From Alkalihalobacillus sp. CinArs1 (GTDB lineage Bacteria > Bacillota > Bacilli > Bacillales > Guptibacillaceae): a stretch of DNA of 64,000 nt. The DNA lies in contig NZ_CANDOB010000001.1 of NCBI RefSeq assembly GCF_947387515.1, positions 62,001 to 126,000 on the forward strand, given 5' to 3'. Below, in pieces: positions 1-64,000 of the stretch. Each line of letters starts with the position of its first letter. The stretch's first letter is position 1. A program made the position numbers and the translations under genes. The notes below the pieces were generated by a model. That model did no database searches. It was not told the origin of the DNA and saw nothing but the letters and a program-made list of their open reading frames with translations.

Positions 1-408
1 ACCGATCTCAGCTGCTTCTTGGAATGGGATCGGTTCTTCGTACCAAGGTGTATTGATCATTCTTGGTCCATCATCATCTTCATATCCCTTTGCCCCTGGA
101 ACAGCATACCCTACACAGTCTACAAGCCTTACATTAACATCTAGTCCATCCTCGACATGAATTTGAATCGCATGGTTAGGTACAAATTTTGGTTCAGTGG
201 TCATAATCGTGCGTCCTGCAGCACTTTGTGGGAGTTCATCCTGTGCTCTTGCACGATCGGAGTCACTTTCCATATTCGGCAGTACGATTAACTCCATAAA
301 CTTTTTGATGAATGTTGATTTGCCTGTTCTAACAGAACCTACGACCCCCAGGTATATATCTCCTCCTGTACGCTCTGCGATATCTTTGAAGATATCCACT
401 CTCTCCAC
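1..408 (-). CDS. spoIVA: Stage IV sporulation protein A, N-terminal part (runs off the window)
   Basis: SpoIVA is the ATPase that polymerises on the forespore surface and forms the basement layer of the spore coat. Only the first 136 codons are present; the family is normally about 490 residues. The start is GTG at 408, seven bases after an AGGAGG at 416-421. A Walker A motif GSVRTGKS lies at residues 24-31, followed by the family segments ESDSDRARAQDELPQSAAGR and DCVGYAVPGAKGYEDDDGP. The gene is read from a SigE-like promoter at 483-510. The reading frame stays open to base 1, so it is cut by the window edge and not broken. Confidence 0.96.
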   Translation of the reverse strand, partial: MERVDIFKDIAERTGGDIYLGVVGSVRTGKSTFIKKFMELIVLPNMESDSDRARAQDELPQSAAGRTIMTTEPKFVPNHAIQIHVEDGLDVNVRLVDCVGYAVPGAKGYEDDDGPRMINTPWYEEPIPFQEAAEIG

Positions 409-482
409 GTGATCGCCTCCTGAATTCCACCTCATTGGATGGAATAATTCAATACTGACCGCAGACTTACTTGGACACTATC

Positions 483-510
483 ATTCTATGATGTTGTCCA
501 ATAAATATGA
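483..510 (-). promoter_or_regulatory. Putative SigE promoter of spoIVA
   Basis: On the minus strand a -35 TCATATT (504-510) is followed after 13 bases by a -10 CATAGAAT (483-490). Both fit the mother-cell SigE consensus, and spoIVA is a known SigE gene in B. subtilis. The spacer is at the short end of the normal range. Confidence 0.6.
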
Positions 511-578
511 CAAATCACAGTAAAAGCATTTGATTTACGAGAAACACCTTGCCTCCTCTATAAATCCTCCACATAAAA

Positions 579-623
579 AAGTCCCTCCTCTTTTTAATAG
601 TTGTATTGCTAAAGAGAAGGGAA
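579..623 (-). terminator. Terminator after yphF
   Basis: A 12-bp stem with one mismatch (TCCCTtCTCTTT / AAAGAGgAGGGA on the minus strand) is followed by a T-run. It lies just downstream of the yphF stop codon. Confidence 0.7.
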
Positions 624-628
624 AATAC

Positions 629-1348
629 CTATTTTGCTAAAAAAACAGCTTTACCATTTTCAATTGTATAGGGTACGGACGAAACTGGAACGTAGAAAGA
701 ATTAAAAGCTAATAAGTCCCTAATATCATCTCCTTCTTCAAAGGAATGATCGGGATTATTCGTAATCGCCTTGTTTAGATCGCTCCGATAATCCACATGT
801 ACGTTGCCTTTTTCATCGAGGAAAAAAGGAAGGTCATCGTTAGTGAAAGGGCTTTTAATCGTTGGTTCGGTGTCCAATCCTAGCTTTTCGTAATCGATAG
901 AGTATCGATCTTTTGCCAAAATGTCTTTGAACGGTGGATACTTATGGTTTCTTCGATAATCGTTGATTCTCATTTGTAAGTCTTTTACTTCTTCAACGAT
1001 AATTAAATCCAATATTCGAACCATCGGATCTTCTTCTACATTTATCAGTACGTATTGAAAGACTCCCCCATTTTCAAAAGAGTTTCCTGGTGGCTCTTGT
1101 AAATAAGCTGGTACTAGCTTTTTAAAGTCGATCGGATATTTTTGGTAGATAGGCGTACCTTGTTCCCTCGTTTTGATAGGAAGCACGGACTTATTATCTT
1201 GATATTGTTTGACAGCCGTCTGAACCGACTCGATTTGATCCGTATAGGGTATCCTATTTTCGCCTTTTCTACTTTCTGGATACAAACACCCAGAGAGAAT
1301 AAGTAAAAGGCTTGTCCATAAAAGAAGATTTAGTCCAAGTTTTTTCAT
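629..1348 (-). CDS. yphF: YphF-like lipoprotein
   Basis: This is a 239-residue predicted lipoprotein. The ATG at 1348 is chosen over the upstream 1429 start because it places a classic lipoprotein signal peptide at the N-terminus: basic MKK, a hydrophobic stretch, then the lipobox LSGC with Cys21. A GAAGGA sequence lies upstream. The remainder is a hydrophilic extracytoplasmic domain without recognised catalytic motifs. Position beside yphE and between spoIVA and gpsA matches B. subtilis yphF, whose function is unknown to me. The identification rests on synteny and architecture. Confidence 0.75.
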   Translation of the reverse strand: MKKLGLNLLLWTSLLLILSGCLYPESRKGENRIPYTDQIESVQTAVKQYQDNKSVLPIKTREQGTPIYQKYPIDFKKLVPAYLQEPPGNSFENGGVFQYVLINVEEDPMVRILDLIIVEEVKDLQMRINDYRRNHKYPPFKDILAKDRYSIDYEKLGLDTEPTIKSPFTNDDLPFFLDEKGNVHVDYRSDLNKAITNNPDHSFEEGDDIRDLLAFNSFYVPVSSVPYTIENGKAVFLAK

Positions 1349-1385
1349 TTTTTTCAGTCCTTCAACGTAATATTTCGAGAACTCC

Positions 1386-1583
1386 TCAGTCTGTTGGACC
1401 TGTAAAAACAACGAGGAGCATAAGAACACCCGAAGTGAACATGCATAAATAAGCGAAGGTTGACACGAGTACTTTTAATACTCCATTTAATTTAGCTCTA
1501 CTGAACATGATCGCGAGTACAGCGACGAACATCAACCCCATTGATGATAGCGCTACCCACATTTTTATTAATGCCGGTGACAT
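1386..1583 (-). CDS. yphE: YphE-like small membrane protein (DUF2768 type)
   Basis: This 65-residue protein has two hydrophobic segments, at about residues 8-26 and 37-60, separated by a short basic stretch around SRAKLNG. It therefore probably forms a membrane hairpin. The ATG at 1583 follows GGAGG with seven bases of spacing. It lies 37 bases upstream of yphF and probably shares its transcript, as in B. subtilis. Size, topology and place match YphE; no biochemical role is known to me. Confidence 0.75.
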   Translation of the reverse strand: MSPALIKMWVALSSMGLMFVAVLAIMFSRAKLNGVLKVLVSTFAYLCMFTSGVLMLLVVFTGPTD

Positions 1584-1692
1584 ATACGTTCCTCCAGTCT
1601 AATCTAACTGCTGCCCACCATTATATCAAAATTTAACCGATCAGTCCTAACCCCTTTCGATAAAATAGTGAACTCTTTATGTACCCACAAAT

Positions 1693-1727
1693 AAAAAGCT
1701 GAAGAAAGGGGCTTTTCCTCAGCTTTG
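1693..1727 (-). terminator. Terminator-like hairpin downstream of the spoVIF-like gene
   Basis: The arms AAAGCTGA and TCAGCTTT pair around a G-rich loop, followed on the minus strand by CTTTTTAT. It sits about 110 bases after the 1838 stop codon. Confidence 0.6.
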
Positions 1728-1837
1728 ACTATATGAATTTCATTGAAGTGTGCTTCTGCTCAATAATCGTTCTGTATCAGTATATGATGTTTCATCCATC
1801 CGGTATCGTTTAAACGCCTAAATTTCGTTTACTTTTC

Positions 1838-2089
1838 CTATTTTTGGCTGAATAACTTTGCAATGGAAGCGAAATCCAAAGGTATGTTTTTATTCACGAT
1901 GGCCTTTACGATCCGGTCTTCCTTTTCTTTAGATACCTGCACGTTGGCTACACGAGCAACGTTTGCAATTAGCCTTCGCACAGTTCGTTCATCTGAAAAG
2001 TCTGCGCCTTGGACCGAGTCAGCCAATTTAAATATGTCTTCTTTTTTTACATTGGTTTTCTTTTCAATATTATCAAACAAATCGCTCAC
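1838..2089 (-). CDS. SpoVIF-like stage VI sporulation protein F family
   Basis: This is an 83-residue acidic-basic helical protein with the family pattern near the N-terminus, a central SVQGADFSDERTVRRLI and a C-terminal IPLDFASIAKLF. It resembles B. subtilis SpoVIF (YjcC), a mother-cell protein needed for coat maturation and GerE-dependent expression. The GTG at 2089 lies seven bases after a GGAGGA. In B. subtilis spoVIF lies elsewhere, so this may be a paralogue or a relocated copy. Family membership is fairly secure; the exact role is inferred. Confidence 0.75.
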   Translation of the reverse strand: MSDLFDNIEKKTNVKKEDIFKLADSVQGADFSDERTVRRLIANVARVANVQVSKEKEDRIVKAIVNKNIPLDFASIAKLFSQK

Positions 2090-2174
2090 ACTGTTTCCTC
2101 CTTACCATTATGGTTCAACATAGTGTATGCAAGGAGGAATACTTCGTGCTTTCCCTATCTAAATTAATTGAAAG

Positions 2175-3227
2175 CTATTGTTTACGATTCAATTCGAATT
2201 TATCAGCCAGTAACGATGTGAGATCCTCTGTTTCATGAGTTCTTAATCTGCCCATAAGCTGATCTACGCCATCTTTTGGTTCAATATTATTGAAGAGCAC
2301 TTCATATAAGACGGATGTGATCGGCATCTCTACCTGCTGTTCCTTCGCAAGATGATAAGCAGCCTTAGTCGTTCGAACCCCTTCTACGACCATCCCCATG
2401 TTCTCAAGAACTTCATCGAGGCTATTGCCTTTACCTAATAAATTTCCTGCACGCCAGTTCCTACTGTGGGCACTCGTACATGTCACCACAAGGTCGCCGA
2501 TTCCTGTAAGACCCATAAATGTAAGTGGGTTCGCGCCCATCGAAGCTCCAAGTCTCGCAATTTCTGCTAAACCTCTTGTAATAAGAGCAGCTTTCGCATT
2601 GTCACCATAACCGAGTCCATCTGATAACCCAGCACCTAAAGCGATAATATTCTTAAGAGCTCCTCCTAGTTCAACACCAATGATGTCATCATTCGTGTAA
2701 ACACGAAAATTCGAATTAATAAAGAGGTCCTGCGCATATTCAGCTTCCTTGATATCCTTAGAAGAAACCGTAACGGTCGTCGGATGACGAAGACTAACTT
2801 CTTCAGCATGACTTGGTCCAGATAGCACTACGACCGATTTTCTGAGATTCTCTGGAATTTCTTCTTCGATTACTTGTGATATACGCATGAGTGACCCTGG
2901 TTCAATACCTTTACTCGCATGGATAATCGAAACAGGATCTGCGATTAACCCCTTTAACTCAGGTAACACGTCTCTTAATGCCTTCGTAGGCGTAACGAGT
3001 AATATCGCTTCCGCACCTTCCACACAATCAGCAAGGGACGTAGTAGCGTGTAGAGATGCAGGTAAAGTGATACCAGGCAAATATTTTTCATTCGTATGAT
3101 TTTCATTAATCTCTGTTGCTAAATCCTCTCGTCTAGCCCACATTTTTACGTTGTGGTTGTTATCTGCAAGAACGATCGCAAGCGCTGTCCCCCAGCTTCC
3201 TGCACCTATTACTGAAATCGTCGCCAT
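2175..3227 (-). CDS. gpsA: Glycerol-3-phosphate dehydrogenase [NAD(P)+]
   Basis: GpsA reduces dihydroxyacetone phosphate to sn-glycerol 3-phosphate, the backbone for phospholipids. The 350-residue protein opens with the Rossmann motif GAGSWGT (residues 8-14). It carries [20 protein letters not shown] and the catalytic-lysine segment [13 protein letters not shown] in the middle, then [14 protein letters not shown]. The length is normal for the family. A GAGGAGTGAG Shine-Dalgarno precedes ATG 3227. It ends an apparent der-plsY-gpsA phospholipid and GTPase cluster, with plsY only 13 bases upstream. Confidence 0.97.
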
Positions 3228-3240
3228 TCTATCTCACTCC

Positions 3241-3840
3241 TCACTGCTCTACTTTTTGTCCAATCTTACTCTCATTTCCTGATAGAAGTCTCTTCACGTT
3301 TGTACGATGTCTAAATAGTGATAAGATCGCTACAAAAAACCCTAGAAGTACATACGATGCAGGATTACCACCGAGTAAGAAGATAAATGCCGGTGTTAAT
3401 ACAACAAAAATAAGTGATCCAAGTGACACATATCTCGTAATAAAAATAGCTATGATTGCAAGGATACCTGCATACAGTGCTGGTAAAAAGGCGATCGTAG
3501 CGAATACTCCAATCGTAGTCGCAACTCCTTTACCACCTCTAAACCCGAAGAATACCGGCCAATTATGACCGATAATCGCAGCGATACCAGCTAGGAAAGG
3601 CACGATGGGTTCCGCTGAAAACCAATAGCCTAACCAAACAGCGATAACGCCTTTTAGTACATCGAGTAATAGAACCACGACCGCAGGTACAGTGCCCAAA
3701 ACTCTGAGAGTGTTGGTAGCGCCTGCGTTCCCGCTTCCATGTTCTCTAATGTCTATCTTCTTCACAATTCGAGCGATTAAATAGCTGAAGCTAACTGATC
3801 CGAGAAGATAAGCAGCTACGCAAATCAGAATTGCGATCAT
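3241..3840 (-). CDS. plsY: Acyl-phosphate:glycerol-3-phosphate acyltransferase
   Basis: PlsY is an integral membrane enzyme that moves an acyl group from acyl-phosphate to glycerol 3-phosphate, the first step of phosphatidic acid synthesis. The 199-residue sequence is almost entirely membrane segments. It shows the three conserved cytoplasmic motifs: GSGNAGATN, GFRGGKGVAT and the C-terminal LFRHRTNVKRL. ATG 3840 follows GGGGGG. It sits directly before gpsA, which makes its substrate, so the two steps are coupled. Confidence 0.96.
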   Translation of the reverse strand: MIAILICVAAYLLGSVSFSYLIARIVKKIDIREHGSGNAGATNTLRVLGTVPAVVVLLLDVLKGVIAVWLGYWFSAEPIVPFLAGIAAIIGHNWPVFFGFRGGKGVATTIGVFATIAFLPALYAGILAIIAIFITRYVSLGSLIFVVLTPAFIFLLGGNPASYVLLGFFVAILSLFRHRTNVKRLLSGNESKIGQKVEQ

Positions 3841-3872
3841 CGAATTCCCCCCTCAAATGAGATGCTTAAACC

Positions 3873-5186
3873 TTATTCACTCTTCTTTCTCGCAAGAATG
3901 CGAAGCGGAGTTCCCTGGAAGCCAAACGTCTCTCGGATTCTATTTTCTAAAAAGCGTCGATATGAGAAATGAAGCAATTCAGGATCATTTACGAACAGTA
4001 CGATGGTAGGTGGCTTTACCGCAACTTGAGTCGCGTAGTTGATCTTTAGCCTTCTCCCCTTATCTGTTGGCGTTGGGTTCATCGCTACAGAATCCATGAT
4101 CAATTCGTTCAACACATTTGTTTTTACTCGAAGCGTGTGATTCTCTGCAACGGTATTGATAACAGGTAGTAATGTGTGAAGTCGCTGCTTCGTTTTTGCA
4201 GAAAGGAAAACGATCGGTGCATAGCTTAAATACAAGAAGTGATCTCGAATTTTTTGTTCAAAGTTACGCATCGTTTTATCGTCTTTTTCAACAGCATCCC
4301 ATTTGTTCACTACGATTACGACAGCTTTACCTGCTTCATGTGCATAGCCTGCTACTTTCTTATCCTGTTCGATGATTCCTTCTTCTCCATCGATGACAAC
4401 GAGAACAACGTCTGAACGTTCAATTCCTCTCATTGCGCGTAGCACACTGTATTTTTCTGTATTTTCGTAAATTTTTCCACGCTTTCGCATACCGGCTGTA
4501 TCGATGATGACGTAATCCTGTCCTTCTCTTGTAAAGGAAGAATCGATTGCATCCCTAGTTGTACCAGCTACATTACTAACGATGACCCTTTCTTCACCCA
4601 AAATGGCGTTAACAAGTGACGATTTACCAACGTTTGGACGACCGATAACAGAAAACTTGATGGTGTTCTCATCATATTCAACTTCACCTTCGTCAGGGAA
4701 GAATTTAAATACTTCATCTAGTAAGTCCCCAAGTCCTAGTCCGTGGGATCCTGAAATCGGGAATGGAGCACCTACTCCTAGTGAATAAAAATCATGAATC
4801 AACGCTTGTTGTTCAGGGTTGTCAATTTTATTGACTGCTAGCACGACGGGTTTCTTTGAGCGGTAGAGGATTTTTGCTACTTCCTCATCCGCATTCGAGA
4901 TGCCATCTCTACCATTTACCATAAAGATGATCACATCAGCTTCATCGATCGCGATTTCAGCTTGATATCGAATTTGTGAAAGAAATGGAGCATCTCCAAT
5001 TTCAATACCGCCTGTATCAATAATATGAAAATCACGGTTCAACCATTCTGCTGAACTATAAATACGATCTCTTGTTACTCCTGGTGTATCTTCGACAATT
5101 GAAATTCTTTCTCCTACAATACGATTAAATATAGTCGATTTACCAACGTTTGGACGACCGACAATTGCGACAACTGGCTTGGCCAA
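3873..5186 (-). CDS. der: Ribosome-associated GTPase Der (EngA)
   Basis: Der is an essential GTPase with two tandem G domains that helps assemble the 50S subunit. The 437-residue protein shows a first P-loop GRPNVGKS at residues 10-17 with DTPG and NKID, and a second GRPNVGKS near residue 190 with DTAG and NKWD. A C-terminal KH-like domain follows. The longest frame begins with GTG at 5195, but that codon directly abuts the AAAGGG ribosome site. TTG 5186 has normal spacing and gives the conserved N-terminus (M-A-K-P-V-V), so TTG is preferred. Confidence 0.95.
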
Positions 5187-5267
5187 TATGTACACGCCCT
5201 TTCAAAATAAGTATCTATCTTAAGCTTACCTCTAGAAAGCCGTGGACAAACTTTCCAGTAGCTCATT

Positions 5268-5301
5268 GTAAAAAACCCTCCTTGACTAAGAAGGGTGTAG
5301 T
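5268..5301 (-). terminator. Terminator of the yphA-YIEGIA operon
   Basis: On the minus strand ACCCTTCTT pairs with AAGGAGGGT around a short loop and is followed by six T residues. It lies about 60 bases downstream of the last gene of the operon. Confidence 0.75.
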
Positions 5302-5359
5302 CTCTTGATAGCTTTTATATCTTATCAAAAAAGCAACCAATGAACAACAGAGTATCTAT

Positions 5360-5545
5360 CTAATGTTTGACGATAATATACACATCATTGCTCAACTTAT
5401 GGGCAATTCCGTCCAGGATCGCTTCCAATTCCGCGGCAACTTTATCCATTTCAGCTTTCGTGTCGCAAACGAACACATTCGCACCTACCGGAACTTTATG
5501 TACAGAATCCGTAATAGCAGCCAGTATCGCTTTTTCCAAGATCAC
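5360..5545 (-). CDS. Small partner protein of the YIEGIA membrane protein
   Basis: This is a 61-residue soluble protein with a short helical N-terminus and a C-terminal segment KLSNDVYIIVKH. Its GTG start (5545) overlaps the stop of the YIEGIA gene as GTGA, so translation is almost certainly coupled. Small proteins in this position are annotated as a 'capping complex subunit for YIEGIA' in related genomes. That name is recalled from database annotation, and the biochemical role is not visible in the sequence. It is expected to act with its neighbour during sporulation. Confidence 0.75.
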   Translation of the reverse strand: MILEKAILAAITDSVHKVPVGANVFVCDTKAEMDKVAAELEAILDGIAHKLSNDVYIIVKH

Positions 5546-6432
5546 GACTGATCACTTCCCTTCTCTTTCGTTTCAGTAGGCATACGAATAGCGTTTTCAA
5601 GGGTAGGCACTTGCGAAATGATTTTTTTTGCAAGTTCCACATTATTATTCTGAGGAAGGATGAATACGCCAATACGCCCATCATCAAGGTCACGTTTTAT
5701 TAATGGAACAAGTGCTGGCGTACCTGAGTCACGATAAACTCCTAGAGAAATTGCTAGATCGTGAAGAATGGCTTGTCTCTGTCCAAGATTTCCGATCGTC
5801 ATCCTAGCGTCAAAGTTTTTAGGACTAATTACAAATCCTAGTCCGTGTTTCAAAATTTCTTCCTGTCTTTCAGGTATCCCAATGTTCATAATATAAATAT
5901 TGTCTACATATAACCCTGCGCCTTCAAAAGAAAGTGTAGAATGTTCGATATATGCGATTTTACCTAGTTTACTTCCTGTCATATATTTTCTTGCTACTAG
6001 AAATGAAAGTACCGCCGCTACAAGAGACGCCCACACGTTTAAAGATAAATAAGCGAGCGACGTTACAAAAGAAATGAAGATCACTAAATAATTCCTACCT
6101 TCAAATGTAACGGCAATTCCTTCGATATATGACGCTCCTCTTGGTACCAACTCTAACGTATCCATTTCTGTTAACGTTTTTCTTTCCATATTCCTTACTT
6201 CTCTAAATTGCGAAGCCGCGAGTGTTAAGAAAGTGACCGCTGTAAATTCTTCTGACATGATTGAAGGCACTACTAATGCCCCGAGTGCAGCTGCAATAAA
6301 CCCTAATGCAAGATGAATGATCATCCCATGAGGATAAGTAGGATACTGACGATAATCGGTACGAAACATATAGATTCGAGATAACGTACCGATGATTACA
6401 CTAAACAAGATCGGAACCGTAAATTCATTCAT
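5542..6432 (-). CDS. YIEGIA-family sporulation membrane protein
   Basis: This 296-residue protein has several N-terminal membrane segments, the diagnostic SYIEGIAVTFEGRN stretch in the middle, further membrane helices and a soluble C-terminal half. ATG 6432 is chosen over an upstream 6507 start because it overlaps the yphA stop as ATGA, which implies coupled translation. The family corresponds to B. subtilis YphB at this locus and is restricted to spore formers, which suggests a role in the spore envelope. The actual activity is unknown to me. Confidence 0.85.
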   Translation of the reverse strand: MNEFTVPILFSVIIGTLSRIYMFRTDYRQYPTYPHGMIIHLALGFIAAALGALVVPSIMSEEFTAVTFLTLAASQFREVRNMERKTLTEMDTLELVPRGASYIEGIAVTFEGRNYLVIFISFVTSLAYLSLNVWASLVAAVLSFLVARKYMTGSKLGKIAYIEHSTLSFEGAGLYVDNIYIMNIGIPERQEEILKHGLGFVISPKNFDARMTIGNLGQRQAILHDLAISLGVYRDSGTPALVPLIKRDLDDGRIGVFILPQNNNVELAKKIISQVPTLENAIRMPTETKEKGSDQS

Positions 6433-7031
6433 GAATAACCACGTCTTTCTTGATGTTTTTTCATAACGTTCTCTAGGTGGCTCGTAAGCTGGACAAACCC
6501 TTCCCACATGAAGATGCCCGTAACAGATATCGCCATGATGTCTAAAGAGCTATACCTACCGATTACAGTTTGAATGCCCATCTGATAATAGATTACCGCC
6601 ATAATAAGTTCTCCTTGTACGATCGCAAGCATCAAAAGCGCGCACCTTTGTCCTGCTCCTTGTACCGTCAAATGGACGATAACAAACAGAGCAAGAGCGA
6701 TGGACCATGATGTGTATAGATAGCTAAACACTGGATCATATAGCGAAAAGAGTTCGATCGATGCGTAAGCTGCCATAAGCATCAATACGACTAGAGCAGC
6801 GTACAACTTCTTACTATGTAGTGTTTTCATTAACATAAAATAGCCGATCAACCAGCATAGAATCAATGCGCCGTTCACGTTATAAACCACGATTGGAATC
6901 TCCACATTTGCTGCACAAATCATGATCAAACATAAAACGACGATATTTTGGGTCGTTTGTGATGGTTTAACAAAGAAGACAAGAACGATGATAGCGATCC
7001 AACTTAACCAAATAAATAGTGCCCCATCCAA
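6429..7031 (-). CDS. yphA: YphA-like multi-pass membrane protein
   Basis: This is a 200-residue protein made of about six hydrophobic segments with no soluble domain, ending in a basic tail (KKHQERRGYS). The longest frame begins at GTG 7040, which overlaps the AAGGAG ribosome site. TTG 7031 has seven bases of spacing and is preferred. It is first in a three-gene operon with the YIEGIA protein and its small partner. Both downstream junctions are 4-base overlaps, so the three products are probably made in fixed ratio and act together in the spore membrane. Size and place match B. subtilis YphA. Confidence 0.75.
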   Translation of the reverse strand: MDGALFIWLSWIAIIVLVFFVKPSQTTQNIVVLCLIMICAANVEIPIVVYNVNGALILCWLIGYFMLMKTLHSKKLYAALVVLMLMAAYASIELFSLYDPVFSYLYTSWSIALALFVIVHLTVQGAGQRCALLMLAIVQGELIMAVIYYQMGIQTVIGRYSSLDIMAISVTGIFMWEGFVQLTSHLENVMKKHQERRGYS

Positions 7032-7150
7032 AGCAATCACTCCTTATTATGCTCAGTATGGGAAAAATTCTGCGTGATTAGACCAACAATTAAAAAATGT
7101 ATAACGTTTTCCCTTTTATTTCATGATAATAAAGCAAAGGAGGGATGATC

Positions 7151-7288
7151 TTGGGAAGAGATAGACAGGAGAAAAAACTAAAGAAATCGAAGCGTGTAGA
7201 GTCTGATCGTGATCAATCATTAGAATATAAAGGAGCTTCTACAATGGAAGGCCCTGATCACGCAAGAAGAAGAAACGGACAAAAATAA
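7151..7288 (+). CDS. ypzI: YpzI-like small protein
   Basis: This is a 45-residue, highly charged protein. The start is TTG 7151, seven bases after AAAGGAGG (7137-7143). The N-terminus MGRDRQEKKLKKS, the central RVESDRDQSLEYKGA and the C-terminal DHARRRN match the small YpzI family found next to ypfD in bacilli. It is one of few plus-strand genes and is convergent with the S1-like gene, sharing the hairpin at 7301-7330. No function is known to me. Confidence 0.8.
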   Translation: MGRDRQEKKLKKSKRVESDRDQSLEYKGASTMEGPDHARRRNGQK

Positions 7289-7300
7289 TATTCAACACAA

Positions 7301-7330
7301 AAAAAGCTCTCTGCTGCAGCAGAGAGCTTT
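7301..7330. terminator. Bidirectional terminator between ypzI and the S1 homologue
   Basis: A perfect palindrome pairs AAAGCTCTCTGCTG with CAGCAGAGAGCTTT. It lies in the 46 bases between two convergent genes and is flanked by an A-run on the left, so it can end the minus-strand transcript strongly and the plus-strand one more weakly. Confidence 0.85.
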
Positions 7331-7334
7331 ATCA

Positions 7335-8480
7335 TTATTTATACTTTTTCAGTTGATCACCGATCATATCTCCAAGAGAAAACGGGGAATTTCCATCTCC
7401 ATCTTTTTGATATTCTTCAACCTGGCTCGTCACCTGTTCTGCTTCTAGTACTTTAATACTAAGTGAGATGCGCTTCTCATTTAGATTTACATCTAGTACT
7501 TTAACTCGAACTTGTTCCCCTTCTGATAGTGCTTCATGAGGGGTACCAATGTGTTTGTTTGAAATCTCAGAAATGTGAACGAGTCCTTCTACTCCAGGTG
7601 CAACTTCAACAAATGCACCGAAGCTTACAAGACGTTTAACCGTACCTTCGATTTCATCTCCAGCTTTTACTTTGCCTTCGATTTCTTCCCAAGGTCCAGG
7701 CAGCGTTTCTTTAATGGATAGCGAGATACGTTCATTATCTCTATCCACTGATAGAATTTTAACGTTTACCTTTTGTCCTTCTGCTACAACTTCGGATGGG
7801 GTTTCAACACGGTGATGTGCCATCTGAGAGATATGCACAAGTCCATCTACTCCACCGATGTCTACAAAAGCACCAAAATCAGTAAGACGTTGAACAGTAC
7901 CTTCAACGATCTGTCCTGCTTGAAGAGAAGCCAGCGTTTCCTGCTTCTTCACATCCGCTTCTTGTTCTAGCACAGCGCGGTGTGAAAGAATGACTTTTGA
8001 TTTTTCAGGATCAAATTCAACGATCTTTACACTTAAGGTCTTGCCCTTATAATCTGCAAAATCTTCAACATAGTGGCGCTCGACAAGGGATGCAGGAATA
8101 AATCCACGCACTCCAAGGTCAACGACTAGTCCACCTTTAACAACGTCAGCAATCTCTACTTCGAAAGCCTCGCTGTTTTGATATTTTGCTTCGAGCTCAT
8201 CCCAAGCTTTGTCAGCTTCTACTGCTTTCTTTGAAAGCACTAGCTCGTCCTCAGATAATTTGATCACTTTCACTTCTATTTCATCGCCTTCTGAGAGTGC
8301 GTCGCTGACTTTTTCGACGTGAAGGCTTGACAGTTCGCTGATAGGCAGCACTCCATCAATTTTAAAACCCACATCCACCGATGCGTGTTTCTCTTCGACT
8401 TTGGAGATCTTTCCAGTCACCACATCTCCAACTTCGAATGATTTGAACTCAGTCATTTCCTGATTCATCTCTTCAACCAT
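7335..8480 (-). CDS. ypfD: Ribosomal protein S1 homologue (YpfD type)
   Basis: This 381-residue protein is built from four S1 RNA-binding repeats. Each shows the pattern G-x-V-x(3)-FGAFVD-hydrophobic-GLVHIS, clearest at the third and fourth copies (DFGAFVDIGGVDGLVHISQ and SFGAFVEVAPGVEGLVHIS). The Gram-positive protein is shorter than the six-domain enterobacterial S1. ATG 8480 lies seven bases after GGAGGAG; the longer TTG 8486 start abuts the ribosome site and is rejected. The neighbours plsC and cmk lie upstream, as is usual in Firmicutes. Confidence 0.93.
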   Translation of the reverse strand: MVEEMNQEMTEFKSFEVGDVVTGKISKVEEKHASVDVGFKIDGVLPISELSSLHVEKVSDALSEGDEIEVKVIKLSEDELVLSKKAVEADKAWDELEAKYQNSEAFEVEIADVVKGGLVVDLGVRGFIPASLVERHYVEDFADYKGKTLSVKIVEFDPEKSKVILSHRAVLEQEADVKKQETLASLQAGQIVEGTVQRLTDFGAFVDIGGVDGLVHISQMAHHRVETPSEVVAEGQKVNVKILSVDRDNERISLSIKETLPGPWEEIEGKVKAGDEIEGTVKRLVSFGAFVEVAPGVEGLVHISEISNKHIGTPHEALSEGEQVRVKVLDVNLNEKRISLSIKVLEAEQVTSQVEEYQKDGDGNSPFSLGDMIGDQLKKYK

Positions 8481-8668
8481 TGACAAACTCCTCCTTCAAT
8501 CCAAAAGAAATAGAACTTTTCAATAATATTTATAAAAGCCTTCCACTTACCATCAGCGAAAGAATTTTATGAAAAGTTAATCACCCTTTCCTTTAACTTT
8601 CACTAAAATCAGTCAATTTGTCAAGTGTCCTGCAACATTTATTTATTTTTTTTGAAAATAATGAAATG

Positions 8669-9250
8669 TTAACGGTTAGCATCAATTAGTTGTTGAATTT
8701 CTTTCATGATCGCCTGTGTAGCCTTCTTCGCTGCACCCTGTTCTTCACGGAGAGGTGATAGATCAACAGGTTTTCCATAGATGATCTTTAATTTCCCAAA
8801 CGGCTTGTAAGACCCCATGATTGCACAAGGTACGACTCTAACCTCTGGGCGAAGTGCGAAAAAACCAGCACCAGATAACCCTTCTCCAAGCTGACCAGTT
8901 TTGCTTCTTGTTCCTTCAGGAAACAATCCAACTACTCCACCATCTTTTAAAATGCCAATTCCACTTCGGAGAGCTTGTTTATCACTCATCCCTCTTTTCA
9001 CCGGAAAAGCGCCAACCTTATCGATCAACTTACCTAGCACAGGGATCGTAAATAGTTCCGACTTCGCCATAAAACGTACCTGTCGTGGGCACATCGCTCC
9101 AACTAGCGGTGGATCAAGGTTGTTAATATGATTTGAACAGAGTAGTATCCCCTTATCAGAAGGGATGTTTTCTTCTCCTACAACGGTTACTCTGTTAAAA
9201 AGTTTAAAATAGACTCTGAACAATCCTCTTCCCACATCATATAAGCTCAC
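8669..9250 (-). CDS. plsC: 1-acyl-sn-glycerol-3-phosphate acyltransferase
   Basis: PlsC adds the second acyl chain to lysophosphatidic acid at the inner membrane face. The 193-residue protein shows the four acyltransferase blocks: SNHINNLD (the H-x4-D catalytic pair) near residue 40, GAFPVKRG, LFPEGTRSKTG and VVPCAIMGS. GTG 9250 begins four bases after the cmk stop, so the two genes are cotranscribed and may be translationally linked. The ribosome site is weak. Length is normal for the family. Confidence 0.93.
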   Translation of the reverse strand: MSLYDVGRGLFRVYFKLFNRVTVVGEENIPSDKGILLCSNHINNLDPPLVGAMCPRQVRFMAKSELFTIPVLGKLIDKVGAFPVKRGMSDKQALRSGIGILKDGGVVGLFPEGTRSKTGQLGEGLSGAGFFALRPEVRVVPCAIMGSYKPFGKLKIIYGKPVDLSPLREEQGAAKKATQAIMKEIQQLIDANR

Positions 9251-9254
9251 TGGT

Positions 9255-9926
9255 TCAAGCCCTCTCTTTCGCTAATAGTAGAATATGATGTACCACTTCA
9301 GAAATCGTCATGGACGTTGTATCGATTTCAATCGCATCTTTTGCTTTTACAAGTGGTGCTACCTCACGTTCTGAATCACGTTTATCTCGAAGTGCAATTT
9401 CTTCTTTGATCTGATCGTAGTTAGCTTGTACTCCATTATCAACGAGCTCTTTGTAACGACGGGCAGCTCTTTCTTCTACAGATGCACTTAAGAACACCTT
9501 TAGTTCCGCTTTAGGAAGCACGTGAGTACCAATATCACGTCCATCCATCACCACACCGCCTTTTTCAGCTAATAGCTGCTGACGTTTCACCATTTCGCCT
9601 CTTACTTCACTTTGTCTCGCAACGAAAGAAACGTTGTTCGTAACTTCTAGAGAGCGGATGTCTTCTGTTACATCGATGCTATCGATCAAAACATGTTGGT
9701 CCTTCTCACCGAGTTGAAGATCTATGTCAGTTTTATCTAGGAGCTTCTTAAGAACAGGACCATCTTCAAGGTCCGCATTATTCTCGATTGCTTTATAAGT
9801 TAGAGCTCGATACATCGCACCAGTATCTATATATAGGAAAGAGAGCTTATCAGCTACTCTTCTTGCTACGGTACTTTTTCCGGCACCTGCTGGTCCATCT
9901 ATTGCAATATTAATATTTCTTCTCAT
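9255..9926 (-). CDS. cmk: Cytidylate kinase
   Basis: Cmk phosphorylates CMP and dCMP using ATP, in nucleotide salvage and recycling. The 223-residue protein has the P-loop GPAGAGKST near the N-terminus, [20 protein letters not shown] and the lid segment RAARRYKEL. Three in-frame ATGs exist (9950, 9932, 9926). ATG 9926 has 10 bases to the GGGGG ribosome site and gives the usual family length, so it is preferred; 9932 remains possible. It leads a cmk-plsC pair. Confidence 0.94.
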
Positions 9927-9977
9927 AAACATCTTTCCCCCATCGTTCATTGGTCACCAAATACGTTCTACAACGTA

Positions 9978-10007
9978 CAAAAAAAGCAGGGATTCCTGCT
10001 TTTTTTG
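9978..10007. terminator. Hairpin between ypfB and cmk
   Basis: AAAAAAGCAGG pairs with CCTGCTTTTTT around GATT. The stem is A/T-flanked on both sides, so it can terminate the ypeB-ypfB transcript before cmk. Confidence 0.8.
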
Positions 10008-10059
10008 TACACTACGTTTCAAGTTAATCATAACACAATCAAAGTAGACGGTCTATTAA

Positions 10060-10227
10060 CTATTGCCGTTTAGAAGGCATCTGTTCGCCGTTCACGACCC
10101 CTTCATAATACAATGTTTTGCTCAAATAGATACGAAAGGGTTCATGAGTAAGAAGTGTTTGAGCAATGAGGAGAAACGCGAACTGTATCACAACTAACTT
10201 GATCAACAAACGCTCAACTTTCCCCAT
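10060..10227 (-). CDS. ypfB: YpfB-like small membrane protein (DUF5359 type)
   Basis: This 55-residue ORF starts at ATG 10227 behind GAGGTGAGG and ends with TAG at 10060. The N-terminus MGKVERLLIKLVVIQF is followed by one hydrophobic segment (about residues 7-27) and a C-terminal tail with YLSKTLYYEGV. The sequence pattern (ERLLIKL, YLxK, YEG) and the place between ypeB and cmk match the B. subtilis YpfB family as I recall it. It is short and easily missed. No function is known to me. Confidence 0.8.
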   Translation of the reverse strand: MGKVERLLIKLVVIQFAFLLIAQTLLTHEPFRIYLSKTLYYEGVVNGEQMPSKRQ

Positions 10228-10239
10228 TTCCTCACCTCA

Positions 10240-11589
10240 CTATAGCTCATCATAATTTGTTTCTGTACCATCCATCTTTTCAACCTTTTCTTCTCGTAAG
10301 TTTTCTGCGTTTATGAAAATGCGATACGTTTCATTATCAATCGTACCCATAAATTCATAACACAATACTTCTTCGTTAAGATCATTTCGGATAACGCCTA
10401 ACCCTTCCTCCATGATCTGAACACTCTCGTTGATTTGTGCTAAAGCTTCTTCTCTTGACATTGCAGGCTTCGGTAATTCTCTTTTTTGGTGATTGGTTAA
10501 ATATTCGATCGATTCATATCCAGCAATATCTCCATTATCGAGCGCTACTTTAACATGAACAGCGTCAGGATAGATGTTGATGTCATCCTGTTGATATACG
10601 AATGTGAAGACGCCCATCTTATCATACTGACTGCTTTCAGAGATCACCATATTCGAGATGTCATGTTCTTTTAGAAATGCCTCCGCTTTTGAAGCAGCTT
10701 CGTTCAAACTGATTTTTTGTTTCCCGATCTTACGGTCCATTAAGATCCAGATCGGATGAGCTCCTTTTTTCGTTACATCAAGATTTACACTAGATTTATT
10801 CTTCGGATTCTCGATCGAAAGGCTATATGCCTGATACCCCGCTTTCTCTCCCGTAGAGGTGATATCGATCTTCGCATCACTCTCAATATCCAAGTAGTCG
10901 ATCACAGCTTTCTTTGCTTCATCTTCCGTAACCTTCTCACCTAGTACGTTATTCGAAAGGTTTTCTTTCTTCTCATTCAACTGGGTGACTTCCGGCCCCC
11001 AATTCACATCACTATATCCTTCTACTTGTTTATCAACTGTTTTGAATCCGTCGATGATCGTGTTATCTTGCGCCTGCTTTTCTGAAGCGAGCGCTAACTC
11101 GACATCCATCCAACGTAAGTTATGATTGATCACCATAGCCTGTACTTTTCTTAGTTCGTTTTTAATTTCAGTAGCGTGTTTATGCAGCTTTTTAAGCGTG
11201 TCATATTCATCATCAGACAAAGGCTTTTCATCAAGGTCTCTAACCGCTACGCGATAGCTAAACTGCCCTATATTTGAAAGAAACTCCTCAGTCTTATTAA
11301 AAGGCATCAGGGTCAACGGAAGCTGACCAACATCATTCTGAGCTTCTGAGGTCAATCTCCACACTTCTGCAAGTGCTGGTGATAACCTAGCTCGAGAACT
11401 CATCGCAAGAGTCGACCCGATCTTCTCTTCAAGAGCATCAACATGAAAATTCAGCTCATGAAACGCTCGTTGATAGTTATTTTCGGCATTGATCAACACT
11501 GCATTTTTCTCCTGGTGTTCTTTATATCCCCAATAACTTGTCGACACGACGCCAATGGCGAGTGCTCCAATCAATATCGACCTAATCAT
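10240..11589 (-). CDS. ypeB: Spore germination protein YpeB
   Basis: YpeB is made in the forespore and is needed for SleB to be localised and stable; it is degraded in germination. The 449-residue protein has an N-terminal hydrophobic anchor (about residues 4-18), a long helical N-terminal domain and a C-terminal half with PepSY-type repeats. Length matches the family. It lies 16 bases downstream of sleB in the classic sleB-ypeB operon. Confidence 0.95.
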   Translation of the reverse strand: MIRSILIGALAIGVVSTSYWGYKEHQEKNAVLINAENNYQRAFHELNFHVDALEEKIGSTLAMSSRARLSPALAEVWRLTSEAQNDVGQLPLTLMPFNKTEEFLSNIGQFSYRVAVRDLDEKPLSDDEYDTLKKLHKHATEIKNELRKVQAMVINHNLRWMDVELALASEKQAQDNTIIDGFKTVDKQVEGYSDVNWGPEVTQLNEKKENLSNNVLGEKVTEDEAKKAVIDYLDIESDAKIDITSTGEKAGYQAYSLSIENPKNKSSVNLDVTKKGAHPIWILMDRKIGKQKISLNEAASKAEAFLKEHDISNMVISESSQYDKMGVFTFVYQQDDINIYPDAVHVKVALDNGDIAGYESIEYLTNHQKRELPKPAMSREEALAQINESVQIMEEGLGVIRNDLNEEVLCYEFMGTIDNETYRIFINAENLREEKVEKMDGTETNYDEL

Positions 11590-11605
11590 TATTCAATCAC
11601 CTCCA

Positions 11606-12397
11606 CTATTCACAGAAAATATGTTTTCCGATTCGTTTGATCTGAGGACGGGTCCAAATCCAACCTGATGTTGCCGTGTTAGGGTTGAAGTAGTAAAGTG
11701 CTTCACCCGAAGGATCCCAGCCATTAACTGCATCTAATACTGCTTCTTTCGCCCTATCGTTAGGAGTCAGCCATATCTGTCCATCTGATACTGCAGTGAA
11801 AGCACGTGGTTCGAAGATAACGCCTGATACCGTATTCGGAAAAGAAGAGCTTTGCACTCGGTTTAAAATAACTGCAGCTACCGCCACTTGTCCTTCGTAC
11901 GGCTCACCTCTTGCTTCTCCATAAACAGCGTTCGCCATCAGCTTAATGTCATTTTGTGAATATCCAGCAGGTGTATTCTTACCTTGCGTTGCCTTCGTGC
12001 CTCCGTCACCACCAGAGGTTCCTCCGTAGTTCTTAGGACTTTCTCCCTTATTCACTTTTTGCTTTATCGAAGGATCATATTTCGTCGCTTTGTTTAATTT
12101 AGCCTTCATCTCAGAACCTACTAGTCCATCGACGGTCAAGCCAAATTCATGTTGGAAGTTTCGAACTGCCCAATACGTACCCCAACCAAAAACACCATCG
12201 ATCTTTCCTTTGTAAAACCCGATGTACTGTAACCGTGCTTGTAGCTCGATCACATCATCACCTGTTGCCCCTTTTTGAATAACTTGATTTGAAAATGCGT
12301 CTGCTTCGTGATTATGGTCAAGCACCGTCATAAGCGGCACGCATAATAAACCGATTATCAGAGGGATTTTAAATATATTAAATAGCTTCCTCATCAT
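11606..12397 (-). CDS. sleB: Spore cortex-lytic enzyme SleB
   Basis: SleB is a lytic transglycosylase that degrades muramic-delta-lactam-containing cortex during germination. The 263-residue precursor has a signal peptide (about residues 1-33, ending ADA). A peptidoglycan-binding domain follows (QARLQYIGFYKGKIDGVFG), then a threonine-, glycine- and serine-rich linker. The C-terminal catalytic domain carries the presumed catalytic glutamate in YGEARGEP. ATG 12397 and the next ATG both follow AGGAGG acceptably. It is somewhat shorter than B. subtilis SleB but all domains are present. Confidence 0.95.
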   Translation of the reverse strand: MMRKLFNIFKIPLIIGLLCVPLMTVLDHNHEADAFSNQVIQKGATGDDVIELQARLQYIGFYKGKIDGVFGWGTYWAVRNFQHEFGLTVDGLVGSEMKAKLNKATKYDPSIKQKVNKGESPKNYGGTSGGDGGTKATQGKNTPAGYSQNDIKLMANAVYGEARGEPYEGQVAVAAVILNRVQSSSFPNTVSGVIFEPRAFTAVSDGQIWLTPNDRAKEAVLDAVNGWDPSGEALYYFNPNTATSGWIWTRPQIKRIGKHIFCE

Positions 12398-12481
12398 TTG
12401 GACCTCCTGATCAATGTGTATTCATGGTTGTAGTTTTTGTATCAAAAGGTATTTTATACAAACCTTCTTTTTAAGATAAAC

Positions 12482-12511
12482 AAAAAAAGATGCCCTTAAG
12501 GCACCTTTTAT
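12482..12511 (-). terminator. Terminator of prsW
   Basis: On the minus strand AAAGGTGCC pairs with GGGCATCTTT around TTAA, followed by TTTTTTTG. It starts just after the prsW stop codon. Confidence 0.7.
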
Positions 12512-12517
12512 CAAAAC

Positions 12518-13204
12518 TTATATACTTGCATCTTCTTTTGTCTGCATCAACTTGGCCTGATTAATATCTGCCACTTTTATTTTTCTAAGTCCGATCGACC
12601 ATAATACTAGCATGAAAGGTATCATGATATAGATCATGTTGGTATTGAACTGAAGAATGAGGTAATTATACGTCCCGTGGAACAAAACAGGTATAAGAAG
12701 AGACAAGATGATCCACTTCAATACTTTGTTTTGCAGCGAAAACTTTCCTCTACCTAAATAAGATCCCATGATGACCCCAAACAAAGCGTGACTAGAAACA
12801 GGCAACAGAGCACGCCACCAGGCTTCTTGAATGCCATAAGCGAATAGAAAGAAAACATTCTCTACTGATGCAAAGCCTAGCGATATCGCGACACCGTAAA
12901 CGATCCCGTCATAAAAGTCACTGAATTCAAGATGTATGTACACGGTAAAATAAAAGATAAACCATTTTAGAAACTCTTCAAGCAATCCTGACATGATATA
13001 AGATTGACTAAAAGGAGATTGCAGGAATTGTTCAACTTTAAAACCATGCTGGATAACCATCACTGGAAATACGAGCATAGCACCGAATACAAAGCTCCTG
13101 ACTACTGGCCTGATGGGCTCAGACTCATACTGATGGTGTTTTAAATAAAAAAAACAAAGAAGCGCAATACCTGGAGCGATTCCAGCAGTTATAGCCGCTA
13201 ACAT
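12518..13204 (-). CDS. prsW: Site-1 membrane protease PrsW
   Basis: PrsW cleaves the anti-sigma factor RsiW in response to antimicrobial peptides and envelope stress in B. subtilis. The 228-residue polytopic protein shows the conserved membrane motifs of the family: LLEEFLKW, FASVENVFF, SHALFG and HGTYNY. These Glu and His positions are thought to form the active site of this glutamic/metallo-type membrane protease. Its place beside sleB-ypeB matches B. subtilis. No rsiW or sigW is in this window. Confidence 0.92.
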   Translation of the reverse strand: MLAAITAGIAPGIALLCFFYLKHHQYESEPIRPVVRSFVFGAMLVFPVMVIQHGFKVEQFLQSPFSQSYIMSGLLEEFLKWFIFYFTVYIHLEFSDFYDGIVYGVAISLGFASVENVFFLFAYGIQEAWWRALLPVSSHALFGVIMGSYLGRGKFSLQNKVLKWIILSLLIPVLFHGTYNYLILQFNTNMIYIMIPFMLVLWSIGLRKIKVADINQAKLMQTKEDASI

Positions 13205-13328
13205 AGGCTTTCCCCATTTCTACACGGTAGATGATGAAAAAGCAACTTTATCATACCTATACTTTTCTTATCGTACCATGTTACTTTATTTATGGAAACT
13301 AAATAAAATTTGGCCTGAGGTGAGATTT

Positions 13329-14300
13329 TTGAGCAAAATACTTGTGCTACACACTGGTGGAACAATCGCGATGGAGGAAAATGGAGAATCTGGAGCTGTC
13401 AGTCCAGGAGAAAGAAATCCTTTAAACGCAACATTAGGTGACCTCATCCACGATGTGGATCTTATCGTCGATGACTTTATTAACATTCCTTCCCCACATA
13501 TGAACCCTGAGCTGATGTTTCAGATTGCTGAACGCATTGAAAACAAAATAAAAAAAGAACATATTAGCGGAGTAGTCGTCACTCATGGAACCGATACTCT
13601 AGAAGAAACTGCTTATTTACTTGATCTTATCTTACAAACTGACCTACCAGTCGTGATGACTGGAGCGATGAGGTCGAGCAATGAAATTGGGTCTGATGGC
13701 CCGTATAATCTGATTTCCTCTTTGAAGGTTGCATCCTGCGAGGAAGCGAAAGGAAAAGGCGTACTCGTTGTGTTGAACGATGAAATACATACGGCAAAAA
13801 ACGTTACGAAAACGCACACGAGCAACGTTTCAACATTTCAAAGTCCACAATACGGCCCGATCGGAATCGTCACAAAGCAGCGTGTCCATTTCCATCATAC
13901 TTTGACGAACCGTGATCGCTATCATATTTCAAAACTAAGTAAAACAGTCATGCTTATAAAAGCGTATGCAGGAATGGACTCTCAACTCCTTCAAGCTGCT
14001 GGAGAGCTTGGAATCAACGGCATCGTCATCGAAGCATTGGGTCAAGGAAATCTTCCCCCACAGACAGTCGACGGGATAAAGCAGTTACGAAAAAAAGGGA
14101 TCGCTGTTGTGATGGTTTCGAGATGTTTCAATGGCATCGTGCAGGACGTCTATGGATATGAAGGTGGAGGGAAGCATTTGAAGGAACTCGGAGTTGTTTT
14201 CTCAAATGGACTCAATGGACAAAAAGCAAGGTTGAAGCTCTTAGTAGCCCTAGAAGCCACTGAAGATTTAAATGAGTTACAGCAACTATTCTTAAGATAA
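13329..14300 (+). CDS. L-asparaginase
   Basis: This enzyme hydrolyses asparagine to aspartate and ammonia. The 323-residue protein has both asparaginase signatures: HTGGTIAM near residue 7 with the nucleophilic Thr, and VVTHGTDTLEET with the second Thr-Asp pair. The frame extends upstream to 13278, but TTG 13329 sits at correct distance from GAGGTGAG and puts the first signature at the normal place. No convincing signal peptide is seen, so a cytoplasmic enzyme is likely. It is divergent from prsW and convergent with ypdA. Confidence 0.9.
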   Translation: MSKILVLHTGGTIAMEENGESGAVSPGERNPLNATLGDLIHDVDLIVDDFINIPSPHMNPELMFQIAERIENKIKKEHISGVVVTHGTDTLEETAYLLDLILQTDLPVVMTGAMRSSNEIGSDGPYNLISSLKVASCEEAKGKGVLVVLNDEIHTAKNVTKTHTSNVSTFQSPQYGPIGIVTKQRVHFHHTLTNRDRYHISKLSKTVMLIKAYAGMDSQLLQAAGELGINGIVIEALGQGNLPPQTVDGIKQLRKKGIAVVMVSRCFNGIVQDVYGYEGGGKHLKELGVVFSNGLNGQKARLKLLVALEATEDLNELQQLFLR

Positions 14301-14306
14301 TTAAAA

Positions 14307-14364
14307 AGAAACCTAGAGGAATTCGATCTCATACGTTAAAGAGACCACGAAATTCTAGGTTTCT
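14307..14364. terminator. Hairpin after the asparaginase gene
   Basis: AGAAACCTAGA pairs with TCTAGGTTTCT around a 35-base loop region. A T-rich tract lies on the minus-strand side, so it may also back up ypdA termination. Confidence 0.6.
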
Positions 14365-14369
14365 CCACA

Positions 14370-14407
14370 AGCAAGAAAGCCTATCTTATTAGATAGGCTT
14401 TCTTGCT
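14370..14407 (-). terminator. Hairpin overlapping the 3' end of ypdA
   Basis: A 16-bp perfect stem (GCAAGAAAGCCTATCT / AGATAGGCTTTCTTGC) has a 4-base loop. It includes the last codons and stop codon of ypdA. Confidence 0.75.
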
Positions 14408-15381
14408 TTGTCGATAATATCGTTCGCTATTTGTGCGCCGTGGTGTCGGCCATTCTCAATAAATATTTCATTCGCGTTGTTTCCTGCAGCGATAACGCCA
14501 GCAATGTAGCACCCTTCTACATTCGTTTCCATCGTTTCAGGGTCAAACGCAGGTCTGCCAGATGCTTCATCGATGTCGATGCCAATCTTCGTTAAGAACG
14601 AATGATCTGGATGATAACCTGTCATGGCAAAAACAAAATCATTCGCGATCGTTTGTTTTTCTCCATTCACAGTGATCACAACTTCTTTTTCACGAACTTC
14701 AACTAACTCAGCATTAAACGCCATCTGCACTTTTCCATTTCGCACTAATGCTTCAAACTCAGGTAAGATCCATGGTTTAATGCTTTTCGAATACTCTCCC
14801 TGTCGATAGAGAACGGTCACGCGCGCTCCAGCTTTTTCAAGCTCCAATGCAGCATCAACAGCGGAGTTTTTACCACCAACGACAACAACATCTTTATTGA
14901 AGTAAGGATGTGGCTCTTTAAAATAATGCATCACTTTATCAAGATCTTCTCCAGGAATACCCATATAGTTTGGGCTATCATAATACCCAGTCGCGATGAC
15001 CACATGTTTTGCTCGATAAGTGATCTCCTTCGATTCATGTAGCTTCTCAGACTCAATGACAAATCCATCATTTTCTGTTTCGATCTTATTAACCTTTTCA
15101 TATGAATGGATTCGAAGGTTTTTTCTTTTCGCAACATCTCTATAATATGCGAGCGCCTGGTTACGCTTCGGTTTTCTCTCTTCAATAATGAACGGTACTT
15201 CACCTATTTCAAGCTTTTCACTTGAGCTGAAAAACGTCTGGTGTGTGGGATAATGATAGATCGCATTTACGATATTCCCTTTTTCTATGATCAATGGATC
15301 GAACCCTTTGTTTTGAAGTTCAATCGCTGCTGACATACCACACGGACCAGCTCCAATAATGATTACCTGCTCTTCTCTCAT
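14389..15381 (-). CDS. ypdA: Bacillithiol disulfide reductase (YpdA/Bdr)
   Basis: YpdA uses NADPH to reduce bacillithiol disulfide and so maintains the low-molecular-weight thiol pool. The 330-residue protein has an FAD motif GAGPCG at residues 10-15. Cys14 lies within it, the residue implicated in catalysis in S. aureus and B. subtilis YpdA. A second dinucleotide motif VVGGKNSAVDAALE follows in the middle. The neighbour is gudB, as in B. subtilis, and the bacillithiol biosynthesis gene bshB2 lies 3 kb away on the other strand. Confidence 0.93.
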   Translation of the reverse strand: MREEQVIIIGAGPCGMSAAIELQNKGFDPLIIEKGNIVNAIYHYPTHQTFFSSSEKLEIGEVPFIIEERKPKRNQALAYYRDVAKRKNLRIHSYEKVNKIETENDGFVIESEKLHESKEITYRAKHVVIATGYYDSPNYMGIPGEDLDKVMHYFKEPHPYFNKDVVVVGGKNSAVDAALELEKAGARVTVLYRQGEYSKSIKPWILPEFEALVRNGKVQMAFNAELVEVREKEVVITVNGEKQTIANDFVFAMTGYHPDHSFLTKIGIDIDEASGRPAFDPETMETNVEGCYIAGVIAAGNNANEIFIENGRHHGAQIANDIIDKARKPI

Positions 15382-15449
15382 ATTCCCTCACTCCTGCAAC
15401 AATCCATATAAACGGTTTATTTCTTTTTTATTGTACTCATTACAACCAA

Positions 15450-15480
15450 AAAATTCCCTACCTGAATGATAGGGAATTTC
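15450..15480 (-). terminator. Terminator of gudB
   Basis: AAATTCCCTA pairs with TAGGGAATTT around CCTGAATGA. It lies about 20 bases after the gudB stop codon. Confidence 0.75.
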
Positions 15481-15498
15481 TGTCGCAATATCAACTAT

Positions 15499-16779
15499 TT
15501 AAATCCAACCACGGAAGCGAGACGCTTCAGCCATTTTTCGAACACCGACCATATATGCTGAAAGCCTCATGTTTACACGTCTAGTTTCAGAAGTTCTATA
15601 GATCGAGTTGAATGCGTTTACCATAACCTTTTCAAGCTTTGCCTCAACTTCTTCTTCGGTCCAATAGTAACCCTGGTTATTCTGTACCCATTCGAAGTAA
15701 GATACCGTTACTCCACCAGAACTAGCAAGAACATCTGGTACTAGTAAGATGTCCCTTTCGGTTAAGATTTTAGTCGCCTCAATCGTTGTCGGTCCATTTG
15801 CAGCCTCAACGACGATGCTCGCTTTGATCTGATGGGCATTCTCTTCTGTGATCTGATTTTCAATCGCTGCAGGAACTAGAATATCACAGTCAAGTTCTAG
15901 AAGCTCTTTATTACTAATCGTTTCTTTGAAGAGTTTCGTTACTGTTCCAAAGCTGTCGCGACGATCTAATAAGTAATCGATATCAAGGCCTTCTGGATCG
16001 TGAAGCGCTCCATATGCATCTGAAATACCAACGATCTTTGCGCCAGCATCATGCATAAACTTCGCAAGGAAACTACCTGCGTTACCAAATCCTTGAATGA
16101 CGACGCGAGCTCCTTCGATCTTAATGCCTTTCTTCTTAGCTGCTTCGCGTATGCAGATCGTTACACCTTTTGCTGTTGCTGATTCACGCCCATGCGAACC
16201 ACCGAGCACAAGCGGTTTACCTGTGATAAAGCCAGGAGAATCAAACTCACGAATACGGCTGTACTCATCCATCATCCAGGCCATGATCTGTGAATTTGTA
16301 AACACGTCTGGAGCTGGGATATCTTTAGTAGGGCCAACGATTTGGCTGATTGCTCTTACGTATCCGCGACTTAACCTTTCAAGCTCTCTGAAAGACATTT
16401 CCCGAGGGTCGCAGATGATTCCGCCTTTTCCTCCACCATATGGTAAATCAACAATTCCTGCTTTAAGGCTCATCCAAACAGAAAGTGCTTTCACTTCAGT
16501 TTCCGTTACATCTGGATGAAAGCGAACCCCACCTTTCGTAGGACCAACCGAATCGTTGTGCTGAGCACGATATCCAGTAAAGATTTTTATAGATCCGTCA
16601 TCCATTCGCACAGGGATACGGACTGTCATCAACCTCATAGGTTCTTTTAGAAGTTCAAAAACCTCTTTTGGATAGCCCAACTTATCAAGTGCTTCATTTA
16701 TGACCGATTGCGTCGACTCTAATACATCCCTTTTCTTTTTGTTACCTTGTCCGTTATCTGTTTCGTTTTTGTCGACCAT
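15499..16779 (-). CDS. gudB: Glutamate dehydrogenase (GudB type)
   Basis: This enzyme deaminates glutamate to 2-oxoglutarate, usually with NAD+ in the catabolic Bacillus enzymes. The 426-residue protein shows GPTKGGVRFHPDV, the catalytic-lysine motif LPYGGGKGGI, DIPAPDV and the nucleotide-binding QGFGNAGS. Position between ypdA and the mecB region matches gudB rather than rocG. The reading frame is intact, with no sign of the short internal duplication that inactivates gudB in B. subtilis 168. Confidence 0.95.
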   Translation of the reverse strand: MVDKNETDNGQGNKKKRDVLESTQSVINEALDKLGYPKEVFELLKEPMRLMTVRIPVRMDDGSIKIFTGYRAQHNDSVGPTKGGVRFHPDVTETEVKALSVWMSLKAGIVDLPYGGGKGGIICDPREMSFRELERLSRGYVRAISQIVGPTKDIPAPDVFTNSQIMAWMMDEYSRIREFDSPGFITGKPLVLGGSHGRESATAKGVTICIREAAKKKGIKIEGARVVIQGFGNAGSFLAKFMHDAGAKIVGISDAYGALHDPEGLDIDYLLDRRDSFGTVTKLFKETISNKELLELDCDILVPAAIENQITEENAHQIKASIVVEAANGPTTIEATKILTERDILLVPDVLASSGGVTVSYFEWVQNNQGYYWTEEEVEAKLEKVMVNAFNSIYRTSETRRVNMRLSAYMVGVRKMAEASRFRGWI

Positions 16780-17035
16780 TACTTAACCTCCCATAACTAT
16801 GCCCTTACTGTGGTGTCTTCATAAAAGATCCGATTAGGTGACCTTTGACCCATTTACATCTAACATTGTTCAGTTTTTTGGTTTCATTAATATCTAGAAT
16901 ACTCTAATGTCTTGCTTTCAAAACATAGTATACACGTTTAGGTATCCTATGAGAAGGTATTCCGTCCACATTTTATGCAATTTGTTTCACAAATTTGCAA
17001 ACGCTTACTAGGTGGGCCCATATTGCTATTCGAAA

Positions 17036-17064
17036 AAAACCTCACAGTGATGTGTGAGGTTTTA
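17036..17064 (-). terminator. Terminator of ddl
   Basis: AACCTCACA pairs with TGTGAGGTT around a 4-base loop, with an A-run on the left that gives T residues on the minus strand. It lies just after the ddl stop. Confidence 0.8.
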
Positions 17065-17073
17065 TATAGCAAT

Positions 17074-17988
17074 TTACTTTTTCAACCCGAGTTGAAGCAG
17101 CTGTTCGATCATCTCTTCATACGAATAGCCAATTTCCTTAGCCGCATCAGGGTAAAGACTCGTAGGTGTCATGCCTGGCAATGTATTTACTTCAAGAAAA
17201 ACGGGCTTAGAGCCATCTTTAGGGATAATGTAATCCACCCTTGAGTATGTTTCACAACCTAGCAATTCATGTGCAAGAACAGACTCCTCCTGAATCATCG
17301 TTGTATACTCTTCTGTAATACGTGCAGGAACGATATGTTCACTGCCACCCTCTGCGTATTTCGATTCATAATCATAATATGCGTTACGAGGTACGATCTC
17401 AACGACAGGCAATGCTCGCACATTACCTTTCTCACCTAAAACAGCAACAGTGACCTCTGTCCCAGAAATGAACTCCTCAAGGATAACCTTTGTATCAAAA
17501 CGGAAGGCTTCATCGATTCCTCTTACCAACTCATCTTCTGAATGAGCGATCGTTAACCCTATTGTAGATCCTTCACTGTTAGGCTTTACAACAACCGGAA
17601 AATCAAATGGAAGGTCGAGGTTTTCATAGCTGTCGCCTCTCTCCAACACAAGGTCTTTAGCAAGTCGAATACTCGTATCGTTTAGTACTTTTTTACTTTT
17701 TGCTTTATCCATGGCTACAGCTGAACCGAGTACACCAGAACCAACATATGGGATCTCTAGCATATCGAGTAACCCTTGAATTCTTCCATCTTCACCAAAT
17801 CTACCATGAAGGCCGATGAAAACCATATCGACATCTAATTTTAAAATTTCGCTAATTTTATCTGGATGAAAATCAATTCCGATTACTTCATGACCATTAT
17901 GTTCGAGTGCGGCTATGATTCCTTTCCCGCTCGATAGGGATACTTCTCTTTCGGCAGATGTTCCACCATATAGTACTGCAACTTTCAT
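17074..17988 (-). CDS. ddl: D-alanine--D-alanine ligase, short form
   Basis: Ddl makes the D-Ala-D-Ala dipeptide for peptidoglycan precursors. The 304-residue protein is an ATP-grasp enzyme with GGTSAEREVSLSSG at the N-terminus, LHGRFGEDGRIQG and KPNSEGSTIG. The YYDYESKY segment keeps the tyrosine associated with D-Ala rather than D-lactate use. The C-terminus has EVNTLPGMT. ATG 17988 lies nine bases from AGGAGG; the TTG at 17994 is too close. The length is that of the DdlB class, not the roughly 350-residue form encoded beside murF in B. subtilis. Confidence 0.94.
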   Translation of the reverse strand: MKVAVLYGGTSAEREVSLSSGKGIIAALEHNGHEVIGIDFHPDKISEILKLDVDMVFIGLHGRFGEDGRIQGLLDMLEIPYVGSGVLGSAVAMDKAKSKKVLNDTSIRLAKDLVLERGDSYENLDLPFDFPVVVKPNSEGSTIGLTIAHSEDELVRGIDEAFRFDTKVILEEFISGTEVTVAVLGEKGNVRALPVVEIVPRNAYYDYESKYAEGGSEHIVPARITEEYTTMIQEESVLAHELLGCETYSRVDYIIPKDGSKPVFLEVNTLPGMTPTSLYPDAAKEIGYSYEEMIEQLLQLGLKK

Positions 17989-18190
17989 GATCAAATACCT
18001 CCTGGGCTACATTTATGTACATCATTATATTCGTTATTCACTTAATTGGAACAGTTAAAAACTTCTCTCATCATACCATGTTTTCTTGTAATGTGTGGCT
18101 GGTAATTCATCACCTCGAACAAAGAATTGGAAATCACGCCACCTGTTCCGTATACTTGCACTATCTTCAAATAAGAAAGGATCTACCACT

Positions 18191-18904
18191 ATGTCAAAGA
18201 CAATTCTATTTGCATTCGCCCATCCTGATGATGAATCATTCACATGTGGGGGTACAATACTTGAGCTTTCTAAGCAGAAGGATACCAAAACAATTCTATA
18301 TAGTGCTACTGCAGGTGATGCAGGGAAGTGTGGTGAACCTCCTTTGTGCACGCGTGACGACCTCGCAAACGTTCGTAGAAATGAACTACAAGAGGCGGCT
18401 GCTCATCTAGGGATCAACGAACTCGTTATCGATGACTATCCGGATGGAAAGTTAAGTGAACTTACACCTCATACACTAAAAAACAGAATCATCACCCTAC
18501 TAAACAATTATCAGCCTGACGCAGTCGTTACGTTCCCACCACACGGGCTATCTGGGCACAGCGACCATACAGCGATACAGGAAGCATGTTTAGAAGCTGT
18601 TCAAGAATCACCAAACAGCGTAAAAGAACTATACTATGCTACGCTACCACAATCACTCGCAACTAAAACAGGAAACCCAGCGTTTGCTGATCCTGATGAA
18701 AACATCACGCTAATGAAATCCTTCACAGAGGAACATATGAAGAACGTACAGCTTGCCCTCCTTGCACATAAAACTCAGCACCTATCAGTGGAGCGAGTAT
18801 TTCCGTCTATCCACAATCAGAGTGGATTTACTAAATTTGAAAACAAAGAATACTTCATAAGAGCATGGGAGAGCGACTCAAAGACAGAGCCCATTCTTTC
18901 ATAG
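18191..18904 (+). CDS. bshB2: Bacillithiol biosynthesis deacetylase BshB2
   Basis: BshB2 belongs to the LmbE/PIG-L zinc hydrolases and removes acetyl from N-acetylglucosaminyl-malate in bacillithiol synthesis. The 237-residue protein has the metal motif AHPDDE at residues 9-14, a second cluster PPHGLSGHSDH near the middle and RNEL in between. ATG 18191 follows AAAGGA; the frame extends upstream without a better start. Assignment to BshB2 rather than another LmbE enzyme rests on the overall sequence. Convergent with mecB. Confidence 0.85.
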   Translation: MSKTILFAFAHPDDESFTCGGTILELSKQKDTKTILYSATAGDAGKCGEPPLCTRDDLANVRRNELQEAAAHLGINELVIDDYPDGKLSELTPHTLKNRIITLLNNYQPDAVVTFPPHGLSGHSDHTAIQEACLEAVQESPNSVKELYYATLPQSLATKTGNPAFADPDENITLMKSFTEEHMKNVQLALLAHKTQHLSVERVFPSIHNQSGFTKFENKEYFIRAWESDSKTEPILS

Positions 18905-18914
18905 TTCATAAGAA

Positions 18915-18951
18915 TAGCCTTCCGCGCGTTTTCTTCGGAAGGCTTATTTTT
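18915..18951 (+). terminator. Terminator between bshB2 and mecB
   Basis: AGCCTTCCG pairs with CGGAAGGCT and is followed by TATTTTTAT. It ends the bshB2 transcript. Confidence 0.85.
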
Positions 18952-19540
18952 ATTGAAAGTAGTGATTCAATTGTTTTACAGCTTCAGAGTGCATCAGTGT
19001 TTTTCCATATTCAATAACACGATAACTTGTGATTGTAGATGGATTACCGAATTCAGCTAATAGCGCGATGAGCGTATCTAACTCCATGTCACCGATTTCC
19101 TCTTCGTTAATCTTCAGATAGAATTGTTGTTGGTACGAATAAAGAATTCCACCTTCAACACCTACATCAAGTAAACGTTTCGAAAGTCCGATCACATCTT
19201 CGAACGTATTAAATTCATAAAATACTTCATCGCTTTCATCAAGCGTAACCTGCATTTCGATGTATTCATCGTTGTAATCATCTTCAAAATCGGTTTCTTT
19301 TGAGCCTTTTGTAACGATTACGACCATACCTTGAGCAGGCAATGAAAACACTTCAACTGCGATAGGGCCATCTACTTTAAAGCCTAGTTCATCGTCTGCT
19401 TCCATAATCATTTCTCTGAATAACTTATGGACCTTTGGCACGTCCTGCCATAATTCTTCTTTCGTTATTCCTCGCTCGTTCAAATCGTCATAAGTGAGAA
19501 ATATCTTAATTTTGTCGTATGTTAAACGTTCAAGACGCAT
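18950..19540 (-). CDS. mecB: MecA-family ClpC adaptor (MecB/YpbH type)
   Basis: MecA-family adaptors bring substrates to the ClpC ATPase and drive its assembly. The 196-residue protein starts MRLERLTYDKIKIFLTYDDL and has an N-terminal substrate-binding part ending near VEVFSLPAQGMVVIVTKG. An acidic linker and a C-terminal ClpC-binding domain (GNPSTITSYRVIEYG) follow. Position downstream of gudB and the N-terminal sequence match the paralogue MecB (YpbH) rather than the competence regulator MecA. MecB functions overlap with MecA in B. subtilis. Confidence 0.88.
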   Translation of the reverse strand: MRLERLTYDKIKIFLTYDDLNERGITKEELWQDVPKVHKLFREMIMEADDELGFKVDGPIAVEVFSLPAQGMVVIVTKGSKETDFEDDYNDEYIEMQVTLDESDEVFYEFNTFEDVIGLSKRLLDVGVEGGILYSYQQQFYLKINEEEIGDMELDTLIALLAEFGNPSTITSYRVIEYGKTLMHSEAVKQLNHYFQ

Positions 19541-19678
19541 CTAATTCCCCCCTACCGTCTGTCACCAGCATATCCTTTAACATAATATATGTGATATTAC
19601 ATAGATGGTTCTTGCTTGACGATATTCTTATAGTTTACACCGTATTGGGAATGTTAGACAAGTCCTGTACTTCCTATA

Positions 19679-20590
19679 CTAAATTGAAAGTTTATGAAGC
19701 TTGTGTTTTATCCATACATCCCATTCATCTTTATTCTTTCCAACGAAATAGTTGTCATAAGCTTGTCTCTTTTCACCATGTAGATGTAGAAGTGCTCCAC
19801 CTCCAACACCGATTGTTAATTCCGGAAACTTATTATCGAGACGATCGATCAAGTTCAAACATTTAGGTAGATTTGACATGAGGGTGCACGATAAGAACAA
19901 TATACTAGGTGCAGTGTCTTCCACTACGATTTCAATGTCTTTTTCAGGAATGCTAGGACCTAAGTAAATTACTTCAAAGCCTTTCCTTCTAAGGTATAAC
20001 GTAAAGATCAAAAGTCCTAATTCATGGTACTCATCTGTTGAACACACCGCCATAACCTTAGGAAGGTATCCATCAATCGGCAAGGTATGAAAAATCATGC
20101 CTATTCTCGATCGTAAAAATGCAGTAGCGAAATGTTCATGTGCAACTGTAATCTTTTCGTTTTCCCATAGTTCTCCTACTCGAACTTGAAGCTGCCCTAG
20201 GATATCTTGTACAACTTTATCGATACTAAAAAGTGAAAAGGCTTGATTTAACAATTCCTGCGCTTTGTTTTCTTCAAATGCAAGCAAGGCTTCCAAAATA
20301 TCATCTGACAACACGTGAGCACGATCTCGACTTAACTCTGAAGCATCCGAGTGTGGCTCTGTATTTCCATCCTCAAGCAATTCTACTGCTTGACTAATCG
20401 TAAAGCCTTGTTCTGTCTTTTGGACTAACCATTTCAAAACCGATAAATGCTCATCTGAATAGAGGCGATGACCAGCATCATTTCTTATAGGAGAAATAAT
20501 ATTGTACCGTCTCTCCCATGCTCTTAACGTTCCAGGTTGTATACCTAGTTTTTTAGAGACTGCTTTAATATTATATTTACCATCCGACAT
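19679..20590 (-). CDS. MerR-type regulator with B12-binding domain (CarH/LitR type)
   Basis: This 303-residue protein joins a MerR winged helix (residues 5-75, with LRAWERRYN and HRLYSDEHL) to a C-terminal cobalamin-binding domain. In the helical cap W142 is followed nine residues later by E152-H153, the Wx9EH motif of the adenosylcobalamin photoreceptor CarH. The Rossmann part has E187-Y-H189-E-L-G192, the ExHxxG motif whose His ligates cobalt. CarH-type proteins repress promoters in the dark and release DNA in light. Two 11-bp-phased repeats lie over its own promoter. Light sensing is inferred; no carotenoid or photolyase gene is adjacent. Confidence 0.88.
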   Translation of the reverse strand: MSDGKYNIKAVSKKLGIQPGTLRAWERRYNIISPIRNDAGHRLYSDEHLSVLKWLVQKTEQGFTISQAVELLEDGNTEPHSDASELSRDRAHVLSDDILEALLAFEENKAQELLNQAFSLFSIDKVVQDILGQLQVRVGELWENEKITVAHEHFATAFLRSRIGMIFHTLPIDGYLPKVMAVCSTDEYHELGLLIFTLYLRRKGFEVIYLGPSIPEKDIEIVVEDTAPSILFLSCTLMSNLPKCLNLIDRLDNKFPELTIGVGGGALLHLHGEKRQAYDNYFVGKNKDEWDVWIKHKLHKLSI

Positions 20591-20626
20591 AGCCCTCTAC
20601 TCCTCTACTATTCATTCATCATACTC

Positions 20627-20656
20627 AGTATAAGGGATGGATGATGTTTGTGTAAA
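20627..20656 (-). promoter_or_regulatory. Promoter of the MerR/B12 regulator
   Basis: On the minus strand a -35 TTTACA (20651-20656) and a -10 TATACT (20627-20632) are 18 bases apart. They lie in the 77-base gap between ypbG and the regulator. It is a good housekeeping-sigma match. Confidence 0.65.
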
Positions 20657-20665
20657 CTTTGTATA
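20649..20665 (-). promoter_or_regulatory. CarH-like operator: two 11-bp-spaced repeats
   Basis: TATACA (20660-20665) and TACACA (20649-20654) on the minus strand are exactly 11 bases apart and both fit the T-n-n-A-C-A core of CarH-family operators. The second copy overlaps the -35 element, which suggests autorepression. Only two clear repeats are visible; a third position is degenerate. Confidence 0.5.
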
Positions 20666-20667
20666 AG

Positions 20668-21426
20668 TCATTTCCTTTTTAATGTAAAAACGTGTGACTC
20701 AGCAGGTGCCATCAGTCTTAAGGGAAGTGTGGTGGTACCGTATCCGTTACTGATCACAACAGTCGTTCCTCCAACTTGTTTTATTCCGCCTTTTTCACGT
20801 AATCCCCATCCTAAAAGTCTAATCTGACCACCATGCGTATGACCTGAAAGTAAAAGCTTAATATCTGAATCATTTGTAAGCTCATGTTTAATATCAGGGT
20901 TATGACTGATTAAAATCTTCATCGGTGCTTTTGCTTTTGAACAAGCTTCTTGAAGAGAGTGGTTGTGTGTCGAGAGGTCGTCGATGCCTACTAGACTTAT
21001 TTCATCTTTATTTTTCGTGATGGTTTCAGATGTGTTTTTTAAAATCGTAATATTACTTTTAACAAGTATCCGTTCTAGACGATCTGGATCTTCTTCGTAA
21101 TCATTGTTCCCCCAAACGAAATAACATGGAGCAACCTTCCTTAGATCTTCTAAATTTTTCTGTACCTTTTCAAAAGAGACGCCCTTTTCCATCACATCTC
21201 CTCCGATGACAACAATATCTACTACTCCCTTTACCTCATCGATGATGCTCTCAGAAATCCTGCGGTTATGTAAATCTGATATGAAGAAGATGGTGAAGGA
21301 CTCGAACTCATCAGGCAGCCCTTCAAGGAAAAGTTCTTTTCTCACAACCCTATTTAAATGTGCTTCAATCCACATATAGATCAACAGCAGCACAGAGGCT
21401 GCTGCAAAGAATAAGACCACCATCAT
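20668..21426 (-). CDS. ypbG: YpbG-like membrane-anchored metallophosphoesterase
   Basis: This 252-residue protein has an N-terminal membrane segment (about residues 3-20) followed by a calcineurin-like phosphoesterase domain. All metal-binding blocks are present in order: FISDLH, VIGGDV, WGNNDY, LISHNPD and LLSGHTHGGQ. The substrate is unknown. Its start overlaps the stop of the upstream membrane gene as ATGA, so the two are translationally coupled. It corresponds to B. subtilis YpbG, but here the MerR/B12 gene sits between it and mecB. Confidence 0.87.
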   Translation of the reverse strand: MMVVLFFAAASVLLLIYMWIEAHLNRVVRKELFLEGLPDEFESFTIFFISDLHNRRISESIIDEVKGVVDIVVIGGDVMEKGVSFEKVQKNLEDLRKVAPCYFVWGNNDYEEDPDRLERILVKSNITILKNTSETITKNKDEISLVGIDDLSTHNHSLQEACSKAKAPMKILISHNPDIKHELTNDSDIKLLLSGHTHGGQIRLLGWGLREKGGIKQVGGTTVVISNGYGTTTLPLRLMAPAESHVFTLKRK

Positions 21427-21815
21427 ATTTCAACGCCCCTCCTAAATTTCTTAGCTGCCCTTGCTGCTTCAATGTTGGCAGATAATACACCGTACATTGT
21501 AGCCATGATAAGAGAAGCAATTGATAACCAAACGTTTTTTTCAAACAATACCCAGTACATTGCTGACAATAAACCAAATTCCAAAAGAACTGCTCCTATT
21601 CGTGCCTTTATACCCTGAGAGATTACGTTTTCAAGTTGATTTCGAATGATACTTGCAACTGCTAAGAAACCGAATAAGAAACAAAGCGCACCAGCACCGT
21701 AACGAAAACTATTCAACATTAAGTCTGTAAACGTAATGGACTTAAATATAAGCGTTTCTTCTGCAATATACAGTAAACCAAATGATGATAGTAAACGCAA
21801 AAAAGAAAGCAGCAT
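21423..21815 (-). CDS. Uncharacterised membrane protein, coupled to ypbG
   Basis: This is a 130-residue protein with about four hydrophobic segments (residues 3-20, 35-57, 70-90 and 92-112) and a short basic C-terminus (RAAKKFRRG). I do not recognise the family. ATG 21815 has a strong site (GGGGGAGG, eight bases). The 4-base overlap with ypbG suggests that it helps place or assemble the phosphoesterase at the membrane, which is inference only. Confidence 0.75.
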   Translation of the reverse strand: MLLSFLRLLSSFGLLYIAEETLIFKSITFTDLMLNSFRYGAGALCFLFGFLAVASIIRNQLENVISQGIKARIGAVLLEFGLLSAMYWVLFEKNVWLSIASLIMATMYGVLSANIEAARAAKKFRRGVEI

Positions 21816-21872
21816 AGAAAAAACCTCCCCCTCTATATCTATGATAGAGAAGGAGGTATTATAAATTTTATC

Positions 21873-22508
21873 TTACATTTCTTTAATATCTAATACTTTA
21901 AATCCGTTTTGCTCAAGTTTTGTAATGAACTGATCGATATTTTCATTCTTCTCAATTTTCATCACGATTCGTCTAACGTTCTGATTTGTTTCATCAAACG
22001 TCGATAAAGAAATAATGTTCTCATGAAAGCTTTTCGCGATTTTAGCAAGTCTTGCAATCCTACCTTCCGTTTCAGAAGAAGCGAATGCAATTCTAACACC
22101 GGTCTTTCTCATCCCGAAGGCACTTTGGAATTGATCCAATATATCTGCTCTTGTGATAATCCCGATGCACTGCTCTTTTTCATCCACGACAGCAACCAAA
22201 GGAGCATCGTTTACAAGCAATAGCGTCGTCTCGAAAACTGCCTCTTTATCTACCGTTACATCTTTTTGATAAGCGATATCTCCTGCTTTTGTTTCTTTTA
22301 AAAACTGAACTTTATCAGTCATATCGCTTTTAAAAAACGATTTATAAATTCTGTTAAAGGTTACGATCCCTTCATACCTTCCGTCTTGAATGACTGGTAC
22401 GCCATCGATCTGACTCTTCTTGAGTCGCTCCAGTGTTTCTTCAAGACTCGTGTCATAATTCACAGAAATTGTTTCTCTTAGCGATTTCATAGCACTTCTT
22501 ACAAACAC
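21873..22508 (-). CDS. CBS-CBS-ACT regulatory protein (AcuB-like)
   Basis: This 211-residue cytoplasmic protein has tandem CBS domains (about residues 5-60 and 70-130) and a C-terminal ACT-like segment (about 135-210). CBS pairs bind adenine nucleotides and ACT domains bind small ligands such as amino acids, so it is probably a nucleotide-sensing regulator. The architecture and length resemble B. subtilis AcuB, but the acetoin locus is absent here and orthology is not claimed. GTG 22508 is spaced five bases from GAGGTGA; GTG 22517 overlaps that site. Confidence 0.75.
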   Translation of the reverse strand: MFVRSAMKSLRETISVNYDTSLEETLERLKKSQIDGVPVIQDGRYEGIVTFNRIYKSFFKSDMTDKVQFLKETKAGDIAYQKDVTVDKEAVFETTLLLVNDAPLVAVVDEKEQCIGIITRADILDQFQSAFGMRKTGVRIAFASSETEGRIARLAKIAKSFHENIISLSTFDETNQNVRRIVMKIEKNENIDQFITKLEQNGFKVLDIKEM

Positions 22509-22721
22509 GACTATCACCTCTTCTATAAGTTACTTCCCCCATATAATTAATACCATACTACCAATACAATGTCCTCCTTATCTACCATTAATTCAAAAAT
22601 GGGTTGTACACTCGTAAAAATGGGCGATATCGTTTCTTGAAAATTCAGTCTTTTTAAGGTAAGATATTATCAAAGTAGACTTCTAAAGGACGTATATCAA
22701 ACTAACGGAGATGATGGACCT

Positions 22722-22937
22722 ATGATAAACAAACTGAAAACACAATCTTTGTTGGGTAACGATGACCTTGATTTCAACCGTCGACTCGGGATGCCTGTCG
22801 AAGTGTTCTGTCCAAAGATCAAGGATACTGTGGCATTTGGCAAAATCGAAATGTTTGATGAAAGCGCGTTACTTATCAACGGAAACTGTTTTCAAATCGA
22901 ACAGTATTTATTTTTTGGCTGCCCCGAACATCGGTAA
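22722..22937 (+). CDS. Small uncharacterised protein
   Basis: This 71-residue ORF on the plus strand starts at ATG 22722 behind GGAG. I do not recognise the family. It contains a compact, beta-rich-looking segment (GMPVEVFCPKIKDTVAFGKIE) and two cysteines. A promoter-like stretch lies in the 200-base gap to the divergent CBS gene, and it faces ypbF. A frame in the other phase (22762) has poorer composition and no good start. It is probably real on start context and isolation, but support is modest. Confidence 0.6.
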   Translation: MINKLKTQSLLGNDDLDFNRRLGMPVEVFCPKIKDTVAFGKIEMFDESALLINGNCFQIEQYLFFGCPEHR

Positions 22938-22940
22938 GAA

Positions 22941-23390
22941 TTACTTGTAGAATAAATTAATATCGTATTCTTCTTTCATGTAAGAGAAGACATCATGACG
23001 CTTCTCCCATTGAGCTTCACTTTTCCATAGCTCCTCACTACGATCGATTACCTCTAGCCGCAACGAATCAAGCTCATCTTCCGCTTTATTTAACTTCTTG
23101 GTCACTCTTTTTAACTGATAATAGACGAACCCGTTAAGGAGAAACATTAAAACGATGAAAGGTGCTTTGGACAACGAAAAAGCCTCCCAAAGAATCGAAC
23201 TACTCACCTGTAGCTGGTATACTAAGAACCCACCACTCACAACCAATAAGATCATGAGTGCATAGCTATAAAACTCTGATTTAGCTTTATACTGCCTCTC
23301 TTCTCTTTTTCTATCGACCAGTTCACTCAATAACACAAGCGTCACATCAGATTGAGGTTGTGGGAGATTCCACTGCTTTAGAGCATCCAT
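22941..23390 (-). CDS. ypbF: YpbF-like membrane protein (DUF2663 type)
   Basis: This 149-residue protein has a charged N-terminal region with KREERQYKAKSEF, two membrane segments (about residues 44-62 and 76-93) and a C-terminal coiled-coil-like tail rich in K, E and R. ATG 23390 lies six bases from GGAGG. Topology, size and place match the YpbF family. No function is known to me. Confidence 0.8.
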   Translation of the reverse strand: MDALKQWNLPQPQSDVTLVLLSELVDRKREERQYKAKSEFYSYALMILLVVSGGFLVYQLQVSSSILWEAFSLSKAPFIVLMFLLNGFVYYQLKRVTKKLNKAEDELDSLRLEVIDRSEELWKSEAQWEKRHDVFSYMKEEYDINLFYK

Positions 23391-23471
23391 GGTTGTCCTC
23401 CTTTTTTGAAACTAGTTTATGCTTGAAACTGAGAACATAATACCATCGATGCTCCAACTTAAAATGATGGT

Positions 23472-23651
23472 TTAAGAATAAATCGAATACAGGAGAAAAA
23501 TCGCAACCATCGATATAAAAAGCAGTGCTAAAATACGAACGAGCGTAAGAGAAGGCGTTGTTTCTTCTCTTTTTTTATTTGATCTCCCTTTCTTCTTGGC
23601 TTTATGCTTATGATATTCCTTTCTAGATGGTAAAGGGTTCTCTTTTTTCAT
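23472..23651 (-). CDS. Short basic single-pass membrane protein at the ypbE position
   Basis: This is a 59-residue protein with a very basic N-terminal half (KKKGRSNKKRE) and one C-terminal membrane segment (about residues 36-56). ATG 23651 is five bases from AAAGGTGA. In B. subtilis this position holds ypbE, a longer protein with a similar basic-plus-membrane N-terminus and an extracellular LysM domain. Here the reading frame ends just after the membrane segment. It may be a reduced YpbE or an unrelated small protein. Confidence 0.65.
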   Translation of the reverse strand: MKKENPLPSRKEYHKHKAKKKGRSNKKREETTPSLTLVRILALLFISMVAIFLLYSIYS

Positions 23652-23674
23652 TAAACTCACCTTTCAAGATGTGA

Positions 23675-24253
23675 TCATTTTGGGGTTCGATATTTAATTA
23701 AACACCCCATAATGAAATCGATTAAGAAGTGCGCAGTAATCGTAACAGCTATGTTACCTGTTATCTCATATATGATTCCTAATAGAAAACTTATCCCCAC
23801 AACAAGACTAAATAACACCGGCTTAGTCAAGTATCTCACATGGATGATTGCAAACAATAGACTTGCAATCACCAGGCCGAAATGTGTTTGAATCACACCA
23901 CGGAACATTACTTCCTCGCTGATCGAAATTAATAACGAAAGTATGAAAATATGGAAGATCGATCTGTTCTTAAAGATCCGCTCATTAATGCCTCCATCAT
24001 CGAATGCAGACTCTGGTAACAGCCTCATAAGAGCAATATCGATCAAGATGACAACTAACGCTACCCCGCCGCCGTACAAAACCATATCTGCCCATACTAG
24101 CTCGACTATTCGATCGAGAAACCACCCTTCTCGAAACAAAAAATAACCTACTATCCAAGAGATAAGTAATAAGGAAAGCTGCGTTAAATAAACATTTAAA
24201 AGTAATTCTCGATCAGAGAGGGCTTTGACAACTTCTGCTTGTTTATTCCTCAC
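23675..24253 (-). CDS. ypbD: CPBP-family intramembrane metalloprotease (YpbD)
   Basis: This 192-residue protein has about six hydrophobic segments with the conserved CPBP/CAAX-protease motifs inside them: SEEVMFRG (EExxxR), LFAIIHV and ITAHFLIDF. The His and Glu residues form the metal site in this family. GTG 24253 overlaps the end of recS by 11 bases, so the genes are cotranscribed. The substrate is unknown; relatives act in prenyl-protein processing or bacteriocin self-protection. Confidence 0.85.
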   Translation of the reverse strand: MRNKQAEVVKALSDRELLLNVYLTQLSLLLISWIVGYFLFREGWFLDRIVELVWADMVLYGGGVALVVILIDIALMRLLPESAFDDGGINERIFKNRSIFHIFILSLLISISEEVMFRGVIQTHFGLVIASLLFAIIHVRYLTKPVLFSLVVGISFLLGIIYEITGNIAVTITAHFLIDFIMGCLIKYRTPK

Positions 24254-25763
24254 CCTTCTCCTCCACCCTCAGCATAAATTGTAATTCTTTATCCCAATCT
24301 ATAGCGGTCACTTCTTTTAGAGTAGAGTCTCCCTGCTTCATATAAACCTCTTCGATTAGGCCACAGTAATCACAGCATTGATCGATCTTAGGAACATCTT
24401 CATCGAAACGCTCTAGAAGCCCTTTGCGCCGACACTGGTTATCATAAAGCCATTTTTTAAAGTCGATCCACTTTAACAGTTTTCGTTTTCTTAACCTCTC
24501 TACCTCATTTGAAAGGTCTTCCAAAAGGCTTTGATAATGGAATGTATTAACGATACCGTTCAATAAGATCCCTTTTTGATGCAGGTGATGAATAATGAAG
24601 CGCCATGCTGTTTCAGATAGCTTGTACCGAATGCCTTCTTTTTCATAGTCGAGTGAGATGTGTTCGCCAGCTCGTACACGCAATTCTTCTAGTAACATAC
24701 TGATTTGCTGACGCTCAGGTAATTCTGTTTCAATAAACGAAATCGGTAACCGCTCATCAGCTTCAGTAAAAAGTTGAATAGCGATCGCGGGTTCTTGATC
24801 TCTACCAGCCCGACCAATTTCTTGTAAGTAGCTTTCAGTGTTCGAAGGTGGATGAAAATGAACGACGTATCTCACGTTGCTCTTATTGATTCCCATACCA
24901 AATGCATTTGTACTGCAAATTAGTGATAGTTCATCATTAATAAACTGCTGCTGAATAAGCAGACGAGATTCTGAGTCAAGACCAGCATGGTATGCAGCGA
25001 CACCCTGAACACCTGATTCTGACAGTTTGATACTGACCTGTTCAGCTATCGCACGACTAGAGAAATAAATAATGCCTGGTCCTTGAAGTGTTTTTCCATA
25101 TTCTAAGACCGAATTCATCTTAGAATCAAGAGTCGCATGTCTTTCTAATTTAATCGCAATATTTGGACGATCGACCGAATGGATATGTAGCGTAGGATCG
25201 ACCATATTTAATTGAGCGATAATATCTTTTCGAACATCTTCTGTAGCGGTAGCCGTTAATGCTAGAAGAGGCGGTTGACCGAGCTCTGCTCTAACATCAC
25301 CTAGCTTTAAGTAATCGGTTCTAAAATCATGCCCCCATTGGGAAATGCAATGTGCCTCGTCTACTACCATCAAAGAAAACCGAACCTTTTTTAACGTTCG
25401 TTTTACATTATTGTTTTGTAATATCTCTGGTGATGCAAAGATAAACGTGTATGACGATAAATTTTGCAGAGCGGTCAACCTTTTTTCGAAGTCGAGAAAA
25501 CTATTCAACGCAAGAACGCGTTTCTCCCCTTTCGTTTTTAATTGCTGAACCTGATCCTCCATGAGGGAAACTAGTGGAGAGACAATTAGGACTGGGGAAT
25601 GACCTAAGTATGCAGGGAGCTGATAACAAAGTGATTTCCCTGCACCTGTAGGGAGCATCGCAAAGACATCTTTACCTTCCAAAACATCCCGAATGATCTC
25701 CTCTTGCCCCATTCGAAATTCTTCATAACCAAATTTATCAATTAACGTCCTCGTTAAATTCAT
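24243..25763 (-). CDS. recS: RecQ-family DNA helicase (RecS/YpbC type)
   Basis: This 506-residue ATP-dependent 3'-5' helicase shows motif I (PTGAGKSLCYQ), motif II (VDEAHCISQWGHDF), motif III (LALTATAT) and motif VI (QEIGRAGRDQEP). A C-terminal zinc-binding part follows, with CRRKGLL and DQCCDYCG. There is no HRDC domain, which fits the shorter B. subtilis paralogue RecS (YpbC) rather than RecQ. The start shares one base with the ypbB stop (TAATG). It is expected to act in recombination repair and fork processing. Confidence 0.92.
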   Translation of the reverse strand: MNLTRTLIDKFGYEEFRMGQEEIIRDVLEGKDVFAMLPTGAGKSLCYQLPAYLGHSPVLIVSPLVSLMEDQVQQLKTKGEKRVLALNSFLDFEKRLTALQNLSSYTFIFASPEILQNNNVKRTLKKVRFSLMVVDEAHCISQWGHDFRTDYLKLGDVRAELGQPPLLALTATATEDVRKDIIAQLNMVDPTLHIHSVDRPNIAIKLERHATLDSKMNSVLEYGKTLQGPGIIYFSSRAIAEQVSIKLSESGVQGVAAYHAGLDSESRLLIQQQFINDELSLICSTNAFGMGINKSNVRYVVHFHPPSNTESYLQEIGRAGRDQEPAIAIQLFTEADERLPISFIETELPERQQISMLLEELRVRAGEHISLDYEKEGIRYKLSETAWRFIIHHLHQKGILLNGIVNTFHYQSLLEDLSNEVERLRKRKLLKWIDFKKWLYDNQCRRKGLLERFDEDVPKIDQCCDYCGLIEEVYMKQGDSTLKEVTAIDWDKELQFMLRVEEKGEE

Positions 25764-26815
25764 TAAACCCCTACTTTACACAGTGTTAACCTAATTTCGA
25801 AATATCCATATCGATTCTCTAGGTGATCACGTATTGTTTTTAGCCGATGACTGTTGGTCGATCTGCTTGCCCTCAAAATGTCCTCCTGCGCTCGTTTAGA
25901 GACGAAAGGGTCGATCGAAAATGCTTCAACATTGATTGCGATCTCGACAATGTGGTCTTCTATCGTACTTTTCTTTAGTCTTCTGATCTCCATAATCTGT
26001 TGAAAGGACAATCCCTTCTGCAACATAGTGTACGTAGTACGAGTAGAAGCAGTTAAAGGGACTGGCAATGTTTTATTTTCTATAAAAGAAGTTATGATCG
26101 AATAAGATTTTGCATCATTTCGAGCATGCGTAATACATGCATGAATCACCCCATAAAAGACGATTATCCCTTCTTCATATGAGAGATCAAGTGATGCACA
26201 GCTTTGTTCTACTGTTAACCCAGTCCTATGAAATCCGCTCAATCGAAGGACAAAGAAACGCGCATGATTCTCAGGCAATGCTTCTAATACTTGTCGAAGC
26301 TCTCGATAAAGCTGCTGAGCTGTTCTTTTCCTTTTCTCTAAACTTGCTGGAAAATGCGTTCTAACCCACTTCTGTGCTTGTTCTTCACGTATTACTGGGT
26401 AAAAATTCATTGAACTATTTACAGAATGTGATAGAGCCTGCATGTACAAACTAATACGGTTCCAAAAGTCGTCTGAAACCTGGTGGTACTTCCACCCATT
26501 CAAATACTCAGGAAAAGAATGTTCTTTAAGAAATTCGTTAAGAACGTCTTGTCCTTTTTCATTGACCTTGTATGTATGTCGATCGATCTGTTCAAGTAAG
26601 CCGTCATCATAGAGCGTTGAAACGGTTTCCTCAATTTGACCACGAGCTAAATTCTTTTGCATACCAAATAAAAAAGATAAACCGAATAATTTCGCATCCT
26701 GAATCGTTTGAGATGACTTCTTCCCTTTCAACAAGTGGTAGGCACCTGAGATCGTCCTTTCACCTTTCATCTGATGTAAGACGAATAAGAGAAGTCCGTC
26801 TAAATATCTTATCAT
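25763..26815 (-). CDS. ypbB: YpbB-like helicase-associated HTH protein
   Basis: This 350-residue protein is mostly helical. A C-terminal segment (about residues 255-300, QKGLSFQQIMEIRRLKKSTI) matches the helix-turn-helix domain found next to or fused with RecQ helicases. It directly precedes recS with a 1-base overlap, so it is probably a DNA-binding accessory of the helicase. The remainder has no motif that I recognise. Size and order match B. subtilis YpbB. Confidence 0.85.
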   Translation of the reverse strand: MIRYLDGLLLFVLHQMKGERTISGAYHLLKGKKSSQTIQDAKLFGLSFLFGMQKNLARGQIEETVSTLYDDGLLEQIDRHTYKVNEKGQDVLNEFLKEHSFPEYLNGWKYHQVSDDFWNRISLYMQALSHSVNSSMNFYPVIREEQAQKWVRTHFPASLEKRKRTAQQLYRELRQVLEALPENHARFFVLRLSGFHRTGLTVEQSCASLDLSYEEGIIVFYGVIHACITHARNDAKSYSIITSFIENKTLPVPLTASTRTTYTMLQKGLSFQQIMEIRRLKKSTIEDHIVEIAINVEAFSIDPFVSKRAQEDILRASRSTNSHRLKTIRDHLENRYGYFEIRLTLCKVGV

Positions 26816-27024
26816 TGAATCACCCTGTTTCTTTCTACTTCTATTGTATCAAAATTTTTGTCCTGTTTAGTGAATTTCAAATCGGGTAACCTTTTAGTAA
26901 GCATAGTGAAGGATTTAGCTATTGAAAAGTCAAGGCATCACCTTTACAATAAAGTTATCAAAACATTCATTTGATGAATATTGTAGTGATGACAGACATA
27001 TAGAAGTATTGAATAGGAGGTTAA

Positions 27025-27276
<252 letters not shown>

Positions 27277-27283
27277 TACTACG

Positions 27284-27315
27284 AATCTCCGATATGATTA
27301 TCGGAGATTTTTTTA
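27284..27315 (+). terminator. Terminator of fer
   Basis: AATCTCCGAT pairs with ATCGGAGATT around ATGATT and is followed by seven T residues. Confidence 0.9.
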
Positions 27316-27426
27316 TGGTGATTTTTCAGGATATCAAATTGACACTTTAGTGCTTTCGTGGTAAAAAGTAATGTATTATCTTTTCTAAATATTATAACAA
27401 AGAAGAGAAAAAAGGAGTGGAGATTG

Positions 27427-29007
27427 TTGGCACATGTGCTAGTTACTGATTCTATTCAAGAGGATGGCTTACTACCATTACTAAATGACGATTCGATTCA
27501 ATGTGATATAGGTTCGATTCAAAATTATGAGGAACACCTTTCAAAGTACGAAGCGCTTTTAGTTAGGAGCGCTACTAAAGTAACATCAGACCTCCTCGAC
27601 AAGATGCCAAATTTAAAGATCGTCGCTAGAGCTGGAGTTGGGATCGACAACATCGATATAGAAGAAGCAACGAAGCGAGGCGTTATTGTTGTAAACGCTC
27701 CAGATGGTAATACAATCTCAACAACAGAGCATACTTTTGCTATGATGGCTTCTCTTGCCAGAAACATTCCTCAAGGAACAAATAGTTTAAAAAACGGAAA
27801 GTGGATGAGGAAACAATACGTCGGTACAGAATTAAATCGTAAAACACTCGGTATTATTGGATTAGGAAGAATCGGTACAGAGTTATCAAGGAGAGCGAGA
27901 GCATTCGGAATGCAGGTAATGGTATTCGATCCTTTTTTAACAAATGATCGTGCGGATAAGTTAGATGTGGCTTCAGTTGATATCGATGAGCTACTCGAAC
28001 AGTCTGACTTCATTACTGTTCATACGCCTCTTACCGAAAACACACGAGGATTGATCAATGGGGAAACACTAGCGAAAACAAAAAAAGGTGTTTTTCTAAT
28101 CAACTGCGCAAGAGGTGGAATCATTGATGAGGATTCACTCATCCCTTATCTTGACTCTGGACATATCGGCGGCGTCGCACTAGACGTATTTGAATCCGAA
28201 CCTCCACGTGAGGATCACCCTCTTCTTAAATATGACCAGGTGATTGTTACCCCTCATCTAGGTGCTTCTACGAAAGAAGCTCAACTGAATGTAGCCGCAC
28301 AAGTTGCGGATGAAGTACAACTGTATTTGAGCGGCAAACCAATTCGAAATACAATCAATCTACCTGCTTTCTCAAACGAAGAATATGAAAAGATTAAACC
28401 ATACTACGAATTAACTCGTAAGATGGGAAGCATTCTTTCACAATGCATGAAAACAGCAGTTAACGTCGTAGATGTCACCTACGCTGGAACGTTAACAGAA
28501 TTAGATACAGCGATCTTAACAAGAAGTTTAATGGCTTCATTCTTACGATATAGACTAGATACGACAGTAAACGAAGTGAATGCTCCTTCAATTGCAAAAG
28601 AACGCGGAATCACATACGGAGAAAAACATACATCTGAGACTCACGGATACTCCAATCTAATATCAGTGACGGTCGAAGGAGACAAAGGTTCTTTTTCCTT
28701 ACAAGGAACGTACATCAAAGAATACTGCGAGAGGATCACCCAATTAAACGGATTCGACATCGACTTTCATCCACAAGGACACTTATTATATATTCAGCAT
28801 AATGACAGACCAGGCGTTATCGGTAACGTAGGAAAAGTGTTAGGGGAACATGAAGTAAACATCGCTACCATGCAAGTAGGAAGAAAAGTGGCAGGTGGGG
28901 AAGCAATCATGATGCTATCATTTGATGAAGCACTCCCTGCCCATATCGAATCAACGATCAGTAGCGTACAAGACATTGTTAAAGTGGAGCAAATTAAAGG
29001 CGTGTAA
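27427..29007 (+). CDS. serA: D-3-phosphoglycerate dehydrogenase
   Basis: SerA oxidises 3-phosphoglycerate to phosphohydroxypyruvate, the first step of serine synthesis. The 526-residue protein has a catalytic domain with RSATKVTSD, a Rossmann domain with [19 protein letters not shown] with the active-site Arg, and [10 protein letters not shown] with the catalytic His. An intervening domain and a C-terminal ACT domain ([14 protein letters not shown]), the usual serine-feedback site, follow. TTG 27427 lies nine bases from AAAGGAG and gives the conserved N-terminus; the frame's upstream ATG/GTG options lack such a site. Confidence 0.95.
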
Positions 29008-29040
29008 TAAAAAAGACCAAGAGCAGCTGCTCTTGGTCTT
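29005..29040 (-). terminator. Terminator between serA and the HisJ-like gene
   Basis: A perfect 14-bp palindromic stem (AAGACCAAGAGCAG / CTGCTCTTGGTCTT) is followed by a T-run on the minus strand only. It chiefly ends the HisJ-like transcript, though it may also affect serA. Confidence 0.85.
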
Positions 29041-29084
29041 AATCGTGTAAAGGATATCCGGGGTGAATACACATGAAACTGTTA

Positions 29085-29894
29085 CTAAATCTTGATAGAC
29101 TTACGCTCTCCCTTATTAAAGGTCATAAGCTGTGAATAACCGACAGACTTAGCGAGTGTTAGCGCCTGATCATAGTCTGCACCTACATCTTCAGGTACAT
29201 GAGCATCAGAAGAGAGTACGATTGGAATGTCTTTTTCATAGCACATCTTCAATAGATCATAATCAGGATAAAGCTCACCAACAGGCTTTCTTAAGCCAGC
29301 AGTACTTATTTCCACACACGTCTTTGAATTCGCAAGGGCATTCGTCGCTCGATCATACTGCTCTAAAAGAAAGTCTTTATCATCTGGTTTATACTTGAAG
29401 ATCTTGACGAGATCTAAATGCCCAACGATATCGAATAAGTTCGATTCTGCAAGTGTGACGACCTGATCGAAGTATTTTCTGTACGTATCGACAACATCTC
29501 TTTCATCCCACAAATGTCGATATTCCGCAAGATCGATACCGAAGTCATCGACCCAATGAATCGAGCCTATCACATAATCAAATTGGTAAGACGAAATGAA
29601 TTTCTTCATCTCGGCATGTTTTCCAGGCGTGTAATCCATTTCAATGGACATTTTCACATCCATTCCATTTTCCTGTGCCTCATTAAATAAACGCACATAA
29701 TCCTTCATACTGTACCATCTACGTTCATTCACCCAAGGATTTTTTAGTATATCTTCGGTTTCATAAAAATGATATGCATGTTCTGATATACCAAAGTGTT
29801 CAATATTCTTCTTTCTGGCTTCTTCTACGAATTTTTTTAAGTAATCTAGTGTTAGCGTCCCTTTTTCCAAATGGTTATGATAGTCAGTATACAT
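29085..29894 (-). CDS. HisJ-like PHP-domain histidinol phosphatase
   Basis: This 269-residue protein belongs to the PHP phosphoesterase fold. The metal-binding blocks are visible in order: DYHNHLEKG (H-x-H), ISEHAYHF, IEMDYTPG, GSIHWVDDFG, VGHLDL and LSSDAHVPED. The best-known members cleave histidinol phosphate in histidine synthesis. No his gene is adjacent, and B. subtilis hisJ lies elsewhere, so the exact substrate is uncertain. Confidence 0.85.
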   Translation of the reverse strand: MYTDYHNHLEKGTLTLDYLKKFVEEARKKNIEHFGISEHAYHFYETEDILKNPWVNERRWYSMKDYVRLFNEAQENGMDVKMSIEMDYTPGKHAEMKKFISSYQFDYVIGSIHWVDDFGIDLAEYRHLWDERDVVDTYRKYFDQVVTLAESNLFDIVGHLDLVKIFKYKPDDKDFLLEQYDRATNALANSKTCVEISTAGLRKPVGELYPDYDLLKMCYEKDIPIVLSSDAHVPEDVGADYDQALTLAKSVGYSQLMTFNKGERKSIKI

Positions 29895-30024
29895 GCCTTC
29901 ATCCCCTTTATCGAACTAGTTTGACATTTCCACTATCATTGTAACGTACAAAAGCTTAACAGGATAGCAAATGTAGAAAATTGAAATGTCTTACTTATTC
30001 TTGGATTAGGGGCACACCCTAACA

Positions 30025-30381
30025 CTATTGGTGATCATTTAGATCAAATTCCTCTGCAATTTCAGCCATTTTCGAAGGCATCTTTTCATCGTTAAACACA
30101 TTTTGAGTATTTTTAAAGCGTGTTGGGTTTATTTTACGAACCTTCTGGTTAACACTACTTTTTCCATAGCCGATATATGAAGGATAGTTCGCTTGTTCAG
30201 CGTGCCCACCTTCCCGCACTTTCTTTTCACTTGAACCGGATGACTGAGCACTTAAGCTGCTGTACCCTTTTTTAATCGTTTTACTCGTAGCCTTCCTTGC
30301 TCTTTTAGAGACTGATAGAATCAGCACGATTACAGACAAAAACCCTAAGGGACCCATTAATACTTTCATACTTTTGTTCAA
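30025..30381 (-). CDS. Uncharacterised N-terminally anchored protein
   Basis: This is a 118-residue protein with one hydrophobic segment (about residues 6-23) followed by a basic, Ser/Gly-rich region (KRARKATSKTIKKG; SSGSSEKKV) and a polar C-terminus ending in an acidic stretch (AEIAEEFDLND). I do not recognise it. ATG 30381 follows a GGAGGAAAC sequence. It stands alone between the HisJ-like gene and resE, with normal codon use for the region, so it is probably expressed. No function is proposed. Confidence 0.65.
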   Translation of the reverse strand: MNKSMKVLMGPLGFLSVIVLILSVSKRARKATSKTIKKGYSSLSAQSSGSSEKKVREGGHAEQANYPSYIGYGKSSVNQKVRKINPTRFKNTQNVFNDEKMPSKMAEIAEEFDLNDHQ

Positions 30382-30482
30382 TGTCGTTTCCTCCTGTCCA
30401 ACTGTTTATCCTACTTAACTATTGTGTAGCATTCACGATAGGATTATACATGGGACAGGTTAAAAGGGAAGTAGAATAGAAA

Positions 30483-30509
30483 AAGAGCCTCCAAAATGAA
30501 GGCTCTAGA
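30483..30509 (-). terminator. Terminator of resD-resE
   Basis: AGAGCCT pairs with AGGCTCT around a short loop, followed by TTTTTC on the minus strand. It lies directly after the resE stop. Confidence 0.8.
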
Positions 30510-30513
30510 CAAC

Positions 30514-32283
30514 TTAAGGTAAAAAGAATGAGAATGTCGTTCCCTCACCATCTTTACTATGGACAGAAATTTGACCTCGGTGGGCTTCTACAATATTGCG
30601 TGCAATCGCAAGGCCGAGCCCGGTTCCTGAGCGTCCTCTCGTTCTAGCTTTATCTGCTTTGTAAAATCTTTCGAACACAAATGGAAGGTCCACTTCAGGA
30701 ATACCTGATCCTGTATCTTTCACATCGAACTGTACACCGTTACGTTGAACCGTAATGATCAAGCTAACTTCTCCCTCTTTCGGTGTATGTCTCACTGCAT
30801 TATCTAGTAAATTGGTTAAGACTTGTTCGATTCGGTCCGCGTCAATCGAAAGTGTATGATCGTGGTCTGATACATAATAATGCAAGCCAACCTCTCTCTC
30901 TCGGGCTGGACCTTGGAACTTCCTCAAAATCCGTTGACCAAAATCGTAAAGGTTGATCTCACTATAATGAAGCTCAGTATGGCCAGCTTCCATTCTAGCA
31001 AGGTCGAGAAGCTCATTAACAAGACGCCCCATCCTTAACGATTCATCATAGATGATTTGAGCAACTTCCTTCTTTTCCTCATCGCTGCTTGCGATGTCAT
31101 CGACAATCGCTTCACTATATCCTTGAAGCATCGCGATAGGTGTTCTTAATTCATGAGAAACGTTCGCGATAAAATCCTTTCTAAGCTTATCCAAACGACG
31201 CTCTTCTGTCATATCTCGAAGGACAGCCACAGCGCCTCGGATTGCAGATTTATTATAGAGTGGTGTCATCACGATCACCCAGTTACGCCCCTGTAACTCT
31301 ACTTCGGTGAGCTGTTCTCGTTCCTGCATCACCACGAGACTAAATAGTTCATTGATATCTTCAGGGACTTCTTTTCCAGGCTCCTCTTGCATACCCTGCT
31401 CATAATACCACGCCTTCAAGAACCTCTCTGCAGGAGGATTGGTACTTAAGATCGCTCCTGTTTTATCGAATGTAATAACACCGTCAGCCATACTACTCAG
31501 TATACTAGACAGCTGTTCTTTTTCTTGATTTAAGGCCGTTACATAGTTGTTCAATTGCCTCCCCATACGGTTAAAGGCAACTGACAGTTCTCCTATTTCA
31601 TCGTGAGTAACCATTGGAACTTTCGTATCGAACTTCCCCTTTGCAACCTGCGTTGCTGCTTCTCTCATCTTCCTAAGGGGTGCTGTAATACGGGTCGATA
31701 AGAAAAAGGCAAATATGGTCGTGAGAACAATAGCGATACCTGCTGAAATGTAGATCAAGTTTCTAGCTTGTCTCGTTGTTTCTGCTATAACATCTAGAGA
31801 CTGATAAAGAAATACCGCTCCGTTTTGACTTCCAACTTGCATCGGAACGCCGACGATCAACAAATCATTTCTTGAAACAGAGTCAGCTGCCAACTCTCCT
31901 TGTTTCACGACGGTACGTTGGTTTGTAAATACATCCTCAAGGACTGGATCGTCTTTGAACACACGTAGTGGAAAGTTTGGTAGTCCATGACTATTAGGTG
32001 AATATTGAATGGTAGAGCGATCCTCTATATCTTCAATCACCATTACTCCAGTTGGGTAGAAATCTGTAATTTCCCATGCCGTATCCATAGCTTTTTTTCT
32101 ATCATCGTAATTTTCGATTACGGAAGACACTTTCGTCGCAAGCCTTTCCATCTCTTCTGCTTCTTTTTCAACATGAAAATCTTCGAAGAACTGAAGCAAT
32201 AGAATCGTCAAGATAAATAAAACGGAAGCCACAAGAAGGATGATGGTCAACCATAGCTTCCCTACAACACTTCTCCAGATCAT
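30514..32283 (-). CDS. resE: Sensor histidine kinase ResE
   Basis: ResE senses oxygen limitation and nitric oxide and phosphorylates ResD, which controls aerobic and anaerobic respiration. The 589-residue protein has two membrane segments (about residues 8-30 and 172-192) bounding an extracytoplasmic sensor. HAMP (about 195-245) and PAS (about 260-350) domains follow. The kinase core has NVSHELRTPIAM with the phosphorylated His, NLLDNAVRHTP, DTGSGIPE and RSGTGLGLAI. Its start shares one base with the resD stop. Confidence 0.95.
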   Translation of the reverse strand: MIWRSVVGKLWLTIILLVASVLFILTILLLQFFEDFHVEKEAEEMERLATKVSSVIENYDDRKKAMDTAWEITDFYPTGVMVIEDIEDRSTIQYSPNSHGLPNFPLRVFKDDPVLEDVFTNQRTVVKQGELAADSVSRNDLLIVGVPMQVGSQNGAVFLYQSLDVIAETTRQARNLIYISAGIAIVLTTIFAFFLSTRITAPLRKMREAATQVAKGKFDTKVPMVTHDEIGELSVAFNRMGRQLNNYVTALNQEKEQLSSILSSMADGVITFDKTGAILSTNPPAERFLKAWYYEQGMQEEPGKEVPEDINELFSLVVMQEREQLTEVELQGRNWVIVMTPLYNKSAIRGAVAVLRDMTEERRLDKLRKDFIANVSHELRTPIAMLQGYSEAIVDDIASSDEEKKEVAQIIYDESLRMGRLVNELLDLARMEAGHTELHYSEINLYDFGQRILRKFQGPAREREVGLHYYVSDHDHTLSIDADRIEQVLTNLLDNAVRHTPKEGEVSLIITVQRNGVQFDVKDTGSGIPEVDLPFVFERFYKADKARTRGRSGTGLGLAIARNIVEAHRGQISVHSKDGEGTTFSFFLP

Positions 32284-32999
32284 TAGTCTTTAGCTGCCTC
32301 GAACTTGTAACCCACTCCCCAAACGGTCGAAATCATTCCAGCTGCATTAGGAGATACCTTGTTTAATTTCTCTCTCAAACGTTTCACATGTGTGTCTACC
32401 GTTCTTAGATCACCAAAGAATTCATAGTTCCATACATCTTTTAATAGATCTTCTCGTGAAAAGACTTTATCAGGTGCTTTTGCTAGAAAATATAATAGCT
32501 CATATTCTTTTGGTGTAAGATTAATGATTTGATCTTCAGCTAAGACACGGTGTGCATCATGGTCGATCGTTAAATACGGAAAGACGATTACGTTTTTTGT
32601 TGTTGTTTCAGTTTGTAAAAATTTCGTTGTTGAAGACCTTCGTAATAGGGCCTTCACACGTAAGACAACTTCTCTTGGACTAAAAGGTTTTGTGATATAA
32701 TCATCAGCACCCACTTCAAATCCTTGCACACGATTGGCTTCCTCACCTTTTGCGGTTAACATGATCACTGGCGTAGCCTTATGTTCACGCAGCTGTTCAC
32801 AAACTTCAATTCCATCTATTCCTGGTAGCATAAGATCCAGCAGAATAAGGTCAAAATCGTCTTCTGTTGCTATCTCTAAAGCAGCCTCTCCGTTCTCTGC
32901 TTCTTCAATTTCATAGTTTTCTCTTTCTAAGTACATTCGTAACAGTTTTCTAATACGGTCTTCATCATCTACAACTAATATTTTTGCGTCTTTTTCCAA
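32283..32999 (-). CDS. resD: Response regulator ResD
   Basis: ResD is an OmpR-type transcription factor for respiratory and cytochrome c maturation genes. The 238-residue protein has a receiver domain with acidic pocket VVDDEDR, phospho-acceptor Asp in LILLDLMLPG and Lys in TKPFSPRE. A C-terminal winged helix follows (LTPKEYELLYFLA; RTVDTHVKRLREKL). It precedes resE and follows the ccsB-resB-resA genes, the classic res locus. Confidence 0.96.
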   Translation of the reverse strand: MEKDAKILVVDDEDRIRKLLRMYLERENYEIEEAENGEAALEIATEDDFDLILLDLMLPGIDGIEVCEQLREHKATPVIMLTAKGEEANRVQGFEVGADDYITKPFSPREVVLRVKALLRRSSTTKFLQTETTTKNVIVFPYLTIDHDAHRVLAEDQIINLTPKEYELLYFLAKAPDKVFSREDLLKDVWNYEFFGDLRTVDTHVKRLREKLNKVSPNAAGMISTVWGVGYKFEAAKD

Positions 33000-33147
33000 G
33001 AAGATTCCCTCCTACTTGTACTACTCTATCTTATTTTATCACGCACACAGCTTTAGAGACCACTAATCAAGAAACCGCATACAACCCTTCAGCCATTGTG
33101 CTTCATTCTTTGCCTTCTCATACTAATCATTATTCCTAATTTAATGA

Positions 33148-33179
33148 AAGAAAACCTTCACATTCTGTGAAGGCTTTCA
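33148..33179 (-). terminator. Terminator after ccsB
   Basis: GAAAGCCTTCACA pairs with TGTGAAGGTTTTC on the minus strand around three bases. It separates the resABC genes from resDE. Confidence 0.75.
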
Positions 33180-33181
33180 GA

Positions 33182-34381
33182 TTATGCATAAGAATGAAGA
33201 CCTGAGATGACCAGGTTAACAACGACTAGGTTAAGCATAATGATGATAAATCCTACTACTGCAAGCCAGGCTGACTTCTCTCCTTGCCAGCCTCTTGAGA
33301 GCCGAAGATGTAGATATGCTGCATAAAAAAGCCATGTAATGAGTGCCCATACTTCTTTAGGGTCCCAGCCCCAGAAACGCGTCCATGCGACTTGTGCCCA
33401 GATCATTGCAAAGATGAGCGCTCCTAATGTGAAAACAGGGAACCCAATCGCCACTGCACGATATTGAATTTCGTCCACAAGTTCTTCGTTTACATTTTTA
33501 ACTGCAGGCTGTAAAGCGGCTCCGATCCGTTTTCTTAGAATTAGACGGATGATCCAATATAAAACGAAACCACCAAGCATCGACCAAACTAATGTATTGA
33601 GTTTTTGAGCAGCTTTTTCACCCTTCATCCAAGAAGGAGCATCAACGAGTGGTCCGAATTCATTTCCACTAACATATGTGGCATCTGTTGGACCAATAAG
33701 AGTTGGAATGGTGTACTCTACGGTAGCTGGTTGATCATTGTTATCTACAAAATCATAAGTAGATGAATAACCCGCTGCTTCAAAACTAAGTGATATGATA
33801 ACGAATGCAATTGTACTGATCAGCGTGTACATCACTGCTTCAAGCCAAAAGGTCGACTTACTTGCTTTTTCTTGGTTCACCTTTTTTACCAGGTAAACGA
33901 GCCCTGCAGCAAAACTGATCGCAAGAATTCCTTCCCCAAGTGCTGCAGTCGTAACATGAATCTTTAGCCAGTTACTTTGTAACGCAGGTATGAGCGGCTG
34001 AATTTCAGAAGGAAATACACTCGCGTAAGCAATGATGATAAGAGCGACCGGCATGGCGAACACACCGATGACGTTACTTTTATAAATGACATAGATCATT
34101 AGGAAGGCAAATACCATCGTCATCCCAAAGAATGTCGTAAACTCAAAGAGGTTGCTGACTGGCGCGTGACCTGCCGCAATCCACCTTGTAATAAAATATC
34201 CTAATTGAAATAGAAAGCCGACGGTCGAAAGGATGAATCCTCCACGTCCCCACTTCTTAGCGTGGGTCTCTTCATCTGACTTTCTCCATTTCTTTCCAAG
34301 CAGTGAAATGGCGAAAACAAGACTTGCTGCAAAATAAATAAAGAAAGATATATAAAGCAAGTTACTGCTGAGTTGTGCCAT
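33182..34381 (-). CDS. ccsB: Cytochrome c biogenesis protein CcsB (ResC)
   Basis: CcsB with ResB forms the system II heme exporter and cytochrome c synthetase. The 399-residue protein has about eight membrane segments and carries the tryptophan-rich heme-handling motif RFWGWDPKEVWALITW near residue 340. Conserved His residues, such as the one in LKIHVTTAALGEG, flank it. ATG 34381 lies nine bases from GGAGG, 30 bases after resB, so it is cotranscribed. Confidence 0.95.
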   Translation of the reverse strand: MAQLSSNLLYISFFIYFAASLVFAISLLGKKWRKSDEETHAKKWGRGGFILSTVGFLFQLGYFITRWIAAGHAPVSNLFEFTTFFGMTMVFAFLMIYVIYKSNVIGVFAMPVALIIIAYASVFPSEIQPLIPALQSNWLKIHVTTAALGEGILAISFAAGLVYLVKKVNQEKASKSTFWLEAVMYTLISTIAFVIISLSFEAAGYSSTYDFVDNNDQPATVEYTIPTLIGPTDATYVSGNEFGPLVDAPSWMKGEKAAQKLNTLVWSMLGGFVLYWIIRLILRKRIGAALQPAVKNVNEELVDEIQYRAVAIGFPVFTLGALIFAMIWAQVAWTRFWGWDPKEVWALITWLFYAAYLHLRLSRGWQGEKSAWLAVVGFIIIMLNLVVVNLVISGLHSYA

Positions 34382-34411
34382 CTCATCATGCCTCCCTTCG
34401 TAATAGAGGTG

Positions 34412-36034
34412 CTATTTTTGTTCAGATTGATCTTGAGGCATCTCAATCCCCGTTTGTTCTGTAATTGATTCAAGTTCGCGTCTTAGCCCATACCAATTCT
34501 TATTCGTATGAGACGCAATCCACAGTTCATCATCTTTTCTACGCACCCAAATCCTGCGGTGATTCCAGTACATTCCTTGTACAACACCGATCATAAAGAT
34601 TGCTCCACCGATACCAAGAATCCAGAGCGTGTTGTCTTTTCGGACAACGAGACCAGATACATTCTTCGTATCAACATTCTGGAAAGACATCTTATATTCA
34701 TTCTCACCTAATGGCTCTAAGTTTTGACGGATCGCGACAAACGCAACCTCACCATCTGGATGTTCTGGAGAGATCATCCGAAGAATGAATGCTGGGTTAT
34801 TAGGGATTTTTGATTTTGTAGTCGGCTCACCTTTATCGTTAAATTCAAAGTCTGGAAAATAATCCATTACTTCGACTCGATACCCCTCATCGAGTGCATA
34901 CTCATCTTCAGGGTTGTATAAATCGATGGTTAGTTCGCCGAATGATTCACCCGTTTCTTTTTTATCTAACGTAAAGGTCATGCTTTGCAGTTCGTTAAGC
35001 TTATAGTCAACTTGATAGATTGCATAGTCATCAAACTTCAGTGGCCTGTTTACTTGAATTGGATGTTCCTTTATCTTCTCTAGTTCTGGCTCTGTTCCAG
35101 CAATTCTATCTCCAACCTGCTTATAAAGAACTGCATCTGTTTGATAGTTTTTAGCTACAACTTCCTGACCAGACTGTTCGATCGCATCTTTAAACTTCTC
35201 GTCATTATTATCATAGGTTTCTAGTATGAAGCCGTCGCTCTTTAAATAATAAGCTTCTTCTGTACCTTTGATTTTTCTCGTTTCGTCTTCTTTAATCCAT
35301 AGAACTTCATCCACGTACATACCAGGGAAGAATCGAAGCATTCCTCCGATGAGAAAGATGATTAACCCGATGTGATTTACATAAGGACCCCATCGAGAGA
35401 ATCTATTTTTCTCTGCAAAAAGGTGACCATCTTCTTCTCTAACATTGTACCTCTTGTTCTGAAGCACTTCCTTCACCTTAGAAAGACTCGGCTTATCACC
35501 TTCTATGTTGGTAATACCAAAGTACTTCTGACGCTTCATAAAGCTTTCGTGACGGATCGTCCGTTGTTTTCTCAACGAGCGATACAAAGGGACGAAACGG
35601 TCAAGACTTGCGACGATCAACGATAGACCTAAAGCAGCAATGAGGAGCATATACCACCAGGAACCATAAAGATTATGAAAGCCTAAATCATAAAACAATT
35701 GACCTGGGATGCCGTATTGGTCTCGATAGTACTCAGATGGGTCAGAAAGAGGAGGTATGTACATTTCTTGAGGGAATATCGTTCCAAGCGCTGAAGCAAC
35801 TAACAGCAGCACGATGATCCATATCCCTACCTTAACAGAAGAAAAGAAGTTCCAAACCTTGTCGACAATGGTTGTTTTATAGGTTTGAGATCTTCTCGCA
35901 CTTCCTTCATATCTCATATTTAGAAGTTTCTTTGATTCTAAGTCTCCTTGAAGCGGCTTCCCACATGCCTCACATATTTCAGTTCCATAAGGGTTCACGT
36001 GTCCGCATTCACAGGTAATCGTTTTGTTACTCAT
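34412..36034 (-). CDS. resB: Cytochrome c biogenesis protein ResB (Ccs1)
   Basis: ResB is the large partner of CcsB in system II cytochrome c maturation. The 540-residue protein begins with a small zinc-ribbon-like segment (CECGHVNPYGTEICEACG). Three membrane segments (about residues 70-92, 120-145 and 215-235) and a large extracytoplasmic domain follow. A final membrane segment (about 475-495) and a charged cytoplasmic tail end it. It lies 12 bases after resA. Confidence 0.94.
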   Translation of the reverse strand: MSNKTITCECGHVNPYGTEICEACGKPLQGDLESKKLLNMRYEGSARRSQTYKTTIVDKVWNFFSSVKVGIWIIVLLLVASALGTIFPQEMYIPPLSDPSEYYRDQYGIPGQLFYDLGFHNLYGSWWYMLLIAALGLSLIVASLDRFVPLYRSLRKQRTIRHESFMKRQKYFGITNIEGDKPSLSKVKEVLQNKRYNVREEDGHLFAEKNRFSRWGPYVNHIGLIIFLIGGMLRFFPGMYVDEVLWIKEDETRKIKGTEEAYYLKSDGFILETYDNNDEKFKDAIEQSGQEVVAKNYQTDAVLYKQVGDRIAGTEPELEKIKEHPIQVNRPLKFDDYAIYQVDYKLNELQSMTFTLDKKETGESFGELTIDLYNPEDEYALDEGYRVEVMDYFPDFEFNDKGEPTTKSKIPNNPAFILRMISPEHPDGEVAFVAIRQNLEPLGENEYKMSFQNVDTKNVSGLVVRKDNTLWILGIGGAIFMIGVVQGMYWNHRRIWVRRKDDELWIASHTNKNWYGLRRELESITEQTGIEMPQDQSEQK

Positions 36035-36046
36035 TCGAACACCCCG

Positions 36047-36574
36047 TTACGGTTGGATTCGCTTCATATACTCATCGATCACTTCTTCAGATAAACTGGC
36101 TTCTGTCTTCTGTATCACTTTACCGTCTTTATCGATTAAGAATGTAACCGGAATTGGTCCAACCCCATAATGATTTGTTACGTCGTTTCCTTTATCAAGA
36201 AGTACTGGAAAACTAAGCTTATAGCGATCAACAAAACTCTTTGCAGTAAGCTTCGGTTCTGAAACATTCACTGCCAGAATTTCTACTCCTTTTTCCTTGT
36301 ATTCTTTATACTTCTTGTCCATCGCTGGCATTTCATCTTTACATGGCTCACAGTACGTTGCCCAGAAATTCAGGAAAACCCCTTTTCCTCTATAATCCTT
36401 CAACTCCACTTCATTTCCTTCTAAATCAGAAAGAATAAAGTTAGGAGCTTGATCGCCCGCTTGAACGACACCGCTATCATTCGCGAAAAAGTTCGTATAG
36501 AACGTATATCCGACTGCTAGTAATACAGCAGCCAGAATCACCGTTCGGACAACGAGCCGGTTTTTTTTCTTCAT
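36047..36574 (-). CDS. resA: Thiol-disulfide oxidoreductase ResA
   Basis: ResA reduces the CXXCH motif of apocytochrome c so that heme can be attached. The 175-residue protein has an N-terminal membrane anchor (about residues 9-25) and a thioredoxin fold with the active site CEPC in WATYCEPCKDE and the cis-proline segment GVGPIPVTFLI. ATG 36574 is preferred over 36598 for signal-anchor length and its GGAG site. It is first of resA-resB-ccsB. Confidence 0.95.
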   Translation of the reverse strand: MKKKNRLVVRTVILAAVLLAVGYTFYTNFFANDSGVVQAGDQAPNFILSDLEGNEVELKDYRGKGVFLNFWATYCEPCKDEMPAMDKKYKEYKEKGVEILAVNVSEPKLTAKSFVDRYKLSFPVLLDKGNDVTNHYGVGPIPVTFLIDKDGKVIQKTEASLSEEVIDEYMKRIQP

Positions 36575-36643
36575 TTCACACCAACTCCAATCAAACAAAA
36601 CAATACTACTTTTACTATAACGTGCTGTCTGGAATACGAATGA

Positions 36644-37378
36644 CTATTTTTTTGACTTTTGTGTGACAGCCTCGTTACGAAGCTGCTTGACCTCGTATGG
36701 TTTAAGCTCACGGTATTCCCCAGAATTAAGCCCAGTTAATTCTAAAAAGCCATATCTTTCGCGCTTTAGCTTCTGAACAGGGAATCCTAACGCTTCAAAC
36801 ATTCTTCTCACCTGGCGATTTTTACCTTCATGAATCGTGATTTCTACGATTGATTTTTGTTTTTGCTTATCGATCGATAGAATTCTCGCTTGTGATTTAG
36901 AGGTTTTCCCATCTTCAAGATGTACACCGTTCTGTAGCTTTTGAATAACCTCTTTTGTGACGATTCCTTTCACTTTTACCACGTAGACTTTGTCGATTTT
37001 GTAACTTGGATGCATAAGCTTATTTGCAAAGTCTCCATCATTTGTTAAGAGTAGCGCACCTGAAGTGTCATAATCCAACCTGCCAACAGGGAAAACACGC
37101 TGCTCGATATGATGAAAATAATCCGTAACGGCTTTTCTTCCTTTGTCGTCTTCTACTGTAGAAATGACTCCAGTTGGTTTATAAAACAAAAAATAAACCG
37201 GCTGTTCACGATACACCGGAATTCCGTCCACTTCTATTTTGTCACTGTCTTTTACTTTCGTTCCTAGCTCTGTAACAAGCTTTCCGTTCACCTTCACTCT
37301 GCCTTCTTCAATCAATGTTTCTGCTTTTCGTCTAGATGTAACTCCAGCTTGTGCGATTACCTTCTGTAAACGTTCCAT
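36644..37378 (-). CDS. rluB: 23S rRNA pseudouridine synthase RluB
   Basis: RluB makes pseudouridine in helix 89 of 23S rRNA. The 244-residue protein has an N-terminal S4 RNA-binding domain (ERLQKVIAQAGVTSRRKAE) and an RsuA-type catalytic domain with the aspartate in GRLDYDTSGALLLTNDG. A C-terminal KNRQVRRMFEALG segment follows. ATG 37378 lies five bases after GAGGTGA; ATG 37387 is too close to that site. It precedes resA, as in B. subtilis. Confidence 0.94.
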   Translation of the reverse strand: MERLQKVIAQAGVTSRRKAETLIEEGRVKVNGKLVTELGTKVKDSDKIEVDGIPVYREQPVYFLFYKPTGVISTVEDDKGRKAVTDYFHHIEQRVFPVGRLDYDTSGALLLTNDGDFANKLMHPSYKIDKVYVVKVKGIVTKEVIQKLQNGVHLEDGKTSKSQARILSIDKQKQKSIVEITIHEGKNRQVRRMFEALGFPVQKLKRERYGFLELTGLNSGEYRELKPYEVKQLRNEAVTQKSKK

Positions 37379-37493
37379 ATCATTCACCTCACTAAAACAT
37401 CATACTCTTGTGTTAACGAAACCTCAAGTACAGATTCATTCTATCATTCATTATAGGCAATTCGCATCTTAACCAACCATTTAAAATGCAAAA

Positions 37494-37521
37494 AGAGTCT
37501 CTTGATGAAAGAGACTCACAA
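37494..37521 (-). terminator. Hairpin upstream of rluB
   Basis: GAGTCTCTTT pairs with AAGAGACTC around CATC and is followed by TTTTTG on the minus strand. It is a good terminator, but it lies 430 bases beyond the spmB stop, beyond the G+C-rich repeat. Confidence 0.7.
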
Positions 37522-37570
37522 ACTGTCGAGAAAGCTTTAAGAGCTATTTACCATGAATAATGTGAGATTT

Positions 37571-37690
37571 CCGCTACAGGATGCTCGCTTTCCGCGGGGC
37601 GGGCGGTGAGCTTCCTCGTCGCTTACGCTCCTGTGGGATCTCACCTGTCCCGCGGATCCCGCAGGAGTCGAGCATCCTTCCGCTCCAATC
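37571..37690. repeat. G+C-rich imperfect palindromic intergenic repeat
   Basis: This roughly 120-base segment is far richer in G and C than its surroundings. It contains GGATGCTCG near the left end and the inverted CGAGCATCC near the right, plus internal complementary blocks such as CGCGGGGC and GTCCCGCGG. It resembles the G+C-rich dispersed repeat that I recall from intergenic regions of many Bacillaceae genomes. No coding frame is credible. It fills part of the 570-base gap between rluB and spmB. Confidence 0.7.
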
Positions 37691-37799
37691 CGCGTAAGGA
37701 TGTTCAAATTCATAGAAAAAATAACCTGATGTGGCACCACACCAATAAATAATGGCATATAAGATTGGAAAGTACTAGTTGATATAAATGTAAACTAGT

Positions 37800-37905
37800 A
37801 GGAGTGACATCTCTCCCATGTTCTAACGTGCGCTGGAAGCTCGGACTATTTTGCAGGAGACCCTGACGTTCGTCCACAGGAAAGCAAGATGTGTTCCATT
37901 GCGTT
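37800..37905. repeat. Second repeat-like segment in the rluB-spmB gap
   Basis: On the minus strand it contains GCTTTCCTGTGGACGAACGT, which closely resembles GCTTTCCGGGGACGAACGTC in the repeat at 44685-44775. It also contains CTCCTGC, as do the other copies. It looks like a decayed member of the same dispersed family. The remaining bases of the gap (37691-37799, 37906-37949) show nothing I can assign. Confidence 0.5.
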
Positions 37906-37949
37906 TAGGATCCACAATATCCTAAAGGTATGTTTTGTTTAAGAGACTC

Positions 37950-38468
37950 TTAACCAAAGACGATCGTGACAAAAACGATTGCTGCGATGATTCCGACTAA
38001 GTCTGCAAGCAACCCTACTTTTAAGGCATTCCCCATTCGTTTTATTCCAACTGCACCAAAGTAAACGGTAAGGATGTATAGGGTTGTATCAGTACTTCCT
38101 TGCATCGTCGACGCTAACCTCCCAATAAATGAATCTGGTCCGTATGTTCTTATGATGTCTGTCGTCATCGCTAGAGCACCTGTCCCAGAAATCGGGCGAA
38201 TGAGAGCTAGAGGGACGATTTCTGTTGGAACGCCGATCATATCGAGGGGAGCTTTTAACATGTCGCTCACAAACGCCATGGCGCCAGACGCTCTAAAAAC
38301 TGAGATTGCAACCATCATTCCGATTAGATAAGGGACGATGGAGATCGCAATCGAAAGCCCTTCTTTCCCACCTTCTACAAATGATTCGTAAGTAGGGACT
38401 CTTTTTAACGTTCCATAAACAAGAACAAACGCAATTAATATAGGGATAATCCAGATCGAGATATTCAG
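37950..38468 (-). CDS. spmB: Spore maturation protein B, probable CTG start
   Basis: SpmB with SpmA is needed for spore core dehydration. The conserved sequence runs unbroken from 38468 to 37950 and gives 172 residues: IWIIP near the N-terminus, TYESFVEGGKEG, PLALIRPISGTGAL and STDTTLYILTVYFGAVG. The first ATG in frame (38318) would remove 50 conserved residues. CTG 38468 is the best start: it follows GGGGGAG, lies 12 bases after the spmA stop and matches the normal N-terminal length. Several membrane segments are present. Confidence 0.9.
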   Translation of the reverse strand: MNISIWIIPILIAFVLVYGTLKRVPTYESFVEGGKEGLSIAISIVPYLIGMMVAISVFRASGAMAFVSDMLKAPLDMIGVPTEIVPLALIRPISGTGALAMTTDIIRTYGPDSFIGRLASTMQGSTDTTLYILTVYFGAVGIKRMGNALKVGLLADLVGIIAAIVFVTIVFG

Positions 38469-38480
38469 ATCATCTCCCCC

Positions 38481-39053
38481 TTATCTCCTATTGAACATGC
38501 GATCGATGATAATTGCGCCTATCGTTGAACAAACGGTAGCCGCAATTGTCGTTCCTATTATTTCGGCAGGTGATATGGAGCCATACTTCATTCGAATCGC
38601 TATTACACTAGTAGGAATCAATGTAAGACTAGAAGTATTTAAGGCTAGTAACGTTACCATCGATCGAGAAGCGCTATCTCTCATGTGATTTAATTTCTTA
38701 AGCTCTTCCATCGCTTTGATGCCCATAGGTGTTGCAGCATTTCCAAGTCCGAACATGTTTGCGATCATATTCGATAAGATATAGCCCATAGCTGGGTGAT
38801 CTGGAGGAACTTCCGGAAATAGCTTCGAAACGATCGGTTTGAAAACGTTCGATAAACTCACTAAGAGGCCAGCGTTTTGTGCGATCCTCATTAGCCCGAG
38901 CCAGAAAACCAGGACGCTTAACAATCCGATACAAACAGCTACAGCTTCTTCCGCACCGCTAAAAATGGCTTTGTTCACTTCTTCCATAGTGCCGTTAAAC
39001 ATCGCATAAAGAATACTAAGCACGAAAAGGCCCACCCATATCAAGTTAACCAT
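38481..39053 (-). CDS. spmA: Spore maturation protein A
   Basis: SpmA is a nucleoside-transporter-like membrane protein required for full spore core dehydration. The 190-residue protein has about five membrane segments. The family core GYILSNMIANMFGLGNAATP and LNTSSLTLIPTSVIAIR are present. ATG 39053 lies inside the end of dacB (8-base overlap), so coupling is likely; the longer start at 39062 lacks a ribosome site. It is the middle gene of dacB-spmA-spmB. Confidence 0.93.
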   Translation of the reverse strand: MVNLIWVGLFVLSILYAMFNGTMEEVNKAIFSGAEEAVAVCIGLLSVLVFWLGLMRIAQNAGLLVSLSNVFKPIVSKLFPEVPPDHPAMGYILSNMIANMFGLGNAATPMGIKAMEELKKLNHMRDSASRSMVTLLALNTSSLTLIPTSVIAIRMKYGSISPAEIIGTTIAATVCSTIGAIIIDRMFNRR

Positions 39054-40206
39054 ATAGATCACGCTTAATATCTAGTGAAAACAGCTTCTTAAAGAAACCC
39101 CAAAACCCTTTGCTTTCCGTTTCACTTTCGTATGTTAGAGGTGCTTTGACGATTACTTTGTCATCTAAGCTTATTTTATAAATACCAACTGGATCTTGAA
39201 ATGATTCAGGGTCATCCCAAGATTTCTTCTCTGGTGGTTTTGCCAGTCGGATACTTGATTCGATTTCTTTCCTCTCGTTCTTAGTCAATGGATAAACTAG
39301 ATCACGGTGTAATTTAACCTTTCCTTTATACGGTTCCTTTTTCACTTCATCAAGGAAACCTTTTTCTGCTAATGTAGTGAGTTCATAATTCTGATAACCC
39401 CAGTTAAACATTCCGATATGATCGTTCCAATCGGATGGTGCATCGAGCGTAACCGCTATTAACGACATACCATCGCGCTCAGCCGTGGAAACGAGCGTCC
39501 GTTTCGCTCTTTTCGTATACCCCGTCTTCCCTCCTGTCGAGTCGCTATAGAGACCCGTTACTAACTTATTTTTGTTTCTCCAAACGTAATCCCAGCTTTC
39601 ATTTTCATTCGGTGCTCTATGAACTTCTGTACTCGATATGATTCGATACATTTCATTGTTCATGGCATATTGGGTAAGAAGCGCCATATCATAAGCAGTT
39701 GAATAGTGCTCTTCATGGTCATCAAGGCCATGCGGATTGGCAAAGACTGTCTTCGTCATTCCGATTTCTTCTGCCTTGTAATTCATCAATCGCACAAACC
39801 CTTCAAGGCTCCCTCCCACTTCCTCAGCAATCGCCACAGCTGCATCGTTTCCAGAACGCAGCATCAATCCATATACAAGGTTCTCGAGGGATATTTTCTC
39901 TCCAGGTTTTAAATAAAGTGAAGACCCTTCTGTGCCTGATGCACGGGAACTAACCTCTACGTTCTCATTCATCTTTCCAGACTCTATCGCTAATATCGCA
40001 GTCATAATCTTGGTGATACTTGCAATCCTTCTCTGTGTATAGGCATCTTTCTCGTATAATATCCGTCCTGTATCTTGTTCCATTAATATTGCACTACGCG
40101 CTGACACGCTCACGCCTTTTGCAAAAACATTCTCAGGGATCAAAAGGAACAATAAGGTGATGATTAGTATAACGATGCTTACTTTCGAACGTAATAACTT
40201 GTTCAT
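39046..40206 (-). CDS. dacB: D-alanyl-D-alanine carboxypeptidase DacB (spore PBP5*)
   Basis: DacB trims cortex peptide side chains during sporulation. The 386-residue precursor has a signal peptide (about residues 1-30). The active-site serine lies in SITK, with SGN (in LRSGNDAAVA) and KTG (in GGKTGYTKR). A C-terminal domain follows, with an amphipathic, basic end for membrane attachment. ATG 40206 is preferred over GTG 40215. A SigE-like promoter lies just upstream, which fits mother-cell expression. Confidence 0.95.
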   Translation of the reverse strand: MNKLLRSKVSIVILIITLLFLLIPENVFAKGVSVSARSAILMEQDTGRILYEKDAYTQRRIASITKIMTAILAIESGKMNENVEVSSRASGTEGSSLYLKPGEKISLENLVYGLMLRSGNDAAVAIAEEVGGSLEGFVRLMNYKAEEIGMTKTVFANPHGLDDHEEHYSTAYDMALLTQYAMNNEMYRIISSTEVHRAPNENESWDYVWRNKNKLVTGLYSDSTGGKTGYTKRAKRTLVSTAERDGMSLIAVTLDAPSDWNDHIGMFNWGYQNYELTTLAEKGFLDEVKKEPYKGKVKLHRDLVYPLTKNERKEIESSIRLAKPPEKKSWDDPESFQDPVGIYKISLDDKVIVKAPLTYESETESKGFWGFFKKLFSLDIKRDLYG

Positions 40207-40239
40207 GACTTCCACGTCCCCTGACTCCGTATTTGTACA

Positions 40240-40268
40240 AGTCTATGAACGACAGAACGTGGATATGA
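40240..40268 (-). promoter_or_regulatory. Putative SigE promoter of dacB-spmA-spmB
   Basis: Minus-strand -35 TCATATC (40262-40268) is followed after 14 bases by -10 CATAGACT (40240-40247). This fits the SigE consensus, and dacB is a SigE gene in B. subtilis. Confidence 0.6.
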
Positions 40269-40271
40269 TTA

Positions 40272-40808
40272 TCATTTATTATTTGAACGTCCGAAATCCG
40301 TGGCTTTCCTTAATGCAATTTCCTCAGCTGGTATCCTTATTTTAAGGAGTAAGAAGGCATTTAAAACTGTGAATAACAACGCTGTTATATAGGATGAAAA
40401 GATAAGGGGCAATGCGATGATTTCAATCACAACAATAAGATAATTTGGATGTCTAATAAACTTGTATGGTCCCTTTGTAACAACATTTGCGTCTGGAAGT
40501 ACAATGATCTTAGTATTCCAAAATCTCCCTAGACTTTTTATCGTCCAAACTCTAAGTAATTGAGTGATGATAAAGATCGTGAGCATGACTGTCCACACAG
40601 AAGAAAGCTGAAACCCTCTTATCGCTCCCTCAACAAAAAACGCCGCTAGAAAAGCAACATGAAGCATAACGATGAATTTGTAGTGCTCCTTCCCAGCTTC
40701 GAAGGCTCCCTTATCTTTCATCCATCTTTCATTCCTCTTTGCAACCATCAGCTCTGCAAGCCGCTGCCCAACAATCAATAGAAAGAAAACAGTAAACACA
40801 ATCGTCAT
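40272..40808 (-). CDS. ypbQ: Isoprenylcysteine methyltransferase-family protein (YpbQ/BpsB)
   Basis: This is a 178-residue integral membrane methyltransferase of the ICMT type. It has about five hydrophobic segments, and a conserved C-terminal motif FIRHPNYLIVVIEIIALPL forms the cofactor and substrate site. ATG 40808 overlaps the stop of the upstream type III polyketide synthase as ATGA. B. subtilis YpbQ is similarly paired and was reported to methylate the alkylpyrone products of BcsA, so the same role is inferred. Confidence 0.88.
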   Translation of the reverse strand: MTIVFTVFFLLIVGQRLAELMVAKRNERWMKDKGAFEAGKEHYKFIVMLHVAFLAAFFVEGAIRGFQLSSVWTVMLTIFIITQLLRVWTIKSLGRFWNTKIIVLPDANVVTKGPYKFIRHPNYLIVVIEIIALPLIFSSYITALLFTVLNAFLLLKIRIPAEEIALRKATDFGRSNNK

Positions 40809-41899
40809 GCCGTACGCACTTCCTCCCACTCCAATAGTAGTAATTCAGAACAAAAGCCTGGCCCCAATGCTGCCATCAACCCTGTCGCTCCAACTGTACA
40901 TTCTTCACGTAAAAACAAATCTAATACGAAGATGACGGTTACTGAGCTCATGTTTCCAAATTCTCTTAATACGGACCTTGAATTAGCTGTTTTGGACCGG
41001 TCCATGCCTAAGGCCTCTTCATAAGCAGCTAAAACTTTCGTTCCTCCTGGATGCGCGATAAAATAATCGATGTTTTCAACATTGTTTAATGTAAGGAACT
41101 CTTTCACGTTCGGCTCAAGCCACTTAGAAACGATAGATGGGATCGATTTTGAAAAAACGACGTGCAATCCTTGATTACTCACATCCCACCCCATCACGTC
41201 TTCAGAGTCCTTCATCAATGTAGAGTATGTTGTACGGATTACTGGTAGACAAGCTAATTTCGATCGTTTTAGAAGTGGAGAGTTATTCCCACATAGAAGT
41301 ACACATGAGGTACCGTCTGCAAAAAGGGCTGTTCCAATCAAGTTACTTTTTGAATAGTCACCATGCTGAAACGTTAAACTACAAAGTTCCACGTTCACGA
41401 CGATGACGGTCTCTTCTGGGTGAGCTAGACAGTAATCATGCGCTCTTGATAATCCCGCAGCACCACCTGCACATCCCAATCCCCATATCGGTATTCGTTT
41501 TGTATGAGAAGAAAAAGGAAGAACGTTCATCAATCTAGCTTCAATACTTGGAGTCGAAATCCCAGTGGTAGAAATGAAGAAAATAGCATCTACCTCACTA
41601 CAGTCCACCTTCGATTCAAGGTAATACGAGTTTTCTAAACAGTCTAGGATCGCCTTAGAGGCATAATCAACAGAAAGGGTGATATACTTTTCATTCTTCT
41701 CCTCAAAAGTAGGCCCTCCCTTATACCACTCCACAGGCATCGCAAAATACCTCGAGTCGATCTCCGCGCTTTGAAAAGCAGGTAAGAGCCTGTCTATATC
41801 TTTAAAATGACTTCCAAACTGATCTCTTGCAAATGTTATTGCTTCATCTTGACCTAAACGATTGGGAGGAAGGTGTCTTCCTATCGATAGAATCATCAT
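40805..41899 (-). CDS. bcsA: Type III polyketide synthase (BcsA/BpsA)
   Basis: This 364-residue chalcone-synthase-like enzyme condenses acyl-CoA starters with malonyl-CoA, in B. subtilis giving alkylpyrones. The catalytic triad is intact: Cys in WGLGCAGGAAGL, His in FIAHPGGTKVL and Asn in REFGNMSSVT. It is translationally coupled to the methyltransferase gene ypbQ. In B. subtilis this pair lies elsewhere, not beside dacB, so the cluster has moved in one lineage. Codon use appears ordinary. Confidence 0.92.
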   Translation of the reverse strand: MMILSIGRHLPPNRLGQDEAITFARDQFGSHFKDIDRLLPAFQSAEIDSRYFAMPVEWYKGGPTFEEKNEKYITLSVDYASKAILDCLENSYYLESKVDCSEVDAIFFISTTGISTPSIEARLMNVLPFSSHTKRIPIWGLGCAGGAAGLSRAHDYCLAHPEETVIVVNVELCSLTFQHGDYSKSNLIGTALFADGTSCVLLCGNNSPLLKRSKLACLPVIRTTYSTLMKDSEDVMGWDVSNQGLHVVFSKSIPSIVSKWLEPNVKEFLTLNNVENIDYFIAHPGGTKVLAAYEEALGMDRSKTANSRSVLREFGNMSSVTVIFVLDLFLREECTVGATGLMAALGPGFCSELLLLEWEEVRTA

Positions 41900-41968
41900 A
41901 CCGACTCCTTCAACGATCTTTTCGTTTATTTTGAGATTTATTGGTAGTTATTATTCTAAAAAGTTACA

Positions 41969-42003
41969 CAAAAATGAGGTGCTCATCATTGAGCACCTCA
42001 TTT
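41969..42003 (-). terminator. Terminator of the scpA-scpB transcript
   Basis: AAATGAGGTGCTCA pairs with TGAGCACCTCATTT around a short loop. It lies six bases after the stop of the 42010 gene. Confidence 0.85.
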
Positions 42004-42009
42004 GTCTTA

Positions 42010-42345
42010 TCACTTCTGTTTTATACGATTTAGCGAAGATTGTATCCCTTCTAAATCACTACTTTTTATGACATCGATGAACTCATCGGCATCACTAATA
42101 TAAAGTCGCTTTCGTTCTGGGTATCGCTCAAAAAAGCAAAGTGCGATCTTTTCTTTTAAAAAGGATTCTCCTCCTAAAATTTCTTCTTCGATCACTTTGC
42201 TCTCAAATACAGTTGGGTACAAGACTGAGAAATTCTTTTCAGCTCCATTTGATTCATATGTAACCGTCATCCTCGAAAAAGCATCCTCTGGTGAATTTGA
42301 ACGTTCCTTCTCTAACTCTCCACCTACAATTTGTTTAATTTGCAT
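42010..42345 (-). CDS. Uncharacterised protein downstream of scpB
   Basis: This is a 111-residue soluble protein without signal or membrane segments. It is mixed in charge, with a central beta-rich segment (MTVTYESNGAEKNFSVLYPTVF) and a helical C-terminus. I do not recognise it. ATG 42345 has a strong site (GGAGGGGG). It follows scpB by 24 bases and ends at a terminator, so it belongs to the scpA-scpB operon. A role with condensin is possible from context alone. Confidence 0.75.
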   Translation of the reverse strand: MQIKQIVGGELEKERSNSPEDAFSRMTVTYESNGAEKNFSVLYPTVFESKVIEEEILGGESFLKEKIALCFFERYPERKRLYISDADEFIDVIKSSDLEGIQSSLNRIKQK

Positions 42346-42369
42346 AGATACCCCCTCCGATTCATATGG

Positions 42370-42948
42370 TCAGTCAGGAATTTCTTGAAACTTCTCGAAA
42401 AATAAATCTGCTTCATCATCTTCTCCCTGATCTTCCCCATCTGGTAATGGTGGAAGGTCTTCAATCGCGCTCAAACCAAAATGAAACAGAAACTCTCTTG
42501 TCGTCCCATAAAGAATTGCCCTACCTGTCTTTTCAGCTCGGCCAACTTCTTTAATCAGAAGTTTGCTCATTAACGTTTGAAGAGGCTTATCGGTCTTTAC
42601 CCCCCGTATTTCCTCTACCTCTACTCTTGTGATCGGCTGCTTATATGCGATGATAGCTAGCGTTTCAAGTGCTGCTTGCGATATGGATTGGTTCTTAGGA
42701 TCCTCAACCATTTTTTCAATGTAAGAAGCATTCTTTGAGTTCGTGGTTAGCTGATAGCTTCCTCCAAGAAAAACGATTTGAAAACCTCTTTCCTTCTCAA
42801 TATATTCTTCCTGCAATTCGTTTATTGCTTCTAACACATTCTTTTCATCAATCGAAATCGTTTCAGATAAGCTCTTCAGATCGATTCCTTCGTCTCCTAC
42901 TACAAACAGGAGACTTTCGATGATACTTTTTATTTCTTCGTTCGACAC
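42370..42948 (-). CDS. scpB: Segregation and condensation protein B
   Basis: ScpB is a winged-helix kite subunit that dimerises and binds ScpA in the Smc-ScpAB condensin. The 192-residue protein has two winged-helix units; the conserved block SQAALETLAIIAYKQPITRVEVEEIRG (cut here across residues 90-116) and LQTLMSKLLIKEVGRAEKTGR are typical. The acidic C-terminus is normal. GTG 42948 shares one base with the scpA stop (TAGTG). Confidence 0.94.
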   Translation of the reverse strand: MSNEEIKSIIESLLFVVGDEGIDLKSLSETISIDEKNVLEAINELQEEYIEKERGFQIVFLGGSYQLTTNSKNASYIEKMVEDPKNQSISQAALETLAIIAYKQPITRVEVEEIRGVKTDKPLQTLMSKLLIKEVGRAEKTGRAILYGTTREFLFHFGLSAIEDLPPLPDGEDQGEDDEADLFFEKFQEIPD

Positions 42949-43694
42949 TACATTGCCTTCCTTTCACACTCAAAAATCATAATTTCACCGAAGTTTCCTT
43001 CTTGTTCACAGCTCACAGACCTTGTTTTCATAAGTTCTAATATCGCTAGAAACGTAACGATCATAGGACCCTTTTCCTGTTCGGTAAATAGATCCGTAAA
43101 TCGCTTTCGTTTTCCACCTTTCAGCTGCTCCTTGATCTCGCTCATTCGGTCCTCTATTGGGATCTCTTCGGTTTTAATCGTCGTTCTTTTAGGCTTTTTC
43201 TCTTTCACTCTTCGCGACATTTTTTGAAAAGCTGCAAGCATATCATAAAGCGTAACATCTCCGATCGATGTGTTTGAATCTTCGCGGCTATATTCAGTCA
43301 TATCAGCTGGTGGACGAGTATATAATAAGCTTCGACTGCTTTCTTTTTTCTTTAACTCATCTGCAGCTTCTTTATATTTCCGGTATTCGACAAGTCGCTG
43401 AACCAGCTCATCACGGGGATCTTCATCAAGTTCTGCATCTTCTTCAAAAAGCTCTTCTTCTCGTTGGGGTAAAAGCATTTTGCTTTTAATAGCGAGAAGA
43501 GTTGCGGCCATTACAAGATATTCACTCGCAATGTCGAGCTCTAGTTCTTGCATCGTATGTATATATGTTAAATATTGATCAGTGATTTCTGAAACGGGTA
43601 TGTCATAAATATCTACTTCATACTTATTGATCAAATGTAACAATAAATCTAAGGGACCTTCGAAAGCATCCACCTTAACATTATAGTGTTTCAT
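42948..43694 (-). CDS. scpA: Segregation and condensation protein A
   Basis: ScpA is the kleisin that bridges the Smc heads. The 248-residue protein has the N-terminal KVDAFEGPLDLLLHLINKYE motif, a long acidic and helical middle and a C-terminal winged helix that contacts the Smc cap (VTFLAILELMKT). It leads the scpA-scpB-unknown operon. Length is normal. Confidence 0.94.
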   Translation of the reverse strand: MKHYNVKVDAFEGPLDLLLHLINKYEVDIYDIPVSEITDQYLTYIHTMQELELDIASEYLVMAATLLAIKSKMLLPQREEELFEEDAELDEDPRDELVQRLVEYRKYKEAADELKKKESSRSLLYTRPPADMTEYSREDSNTSIGDVTLYDMLAAFQKMSRRVKEKKPKRTTIKTEEIPIEDRMSEIKEQLKGGKRKRFTDLFTEQEKGPMIVTFLAILELMKTRSVSCEQEGNFGEIMIFECERKAM

Positions 43695-43780
43695 AAATTC
43701 ATCTTCCTTTTATATACCATCTAATAAACCGATTATATCACACTGAATCCGTGTACCGGCTTAGGAAAATACAAATAAAG

Positions 43781-43799
43781 ACCGGGCGAATGCCCGATC
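43781..43799 (-). terminator. Terminator of the small 43802 gene
   Basis: CGGGC pairs with GCCCG around GAAT, with CTTTATTTG after it on the minus strand. It lies directly after the stop codon. Confidence 0.6.
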
Positions 43800-43801
43800 T
43801 A

Positions 43802-43954
43802 TCATTGCTTTTGTTGACCGAGGACTGAGCTGATCATCGTTGAAACATCCTCTGTATTTCCTTTTTTGGGCTGGCGATTTTGGTACACACTGTACAATGC
43901 AGCCCCAACACTAACCGCTGTTAATAAAGGCATCATATTGCTTCTCTTGCCCAT
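43802..43954 (-). CDS. Small uncharacterised protein, 50 residues
   Basis: The ORF starts at ATG 43954, eight bases from GGGAG, and ends with TGA at 43802. The product has a short basic N-terminus (MGKRSN), one modest hydrophobic segment (residues 8-24) and a polar tail. I do not recognise the family. It has its own terminator and lies divergent from the ypuF-like gene, so it is probably a real monocistronic gene. Confidence 0.6.
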   Translation of the reverse strand: MGKRSNMMPLLTAVSVGAALYSVYQNRQPKKGNTEDVSTMISSVLGQQKQ

Positions 43955-44086
43955 AATGGCCACTCCCGATTTCGTTTTAGTTCAATAAGATGAACCGGTC
44001 TTATTATGCTACATGTCCAGGTATCCCATTCACTTTTAAAGTGCTTTCATCATGTGCTAAACTACAAGGGAATTGGAGGAAATGAC

Positions 44087-44614
44087 ATGTATCCAAAAGC
44101 TTATATTGATTATTTAGTGCATTTTCACGGCTTGCGAGATTATTTTGAATGCCACGAAATATTAGAAGAACACTGGAAAGAAGATCCTCGTGGTGAGCGA
44201 AAACCCCACTGGGTCGGTCTTATTCAAATTGCGGTCGGTTTATATCATCATCGAAGGGGAAACGTTGCCGGAGCTAAACGCATGCTCACAAATGCAAAGA
44301 AAATTGCTTTAGAGGAAAGAAAAGCTCTCGAACAGCTTTCACTAGAAGTAGATGCCCTTATCGTTAAGCTGACAAAACAGATCGAACTCATTGAAAAAAA
44401 CGCACCATACGAAAGTATAGACCTCCCGATAACAAGTCCAAAACTTCTCGAGCTTTGTGATGCACGCTGTACGGAAGTAGGCTGTGTATATGGATCTCCA
44501 AGTGATTTAACGAACGAATATATCGTCCATAAACACACGAAACGAGATCGAACAGAGGTACTCGAAGAACGAGATCAACAAATCCAAATTCGTAAAGAAA
44601 AAAGGAACGGCTGA
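44087..44614 (+). CDS. ypuF: DUF309-family protein (YpuF-like)
   Basis: This 175-residue protein has the DUF309 signature in its first half: DYFECHEILEEHW near residue 18, followed by GLIQIAVGLYHHRRGN. The conserved His and Glu residues form a small helical bundle. ATG 44087 lies six bases from TTGGAGGA; the frame runs on upstream to 44006 but without a ribosome site. Place near scpA matches B. subtilis YpuF. Function unknown to me. The stop codon lies inside its terminator. Confidence 0.88.
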   Translation: MYPKAYIDYLVHFHGLRDYFECHEILEEHWKEDPRGERKPHWVGLIQIAVGLYHHRRGNVAGAKRMLTNAKKIALEERKALEQLSLEVDALIVKLTKQIELIEKNAPYESIDLPITSPKLLELCDARCTEVGCVYGSPSDLTNEYIVHKHTKRDRTEVLEERDQQIQIRKEKRNG

Positions 44615-44627
44615 GCCGTTCCTTTTT
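44600..44627 (+). terminator. Terminator of the ypuF-like gene (hairpin copy A)
   Basis: AAAAGGAACGGCT pairs with AGCCGTTCCTTTTT, directly over the stop codon. It is nearly identical to the hairpin at 44916-44944. Confidence 0.9.
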
Positions 44628-44684
44628 AGCTTGTGGAGAAACCTATGTCCTTAATCGGTGCTCCCGATGCCGTAGTCGATTGCA

Positions 44685-44775
44685 CGCTTTCCGGGGACGA
44701 ACGTCCAAGCCCGAGGTGAAGCCCACACCCCGGTCTCGGCCGCCCGTACGACCGCAGGAGTCCGCGAACGTCTCT
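44685..44775. repeat. G+C-rich intergenic repeat between two hairpins
   Basis: This segment of about 90 bases is very rich in G and C and carries GCTTTCCGGGGACGAACGTC, ACCCCGGTCTCGG and GCAGGAGTCCGCGAACGT. It shares motifs with the segments at 37571-37690 and 37800-37905. The ACGAACGTC and GCGAACGTC ends are near-repeats. The rest of the 44628-44915 gap holds no gene or signal that I can recognise. Confidence 0.6.
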
Positions 44776-44915
44776 CCTACTTGATAAGAATAAATCCAAA
44801 ACGAACAGTCCGTCCCAATGGTTTAACAGTCGAATTTGGAGCTTCTGACCAACACTTTCTCAACATCAGGAGCCTGACTACTTTCATCGCAATACCAAGA
44901 CTTTTTCGCCACTCT

Positions 44916-44942
44916 AAAAGGAACGGCTCCGCCGTTCCTTTT

Positions 44943-44944
<2 letters not shown>
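44916..44944 (-). terminator. Terminator of ribT (hairpin copy B)
   Basis: AAAAGGAACGGCT / CCGCCGTTCCTTTTTT forms a hairpin that differs from copy A at only two bases of the loop region. A and T runs on both sides allow use in both directions. Confidence 0.85.
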
Positions 44945-45323
<379 letters not shown>

Positions 45324-45382
45324 TCATTAAAGAAATTCTTGGCGTTCTGTTTATTACCATATTCAATCATACGATGAAGTGT

Positions 45383-45475
45383 TCATACAAGTCTTCGCAC
45401 AAGCGCAAAGAGCATGATTACAGCGATCAGTACACACATACGGATCAGCCACTTCTCTTGTTTTTTACCCTTCAC
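45383..45475 (-). CDS. Possible 30-residue membrane microprotein
   Basis: An ORF in the ribH-ribT gap starts at GTG 45475, eight bases from AAGGGAG, and ends with TGA at 45383. A longer ATG start (45481) is only two bases from that site. The product has a basic N-terminus (MKGKKQEKWLIR), one hydrophobic segment of about 15 residues and a basic end (RRLV). Good start context and the positive-inside pattern support it, but its size makes it uncertain. Confidence 0.45.
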   Translation of the reverse strand: MKGKKQEKWLIRMCVLIAVIMLFALVRRLV

Positions 45476-45539
45476 TTGCATGACTCCCTTGTCGGATTGT
45501 TAAACATCACCACAATCATAGCCAAAAATCTCCTATTAA

Positions 45540-46013
45540 TCAACTTTCAAATGATTTTGATAAATTCGCCATCTCAATCGCAGCTGCAGCAGCTTCCCAA
45601 CCTTTGTTACCAGCTTTCGTTCCTGCACGCTCTACAGCTTGTTCGATCGTGTTGGTAGTCAACACTCCAAAGATGACTGGCACGCCGCTCTGAAGCGTTA
45701 AATTTGAAACGCCTTTTGCAACTTCACTACAAACATAGTCGAAGTGAGGCGTTGCACCTCTGATCACCGTTCCAAGGGTGATCACAGCATCATACCGACC
45801 TGTATCGACCATCTTCTTAGCAGCAAATGGTATTTCAAATGCTCCGGGAACCCACGCTACATCGATATCATTTTCTGAAATGCCGTGTCTTTTTAGGGCA
45901 TCCTCAGCTCCACCAAGCAACTTGCTCGTAATAAATTCGTTAAATCTTCCTACTACAATACCTACTTTTAAACCAGATGCAACTAAATTACCTTCATATA
46001 AATGACCCATCAT
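45540..46013 (-). CDS. ribH: 6,7-dimethyl-8-ribityllumazine synthase
   Basis: RibH condenses the pyrimidine and butanone phosphate precursors to lumazine and forms an icosahedral shell. The 157-residue protein shows [34 protein letters not shown] with the catalytic His, and [15 protein letters not shown] 46013 is six bases from GGAGG (a second ATG at 46010 is also possible). It follows ribBA by 31 bases. Confidence 0.95.
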
Positions 46014-46044
46014 TAATATCCTCCCTGTTTGGTTTATTTTTGTT

Positions 46045-47238
46045 TTAGAAGTGCAGCATATGTCCAAGCTTACTATGCTTTGTTTTCAAATATCGTTCGT
46101 TCTCCATCCTCGATGCCATCTGAAGTGGAACACGATCTTGGACTTCGAGACCATATCCTTTTAAGCCTGCGATTTTTCGCGGATTGTTCGTTAGTAGCTT
46201 CATGTTAGAGATCCCTAAATCACGAAGTATCTGAGCACCGATCCCATAATCTCTCAAGTCTGGTTTGAAGCCGAGCTTCTCATTGGCTTCTACTGTGTCA
46301 TACCCTTCTTCTTGAAGCTTGTACGCCTTCATTTTATTGAGAAGTCCTATTCCTCTTCCCTCTTGGCGCATATAGAGTAACACGCCATGCCCTTCTTTCT
46401 CGATCTGAGAGAGCGCAGCATGTAATTGCGGACCGCAATCACAGCGAAATGAGCCGAACACGTCACCTGTTAAACATTCCGAGTGCACTCTTACTAAGGT
46501 AGCTTCATCAGGAAGAATCTCGCCTTTTACAAGTGCAACATGTTCTTTTTGGTCCAAAATATTGGAATAGCCGATTGCTCGAAATGAGCCGTATTCAGTA
46601 GGCATTTCTATCTCAACTTCTCGCTTGATGAGATTATCTTTACGATTTCGATAGTGAATCAGATCTTTGATCGTAATCATTTTCATATCGTGTTCTTTTG
46701 ATAACTTGGCTAAATCCGGCACACGTGCCATCTCACCATTCTCTTTAATGATTTCGCAAATCACCCCTGCAGGTTCTGATCCTGCTAGCTTTGCAAGGTC
46801 GATCGCCGCTTCAGTATGCCCTGCACGTCTTAATACCCCGCCATCCTTTGCCACTAATGGGAAAATATGACCAGGTCGATTAAAGTCTGAAGGTTTAGAT
46901 TGATCATCAATTAACGCTTTTATAGTTGCAGCTCTTTCCGATGCAGAAATACCAGTCGTTGTACTTACATGATCAACGCTTACTGTAAATGCAGTGCCAT
47001 GAGAGTCTGTATTATGATCCACCATCGGATTCAGCTGTAGCTTTTTTGCCCTATCTTCTGTGATGGGTGTACAAACAAGCCCTCGTCCAACTGTAATCAT
47101 AAAATTAATCGTTTCAGGTGTGACCTTATCTGCTAAAGCGATAAAATCCCCTTCGTTTTCACGGTCCTCATCATCACAAACGATTACCATTTTTCCTTGC
47201 ATTAGATCATAAATCGCTTCTTCAATCGTATGAAACAT
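46045..47238 (-). CDS. ribBA: Bifunctional DHBP synthase / GTP cyclohydrolase II
   Basis: This 397-residue fusion supplies both branches of riboflavin synthesis. The N-terminal half (about 1-200) is dihydroxybutanone phosphate synthase, with [13 protein letters not shown] and [14 protein letters not shown]. The C-terminal half is GTP cyclohydrolase II, with [19 protein letters not shown] carrying the zinc cysteines and RQEGRGIGL. Length and domain order are normal. It is the third gene of ribD-ribE-ribBA-ribH. Confidence 0.96.
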
Positions 47239-47259
47239 ACCAATCCCTCCCTCTTCCGT

Positions 47260-47910
47260 CTACTTAAATCCGTGATCTTTGAAGAAATCATGATTAAGCG
47301 TGTTGTATTCGTTTTTATCTTGACTTTTATTAAGGTACTTGAGTATATATTTCCCAAGCATATCGCATTCAATATTGACCGTATCGCCGACACGCTTATT
47401 GCCTAATACGGTAGCATCTACAGTATGGGGAATAAGAGAGATCGTTAATGTATCATCCGTTAGTTTAAACACAGTTAAACTTGTCCCATCTACGGAAACA
47501 GAACCCTTTTCAACAAAATAGTTCATAAGGTCTGCAGAAAGCTTTATATCATAGTACAACGCATTATCAACTTGTTCGATCTTCACGATTTCTCCAATAC
47601 CATCTACATGACCCGACACAAAGTGACCACCGAACCTTCCGTTTGCGGCCATTGCTCGTTCTAAATTCACATCGTCGTTTGGACGAAGTTCTCTTAATCC
47701 TGTTGCACGAAACGTTTCAGGCATAATGTCTACAGAAAAGAAAGAATTTGTGAAGGTAGTAACTGTCAAACATACGCCATTTATCGATATGCTGTCACCC
47801 AAATGAACGTCTTCGAGAACTTTTGAAGCGCGAATGTCCATTACGATCGACTCACCCGATTGATGTACACTTTGTACTTTACCTATTTCTTCAACGATAC
47901 CTGTAAACAT
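47260..47910 (-). CDS. ribE: Riboflavin synthase alpha subunit
   Basis: RibE dismutates two lumazines to riboflavin. The 216-residue protein has two homologous barrels, each with an SI/SV-x-G-x-LT motif (DSISINGVCLTV and GSVSVDGTSLTV), and the N-terminal MFTGIVEE. ATG 47910 is seven bases from GGAGG and overlaps the ribD end by 20 bases. Confidence 0.95.
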   Translation of the reverse strand: MFTGIVEEIGKVQSVHQSGESIVMDIRASKVLEDVHLGDSISINGVCLTVTTFTNSFFSVDIMPETFRATGLRELRPNDDVNLERAMAANGRFGGHFVSGHVDGIGEIVKIEQVDNALYYDIKLSADLMNYFVEKGSVSVDGTSLTVFKLTDDTLTISLIPHTVDATVLGNKRVGDTVNIECDMLGKYILKYLNKSQDKNEYNTLNHDFFKDHGFK

Positions 47911-48991
47911 CACTGCACCTCCGCTTCGATATGATCTTAATGTCGTCCCCTATTTGTTCAACGCTCTCGATCGTAAGTTCCAGTGTATCTTGCATTGTGG
48001 CAATTCCATTTCCTTCAAACGATGTCGGTGCACCTGTACCACCGATCAGCTTAGGGGCTACGTACGTGATCACTTTTTGAAAAGCTCCCGCTTCCAAAAA
48101 ACTACCGTTGATCGTAGGTCCACCTTCTACAAAAACAGATGTGACTCCACGATCACCTAGCATATGCAATACATCATCAATTGAAATAGAGTCACCTTCC
48201 ACTGCAAGGACAGTTACGTGCTGAGAGAACATTCTTTTTGTTTCATTTTTAGCCTTTTTAGTCGTAATAATCCAAGTTTCCACAGAGTCATCTTGTAAAA
48301 CAACAGCATCAGAAGGAAGCCTTAACGTTCGATCGAGAATAACTCTTATAGGACTTATCCCTTCACCATACCTTGTTGTAAGAGAGGGATCGTCCTTCTC
48401 CACGGTTCCGACACCTACGAGTATCGCATCGTGTTGATGACGTTCTGCATGAACATCTTGCCTCGCTTCGCTTCCAGTAATCCATTTGCTATCTCCTGTT
48501 TTAGTGGCTACTTTACCATCTAATGAAACTGCCGATTTTAGTGTCACATAAGGACGGTTCGTCTCTATGTAGTGAAAGAACACGTCATTTAGAGAGTACG
48601 CTTCTTCTTCAAGTAAGCCTACATGAACGGTTATACCAGCGTCCTTCAACCGCTCTATCCCTCTTCCTCCTACGAGAGGATTTGGATCTTGCATTGCTAC
48701 ATACACCTCTGTGATACCAGCATCTATTAATGCATTAGCACACGGTGGGGTTTTTCCATGGTGACTACAAGGTTCTAACGTCACATAAGCAGTTGCTCCC
48801 TTTGCTTTTTCGCCTGCCATTCTAAGTGCATAAACCTCAGCATGTGGCTCACCTGCTTTTAAATGGGCACCCATTCCAACTATTCTTCCTTCACTGACGA
48901 TAACAGCCCCTACCGCTGGATTTGGAGCTGTTTGACCCACCGTATTTCTCGCGAGTTCAATCGCCATCTTCATATAATCTTTGTTATTCAC
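47891..48991 (-). CDS. ribD: Bifunctional pyrimidine deaminase/reductase RibD
   Basis: RibD performs the second and third steps of riboflavin synthesis. The 366-residue protein has an N-terminal zinc deaminase (PHAEVYAL and EPCSHHGKTPPCANAL) and a C-terminal NADPH reductase domain (LKSAVSLDGKVATKTGDSKW and VFVEGGPTING). GTG 48991 is nine bases from AGGAG and gives the normal N-terminus; ATG 49000 is too close to that site. First gene of the operon behind the FMN riboswitch. Confidence 0.95.
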   Translation of the reverse strand: MNNKDYMKMAIELARNTVGQTAPNPAVGAVIVSEGRIVGMGAHLKAGEPHAEVYALRMAGEKAKGATAYVTLEPCSHHGKTPPCANALIDAGITEVYVAMQDPNPLVGGRGIERLKDAGITVHVGLLEEEAYSLNDVFFHYIETNRPYVTLKSAVSLDGKVATKTGDSKWITGSEARQDVHAERHQHDAILVGVGTVEKDDPSLTTRYGEGISPIRVILDRTLRLPSDAVVLQDDSVETWIITTKKAKNETKRMFSQHVTVLAVEGDSISIDDVLHMLGDRGVTSVFVEGGPTINGSFLEAGAFQKVITYVAPKLIGGTGAPTSFEGNGIATMQDTLELTIESVEQIGDDIKIISKRRCSDVYRYR

Positions 48992-49030
48992 ATGTATCAT
49001 CTCCTAACGAATCAATTGGGGTTAAGAGAT

Positions 49031-49064
49031 AAAAAAAGCCTCCCGATTAGATAGGGAGGCTTTA
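49031..49064 (-). terminator. FMN riboswitch-controlled terminator
   Basis: AAAGCCTCCC pairs with GGGAGGCTTT, followed by TTTTTT on the minus strand. It lies between the aptamer and ribD, so FMN binding can stop transcription early. Confidence 0.85.
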
Positions 49065-49126
49065 AAAAGAGTATACCAAATAAGCCTTTTGAACGTACTT
49101 CTTCAAAAGGATCGGCAAACTTTTAC

Positions 49127-49278
49127 TCCTTCTCCCATCCAGACTATACTGTCGGTCCTGGTCTTTCACCAGATCCACCGTTTACAACAAGCAAACGGGT
49201 CACGGACTTAGTTGATTACTCAATAGAGTGATCAAGCATTACCGCCGGTTGGGAATCTCACCCTACCCCGAAGGAAAG
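49127..49278 (-). promoter_or_regulatory. FMN riboswitch (RFN element)
   Basis: Read on the minus strand, the element begins with CCTTCGGGGTAGGGTGAGAT and CCCAACCGGCGGTAATG. It continues with AGTCCGTGACCCG and GGATCTGGTGAAAGACCAGG, and ends with ACCGACAGTATAGTCTGGAT and GGGAGAAGGA. These are the conserved blocks of the RFN aptamer in order. It controls ribD-ribE-ribBA-ribH by the downstream terminator. Confidence 0.96.
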
Positions 49279-49352
49279 TTCTATACAATTGTCAATGTTA
49301 TTGCTTTAAGGAAAGTGGTTAAACTCCTTACAACAACCTTAAAGTCTGAAAC

Positions 49353-49787
49353 TTACTCTTCCCAGACTTTCACTTCTTTCATAACATCACCTTGCTTGAT
49401 GCGAAGAACAGTATCCATTCCTTCTGTTACTTGACCGAATACTGTATGAACACCATCAAGGTGAGGCTGTGGTTCATGTACTAGGAAGAACTGACTACCG
49501 CCAGTGTTCTTACCAGCATGAGCCATAGAAAGGGATCCAGCTACATGTTTATGAGGATTACCTTCTGTTTCACAATCGATTGTATAGCCAGGGCCGCCCA
49601 TACCAGTGCCTGTTGGGTCTCCACCTTGTGCAACGAATCCAGGAATGACACGGTGGAAGTTAACACCGTTATAGAAGCCTTCATTTGCTAGTTTTTCAAA
49701 GTTAGCTACAGTGTTTGGCGCTTCTTCTGGGAAGAATTCAATTTGAATTACTTCGCCATTTTCAAATGCGATTGAACCTTTTTTCAT
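49353..49787 (-). CDS. ppiB: Peptidyl-prolyl cis-trans isomerase, cyclophilin type
   Basis: This 144-residue cytoplasmic cyclophilin carries [20 protein letters not shown] with the catalytic Arg and Phe, GSLSMAHAG and [15 protein letters not shown]. It has the short Bacillus PpiB form. ATG 49787 follows AGGAGGA. It lies between lysA and the rib operon, as in B. subtilis. Confidence 0.96.
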
Positions 49788-49878
49788 TAAAAATATCCTC
49801 CTGCGTAAACAATTTGCTTAAAAGCTCTTTCATTATAGCATAAGAGATGCATTTACCATATGAATTAACTTTAGGAAA

Positions 49879-51201
49879 CTATTTTGATATAACCATTTTT
49901 TTTAAAGGTCTGTCATATTGAATTAAATCTTCATATGATTCTCTTTCAACTACAAGGCTTGATTCCCCATCTTCTACAAAAACAACAGCTGGCTTTGGTA
50001 GTCGATTGTAATTATTCGCCATCGAATACCCATATGCTCCGGTGGAAAAGACAATCATCACGTCCCCTGCGATCGCGCGCTGAAGCTGACAGTCCCAAAT
50101 CAACATATCACCGGATTCGCAGCACTTTCCTGCGATTGAATACAGGTGATCTTTCGGTTCATTCATTCGATTTACGATCGATGCCTCATACTTTGCGTTA
50201 TATAAAGCAGGACGAAGATTGTCACTCATCCCCCCATCAACAGCAAGGTAATTCCTTAGTTCCGGAACATTTTTATGAGAGCCAACTGTGTATAATGTAG
50301 ACCCAGCTTCACCGACAAGAGAGCGGCCAGGTTCAATCCAGATTTCTGGCATCGACATGTTGCTATGCTCGATTTGCTTTTTTACAGCATCCGTCATGGC
50401 ATCGATGTAGTTCTGAGGAGAGATCGGTTGATCTTCGTGGTTGTATCGAATACCAAACCCGCCACCTAAATTCAGCACCCGGGGCTCATACCCAAACGCT
50501 TCATTCCAGCGATGGAGGTAACTATAGATCTTGTCGATCGCCATCACAAATCCTGTCGTTTCAAATATTTGAGATCCGATATGGCAATGAAGGCCAAGCA
50601 GGTGAATGTTACTCATTTTTAACGCCGTATCGATCGCTTGCTCTACTTGACCACTCTGTAAATCGAATCCAAACTTTGAATCTTCTTGACCCGTAAGAAT
50701 ATAGTCATGTGTGTGTGCTTCGATCCCAGGCGTTATTCTTAAGAGCACATTCGTTGAAACCTCTTCTTCTGCTGCTAGCTGTTCGAGTAACGAAAGCTCA
50801 TAAAAGTTATCGACCACCAAACAACCAATCCCAGCTTTTAGAGCCATCCTTATTTCTCTTTCGCTTTTATTGTTACCATGAAAGTGAATCCGGTCGACTG
50901 GAAACCCTGCTTGTAAAGCCGTATATAATTCTCCTCCAGAGACAACATCAAGACTCAACCCTTCTTCTTCCGCTAGTTGAATCATCGCAATACAAGAGAA
51001 TGCTTTACTCGCATACGCAACCTGATAGTTTAATTGCTTTTTCTCGAAAGCCTCTTTAAAGGCTCTTGCTTTCTCTCGAATCAGTGCTACATCATAGACG
51101 TACAATGCTGTGCCGTACGTTTTCGCTAGTTCAAACGTATCGACCCCTCCGATTGTATAGTGACCGTTTTCTGAAATTTCTGCTGTGCCAAATAAGTGCA
51201 C
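49879..51201 (-). CDS. lysA: Diaminopimelate decarboxylase
   Basis: LysA decarboxylates meso-diaminopimelate to lysine. The 440-residue PLP enzyme has AYASKAF with the PLP lysine, HFHGNNKS, GLHCHIGSQ, LNLGGGFGIRY, EPGRSLVG and GKCCESGDMLIWD. GTG 51201 is six bases from AGGGGAG and gives the conserved N-terminus; the longer start at 51258 would run into the riboswitch terminator. It is controlled by the L-box directly upstream. Confidence 0.96.
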   Translation of the reverse strand: MHLFGTAEISENGHYTIGGVDTFELAKTYGTALYVYDVALIREKARAFKEAFEKKQLNYQVAYASKAFSCIAMIQLAEEEGLSLDVVSGGELYTALQAGFPVDRIHFHGNNKSEREIRMALKAGIGCLVVDNFYELSLLEQLAAEEEVSTNVLLRITPGIEAHTHDYILTGQEDSKFGFDLQSGQVEQAIDTALKMSNIHLLGLHCHIGSQIFETTGFVMAIDKIYSYLHRWNEAFGYEPRVLNLGGGFGIRYNHEDQPISPQNYIDAMTDAVKKQIEHSNMSMPEIWIEPGRSLVGEAGSTLYTVGSHKNVPELRNYLAVDGGMSDNLRPALYNAKYEASIVNRMNEPKDHLYSIAGKCCESGDMLIWDCQLQRAIAGDVMIVFSTGAYGYSMANNYNRLPKPAVVFVEDGESSLVVERESYEDLIQYDRPLKKMVISK

Positions 51202-51247
51202 GATATTCTCCCCTCTCGCTTTATTCAGTAAGCGAGCTCCCACTACA

Positions 51248-51289
51248 TAAAAAAACAAACAGCCAACTTATAGATACATTGGCTGTTTT
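51248..51289 (-). terminator. Lysine riboswitch-controlled terminator
   Basis: AACAGCCAA pairs with TTGGCTGTT on the minus strand around a loop with TATCTATA, followed by TTTTTTAT. It lies between the L-box and lysA. Confidence 0.85.
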
Positions 51290-51311
51290 GCTCCGTATCC
51301 CCACGAGTTGG

Positions 51312-51486
51312 ATTAGCTCACCACTGCAGTATAGATAACAGTGACAGTCTGCAGCTTATTCAACTACAGCCCAGCAGAAAAAGGATGGACCTTCTTCCAC
51401 TTCGGCAATTCGACCTTTCAGATACCATCATCGCAACCCATTATATGCTCAGATATCGTACTCATTCTCATTGCGCCTCTATCCCC
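51312..51486 (-). promoter_or_regulatory. Lysine riboswitch (L-box)
   Basis: On the minus strand the conserved L-box blocks appear in order: GGATAGAGGCGC, ATGAGTA, TGAAAGGTC, TTGCCGAAG, CTGCTGGGCTG, GACTGTCACTG and CAGTGGTGAGCTA. A terminator follows before lysA, which implies lysine-induced attenuation. It lies in the 334-base gap between spoVAF and lysA. Confidence 0.92.
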
Positions 51487-51535
51487 ATTACATTCAATGA
51501 GGTCTATTCTATTAAAAATTAAATTATCACACTTT

Positions 51536-53029
51536 TTAAGATTCAGCAAGTGGTTCGTCCTCTTGCTTCTTTTTATTTTGAGGCTGCGTAATACTCGGTC
51601 TAAGCTTCGTCAATGGCACTGAGACTCTGATTAGAATCTGTAAGAACGCCTTTGCGTTAAATGGTACGAAAGGCCACAAATACGGTGTATTGAGCGGGCG
51701 TAAACTTATTAAAAACAATATCGTCAAAGTAACGCCGATCATGTAGCCTGGGACTCGGAAGAAATAGACGAGAAACAATAATAAGAGCCGGATCAATTTG
51801 TTTGCGATTGCAAGCTCATAGCTTGGGGTCGCATAAGAACCGATTGCCGCGATCGACACATAAAGAATGACCTCTGGCACGAATAGACCAACGTCGATGG
51901 CGATTTGTCCAATTAGAACCGCTGCGATTAAGCCCATAGCTGTTGAAAGTGGCGTAGGAGTATGGATGGCGGCCATCCTCAAAGTCTCTATACCGAGTTC
52001 GGCTAGTACGATTTGAACGAATATCGGAACATTGGTTTTCTCATTCGGTCCGATGAAATCGATCGTTTTTGGAAGTAGTTCCGGTTCATATACGAATAGT
52101 AGCCATAGTGGCAAAAGAAGCAATGCAGCAAGCATACCACCAAATCGTACCCATCTAAGAAACGCTCCCGCTAGAGGTGCTTCTCTGTATTCTTCCGCAT
52201 GCTGAACGTGATGAAAAAATGTCGTAGGCGTGATGATGACACTCGGTGAAGTATCTACGATGATCAGCACATGACCTTCTAATAAATGAGACGCTGCAAC
52301 GTCGGGTCTTTCCGTATACCTCACCAGAGGGAATGGATTCCCTGCTTGATGCACCAAAAATTCTTCTATCGCTTTATCAGCCATCGGTAGACCATCGATA
52401 TTGATCTCTTTTAACTTTTTCGTTACGATTTCGACTAGGTTAGGATTTGCCACATCCTCTATATACGTTATGCAAATATCTGTTTTAGAACGTTCTCCAA
52501 CTTGCATGATCACATTCCTAAGTTTTCCATCACGTATTCTACGACGTGTTAACGCTGTATTTTCAATGATATTCTCTGTGTACCCATCTCTCGAACCGCG
52601 GATGACCTTTTCTGTATCGGGCTCTTGTGGTGTTCTGCCAGGATACTTACGAACGTCAATAATGTATGCCTGTTCTTCGCCTTCCATAAAAACAGCGATT
52701 AAGCCTGAGAGAACTTGATCTACGACTTCATCAAAGGTATTTACTGTCGACACTTGCTGATGTGGCAAGTGATTATGAATCACTTTTTCAAACTGCGCAG
52801 TCAGACGATGATGTTCGTCTGTATACATCAATTCACGCATGATTTCTACTATGATAGATGTATCACAAAGTCCTGTACAGTAGTAAAAGTACACTTCTTT
52901 GTTTAATATTCTTATTTTCCGAACGCCTACGTCGAAACTCTTCCCAATACCAATCGACTTTTCCATGAACTTTTCATTTTCTTTTATCTTTTTAAAGATT
53001 TTTTGTTTATCCTTCGTTGTTGAACTCAT
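51536..53029 (-). CDS. spoVAF: Spore germination protein SpoVAF
   Basis: SpoVAF is a GerA-family A-subunit-like protein cotranscribed with spoVA and assists germinant-triggered ion release. The 497-residue protein has an N-terminal soluble domain (with [10 protein letters not shown] and [20 protein letters not shown]) and about five C-terminal membrane segments (from [13 protein letters not shown] onward). ATG 53029 lies seven bases from GGAG and overlaps spoVAEA by 23 bases. Confidence 0.94.
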
Positions 53030-53591
53030 CTATTCCACTCCTCTCTAGAAGAATTTGGACCGCTTTCCTCGTAATCGGTGACCCTTTTGACGGATCATCA
53101 TAACCTGACATCTTACCAATATCACCGACTCCCACAACGATTGGAAGGTCCAATTTATCAAGGATAGATACCGTGTCTCCATCGATCCTCCCGATTTCCA
53201 TATCAGGAAGCCCGTTTTTATCGACGCCAAAATGGGTAAGCTCCCCAAACCGGTCGATGGAAACATCCACTTTCGTCCATTCAGAAAAATGGGTTCTCGA
53301 TGCCACAGCGATCGCTCCTAAAACCTCGATATTCGCATCAGAAGCTACATACTGCATCGCAAGTTCGCCGTACCCTTCACCTTGGTAGCCACTGTCATCA
53401 AACATGACAAACACTGGATCATGAGGGGTTTCAGAAATGAGTGATACGATTTCGTATCCAGCAAGCGGGGTAGGGTTACCAGCCGATTGACTGATACATC
53501 TTCCGCCAAGTTCTGAGGCTACTGTTTCAATAGCCTGTTGCGCATATAGATCACCGTCAGTAACAAAAATAACCCTCCGCTTTGTATTCAT
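53007..53591 (-). CDS. spoVAEA: Stage V sporulation protein AEa
   Basis: This 194-residue soluble protein belongs to the spoVA operon, whose products move dipicolinic acid into and out of the spore core. It has [18 protein letters not shown] at the N-terminus and [20 protein letters not shown] near the C-terminus. ATG 53591 is preferred, seven bases from AAGGGGTGA; the 53624 start has no site. Its single-protein function is not known. Confidence 0.93.
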
Positions 53592-53595
53592 ATCT

Positions 53596-53946
53596 TCACC
53601 CCTTTGGTTTAAACAGTATGGCAACGATAAAACCGAATACGATCGCTGACGAAATACCAGCTGAAGTTAATTGAAAAATCCCCATCCCAATGCCGATAAA
53701 GCCGTGTTCTTCACCTTTTTGCATGGCTCCATGGAGCAAAGAATGACCAAAGCTTGTGATCGGAACGGTTGCTCCTGCCCCCGCAAATTCGATCAGCTTA
53801 TCATAAATTCCAAATCCGTCTAATATCGCACCGGAGACGACGAAGGACGACATAACGTGTGCAGGTGTTAATTTAAAAATGTCTAATAAAAGTTGACCTA
53901 TCACACAGATAGCTCCTCCTACAGCAAATGCAAGGAAATATTCCAT
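53596..53946 (-). CDS. spoVAEB: Stage V sporulation protein AEb
   Basis: This 116-residue membrane protein forms part of the dipicolinic acid channel complex. It has four hydrophobic segments and the SpoVAC/AEb pattern [16 protein letters not shown] with [20 protein letters not shown]. It is paralogous to SpoVAC in this operon. It shares one base with spoVAD and lies four bases upstream of spoVAEA. Confidence 0.95.
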
Positions 53947-54959
53947 TATTGACCACTTCCTATTCTTTCAAAAACTACAGCATGTGCAATGGCTGGCATG
54001 CTTTCTTTCTGTTGAACCATCACGGGACTATGAAGGCACCCTGTTGCAACGACTAAAATCTTGTTGTAGCGCCCTTTTTTCAATAGATCCATAAGATGCC
54101 CATACGTTACAACAGCAGAACACGCACATCCACTGCCTCCTGCAAACACTTCTTCTTGATCTGGGCGATAGACCATCAATCCACAGTCATTGTGGTTATT
54201 GGTGATGTCATATCCATCTTCTAACAGCAGGTCTCTGACGATTGGTGACCCGACAGCTGATAAGTCACCAGTAGCGATCAAATCGTATTCAGTCGGCTCA
54301 ATATCAAGATCTTTAAAGTGTGTAGCGATCGTATCGGCTGCAGCAGGCGCCATCGCAGATCCCATATCGAATGGGTCTTTCACCCCCCAATCCACCACTC
54401 TTCCAACTGTCGCTGCAGTAATTCTGATATCAGAAGCATCAGTACTGATTAAAACGGCACCTGCACCTGTTACTGTCGCGGTTGCAGTTCCTGGCTTTTG
54501 GCCTCCATATTCAGTAGGGTACCGAAACTGCCTTTCAGCAGTCGCATTATGACTACTAACCCCAGCTACAGCAGATGTCGCAAAACCTCCCTCTACTAAA
54601 GAGGATGCTACTGCAAGGGATTCCATTGAGGTCGAGCATGCTCCGAATACACCTAGGAAGGGAATTTGTAGTGCCCTTGCAGAATAGGTCGCACTTACGA
54701 TCTGATTTAAAAGATCTCCAGACACATAAATGTCTACATCTTCTTTAGAAAAACCTTTTTTGCTTAAACAGTTTGTAATCGAGTCTTCCAGAAGCTTTCT
54801 TTCGGCTAACTCCCAATTCTCCTCATTACAATGAAGATTGTCATAGGTCACATCGAAACATTCACCTAAAGGGCCTTCAGCCTCCTTAGGACCAACTGCT
54901 GTGCCAACAGATTGTACATATACGTTAGAGAACTTCCACGTTTGTTTTCCAATTTTCAT
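53946..54959 (-). CDS. spoVAD: Stage V sporulation protein AD
   Basis: SpoVAD binds dipicolinic acid and has a thiolase/KASIII-like fold. The 337-residue protein has [16 protein letters not shown] (thiolase-like cysteine loop), [20 protein letters not shown], and [18 protein letters not shown] near the C-terminus. Length is normal. It is cotranscribed with spoVAC and spoVAEB. Confidence 0.95.
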
Positions 54960-54975
54960 TCGACTCTCTCCTTAC

Positions 54976-55428
54976 TTACAACAACGCTCTGAAAATTAGC
55001 CGGACAATTCCTACCAAATAAGCTGCAACAACCCCGAAAACGATGACAGACCCAGCGAGCTTAAACATGTTCGTTGCGACCCCTAAAACGATCCCTTCAC
55101 TTTTATGTTCGAGAGCAGCACTTGTGATCGAATTCGCAAAACCTGTTACAGGAACAGCTGAACCGGCACCCGCAAACTGTCCTATCTTATCGTATACACC
55201 AAAACCAGTAAGTAAAGCTGAGATAAGGATAAGCGTAGCAACCGTTGGGTTTCCTGCATTTTTTTCAGAAAAATCGAATACACTCATGTAGAAATTCTGA
55301 ATCCCTTGACCAAATGCACAAATTGCGCCTCCCACCAAAAAAGCTTTTAATGAATTCCAAACATAAGGTGTTTTAGGATGATAATTCTTAATATTTTTCG
55401 AATATTGTTCCTGGTCGTGTAACGACAT
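54976..55428 (-). CDS. spoVAC: Stage V sporulation protein AC
   Basis: SpoVAC is a mechanosensitive channel component in the spore inner membrane that releases dipicolinic acid. The 150-residue protein has a hydrophilic N-terminus and four membrane segments, with LVGGAICAFGQGIQ, TGFGVYDKIGQFAGAGSAVP and VTGFANSITSAALEHKSEG. It starts immediately after the spoVAB stop. Confidence 0.95.
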   Translation of the reverse strand: MSLHDQEQYSKNIKNYHPKTPYVWNSLKAFLVGGAICAFGQGIQNFYMSVFDFSEKNAGNPTVATLILISALLTGFGVYDKIGQFAGAGSAVPVTGFANSITSAALEHKSEGIVLGVATNMFKLAGSVIVFGVVAAYLVGIVRLIFRALL

Positions 55429-55860
55429 TTAAAACCCTCCATCTACAAAGACTGTCCAATGAAATAGTGAACCGAAGATCTTTCCTAATACGATAGCCAT
55501 CAATAACAAAAGGATTTTATCGATAAATCCAATCCGTTTCGTAAGAATTGGAAGCACGTTTAGGACTTCTGTTAGAGCTGCCGCAAGCATTCCTATAAAA
55601 ATCCCTGCGAGAAGCCCAACCGGCACCATGAGGATCTTAGGTAACCCTAAGATTGGATTTCTTAATGATAGCCAGCTCGCTGTGACAGCCCCAACGATGA
55701 TTGCCCACTCATAGAACTTGATCAGATGCCTTGTTTTTGTTATTTGAGTTAAACGAGGGATAATCCCTAGAACAGATAAAAATGCAACTAAACCAGCTCC
55801 TACAGCAATTCCTTCAGCAAAACCGATGATCATTACCAAAATGATCTGTGCATTCATCAT
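55429..55860 (-). CDS. spoVAB: Stage V sporulation protein AB
   Basis: This 143-residue polytopic membrane protein has about four segments. The N-terminal IIGFAEGIAVGAGLVAFLSV and the middle GLLAGIFIGMLAAALTEVLN match SpoVAB. Its ATG overlaps the spoVAA stop (ATGA). Confidence 0.93.
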   Translation of the reverse strand: MMNAQIILVMIIGFAEGIAVGAGLVAFLSVLGIIPRLTQITKTRHLIKFYEWAIIVGAVTASWLSLRNPILGLPKILMVPVGLLAGIFIGMLAAALTEVLNVLPILTKRIGFIDKILLLLMAIVLGKIFGSLFHWTVFVDGGF

Positions 55861-56468
55861 TCGTTCTTTCCATTGTCTTCATTTTCATGAACGATGACAT
55901 ATCGATCGAGGTCTTGTTGATAATTGAACATCTCTACTTCAAGTGGACTAGGTTCTTCATTAAATCTTTTCTTAAACAAGTGGTTAAAGAATAGGATCAT
56001 TCCAATCCCAAGCCCGAATGAATACGGAATCTGGAGGAGAAGAGGTTTAGGATTATCAATCCCAGTAACGATTTTGTAAATTTGTTGGTGTACTTCACGC
56101 ATACTTACGTCTTCATGAAAGTTCATAATTGCTAGTGCAGCCCCAATAAATAGGAGAAGCCAAATGAACACAAAATAGACAGGTGCTAATTTTTTCTTTG
56201 AGATTTGCACTTCGATAATGGTTTGTGTCGGTCCGATAATTTGCACTTCAAGAGAGTTTGTACGTTGAATCGCTCTTATCACTTTCATCACATCGATTAC
56301 AACGAGATTCTTATCTTCTTTCCTAATGCGATGAATGATGGTGGTCTCAAGTTTTCTACATATCTCGTCTTCTCCAATCAGCTGAGCGATATCACCGATC
56401 GTCAGATGTGCTCCGGGCCTCACTCTAATCTTTTGTTTCAATCGAAGGTAAATCATATCAGCTGTCAC
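55857..56468 (-). CDS. spoVAA: Stage V sporulation protein AA
   Basis: First gene of the spoVA operon. The 203-residue protein has a soluble N-terminal domain (RLKQKIRVRPGAHLTIGDIA) and two membrane segments (about residues 95-113 and 143-162). The C-terminal motif FKKRFNEEPSPLEVEMFNYQ also matches SpoVAA. GTG 56468 follows GGAGGTGGAG. A SigG-like promoter lies 40 bases upstream. Confidence 0.95.
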   Translation of the reverse strand: MTADMIYLRLKQKIRVRPGAHLTIGDIAQLIGEDEICRKLETTIIHRIRKEDKNLVVIDVMKVIRAIQRTNSLEVQIIGPTQTIIEVQISKKKLAPVYFVFIWLLLFIGAALAIMNFHEDVSMREVHQQIYKIVTGIDNPKPLLLQIPYSFGLGIGMILFFNHLFKKRFNEEPSPLEVEMFNYQQDLDRYVIVHENEDNGKNE

Positions 56469-56510
56469 AGCTCTCCACCTCCTTATTCGAGAGGTACCTT
56501 ATATAGGTAA

Positions 56511-56541
56511 TAGTATGTTTCTGGTATATCGCTCTCATTCG
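56511..56541 (-). promoter_or_regulatory. Putative SigG promoter of the spoVA operon
   Basis: Minus-strand -35 GAATG (56536-56540) and -10 CATACTA (56511-56517) are 18 bases apart. The -10 matches the forespore SigG form CATnnTA, and the spoVA operon is SigG-controlled in B. subtilis. Confidence 0.65.
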
Positions 56542-56606
56542 AACTGCACCCATGTTCCATTAATTCCCTCGTAGAAAAACATGGTTCAAATTAAGAAAAT
56601 ATCCAA

Positions 56607-56638
56607 CAAAAAAACAGCTGAACTATTTGTTCAGCTGC
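56607..56638 (-). terminator. Terminator of the spoIIA operon
   Basis: CAGCTGAAC pairs with GTTCAGCTG around a short loop, followed by TTTTTTTG on the minus strand. The stem overlaps the last codons of sigF. Confidence 0.85.
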
Positions 56639-57378
56639 TCTTTTATTTCCTTTAATATTTTCTTTTCAAGCCTTGAGACCTGTACTTGGGAAATCCCTAA
56701 CCGTTCAGCTACTTCTGATTGTGTTTGATCTTTGTAATACCTCAGATATACGATTAACCTTTCCCTTGAATCTAACTGCTGTAGAGCATCTTGTAAGGCA
56801 ATCTTATCGAACCACGATGTATCTGAATGATCTGCAATTTGATCCAATAGCGTAATTGGATCACCGTCATTTTCGTAAACCGTTTCATGGATCGAACTCG
56901 GTGCCCGAACAGCTTCCTGAGCCATTACCACTTCTTCTGGAGTGACGTCGATAAGCTCAGCAATTTCATTGATGGTTGGTGTTCGACCTAACGTTTTTGA
57001 CAACTCATCTCTTGCTTTACGCACTTTGTTTCCTGTTTCTTTAAGAGATCTGCTAACCTTTACCGTACCGTCATCTCGAATAAAGCGCTGGATTTCTCCG
57101 ATAATCATTGGGACAGCGTAAGTGGAGAATTTAACATCATAACTTAAATCGAACTTGTCAACGGATTTTAACAGACCAATACACCCTATTTGGAATAAAT
57201 CGTCGGCTTCATAGCCTCTATTAAGAAAGCGTTGTACCACAGACCAAACAAGTCTCATGTTTTTTTGTACAATTTGATCTCTTGCTTGCTGATCGCCATT
57301 TTGGCTCTGTTTGATTAATTCCTTGACTTCTTCATGCTTAAGCTGAGTATGTTTACCTTTTTTTACCTCCACGTCCAT
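56623..57378 (-). CDS. sigF: RNA polymerase sigma-F factor
   Basis: SigF is the first forespore-specific sigma factor. The 251-residue protein has sigma region 2 (MRLVWSVVQRFLNRGYEADDLFQIGCIG, in pieces about residues 46-74), region 3 (RTPTINEIAELIDVTPEEV) and region 4 (YYKDQTQSEVAERLGISQVQVSRLEKKIL, about 215-245). It is held inactive by SpoIIAB, which is encoded just upstream. Confidence 0.97.
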   Translation of the reverse strand: MDVEVKKGKHTQLKHEEVKELIKQSQNGDQQARDQIVQKNMRLVWSVVQRFLNRGYEADDLFQIGCIGLLKSVDKFDLSYDVKFSTYAVPMIIGEIQRFIRDDGTVKVSRSLKETGNKVRKARDELSKTLGRTPTINEIAELIDVTPEEVVMAQEAVRAPSSIHETVYENDGDPITLLDQIADHSDTSWFDKIALQDALQQLDSRERLIVYLRYYKDQTQSEVAERLGISQVQVSRLEKKILKEIKEQLNK

Positions 57379-57390
57379 ACGCAGGTCCCC

Positions 57391-57831
57391 TTAATTACAT
57401 AACGCTTTATTTTTTGATAGGTACTTTACAACATGAATCGAAGTACCCTGGTTCTTAGCAGATTCAACCTTTACTTCATCCATAAAGTTCTCCATGATTG
57501 TAAAGCCCATCCCAGATCTTTCTAATTCTGGCTTCGTAGTAAACAGAGGTTGTCTAGCTTCATCCAAATCATCGATTCCGATTCCATTATCGCGAATAGT
57601 GAGGTGAACCGTATCATCGTTGAGCTCAACAGATATATAGACTTTTCCATCTCCATTCTGTTCGTACCCATGAATGATTGCATTTGTCACTGCTTCAGAG
57701 ACAACTGTTTTAATTTCGGTTAGCTCATCGACTGTTGGGTCTAATTGCGCTATAAATGCTGCAACTGTAACTCGAGCAAAGGATTCATTCTGACTGAGAG
57801 CTGAAAATTCAATATCCATACGATTTCTCAT
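57391..57831 (-). CDS. spoIIAB: Anti-sigma F factor SpoIIAB
   Basis: SpoIIAB binds and inhibits SigF and phosphorylates SpoIIAA. The 146-residue GHKL kinase has [14 protein letters not shown] (N box), [11 protein letters not shown] (G1) and [14 protein letters not shown] (G2). Its ATG shares one base with the spoIIAA stop (TAATG). Confidence 0.97.
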
Positions 57832-58181
57832 TAAGCCACCCCCAGTGTCGCAAGAGCATGTTGCTCATCATCTTCGAGTCTCACGATCTTAAATAGACCT
57901 GACATCTCAAAAAGGCGTTTCACAGCTGGAGATATCGAGCATACAACCATCTCTCCACCAAAGCTTTTCACCTTGTTGTACCGGCCAAGAATCACACCAA
58001 GCCCAGAGCTATCCATAAATGACAGACCTTCCAAACTTAGAACGATATGCTCGATTTTTCTCTCCTCAAGAAGTTGATCGACTCTCTCCCGTAACTCTTC
58101 AGCGGTATGGTGATCTAGTTCGCCTTCTAAACGTATTAATAAAACTGGATGCTTAACTTCAAGGTTAATCGTAAGACTCAC
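57831..58181 (-). CDS. spoIIAA: Anti-anti-sigma factor SpoIIAA
   Basis: SpoIIAA, when dephosphorylated by SpoIIE, frees SigF from SpoIIAB. The 116-residue STAS protein has the regulatory serine in [14 protein letters not shown], near residue 57. GTG 58181 follows GGAGGAGTGC. It is preceded by a 100-base gap holding a possible SigH promoter. Confidence 0.96.
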
Positions 58182-58211
58182 AACGCACTCCTCCTCATGG
58201 TTTGCTTGTGA

Positions 58212-58241
58212 GTTTTTTCTCTGTTTATTACCTTAATTCCT
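58212..58241 (-). promoter_or_regulatory. Possible SigH promoter of the spoIIA operon
   Basis: A minus-strand AGGAATT (58235-58241) resembles the SigH -35. After about 13 bases a GAGAAAA occurs where GAAT would be ideal. The -35 is good, the -10 imperfect; spoIIA is SigH- and Spo0A-dependent in B. subtilis. Confidence 0.4.
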
Positions 58242-58282
58242 TCTTCGTGACAAAACTAGTGATTGTTCGATGAAAGGGTTGC

Positions 58283-59458
58283 TTACTTGACACCATCTGA
58301 CGCTTTGGCGAATTGCCCTACCGTCCTCTTCATCAACTGCCACCATGATGCTTGATCGATCGATTGTGATGACAATACAGGAGACGTTGCTGTTACTTTG
58401 CCATCTACTTTAACAGTAAGAACACCTACAGGATCACCCTCTTTAATCGGGGTCTGAAGGTTTTCATTCATTTTGATCGAGGTCGTTATCTTCTCGTCTT
58501 TACTGCCTTTTTTCATGAGCACAGATACTTGCTCAGAAGTTACAACTTCCATCGTTGCTCGGTCACCTTTGTTAATTTCGACTTCTTTTACCACGTGATT
58601 TCTATCGAATAATTTGTTTGTCGTATATTGAGAGAAAGCATAATCGAATAGCTTCGTTACCTCAGCATTCCGCTTTTTGGGTGATGGTGCGCCCATTACA
58701 ACTGCTACTACTCTCATATCATCTCGTTTCGCAGTAGCGGTTAGACAATATTTTGCTTCATTCGTAAAACCAGTCTTAAGCCCGTCTACACCTTGGTAAA
58801 ATTTCACTAATTTATTCGTATTCACTAACCAGAATTTTTTATCAGTATCTTCTCTTAAGTAATCTTCGTACTTTCCTGTGTATTTCGTAATCAAGTCATA
58901 TTTTAATAATTCTCTCGCCATCATAGCCATATCATGTGAAGTTGAATAGTGATCCTTCGCTGGAAGGCCCGTAGGATTCACGAAGTTCGTATCTTTTAGA
59001 CCCATTTCTTTTGCTTTATCATTCATCATTTGAACAAAAGCTTTTTCTGAACCAGCAATCGCCTCTGCCATCGCAACCGATGCATCATTACCTGAAGCAA
59101 TCGCGATACCCTTCAGCATATCGTCGGCCGTCATCTCTTCCCCTGCTTCTAGGAAGATTTGAGATCCTCCCATTGATGCTGCGTATTCACTCGTGCGGAT
59201 TTTGTCATCAAGCTTCACTTTTCCACTTTCGATCGCTTCCATAATCAAAACCATCGTCATGATCTTTGTCATACTTGCTGGAGGAAGCTTTTTATCACTG
59301 TCTTTTTCATATAAAACTGCCCCTGTATCTCGTTCAATGAGTATTGCAGACGATGATTCTTCTACAATATCTGATTTTATTTCATTAGCGCTTGCAAATG
59401 TTGGAACGAATGTTGCTACTACGAGTAGCATGGCGAGTAAAGCTGCCGAAACTTTCAT
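58283..59458 (-). CDS. dacF: D-alanyl-D-alanine carboxypeptidase DacF
   Basis: DacF is a forespore low-molecular-weight PBP that adjusts cortex cross-linking. The 391-residue precursor has a signal peptide (cut after about residue 24). The active-site serine lies in PPASMTKIMT, with SGN in AIASGNDAS and KTG in GLKTGFTNE. A C-terminal beta domain and an amphipathic end (WWQLMKRTVGQFAKA) follow. It lies 101 bases upstream of spoIIAA, as in B. subtilis. Confidence 0.95.
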   Translation of the reverse strand: MKVSAALLAMLLVVATFVPTFASANEIKSDIVEESSSAILIERDTGAVLYEKDSDKKLPPASMTKIMTMVLIMEAIESGKVKLDDKIRTSEYAASMGGSQIFLEAGEEMTADDMLKGIAIASGNDASVAMAEAIAGSEKAFVQMMNDKAKEMGLKDTNFVNPTGLPAKDHYSTSHDMAMMARELLKYDLITKYTGKYEDYLREDTDKKFWLVNTNKLVKFYQGVDGLKTGFTNEAKYCLTATAKRDDMRVVAVVMGAPSPKKRNAEVTKLFDYAFSQYTTNKLFDRNHVVKEVEINKGDRATMEVVTSEQVSVLMKKGSKDEKITTSIKMNENLQTPIKEGDPVGVLTVKVDGKVTATSPVLSSQSIDQASWWQLMKRTVGQFAKASDGVK

Positions 59459-59552
59459 CTGGATCCCTCCATTCTTAGTAATAGAAGGATGCCCATCTTA
59501 TTGGTAAAGTATACCTTTCTTTCATTACGATTGAACGAGAACGGATACCAAT

Positions 59553-59579
59553 AAAAAAAGCCCCCAAAATGGGGGCTTT
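59553..59579 (-). terminator. Terminator of the drm-punA-pdp operon
   Basis: AAAGCCCCC pairs with GGGGGCTTT around AAAAT, with an A-run on the left that gives TTTTTTTA on the minus strand. It lies 10 bases after the pdp stop. Confidence 0.9.
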
Positions 59580-59588
59580 CGTTTATAT

Positions 59589-60890
59589 TTAGTTGATCAC
59601 ATCATAAATAAGCTTGTGTTTACCTGGAGATTCCTCAGAAAGTGTGTATGCTTCATTGATCTTTTTGATTGAATCTTGTGGATTCTCATCATCACTATGA
59701 AGTGTAACCAATGCTTCGCCTTTCTTCACGGCATCGCCTACTTTTTTGTTTAACGTGATCCCTACACCGTGATTGATCTGATCATCTTTCGTTGCTCTAC
59801 CCGCTCCAAGGTACATAGCAGCAACACCGACTGATTCTGCATCGATCGCTGTTACGTAACCATCTTGTTCAGCTGCTACTTCAATATGATACTTCGATTG
59901 TGGAAGTTTAGAAAGATCGTCGATTACGCTTACGTCTCCACCTTGAGCAGAAACAAGAGAACGGAACGCTTCAAACGCTTTACCGTTTTCAAGGTTTTCT
60001 TCAAGCGTTTTATATGCGGAATCAAAGTCATTAAATACTCCTGCAAGAACAGTCATATGTGAAGCTAATTCTAATGATAATAGACGAAGGTCTTCTACTT
60101 TTTTACCTTGAAGAACTTCACAAGCTTCACGTACTTCGTTCGCATTTCCAACTTCAAACCCTAGAGGTTGGTTCATATCACTGATTACTGCAACAGTGTT
60201 ACGTCCAAGATTATTTCCGATGTTCACCATTTCTCTTGCTAGAGCTTTAGAATCTTCTAGATCTTTCATGAAAGCTCCAGTGCCCGTCTTAACATCAAGA
60301 ACAATGCTGTCAGCACCAGATGCTAATTTCTTACTCATGATTGAGCCAGCAATCAAAGGAATGGAGTCAACAGTAGCCGTAACATCTCTAAGAGCATATA
60401 GCTTCTTATCAGCCGGAGCTAGATTTCCTGTTTGACCAGCCACTGCAAGCTTGTGAGTGTTTACGTTGTTGATGAACTTCTCTTTCGTCATCTCAATGTT
60501 AAAGCCTTCGATCGATTCAAGCTTATCTAGAGTTCCACCCGTATGCCCTAGTCCACGACCAGACATTTTTGCAACAGGAACTCCAACAGAAGCAACAAGA
60601 GGTCCAACGATGAACGTTGTTTTATCGCCGACTCCACCTGTAGAATGCTTATCAACTTTGTGCCCTTCAATAGCAGATAGGTCGATCGTTTCTCCTGAAT
60701 CAACCATCGCTTGCGTTAGCATTGCTGTTTCGTTTGATTCCATTCCGTTAAAGTAAACAGCCATCATAAGTGCAGAAGCTTGATAGTCGGGGATATCACC
60801 TGCTGTGTAGCCATTAATAAAAAATTCTATTTCTTCTTTAGTTAACGTTTTACCGTTACGTTTCTTTTGAATAACATCGACCATTCTCAT
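59589..60890 (-). CDS. pdp: Pyrimidine-nucleoside phosphorylase
   Basis: Pdp phosphorolyses uridine, thymidine and deoxyuridine. The 433-residue protein has KHSTGGVGDKTTF, KMSGRGLGHTGGTLDKLES and ALRDVTATVDSIPLI. A C-terminal biotinyl-like domain (ATKDDQINHGVGITLNKKVG) follows. It is last of drm-punA-pdp. Confidence 0.96.
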   Translation of the reverse strand: MRMVDVIQKKRNGKTLTKEEIEFFINGYTAGDIPDYQASALMMAVYFNGMESNETAMLTQAMVDSGETIDLSAIEGHKVDKHSTGGVGDKTTFIVGPLVASVGVPVAKMSGRGLGHTGGTLDKLESIEGFNIEMTKEKFINNVNTHKLAVAGQTGNLAPADKKLYALRDVTATVDSIPLIAGSIMSKKLASGADSIVLDVKTGTGAFMKDLEDSKALAREMVNIGNNLGRNTVAVISDMNQPLGFEVGNANEVREACEVLQGKKVEDLRLLSLELASHMTVLAGVFNDFDSAYKTLEENLENGKAFEAFRSLVSAQGGDVSVIDDLSKLPQSKYHIEVAAEQDGYVTAIDAESVGVAAMYLGAGRATKDDQINHGVGITLNKKVGDAVKKGEALVTLHSDDENPQDSIKKINEAYTLSEESPGKHKLIYDVIN

Positions 60891-60907
60891 GTGATGAATC
60901 TCCCTTC

Positions 60908-61735
60908 CTACGCCATCTTCTCTACAATATTTTTAACTAAAAGCAAGAAGTTTGCTTTTACTTTTTCAGTTGTTTCGATTACCTCACCATGGTGAAGTGG
61001 CTGATCAAGGATTCCTGCAGCCATGTTTGAGATACAAGATATTCCTAGTACTTCCATTCCAGCGTGTCTTGCAACGATTACTTCAGGAACCGTTGACATG
61101 CCGACTGCATCTCCACCAACTGTACGTAGCATACGTACTTCTGCTGGTGTTTCATATGTTGGACCCGTGTTCCCTACATACACACCAGACTGAAGCTTCA
61201 TGCCAAGTTCTGTTGCAGTATCATGAGCAAGCTTTTGTAAGTCTTGGCTATATGCCGTAGACATATCAGGGAAGCGCGGACCAAACTCTTCGCTATTCGG
61301 GCCGATTAACGGGTTTGCGCCAAAGTTATTGATGTGATCTGAGATCACCATCAAATCACCAGGTTCAAACTCCTCATTAACGCCTCCAGCAGCGTTTGTT
61401 ACGATGATTTTTTCGATGCCTAGCTCTTTCATTACTCGTACTGGGAACGTTACCTTATCCATCTCATACCCTTCATAGTAATGAAAGCGACCTTGCATCG
61501 CTGCTACGTTCTTGCCGTTAAGCTTTCCAAATACGAATTGACCTGCATGGCCTGACACTGTTGAGACAGGAAAGTTAGGAATATCACTATATGCGATTTT
61601 CACAGGGTTTTCGATTTCTTCTGCTAGTACGCCAAGTCCAGATCCTAAGATAAGACCTATTTCAGGCTTCACTTCTCCAGCGTTTTCTGTAATGTATGAT
61701 GCTGCATCTTGAATTTCTTGTTTGATTACTGTCAT
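60908..61735 (-). CDS. punA: Purine-nucleoside phosphorylase
   Basis: This enzyme phosphorolyses guanosine and inosine and their deoxy forms (PupG in B. subtilis). The 275-residue trimeric-type protein has LGSGLGVLAE, VSGHAGQFVFG, QGRFHYYEGY, NAAGGVN and GDAVGMSTVPEVIVARH. It lies between drm and pdp. Confidence 0.96.
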   Translation of the reverse strand: MTVIKQEIQDAASYITENAGEVKPEIGLILGSGLGVLAEEIENPVKIAYSDIPNFPVSTVSGHAGQFVFGKLNGKNVAAMQGRFHYYEGYEMDKVTFPVRVMKELGIEKIIVTNAAGGVNEEFEPGDLMVISDHINNFGANPLIGPNSEEFGPRFPDMSTAYSQDLQKLAHDTATELGMKLQSGVYVGNTGPTYETPAEVRMLRTVGGDAVGMSTVPEVIVARHAGMEVLGISCISNMAAGILDQPLHHGEVIETTEKVKANFLLLVKNIVEKMA

Positions 61736-61756
61736 TATCTGTTCCTCCTCTTATCT

Positions 61757-62935
61757 TTAAAGCTTCTCAAGAAAGCTTGTTCCGTACTTAGGCAAGTTTA
61801 CCTCAAAATTATCCGCTACAGTAGCACCAATATCTGCAAATGTTTTGCGGATTCCAAGGTCTTCACCTTTTTCAATTCCTTTATGATAAGCAAGCAACGG
61901 CACATACTCACGAGTGTGATCCGTTCCATGATGTACTGGGTCGTTACCATGGTCTGCAGTAATTAGGAGGAGATCATCCTCTTGCATACCTTCTAAGAAT
62001 TCACTCAGACGTGCATCGTATTCCTCAAGGGCTTCTCCGTACCCTTGTGGATCTCTTCTGTGTCCAAAGAGTGCGTCGAAATCAACAAGATTCAGGAAGC
62101 TCAACCCTTCGAATTCCATTTTTTGGGTATCGATAAGCTTGTCCATACCATCCATGTTCGATTTCGTTCTTAGAGATTCTGTGACACCTTCTTCATCATA
62201 GATGTCGGAAATTTTCCCGATAGCGATGACATCTTTTCCATTATCCTGAAGCTCGTTCATCACGGTATGGCCGAATGGTTTTAAAGCGTAGTCGTGACGA
62301 TTGGAAGTGCGTTTGAATTCGCCTTCTTTACCAACAAATGGTCGAGCGATAACTCTTCCTACCATGTACTCTTCTGCTTTCGTCATCTCTCTTGCGATTT
62401 CACAAATATGATATAGCTCATCGAGTGGTACTACTTCTTCATGAGCTGCAATTTGCAGTACGGAATCTGCAGATGTATAGACGATCAAAGCACCTGTTTC
62501 CACATGTTCTTGACCGAGCTCTTTAATGATCTCTGTTCCAGAAGCTGGCTTGTTACCGATGATTTTTCGACCTGTTCTTTCTTCTAATTCATTCAATAGC
62601 TTATCAGGAAATCCATCAGGGAATGTACGGAAAGGCTGTTCGATATGAAGGCCCATTATTTCCCAATGGCCAGTCATCGTATCTTTCCCATTTGATGCTT
62701 CCTGCATTTTTGTGAAGTGCGCCATCGGTTTCTCCACTTTGGAAATGCCTTTGACTTCTCTAATGTTACCGAGACCTAACTTTTCCATGTTTGGCATCTT
62801 TAGTCCACCCATGTGTTCAGCAATATGTCCAAGCGTATCTGCACCTTTATCATTAAATTGCTCAGCATCAGGAGCTTCACCGATACCAACAGAGTCCATT
62901 ACTACTAAAAATACTCGTTTAAATTTATTTGACAT
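61757..62935 (-). CDS. drm: Phosphopentomutase
   Basis: Drm (DeoB) interconverts ribose 1- and 5-phosphates for nucleoside salvage. The 392-residue alkaline-phosphatase-fold enzyme has [14 protein letters not shown] (metal Asp), [12 protein letters not shown] with the phospho-acceptor Thr, and [23 protein letters not shown] 62935 is seven bases from GGAGG; the 62962 start has no site. Confidence 0.96.
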
Positions 62936-63027
62936 TCCTAGTCCTCCTTGTATGAATAACACTCATATTTTACTATTCCCTTCAGAAAATATAAAAACAC
63001 ACTTATGTACAATCGGTCCAATAAAAC

Positions 63028-63056
63028 AAAAAAGAAACCTGGTCAACGACCAGATT
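63028..63056 (-). terminator. Terminator of xerD
   Basis: On the minus strand CTGGTC pairs with GACCAG and is followed by GTTTCTTTTTTG. The stem is short (6-7 bp). Confidence 0.6.
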
Positions 63057-63074
63057 GATCTCTGGAAAAGCGAA

Positions 63075-63965
63075 TTAAGCTCTTGGGTGGTATGTTGAGT
63101 AAATATCTTTCAACCTGGCCTTCGTTACATGTGTGTATATCTGTGTTGTCGAAATATCAGCATGACCTAACAATTCCTGAACCGCTCTTAAATCTGCTCC
63201 GTTTTCAAGTAGATGTGTAGCGAAAGAATGCCTTAGTGTATGCGGAGTAAGAGGCTTTACAATATTCGAATGCAGCGCAAGCTTTTTGAGGATTTTCCAG
63301 AATCCTTGCCTAGAAAGTCTCTCACCATGATGATTTAGGAAAAGCGCATCTGATTTTTTTCGTTTTAATAGCGCACTTCTTCCCTCATCTAAATAGAGCT
63401 GCAATGCATCACGTGCCATCTTACCTAAAGGAACGATCCTCTCCTTATTGCCTTTGCCTATCGTGCGTATAAATCCCATCGTTAAGTGGATATCCTCCAA
63501 GTTTAAATCCACTAACTCAGAAACACGAAGTCCTGTAGCGTAGAGTACTTCAAGCATCGCACGGTCCCGTTTACCGAACGGAGTTGAATGATCAGGTGCT
63601 TCAAGCAGCTGTTCGACTTCTGATGTAGAAAGGATTTTCGGTAATTTTCTTTCAGCTTTCGGCGTTTCAATATGTACGGAAGGATCTTGATCGGTCTCTT
63701 TTTCTCTTAAGAGAAATTGATGAAAGGATCGTATCGAAGCAATGTTACGCGCTATGGTCGTTGAGGCTCTACCGTTATCCTTTAATTCGTATAAGTAATT
63801 GACGATGTGCACACGCCTTACATCCTGCAATGAAGTAAGTGATTCTTGTTCTGTTAAGTGCTTTATATATTGAGCCAGATCTCGCCTATAAGCATCGAGA
63901 GTATTTTTTGATAGGCTCCGCTCAACGATTAAATAATGTAAAAAATCCTGTACCTGGTCCTCCAT
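63075..63965 (-). CDS. xerD: Site-specific tyrosine recombinase XerD
   Basis: XerD with XerC resolves chromosome dimers at dif. The 296-residue protein has an N-terminal SAM-like core-binding domain and a catalytic domain. The latter carries Arg in ATGLRVSEL, Lys in [33 protein letters not shown] and the nucleophilic Tyr in TTQIYTHV. It is a housekeeping recombinase, next to drm as in B. subtilis. It does not indicate a mobile element. Confidence 0.96.
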
Positions 63966-64000
63966 AAGCGAAAACTCCCTTATTCACCAGTTTGGAAAAA

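Follow-up and report, generated by a model that had tools for sequence, protein, structure and literature searches.

A probable vitamin B12-based light sensor of the CarH/LitR class at a conserved Bacillaceae locus in Alkalihalobacillus, with predicted carotenoid and stress-regulator targets

The window, by which we mean the whole 64,000-nucleotide stretch of Alkalihalobacillus sp. CinArs1 DNA (on contig C1) that was analysed, carries between ypbG and mecB a reverse-strand gene for a MerR-type protein with two B12 domains. What can be read directly at this locus are the domains, the motifs, the predicted fold, the conservation of the place itself, and a set of tandem repeats with their positions. 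The features are as follows, in window coordinates.

18950..19540, (-): mecB/ypbH neighbour, locus marker (profile matches)
19679..20590, (-): carH/litR orthologue of 303 aa with an ATG start; MerR domain, four-helix B12 cap and Rossmann B12 domain
20015..20032, (-): E187-x-H189-x-x-G192, lower axial ligand motif (alignment)
20132..20167, (-): Wx9EH, W142 to H153 (with E152); E143 stands at the Thermus His132 position
20504..20524, (-): RAWERRY recognition-helix motif, residues 23-29 (sequence; alignment)
20627..20632, (-): predicted -10 TATACT, 18-bp spacer, invariant in 13 genus members
20627..20665, (-): predicted CarH operator (autoregulation), four 11-bp units overlapping the -35 and -10
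20651..20656, (-): predicted -35 TTTACA, invariant in 13 genus members
20668..21426, (-): ypbG neighbour, metallophosphoesterase, locus marker (profile matches)

The domains score above their Pfam cut-offs: MerR_1 at residues 6-73 (58.3 bits), B12-binding_2 (PF02607) at residues 96-165 (57.7 bits), and the Rossmann-type B12-binding domain (PF02310) at residues 178-265 (52.2 bits). The earlier note had described a MerR protein with B12 motifs at particular residues, and the reading frame, the Pfam matches and the motif positions bear this out; its end at 20665 takes in the reading frame plus 75 bp of promoter. Residues R23, A24, W25, E26, R27, R28 and Y29 of the recognition helix are invariant across 24 aligned rows and fit the RxWERRY pattern. 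The class I B12 motif is described as D/ExHx2G-x41-SxT/V-x22-27-GG (PMC9304148); the window protein has the rest of it complete, with S234-x-T236 and G263-G264 at spacings of 41 and 26, and the full pattern fits 78 of 80 relatives (the best 80 of 223 named), the two that fail being L115 and L131. The Wx9EH motif, which is described as touching the adenosyl group in CarH (PMC10442372, PMC9304148), is present in all 80 of these relatives (again the best 80 of 223). This conservation of Wx9EH and of the orthologue itself across relatives argues that the motif set in the window protein is not a product of chance.

Two published features call for a closer look. The light signature given in PMC11796333 consists of GxxW, EH, GxxH and GxxxP; three of the four are found here (G139-W142, EH and G211-P215), and the GxxH element reads DxxH (D186-E-Y-H189), its first position being Gly in 11 of 13 genus members. 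The residue that follows the Trp, His132 in Thermus, is Glu in the window protein (E143), as it is in 80/80 relatives (best 80 of 223 named); in four sequences from the genus Priestia it is Glu in three and Arg in one. The His is present in many members of the class, not all, and is not a defining residue, given the Arg of CtMerR discussed below. The protein is also unlike two known variants of the family. It retains the Trp of Wx9EH, the loss of which, with the B12 motif kept, marks the B12-independent CarA type, and it has a PF02310 domain (52 bits), unlike class II LitR, in which the B12 region is described as reduced to the four-helix part (PMC9758184).

Structural comparison points the same way. 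The best matches among solved structures by sequence are the Thermus CarH/LitR entries 3whp and 5c8d (E about 2e-27). An AlphaFold2 model, made from an alignment of 24 window and named-locus sequences, reached a pLDDT of 85.4 and a pTM of 0.70, and its best structure match is the full-length dark CarH 5c8d (E 5e-17, TM 0.53, rmsd 12.3); the low TM presumably reflects a flexibly linked DNA-binding domain, since the cobalamin-binding part alone matches at an rmsd of about 3.5. The best NCBIfam match is the CarH equivalog NF052513, whose 138 bits fall below the cut-off of 400. On its sequence features, then, the protein is of the CarH/LitR photoreceptor class, with three exceptions: the score under the NCBIfam cut-off, the changed GxxH element and the missing semi-conserved His. 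The source genome encodes two PduO-type adenosyltransferases, and adenosylcobalamin (AdoCbl) should thus be available to the cell.

The position of the gene turned out to be a common one. Of the named Bacillaceae loci we took the best 80 of 223, a sample that therefore leans to well-conserved members, and 71 of these have the gene immediately between ypbG and mecB; in each of the remaining nine a single marker of the pair went undetected, and some flanks were searched over less than 5 kb. This indicates that the position is ancestral, and the gene looks like an old, inherited one, not an insertion. The earlier note had the gene inserted in the mecB-ypbG interval, which is not borne out, the interval being its usual place in these loci and in a Priestia genome as well; a horizontally acquired insertion is rejected on the ground that the locus is conserved. 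Two further remarks made there agree with our data: B. subtilis, one of 14 control genomes, lacks the gene and has no PF02607 domain, and no carotenoid gene is nearby, all four crtI-type matches of the source genome being on contig C3. The flanks of the 80 named loci (best 80 of 223, some covering less than 5 kb) likewise held no crt gene at E<=1e-8. An orthologue was found in 13 of the 14 same-genus genomes, our own included, and in the single genome of another genus of the family; a homologue at E<=1e-25 was found in 195 of 299 genomes of the order, with at most seven candidates scored per genome. The nearest named homologue is that of Alkalihalobacillus algicola AmN0-13 (92%), by which the source seems to be related to Pseudalkalibacillus.

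The most useful relative is a Priestia genome (G175), the 16S of which is identical to that of Priestia megaterium NCT-2 at 1559 of 1560 aligned bases (99.94%). It has one homologue at E<=1e-25, with 53% identity (7 of 25 candidates scored), and this homologue is at the ypbG-mecB locus. From the 16S match and the shared locus we infer that the window gene probably has its orthologue in the characterised CarH/LitR of B. megaterium, the G175 gene being taken as that same CarH. The two systems share the locus, the Glu after the Trp, and tandem 11-bp repeats at their own promoters. They differ in that the Alkalihalobacillus carotenoid operons are on another contig and that the predicted regulon includes an extra small gene, for which G175 gave no match at E<=0.01. 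In B. megaterium, the crt genes are described as being under light-dependent control by LitR (PMC6739363, PMC9758184).

In a tree of 62 rows, which included 19 of the 80 named loci, omitted L208 (<230 aa), and was built quickly, its branches being long and its supports SH-aLRT values only, the window protein fell with Priestia in a clade of 33 rows (clade A, SH-aLRT 99); a second group of Bacillales paralogues (group B) was sister to it (86), and Thermus CarH lay outside. The Thermus thermophilus protein (5c8d, 3whp) resembles the window protein in domain order, Wx9EH, ExHxxG, fold and an 11-bp direct-repeat operator. Identity is about 30-32%, however, and His132, the upper ligand of its light state, is Glu here. 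Thermus Arg176 and Asp201, which presumably form a salt bridge in the dimer, align with Tyr188 and Ser213 of the window protein. The Thermus gene also stands beside phytoene-synthase-type and photolyase genes, whereas the window gene does not. The group B paralogues are MerR-B12 genes away from ypbG-mecB; they share Wx9EH and an ExHxxG-type motif, and five of the six examined have two full tandem repeats upstream, but they form a separate clade at 30-38% identity to the window protein. In two genomes (loci L214 and L226) a group B gene adjoins crtI.

The only other PF02607 protein of the source genome is encoded on contig C7 and has no MerR domain. It is a B12-binding protein of 217 aa with Wx9EH (WEENKITVADEH) and EQHYLG, and its gene overlaps a STAS-domain gene and comes after a 122-aa gene without a Pfam family (region L028 6744-8521, (-)). 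Perhaps this protein provides a B12-based light input to a stressosome-like pathway.

The DNA upstream of the window gene carries a predicted operator of the type expected for CarH, which is described as tandem 11-bp repeats, nnnnTnnACAn, placed over the -35 or the -10 (PMC9304148). The same source gives three repeats for Thermus and four, or three plus a pseudorepeat, for B. megaterium. The window gene has the units TATACA, TACACA, CATCCA and TATACT, the first two being full TnnACA repeats across the -35; the other two are degenerate, and the last of them is the -10 itself. The sequence TTATACAAAGTTTACACAAAC upstream of carH is invariant in 13/13 genus members. In G175 the corresponding units are TTTACA, TATACA, TACACA and TAACTT, which makes three full repeats and one pseudorepeat, as compared with two full and two degenerate units here, and is a design reported for CarHBm (PMC9304148). 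Two perfect tandem repeats within 150 bp upstream of carH were found in 52 of 80 relatives (best 80 of 223), as opposed to 0.7% of controls, which were sequences resampled from base-pair frequencies, 20 per locus; they are absent from 28 of the 80, all of them B12-competent (same best 80 of 223). As far as its sequence goes, the window gene has the operator of the class, with tandem 11-bp repeats over the promoter elements.

Not every protein at this locus has kept its B12 residues. Those of G068, G211, G062, G155, G099 and G208 at ypbG-mecB no longer have the Trp or the lower-ligand His, and that of G189 is without the Trp. Loci L202, L204, L205, L206, L207, L217 and L218 hold orthologues, at or near ypbG-mecB, from which B12-binding residues have disappeared, apparently several times. 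In the tree, the B12-less rows nest inside clade A, some on long branches, and the pattern reads as a repeated loss of B12 sensing at this locus. None of the seven B12-less members has two full repeats upstream. A co-loss of B12 residues and operator is weakened by G097, G126 and G168, three of the four members in this set that are B12-competent, which are without two full repeats as well. These seven proteins demonstrate that a B12-free life of the protein exists, and one may ask whether the window protein leads such a life too, as a regulator resembling CarA or class II LitR, in which the fold is retained, neither B12 nor light plays a part, and some other partner is needed. We consider this very unlikely: Wx9EH is kept in the window protein and in 80/80 relatives (best 80 of 223 named), CarA as described in PMC9304148 has no Trp where the window protein has one, and the two full tandem repeats that all seven B12-less examples lack are present in front of the window gene.

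Repeats of the same kind stand before carotenoid genes. A crtI-type gene on contig C3 has two full repeats and one degenerate repeat upstream, as found in 14/14 family genomes with crt, and TGTATAATGTTTGTATAA at this gene is invariant in 13/13 genus genomes. A 17-bp core, TATACAAANNTTAYACA, stands at 26 places in the 15 family genomes, 13 of them at carH and 13 at crtI by their coordinates, with none in G001; the reversed pattern, used as a control, gave 0. The core was built from the source's own carH and crt sites, so refinding those two is circular, and its weight lies in being found nowhere else in the 15 genomes and in recurring at the same genes in relatives, where the promoters are orthologous. 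Within our own genome the crt site differs from the carH site by 3 mismatches, and when 3 mismatches were allowed it was one of 9 hits, the control giving 7; random sequence contains about 12 three-unit sites per Mb that equal those of both crt operons in strength. With such counts, the argument for the crt site rests on its conservation. A second, divergent crt operon has a weaker site, TTCACA/TATACT/TATACA or like, about 60 bp upstream in 4/4 genomes examined. Among the products of this operon are two proteins of the amine-oxidase type (CrtN/CrtP-like), a glycosyltransferase and a protein of carotenoid synthesis, and a CrtO-type gene faces the operon; this gene content suggests a C30-type carotenoid pathway. 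The pairing of sensor and pathway has exceptions in both directions. G007 has carH, and a search for crtI-type genes at E<=1e-60 gave nothing there. In G013 the crt operon and the crt site are present, and its assembly yielded neither carH nor mecB; the absence of mecB too makes an assembly gap or a recent deletion of the region possible.

A scan of the 15 genomes for three exact copies of the published repeat, which as a pattern is independent of these genomes, returned 58 sites as compared with 9 control matches. One kind of site recurs in 15/15 genomes (our own copy is G000:C1:257921-257948). It lies about 50 bp upstream of an Spx/MgsR-family gene in 11/11 genomes with loci examined, and over a TATAAT -10. 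The product of this gene scores 133.5 bits against the NCBIfam Spx model (cut-off 123) and is also over the TIGR01617 cut-off. In B. megaterium, CarHBm is said, in a JBC study of 2018, to control its own gene and an spx gene, the latter with a multipartite operator; among the papers that we searched, none joined CarH, Spx, B12 and light. A second recurring kind of site precedes a gene for a small protein of 60-70 aa.

L325 1501-1700, (+) (G000:C4:147549), and L311 4576-4782: small conserved protein behind a CarH-type operator

Of the 15 family genomes, 13 encode the small protein at E<=0.01 (all except G003 and G014), and the one copy tested has no Pfam or NCBIfam match. In 13 genomes its operator has four full repeats in seven cases, three in four, and two in G005; our own has three, the fourth being off by one base, and G001 has no such site. 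The statement in the earlier note that the targets are unknown gives way to a prediction from the sites: the gene's own promoter, the two crt operons, the Spx/MgsR gene and the small gene.

Several other sites came to our attention. A third recurring kind of site, TCCACA...TTATCCACA, was set aside as a target for its resemblance to the DnaA boxes of oriC. An operator-like site with 2 mismatches lies before the signal peptidase I gene of our own genome (C4:11313-11332, L026 9314-9333); it is not among the 26 exact core sites and was rejected as a target. The window itself has a three-unit repeat site at 6901-6928.

Taken as a whole, the best explanation, to which we assign a probability of about 0.87, is that the window gene codes for a vertically inherited Bacillaceae CarH (LitR), a dark, AdoCbl-dependent repressor of the predicted regulon named above that is released by light. 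The CarH/LitR assignment first made in the earlier note finds support in the motif set, the best structure match by both sequence and fold, the tree, the same-locus orthologue in Priestia and the CarH-type operators. The gene product very probably belongs to a known kind of light sensor built on vitamin B12, although its AdoCbl binding, oligomeric state, light release and repression are what we infer. In the dark, AdoCbl would be held between the four-helix bundle (W142, E152, H153) and the Rossmann domain, with H189 as the lower ligand. The AdoCbl-bound protein would assemble and occupy the tandem 11-bp TnnACA repeats that overlap promoter elements, and would so repress carH itself, the operon in which genes for two crtI-family desaturases stand with one of the phytoene/squalene-synthase type, the divergent crt operon of the C30 type, the Spx/MgsR-family regulator gene and the small gene. 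Blue-green light would cleave the Co-C bond, upon which the assembly would disintegrate and the promoters open.

The light state would depart from the Thermus model, since with Glu after the Trp the bis-His state of the Thermus type is not available. Thermus CarH with the H132A change is described as mostly tetrameric in the light, where an earlier study had reported disassembly (PMC10442372), and this counts against the light-sensing reading; CtMerR of Chloracidobacterium, with Arg at the His132 position, is described as still becoming monomeric in the light (PMC11796333). Taken together, these data make the Glu compatible with function, but with a different light state.

The same parts could also be read as a sensor of cobalamin supply, in which the AdoCbl-bound form represses and the loss of AdoCbl, not light, derepresses. 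Repression by characterised CarH is described as requiring AdoCbl (PMC9304148, PMC8156234), and B12 starvation would thus derepress as well. The predicted targets that we found are, however, photoprotective or stress genes and not genes of B12 transport or synthesis, and the adenosyl-capping motif is of the photoreceptor type; we hold this reading to be very unlikely. That the repeats belong to some other regulator and resemble CarH operators by accident, as the crt site retained in G013 might suggest, is scarcely credible, given that 13 genus genomes have this core in front of carH too, that like repeats occur across genera, and that the region missing from G013, mecB included, may be absent from the assembly or recently deleted.

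On the light-sensing reading of the window gene, what was an orphan candidate becomes a light switch whose targets have names and can be tested. It assigns the Bacillaceae CarH to a conserved locus and points out a light-linked stress regulator and a small protein. A broader picture can be drawn, for which we see the chances as evenly balanced: one ancestral locus would serve a dispersed light regulon (two crt operons, the Spx/MgsR regulator and the 60-70-aa protein with its four-repeat operator) through a light state that is not bis-His, and B12 sensing would have been lost from it repeatedly, leaving MerR proteins that perhaps answer to other signals. None of the relatives examined has the upper histidine of the Thermus type, and nature thus provides in them a test of the importance of the bis-His light state; in the B12-less proteins of this locus it provides a series in which the loss of light sensing can be followed.
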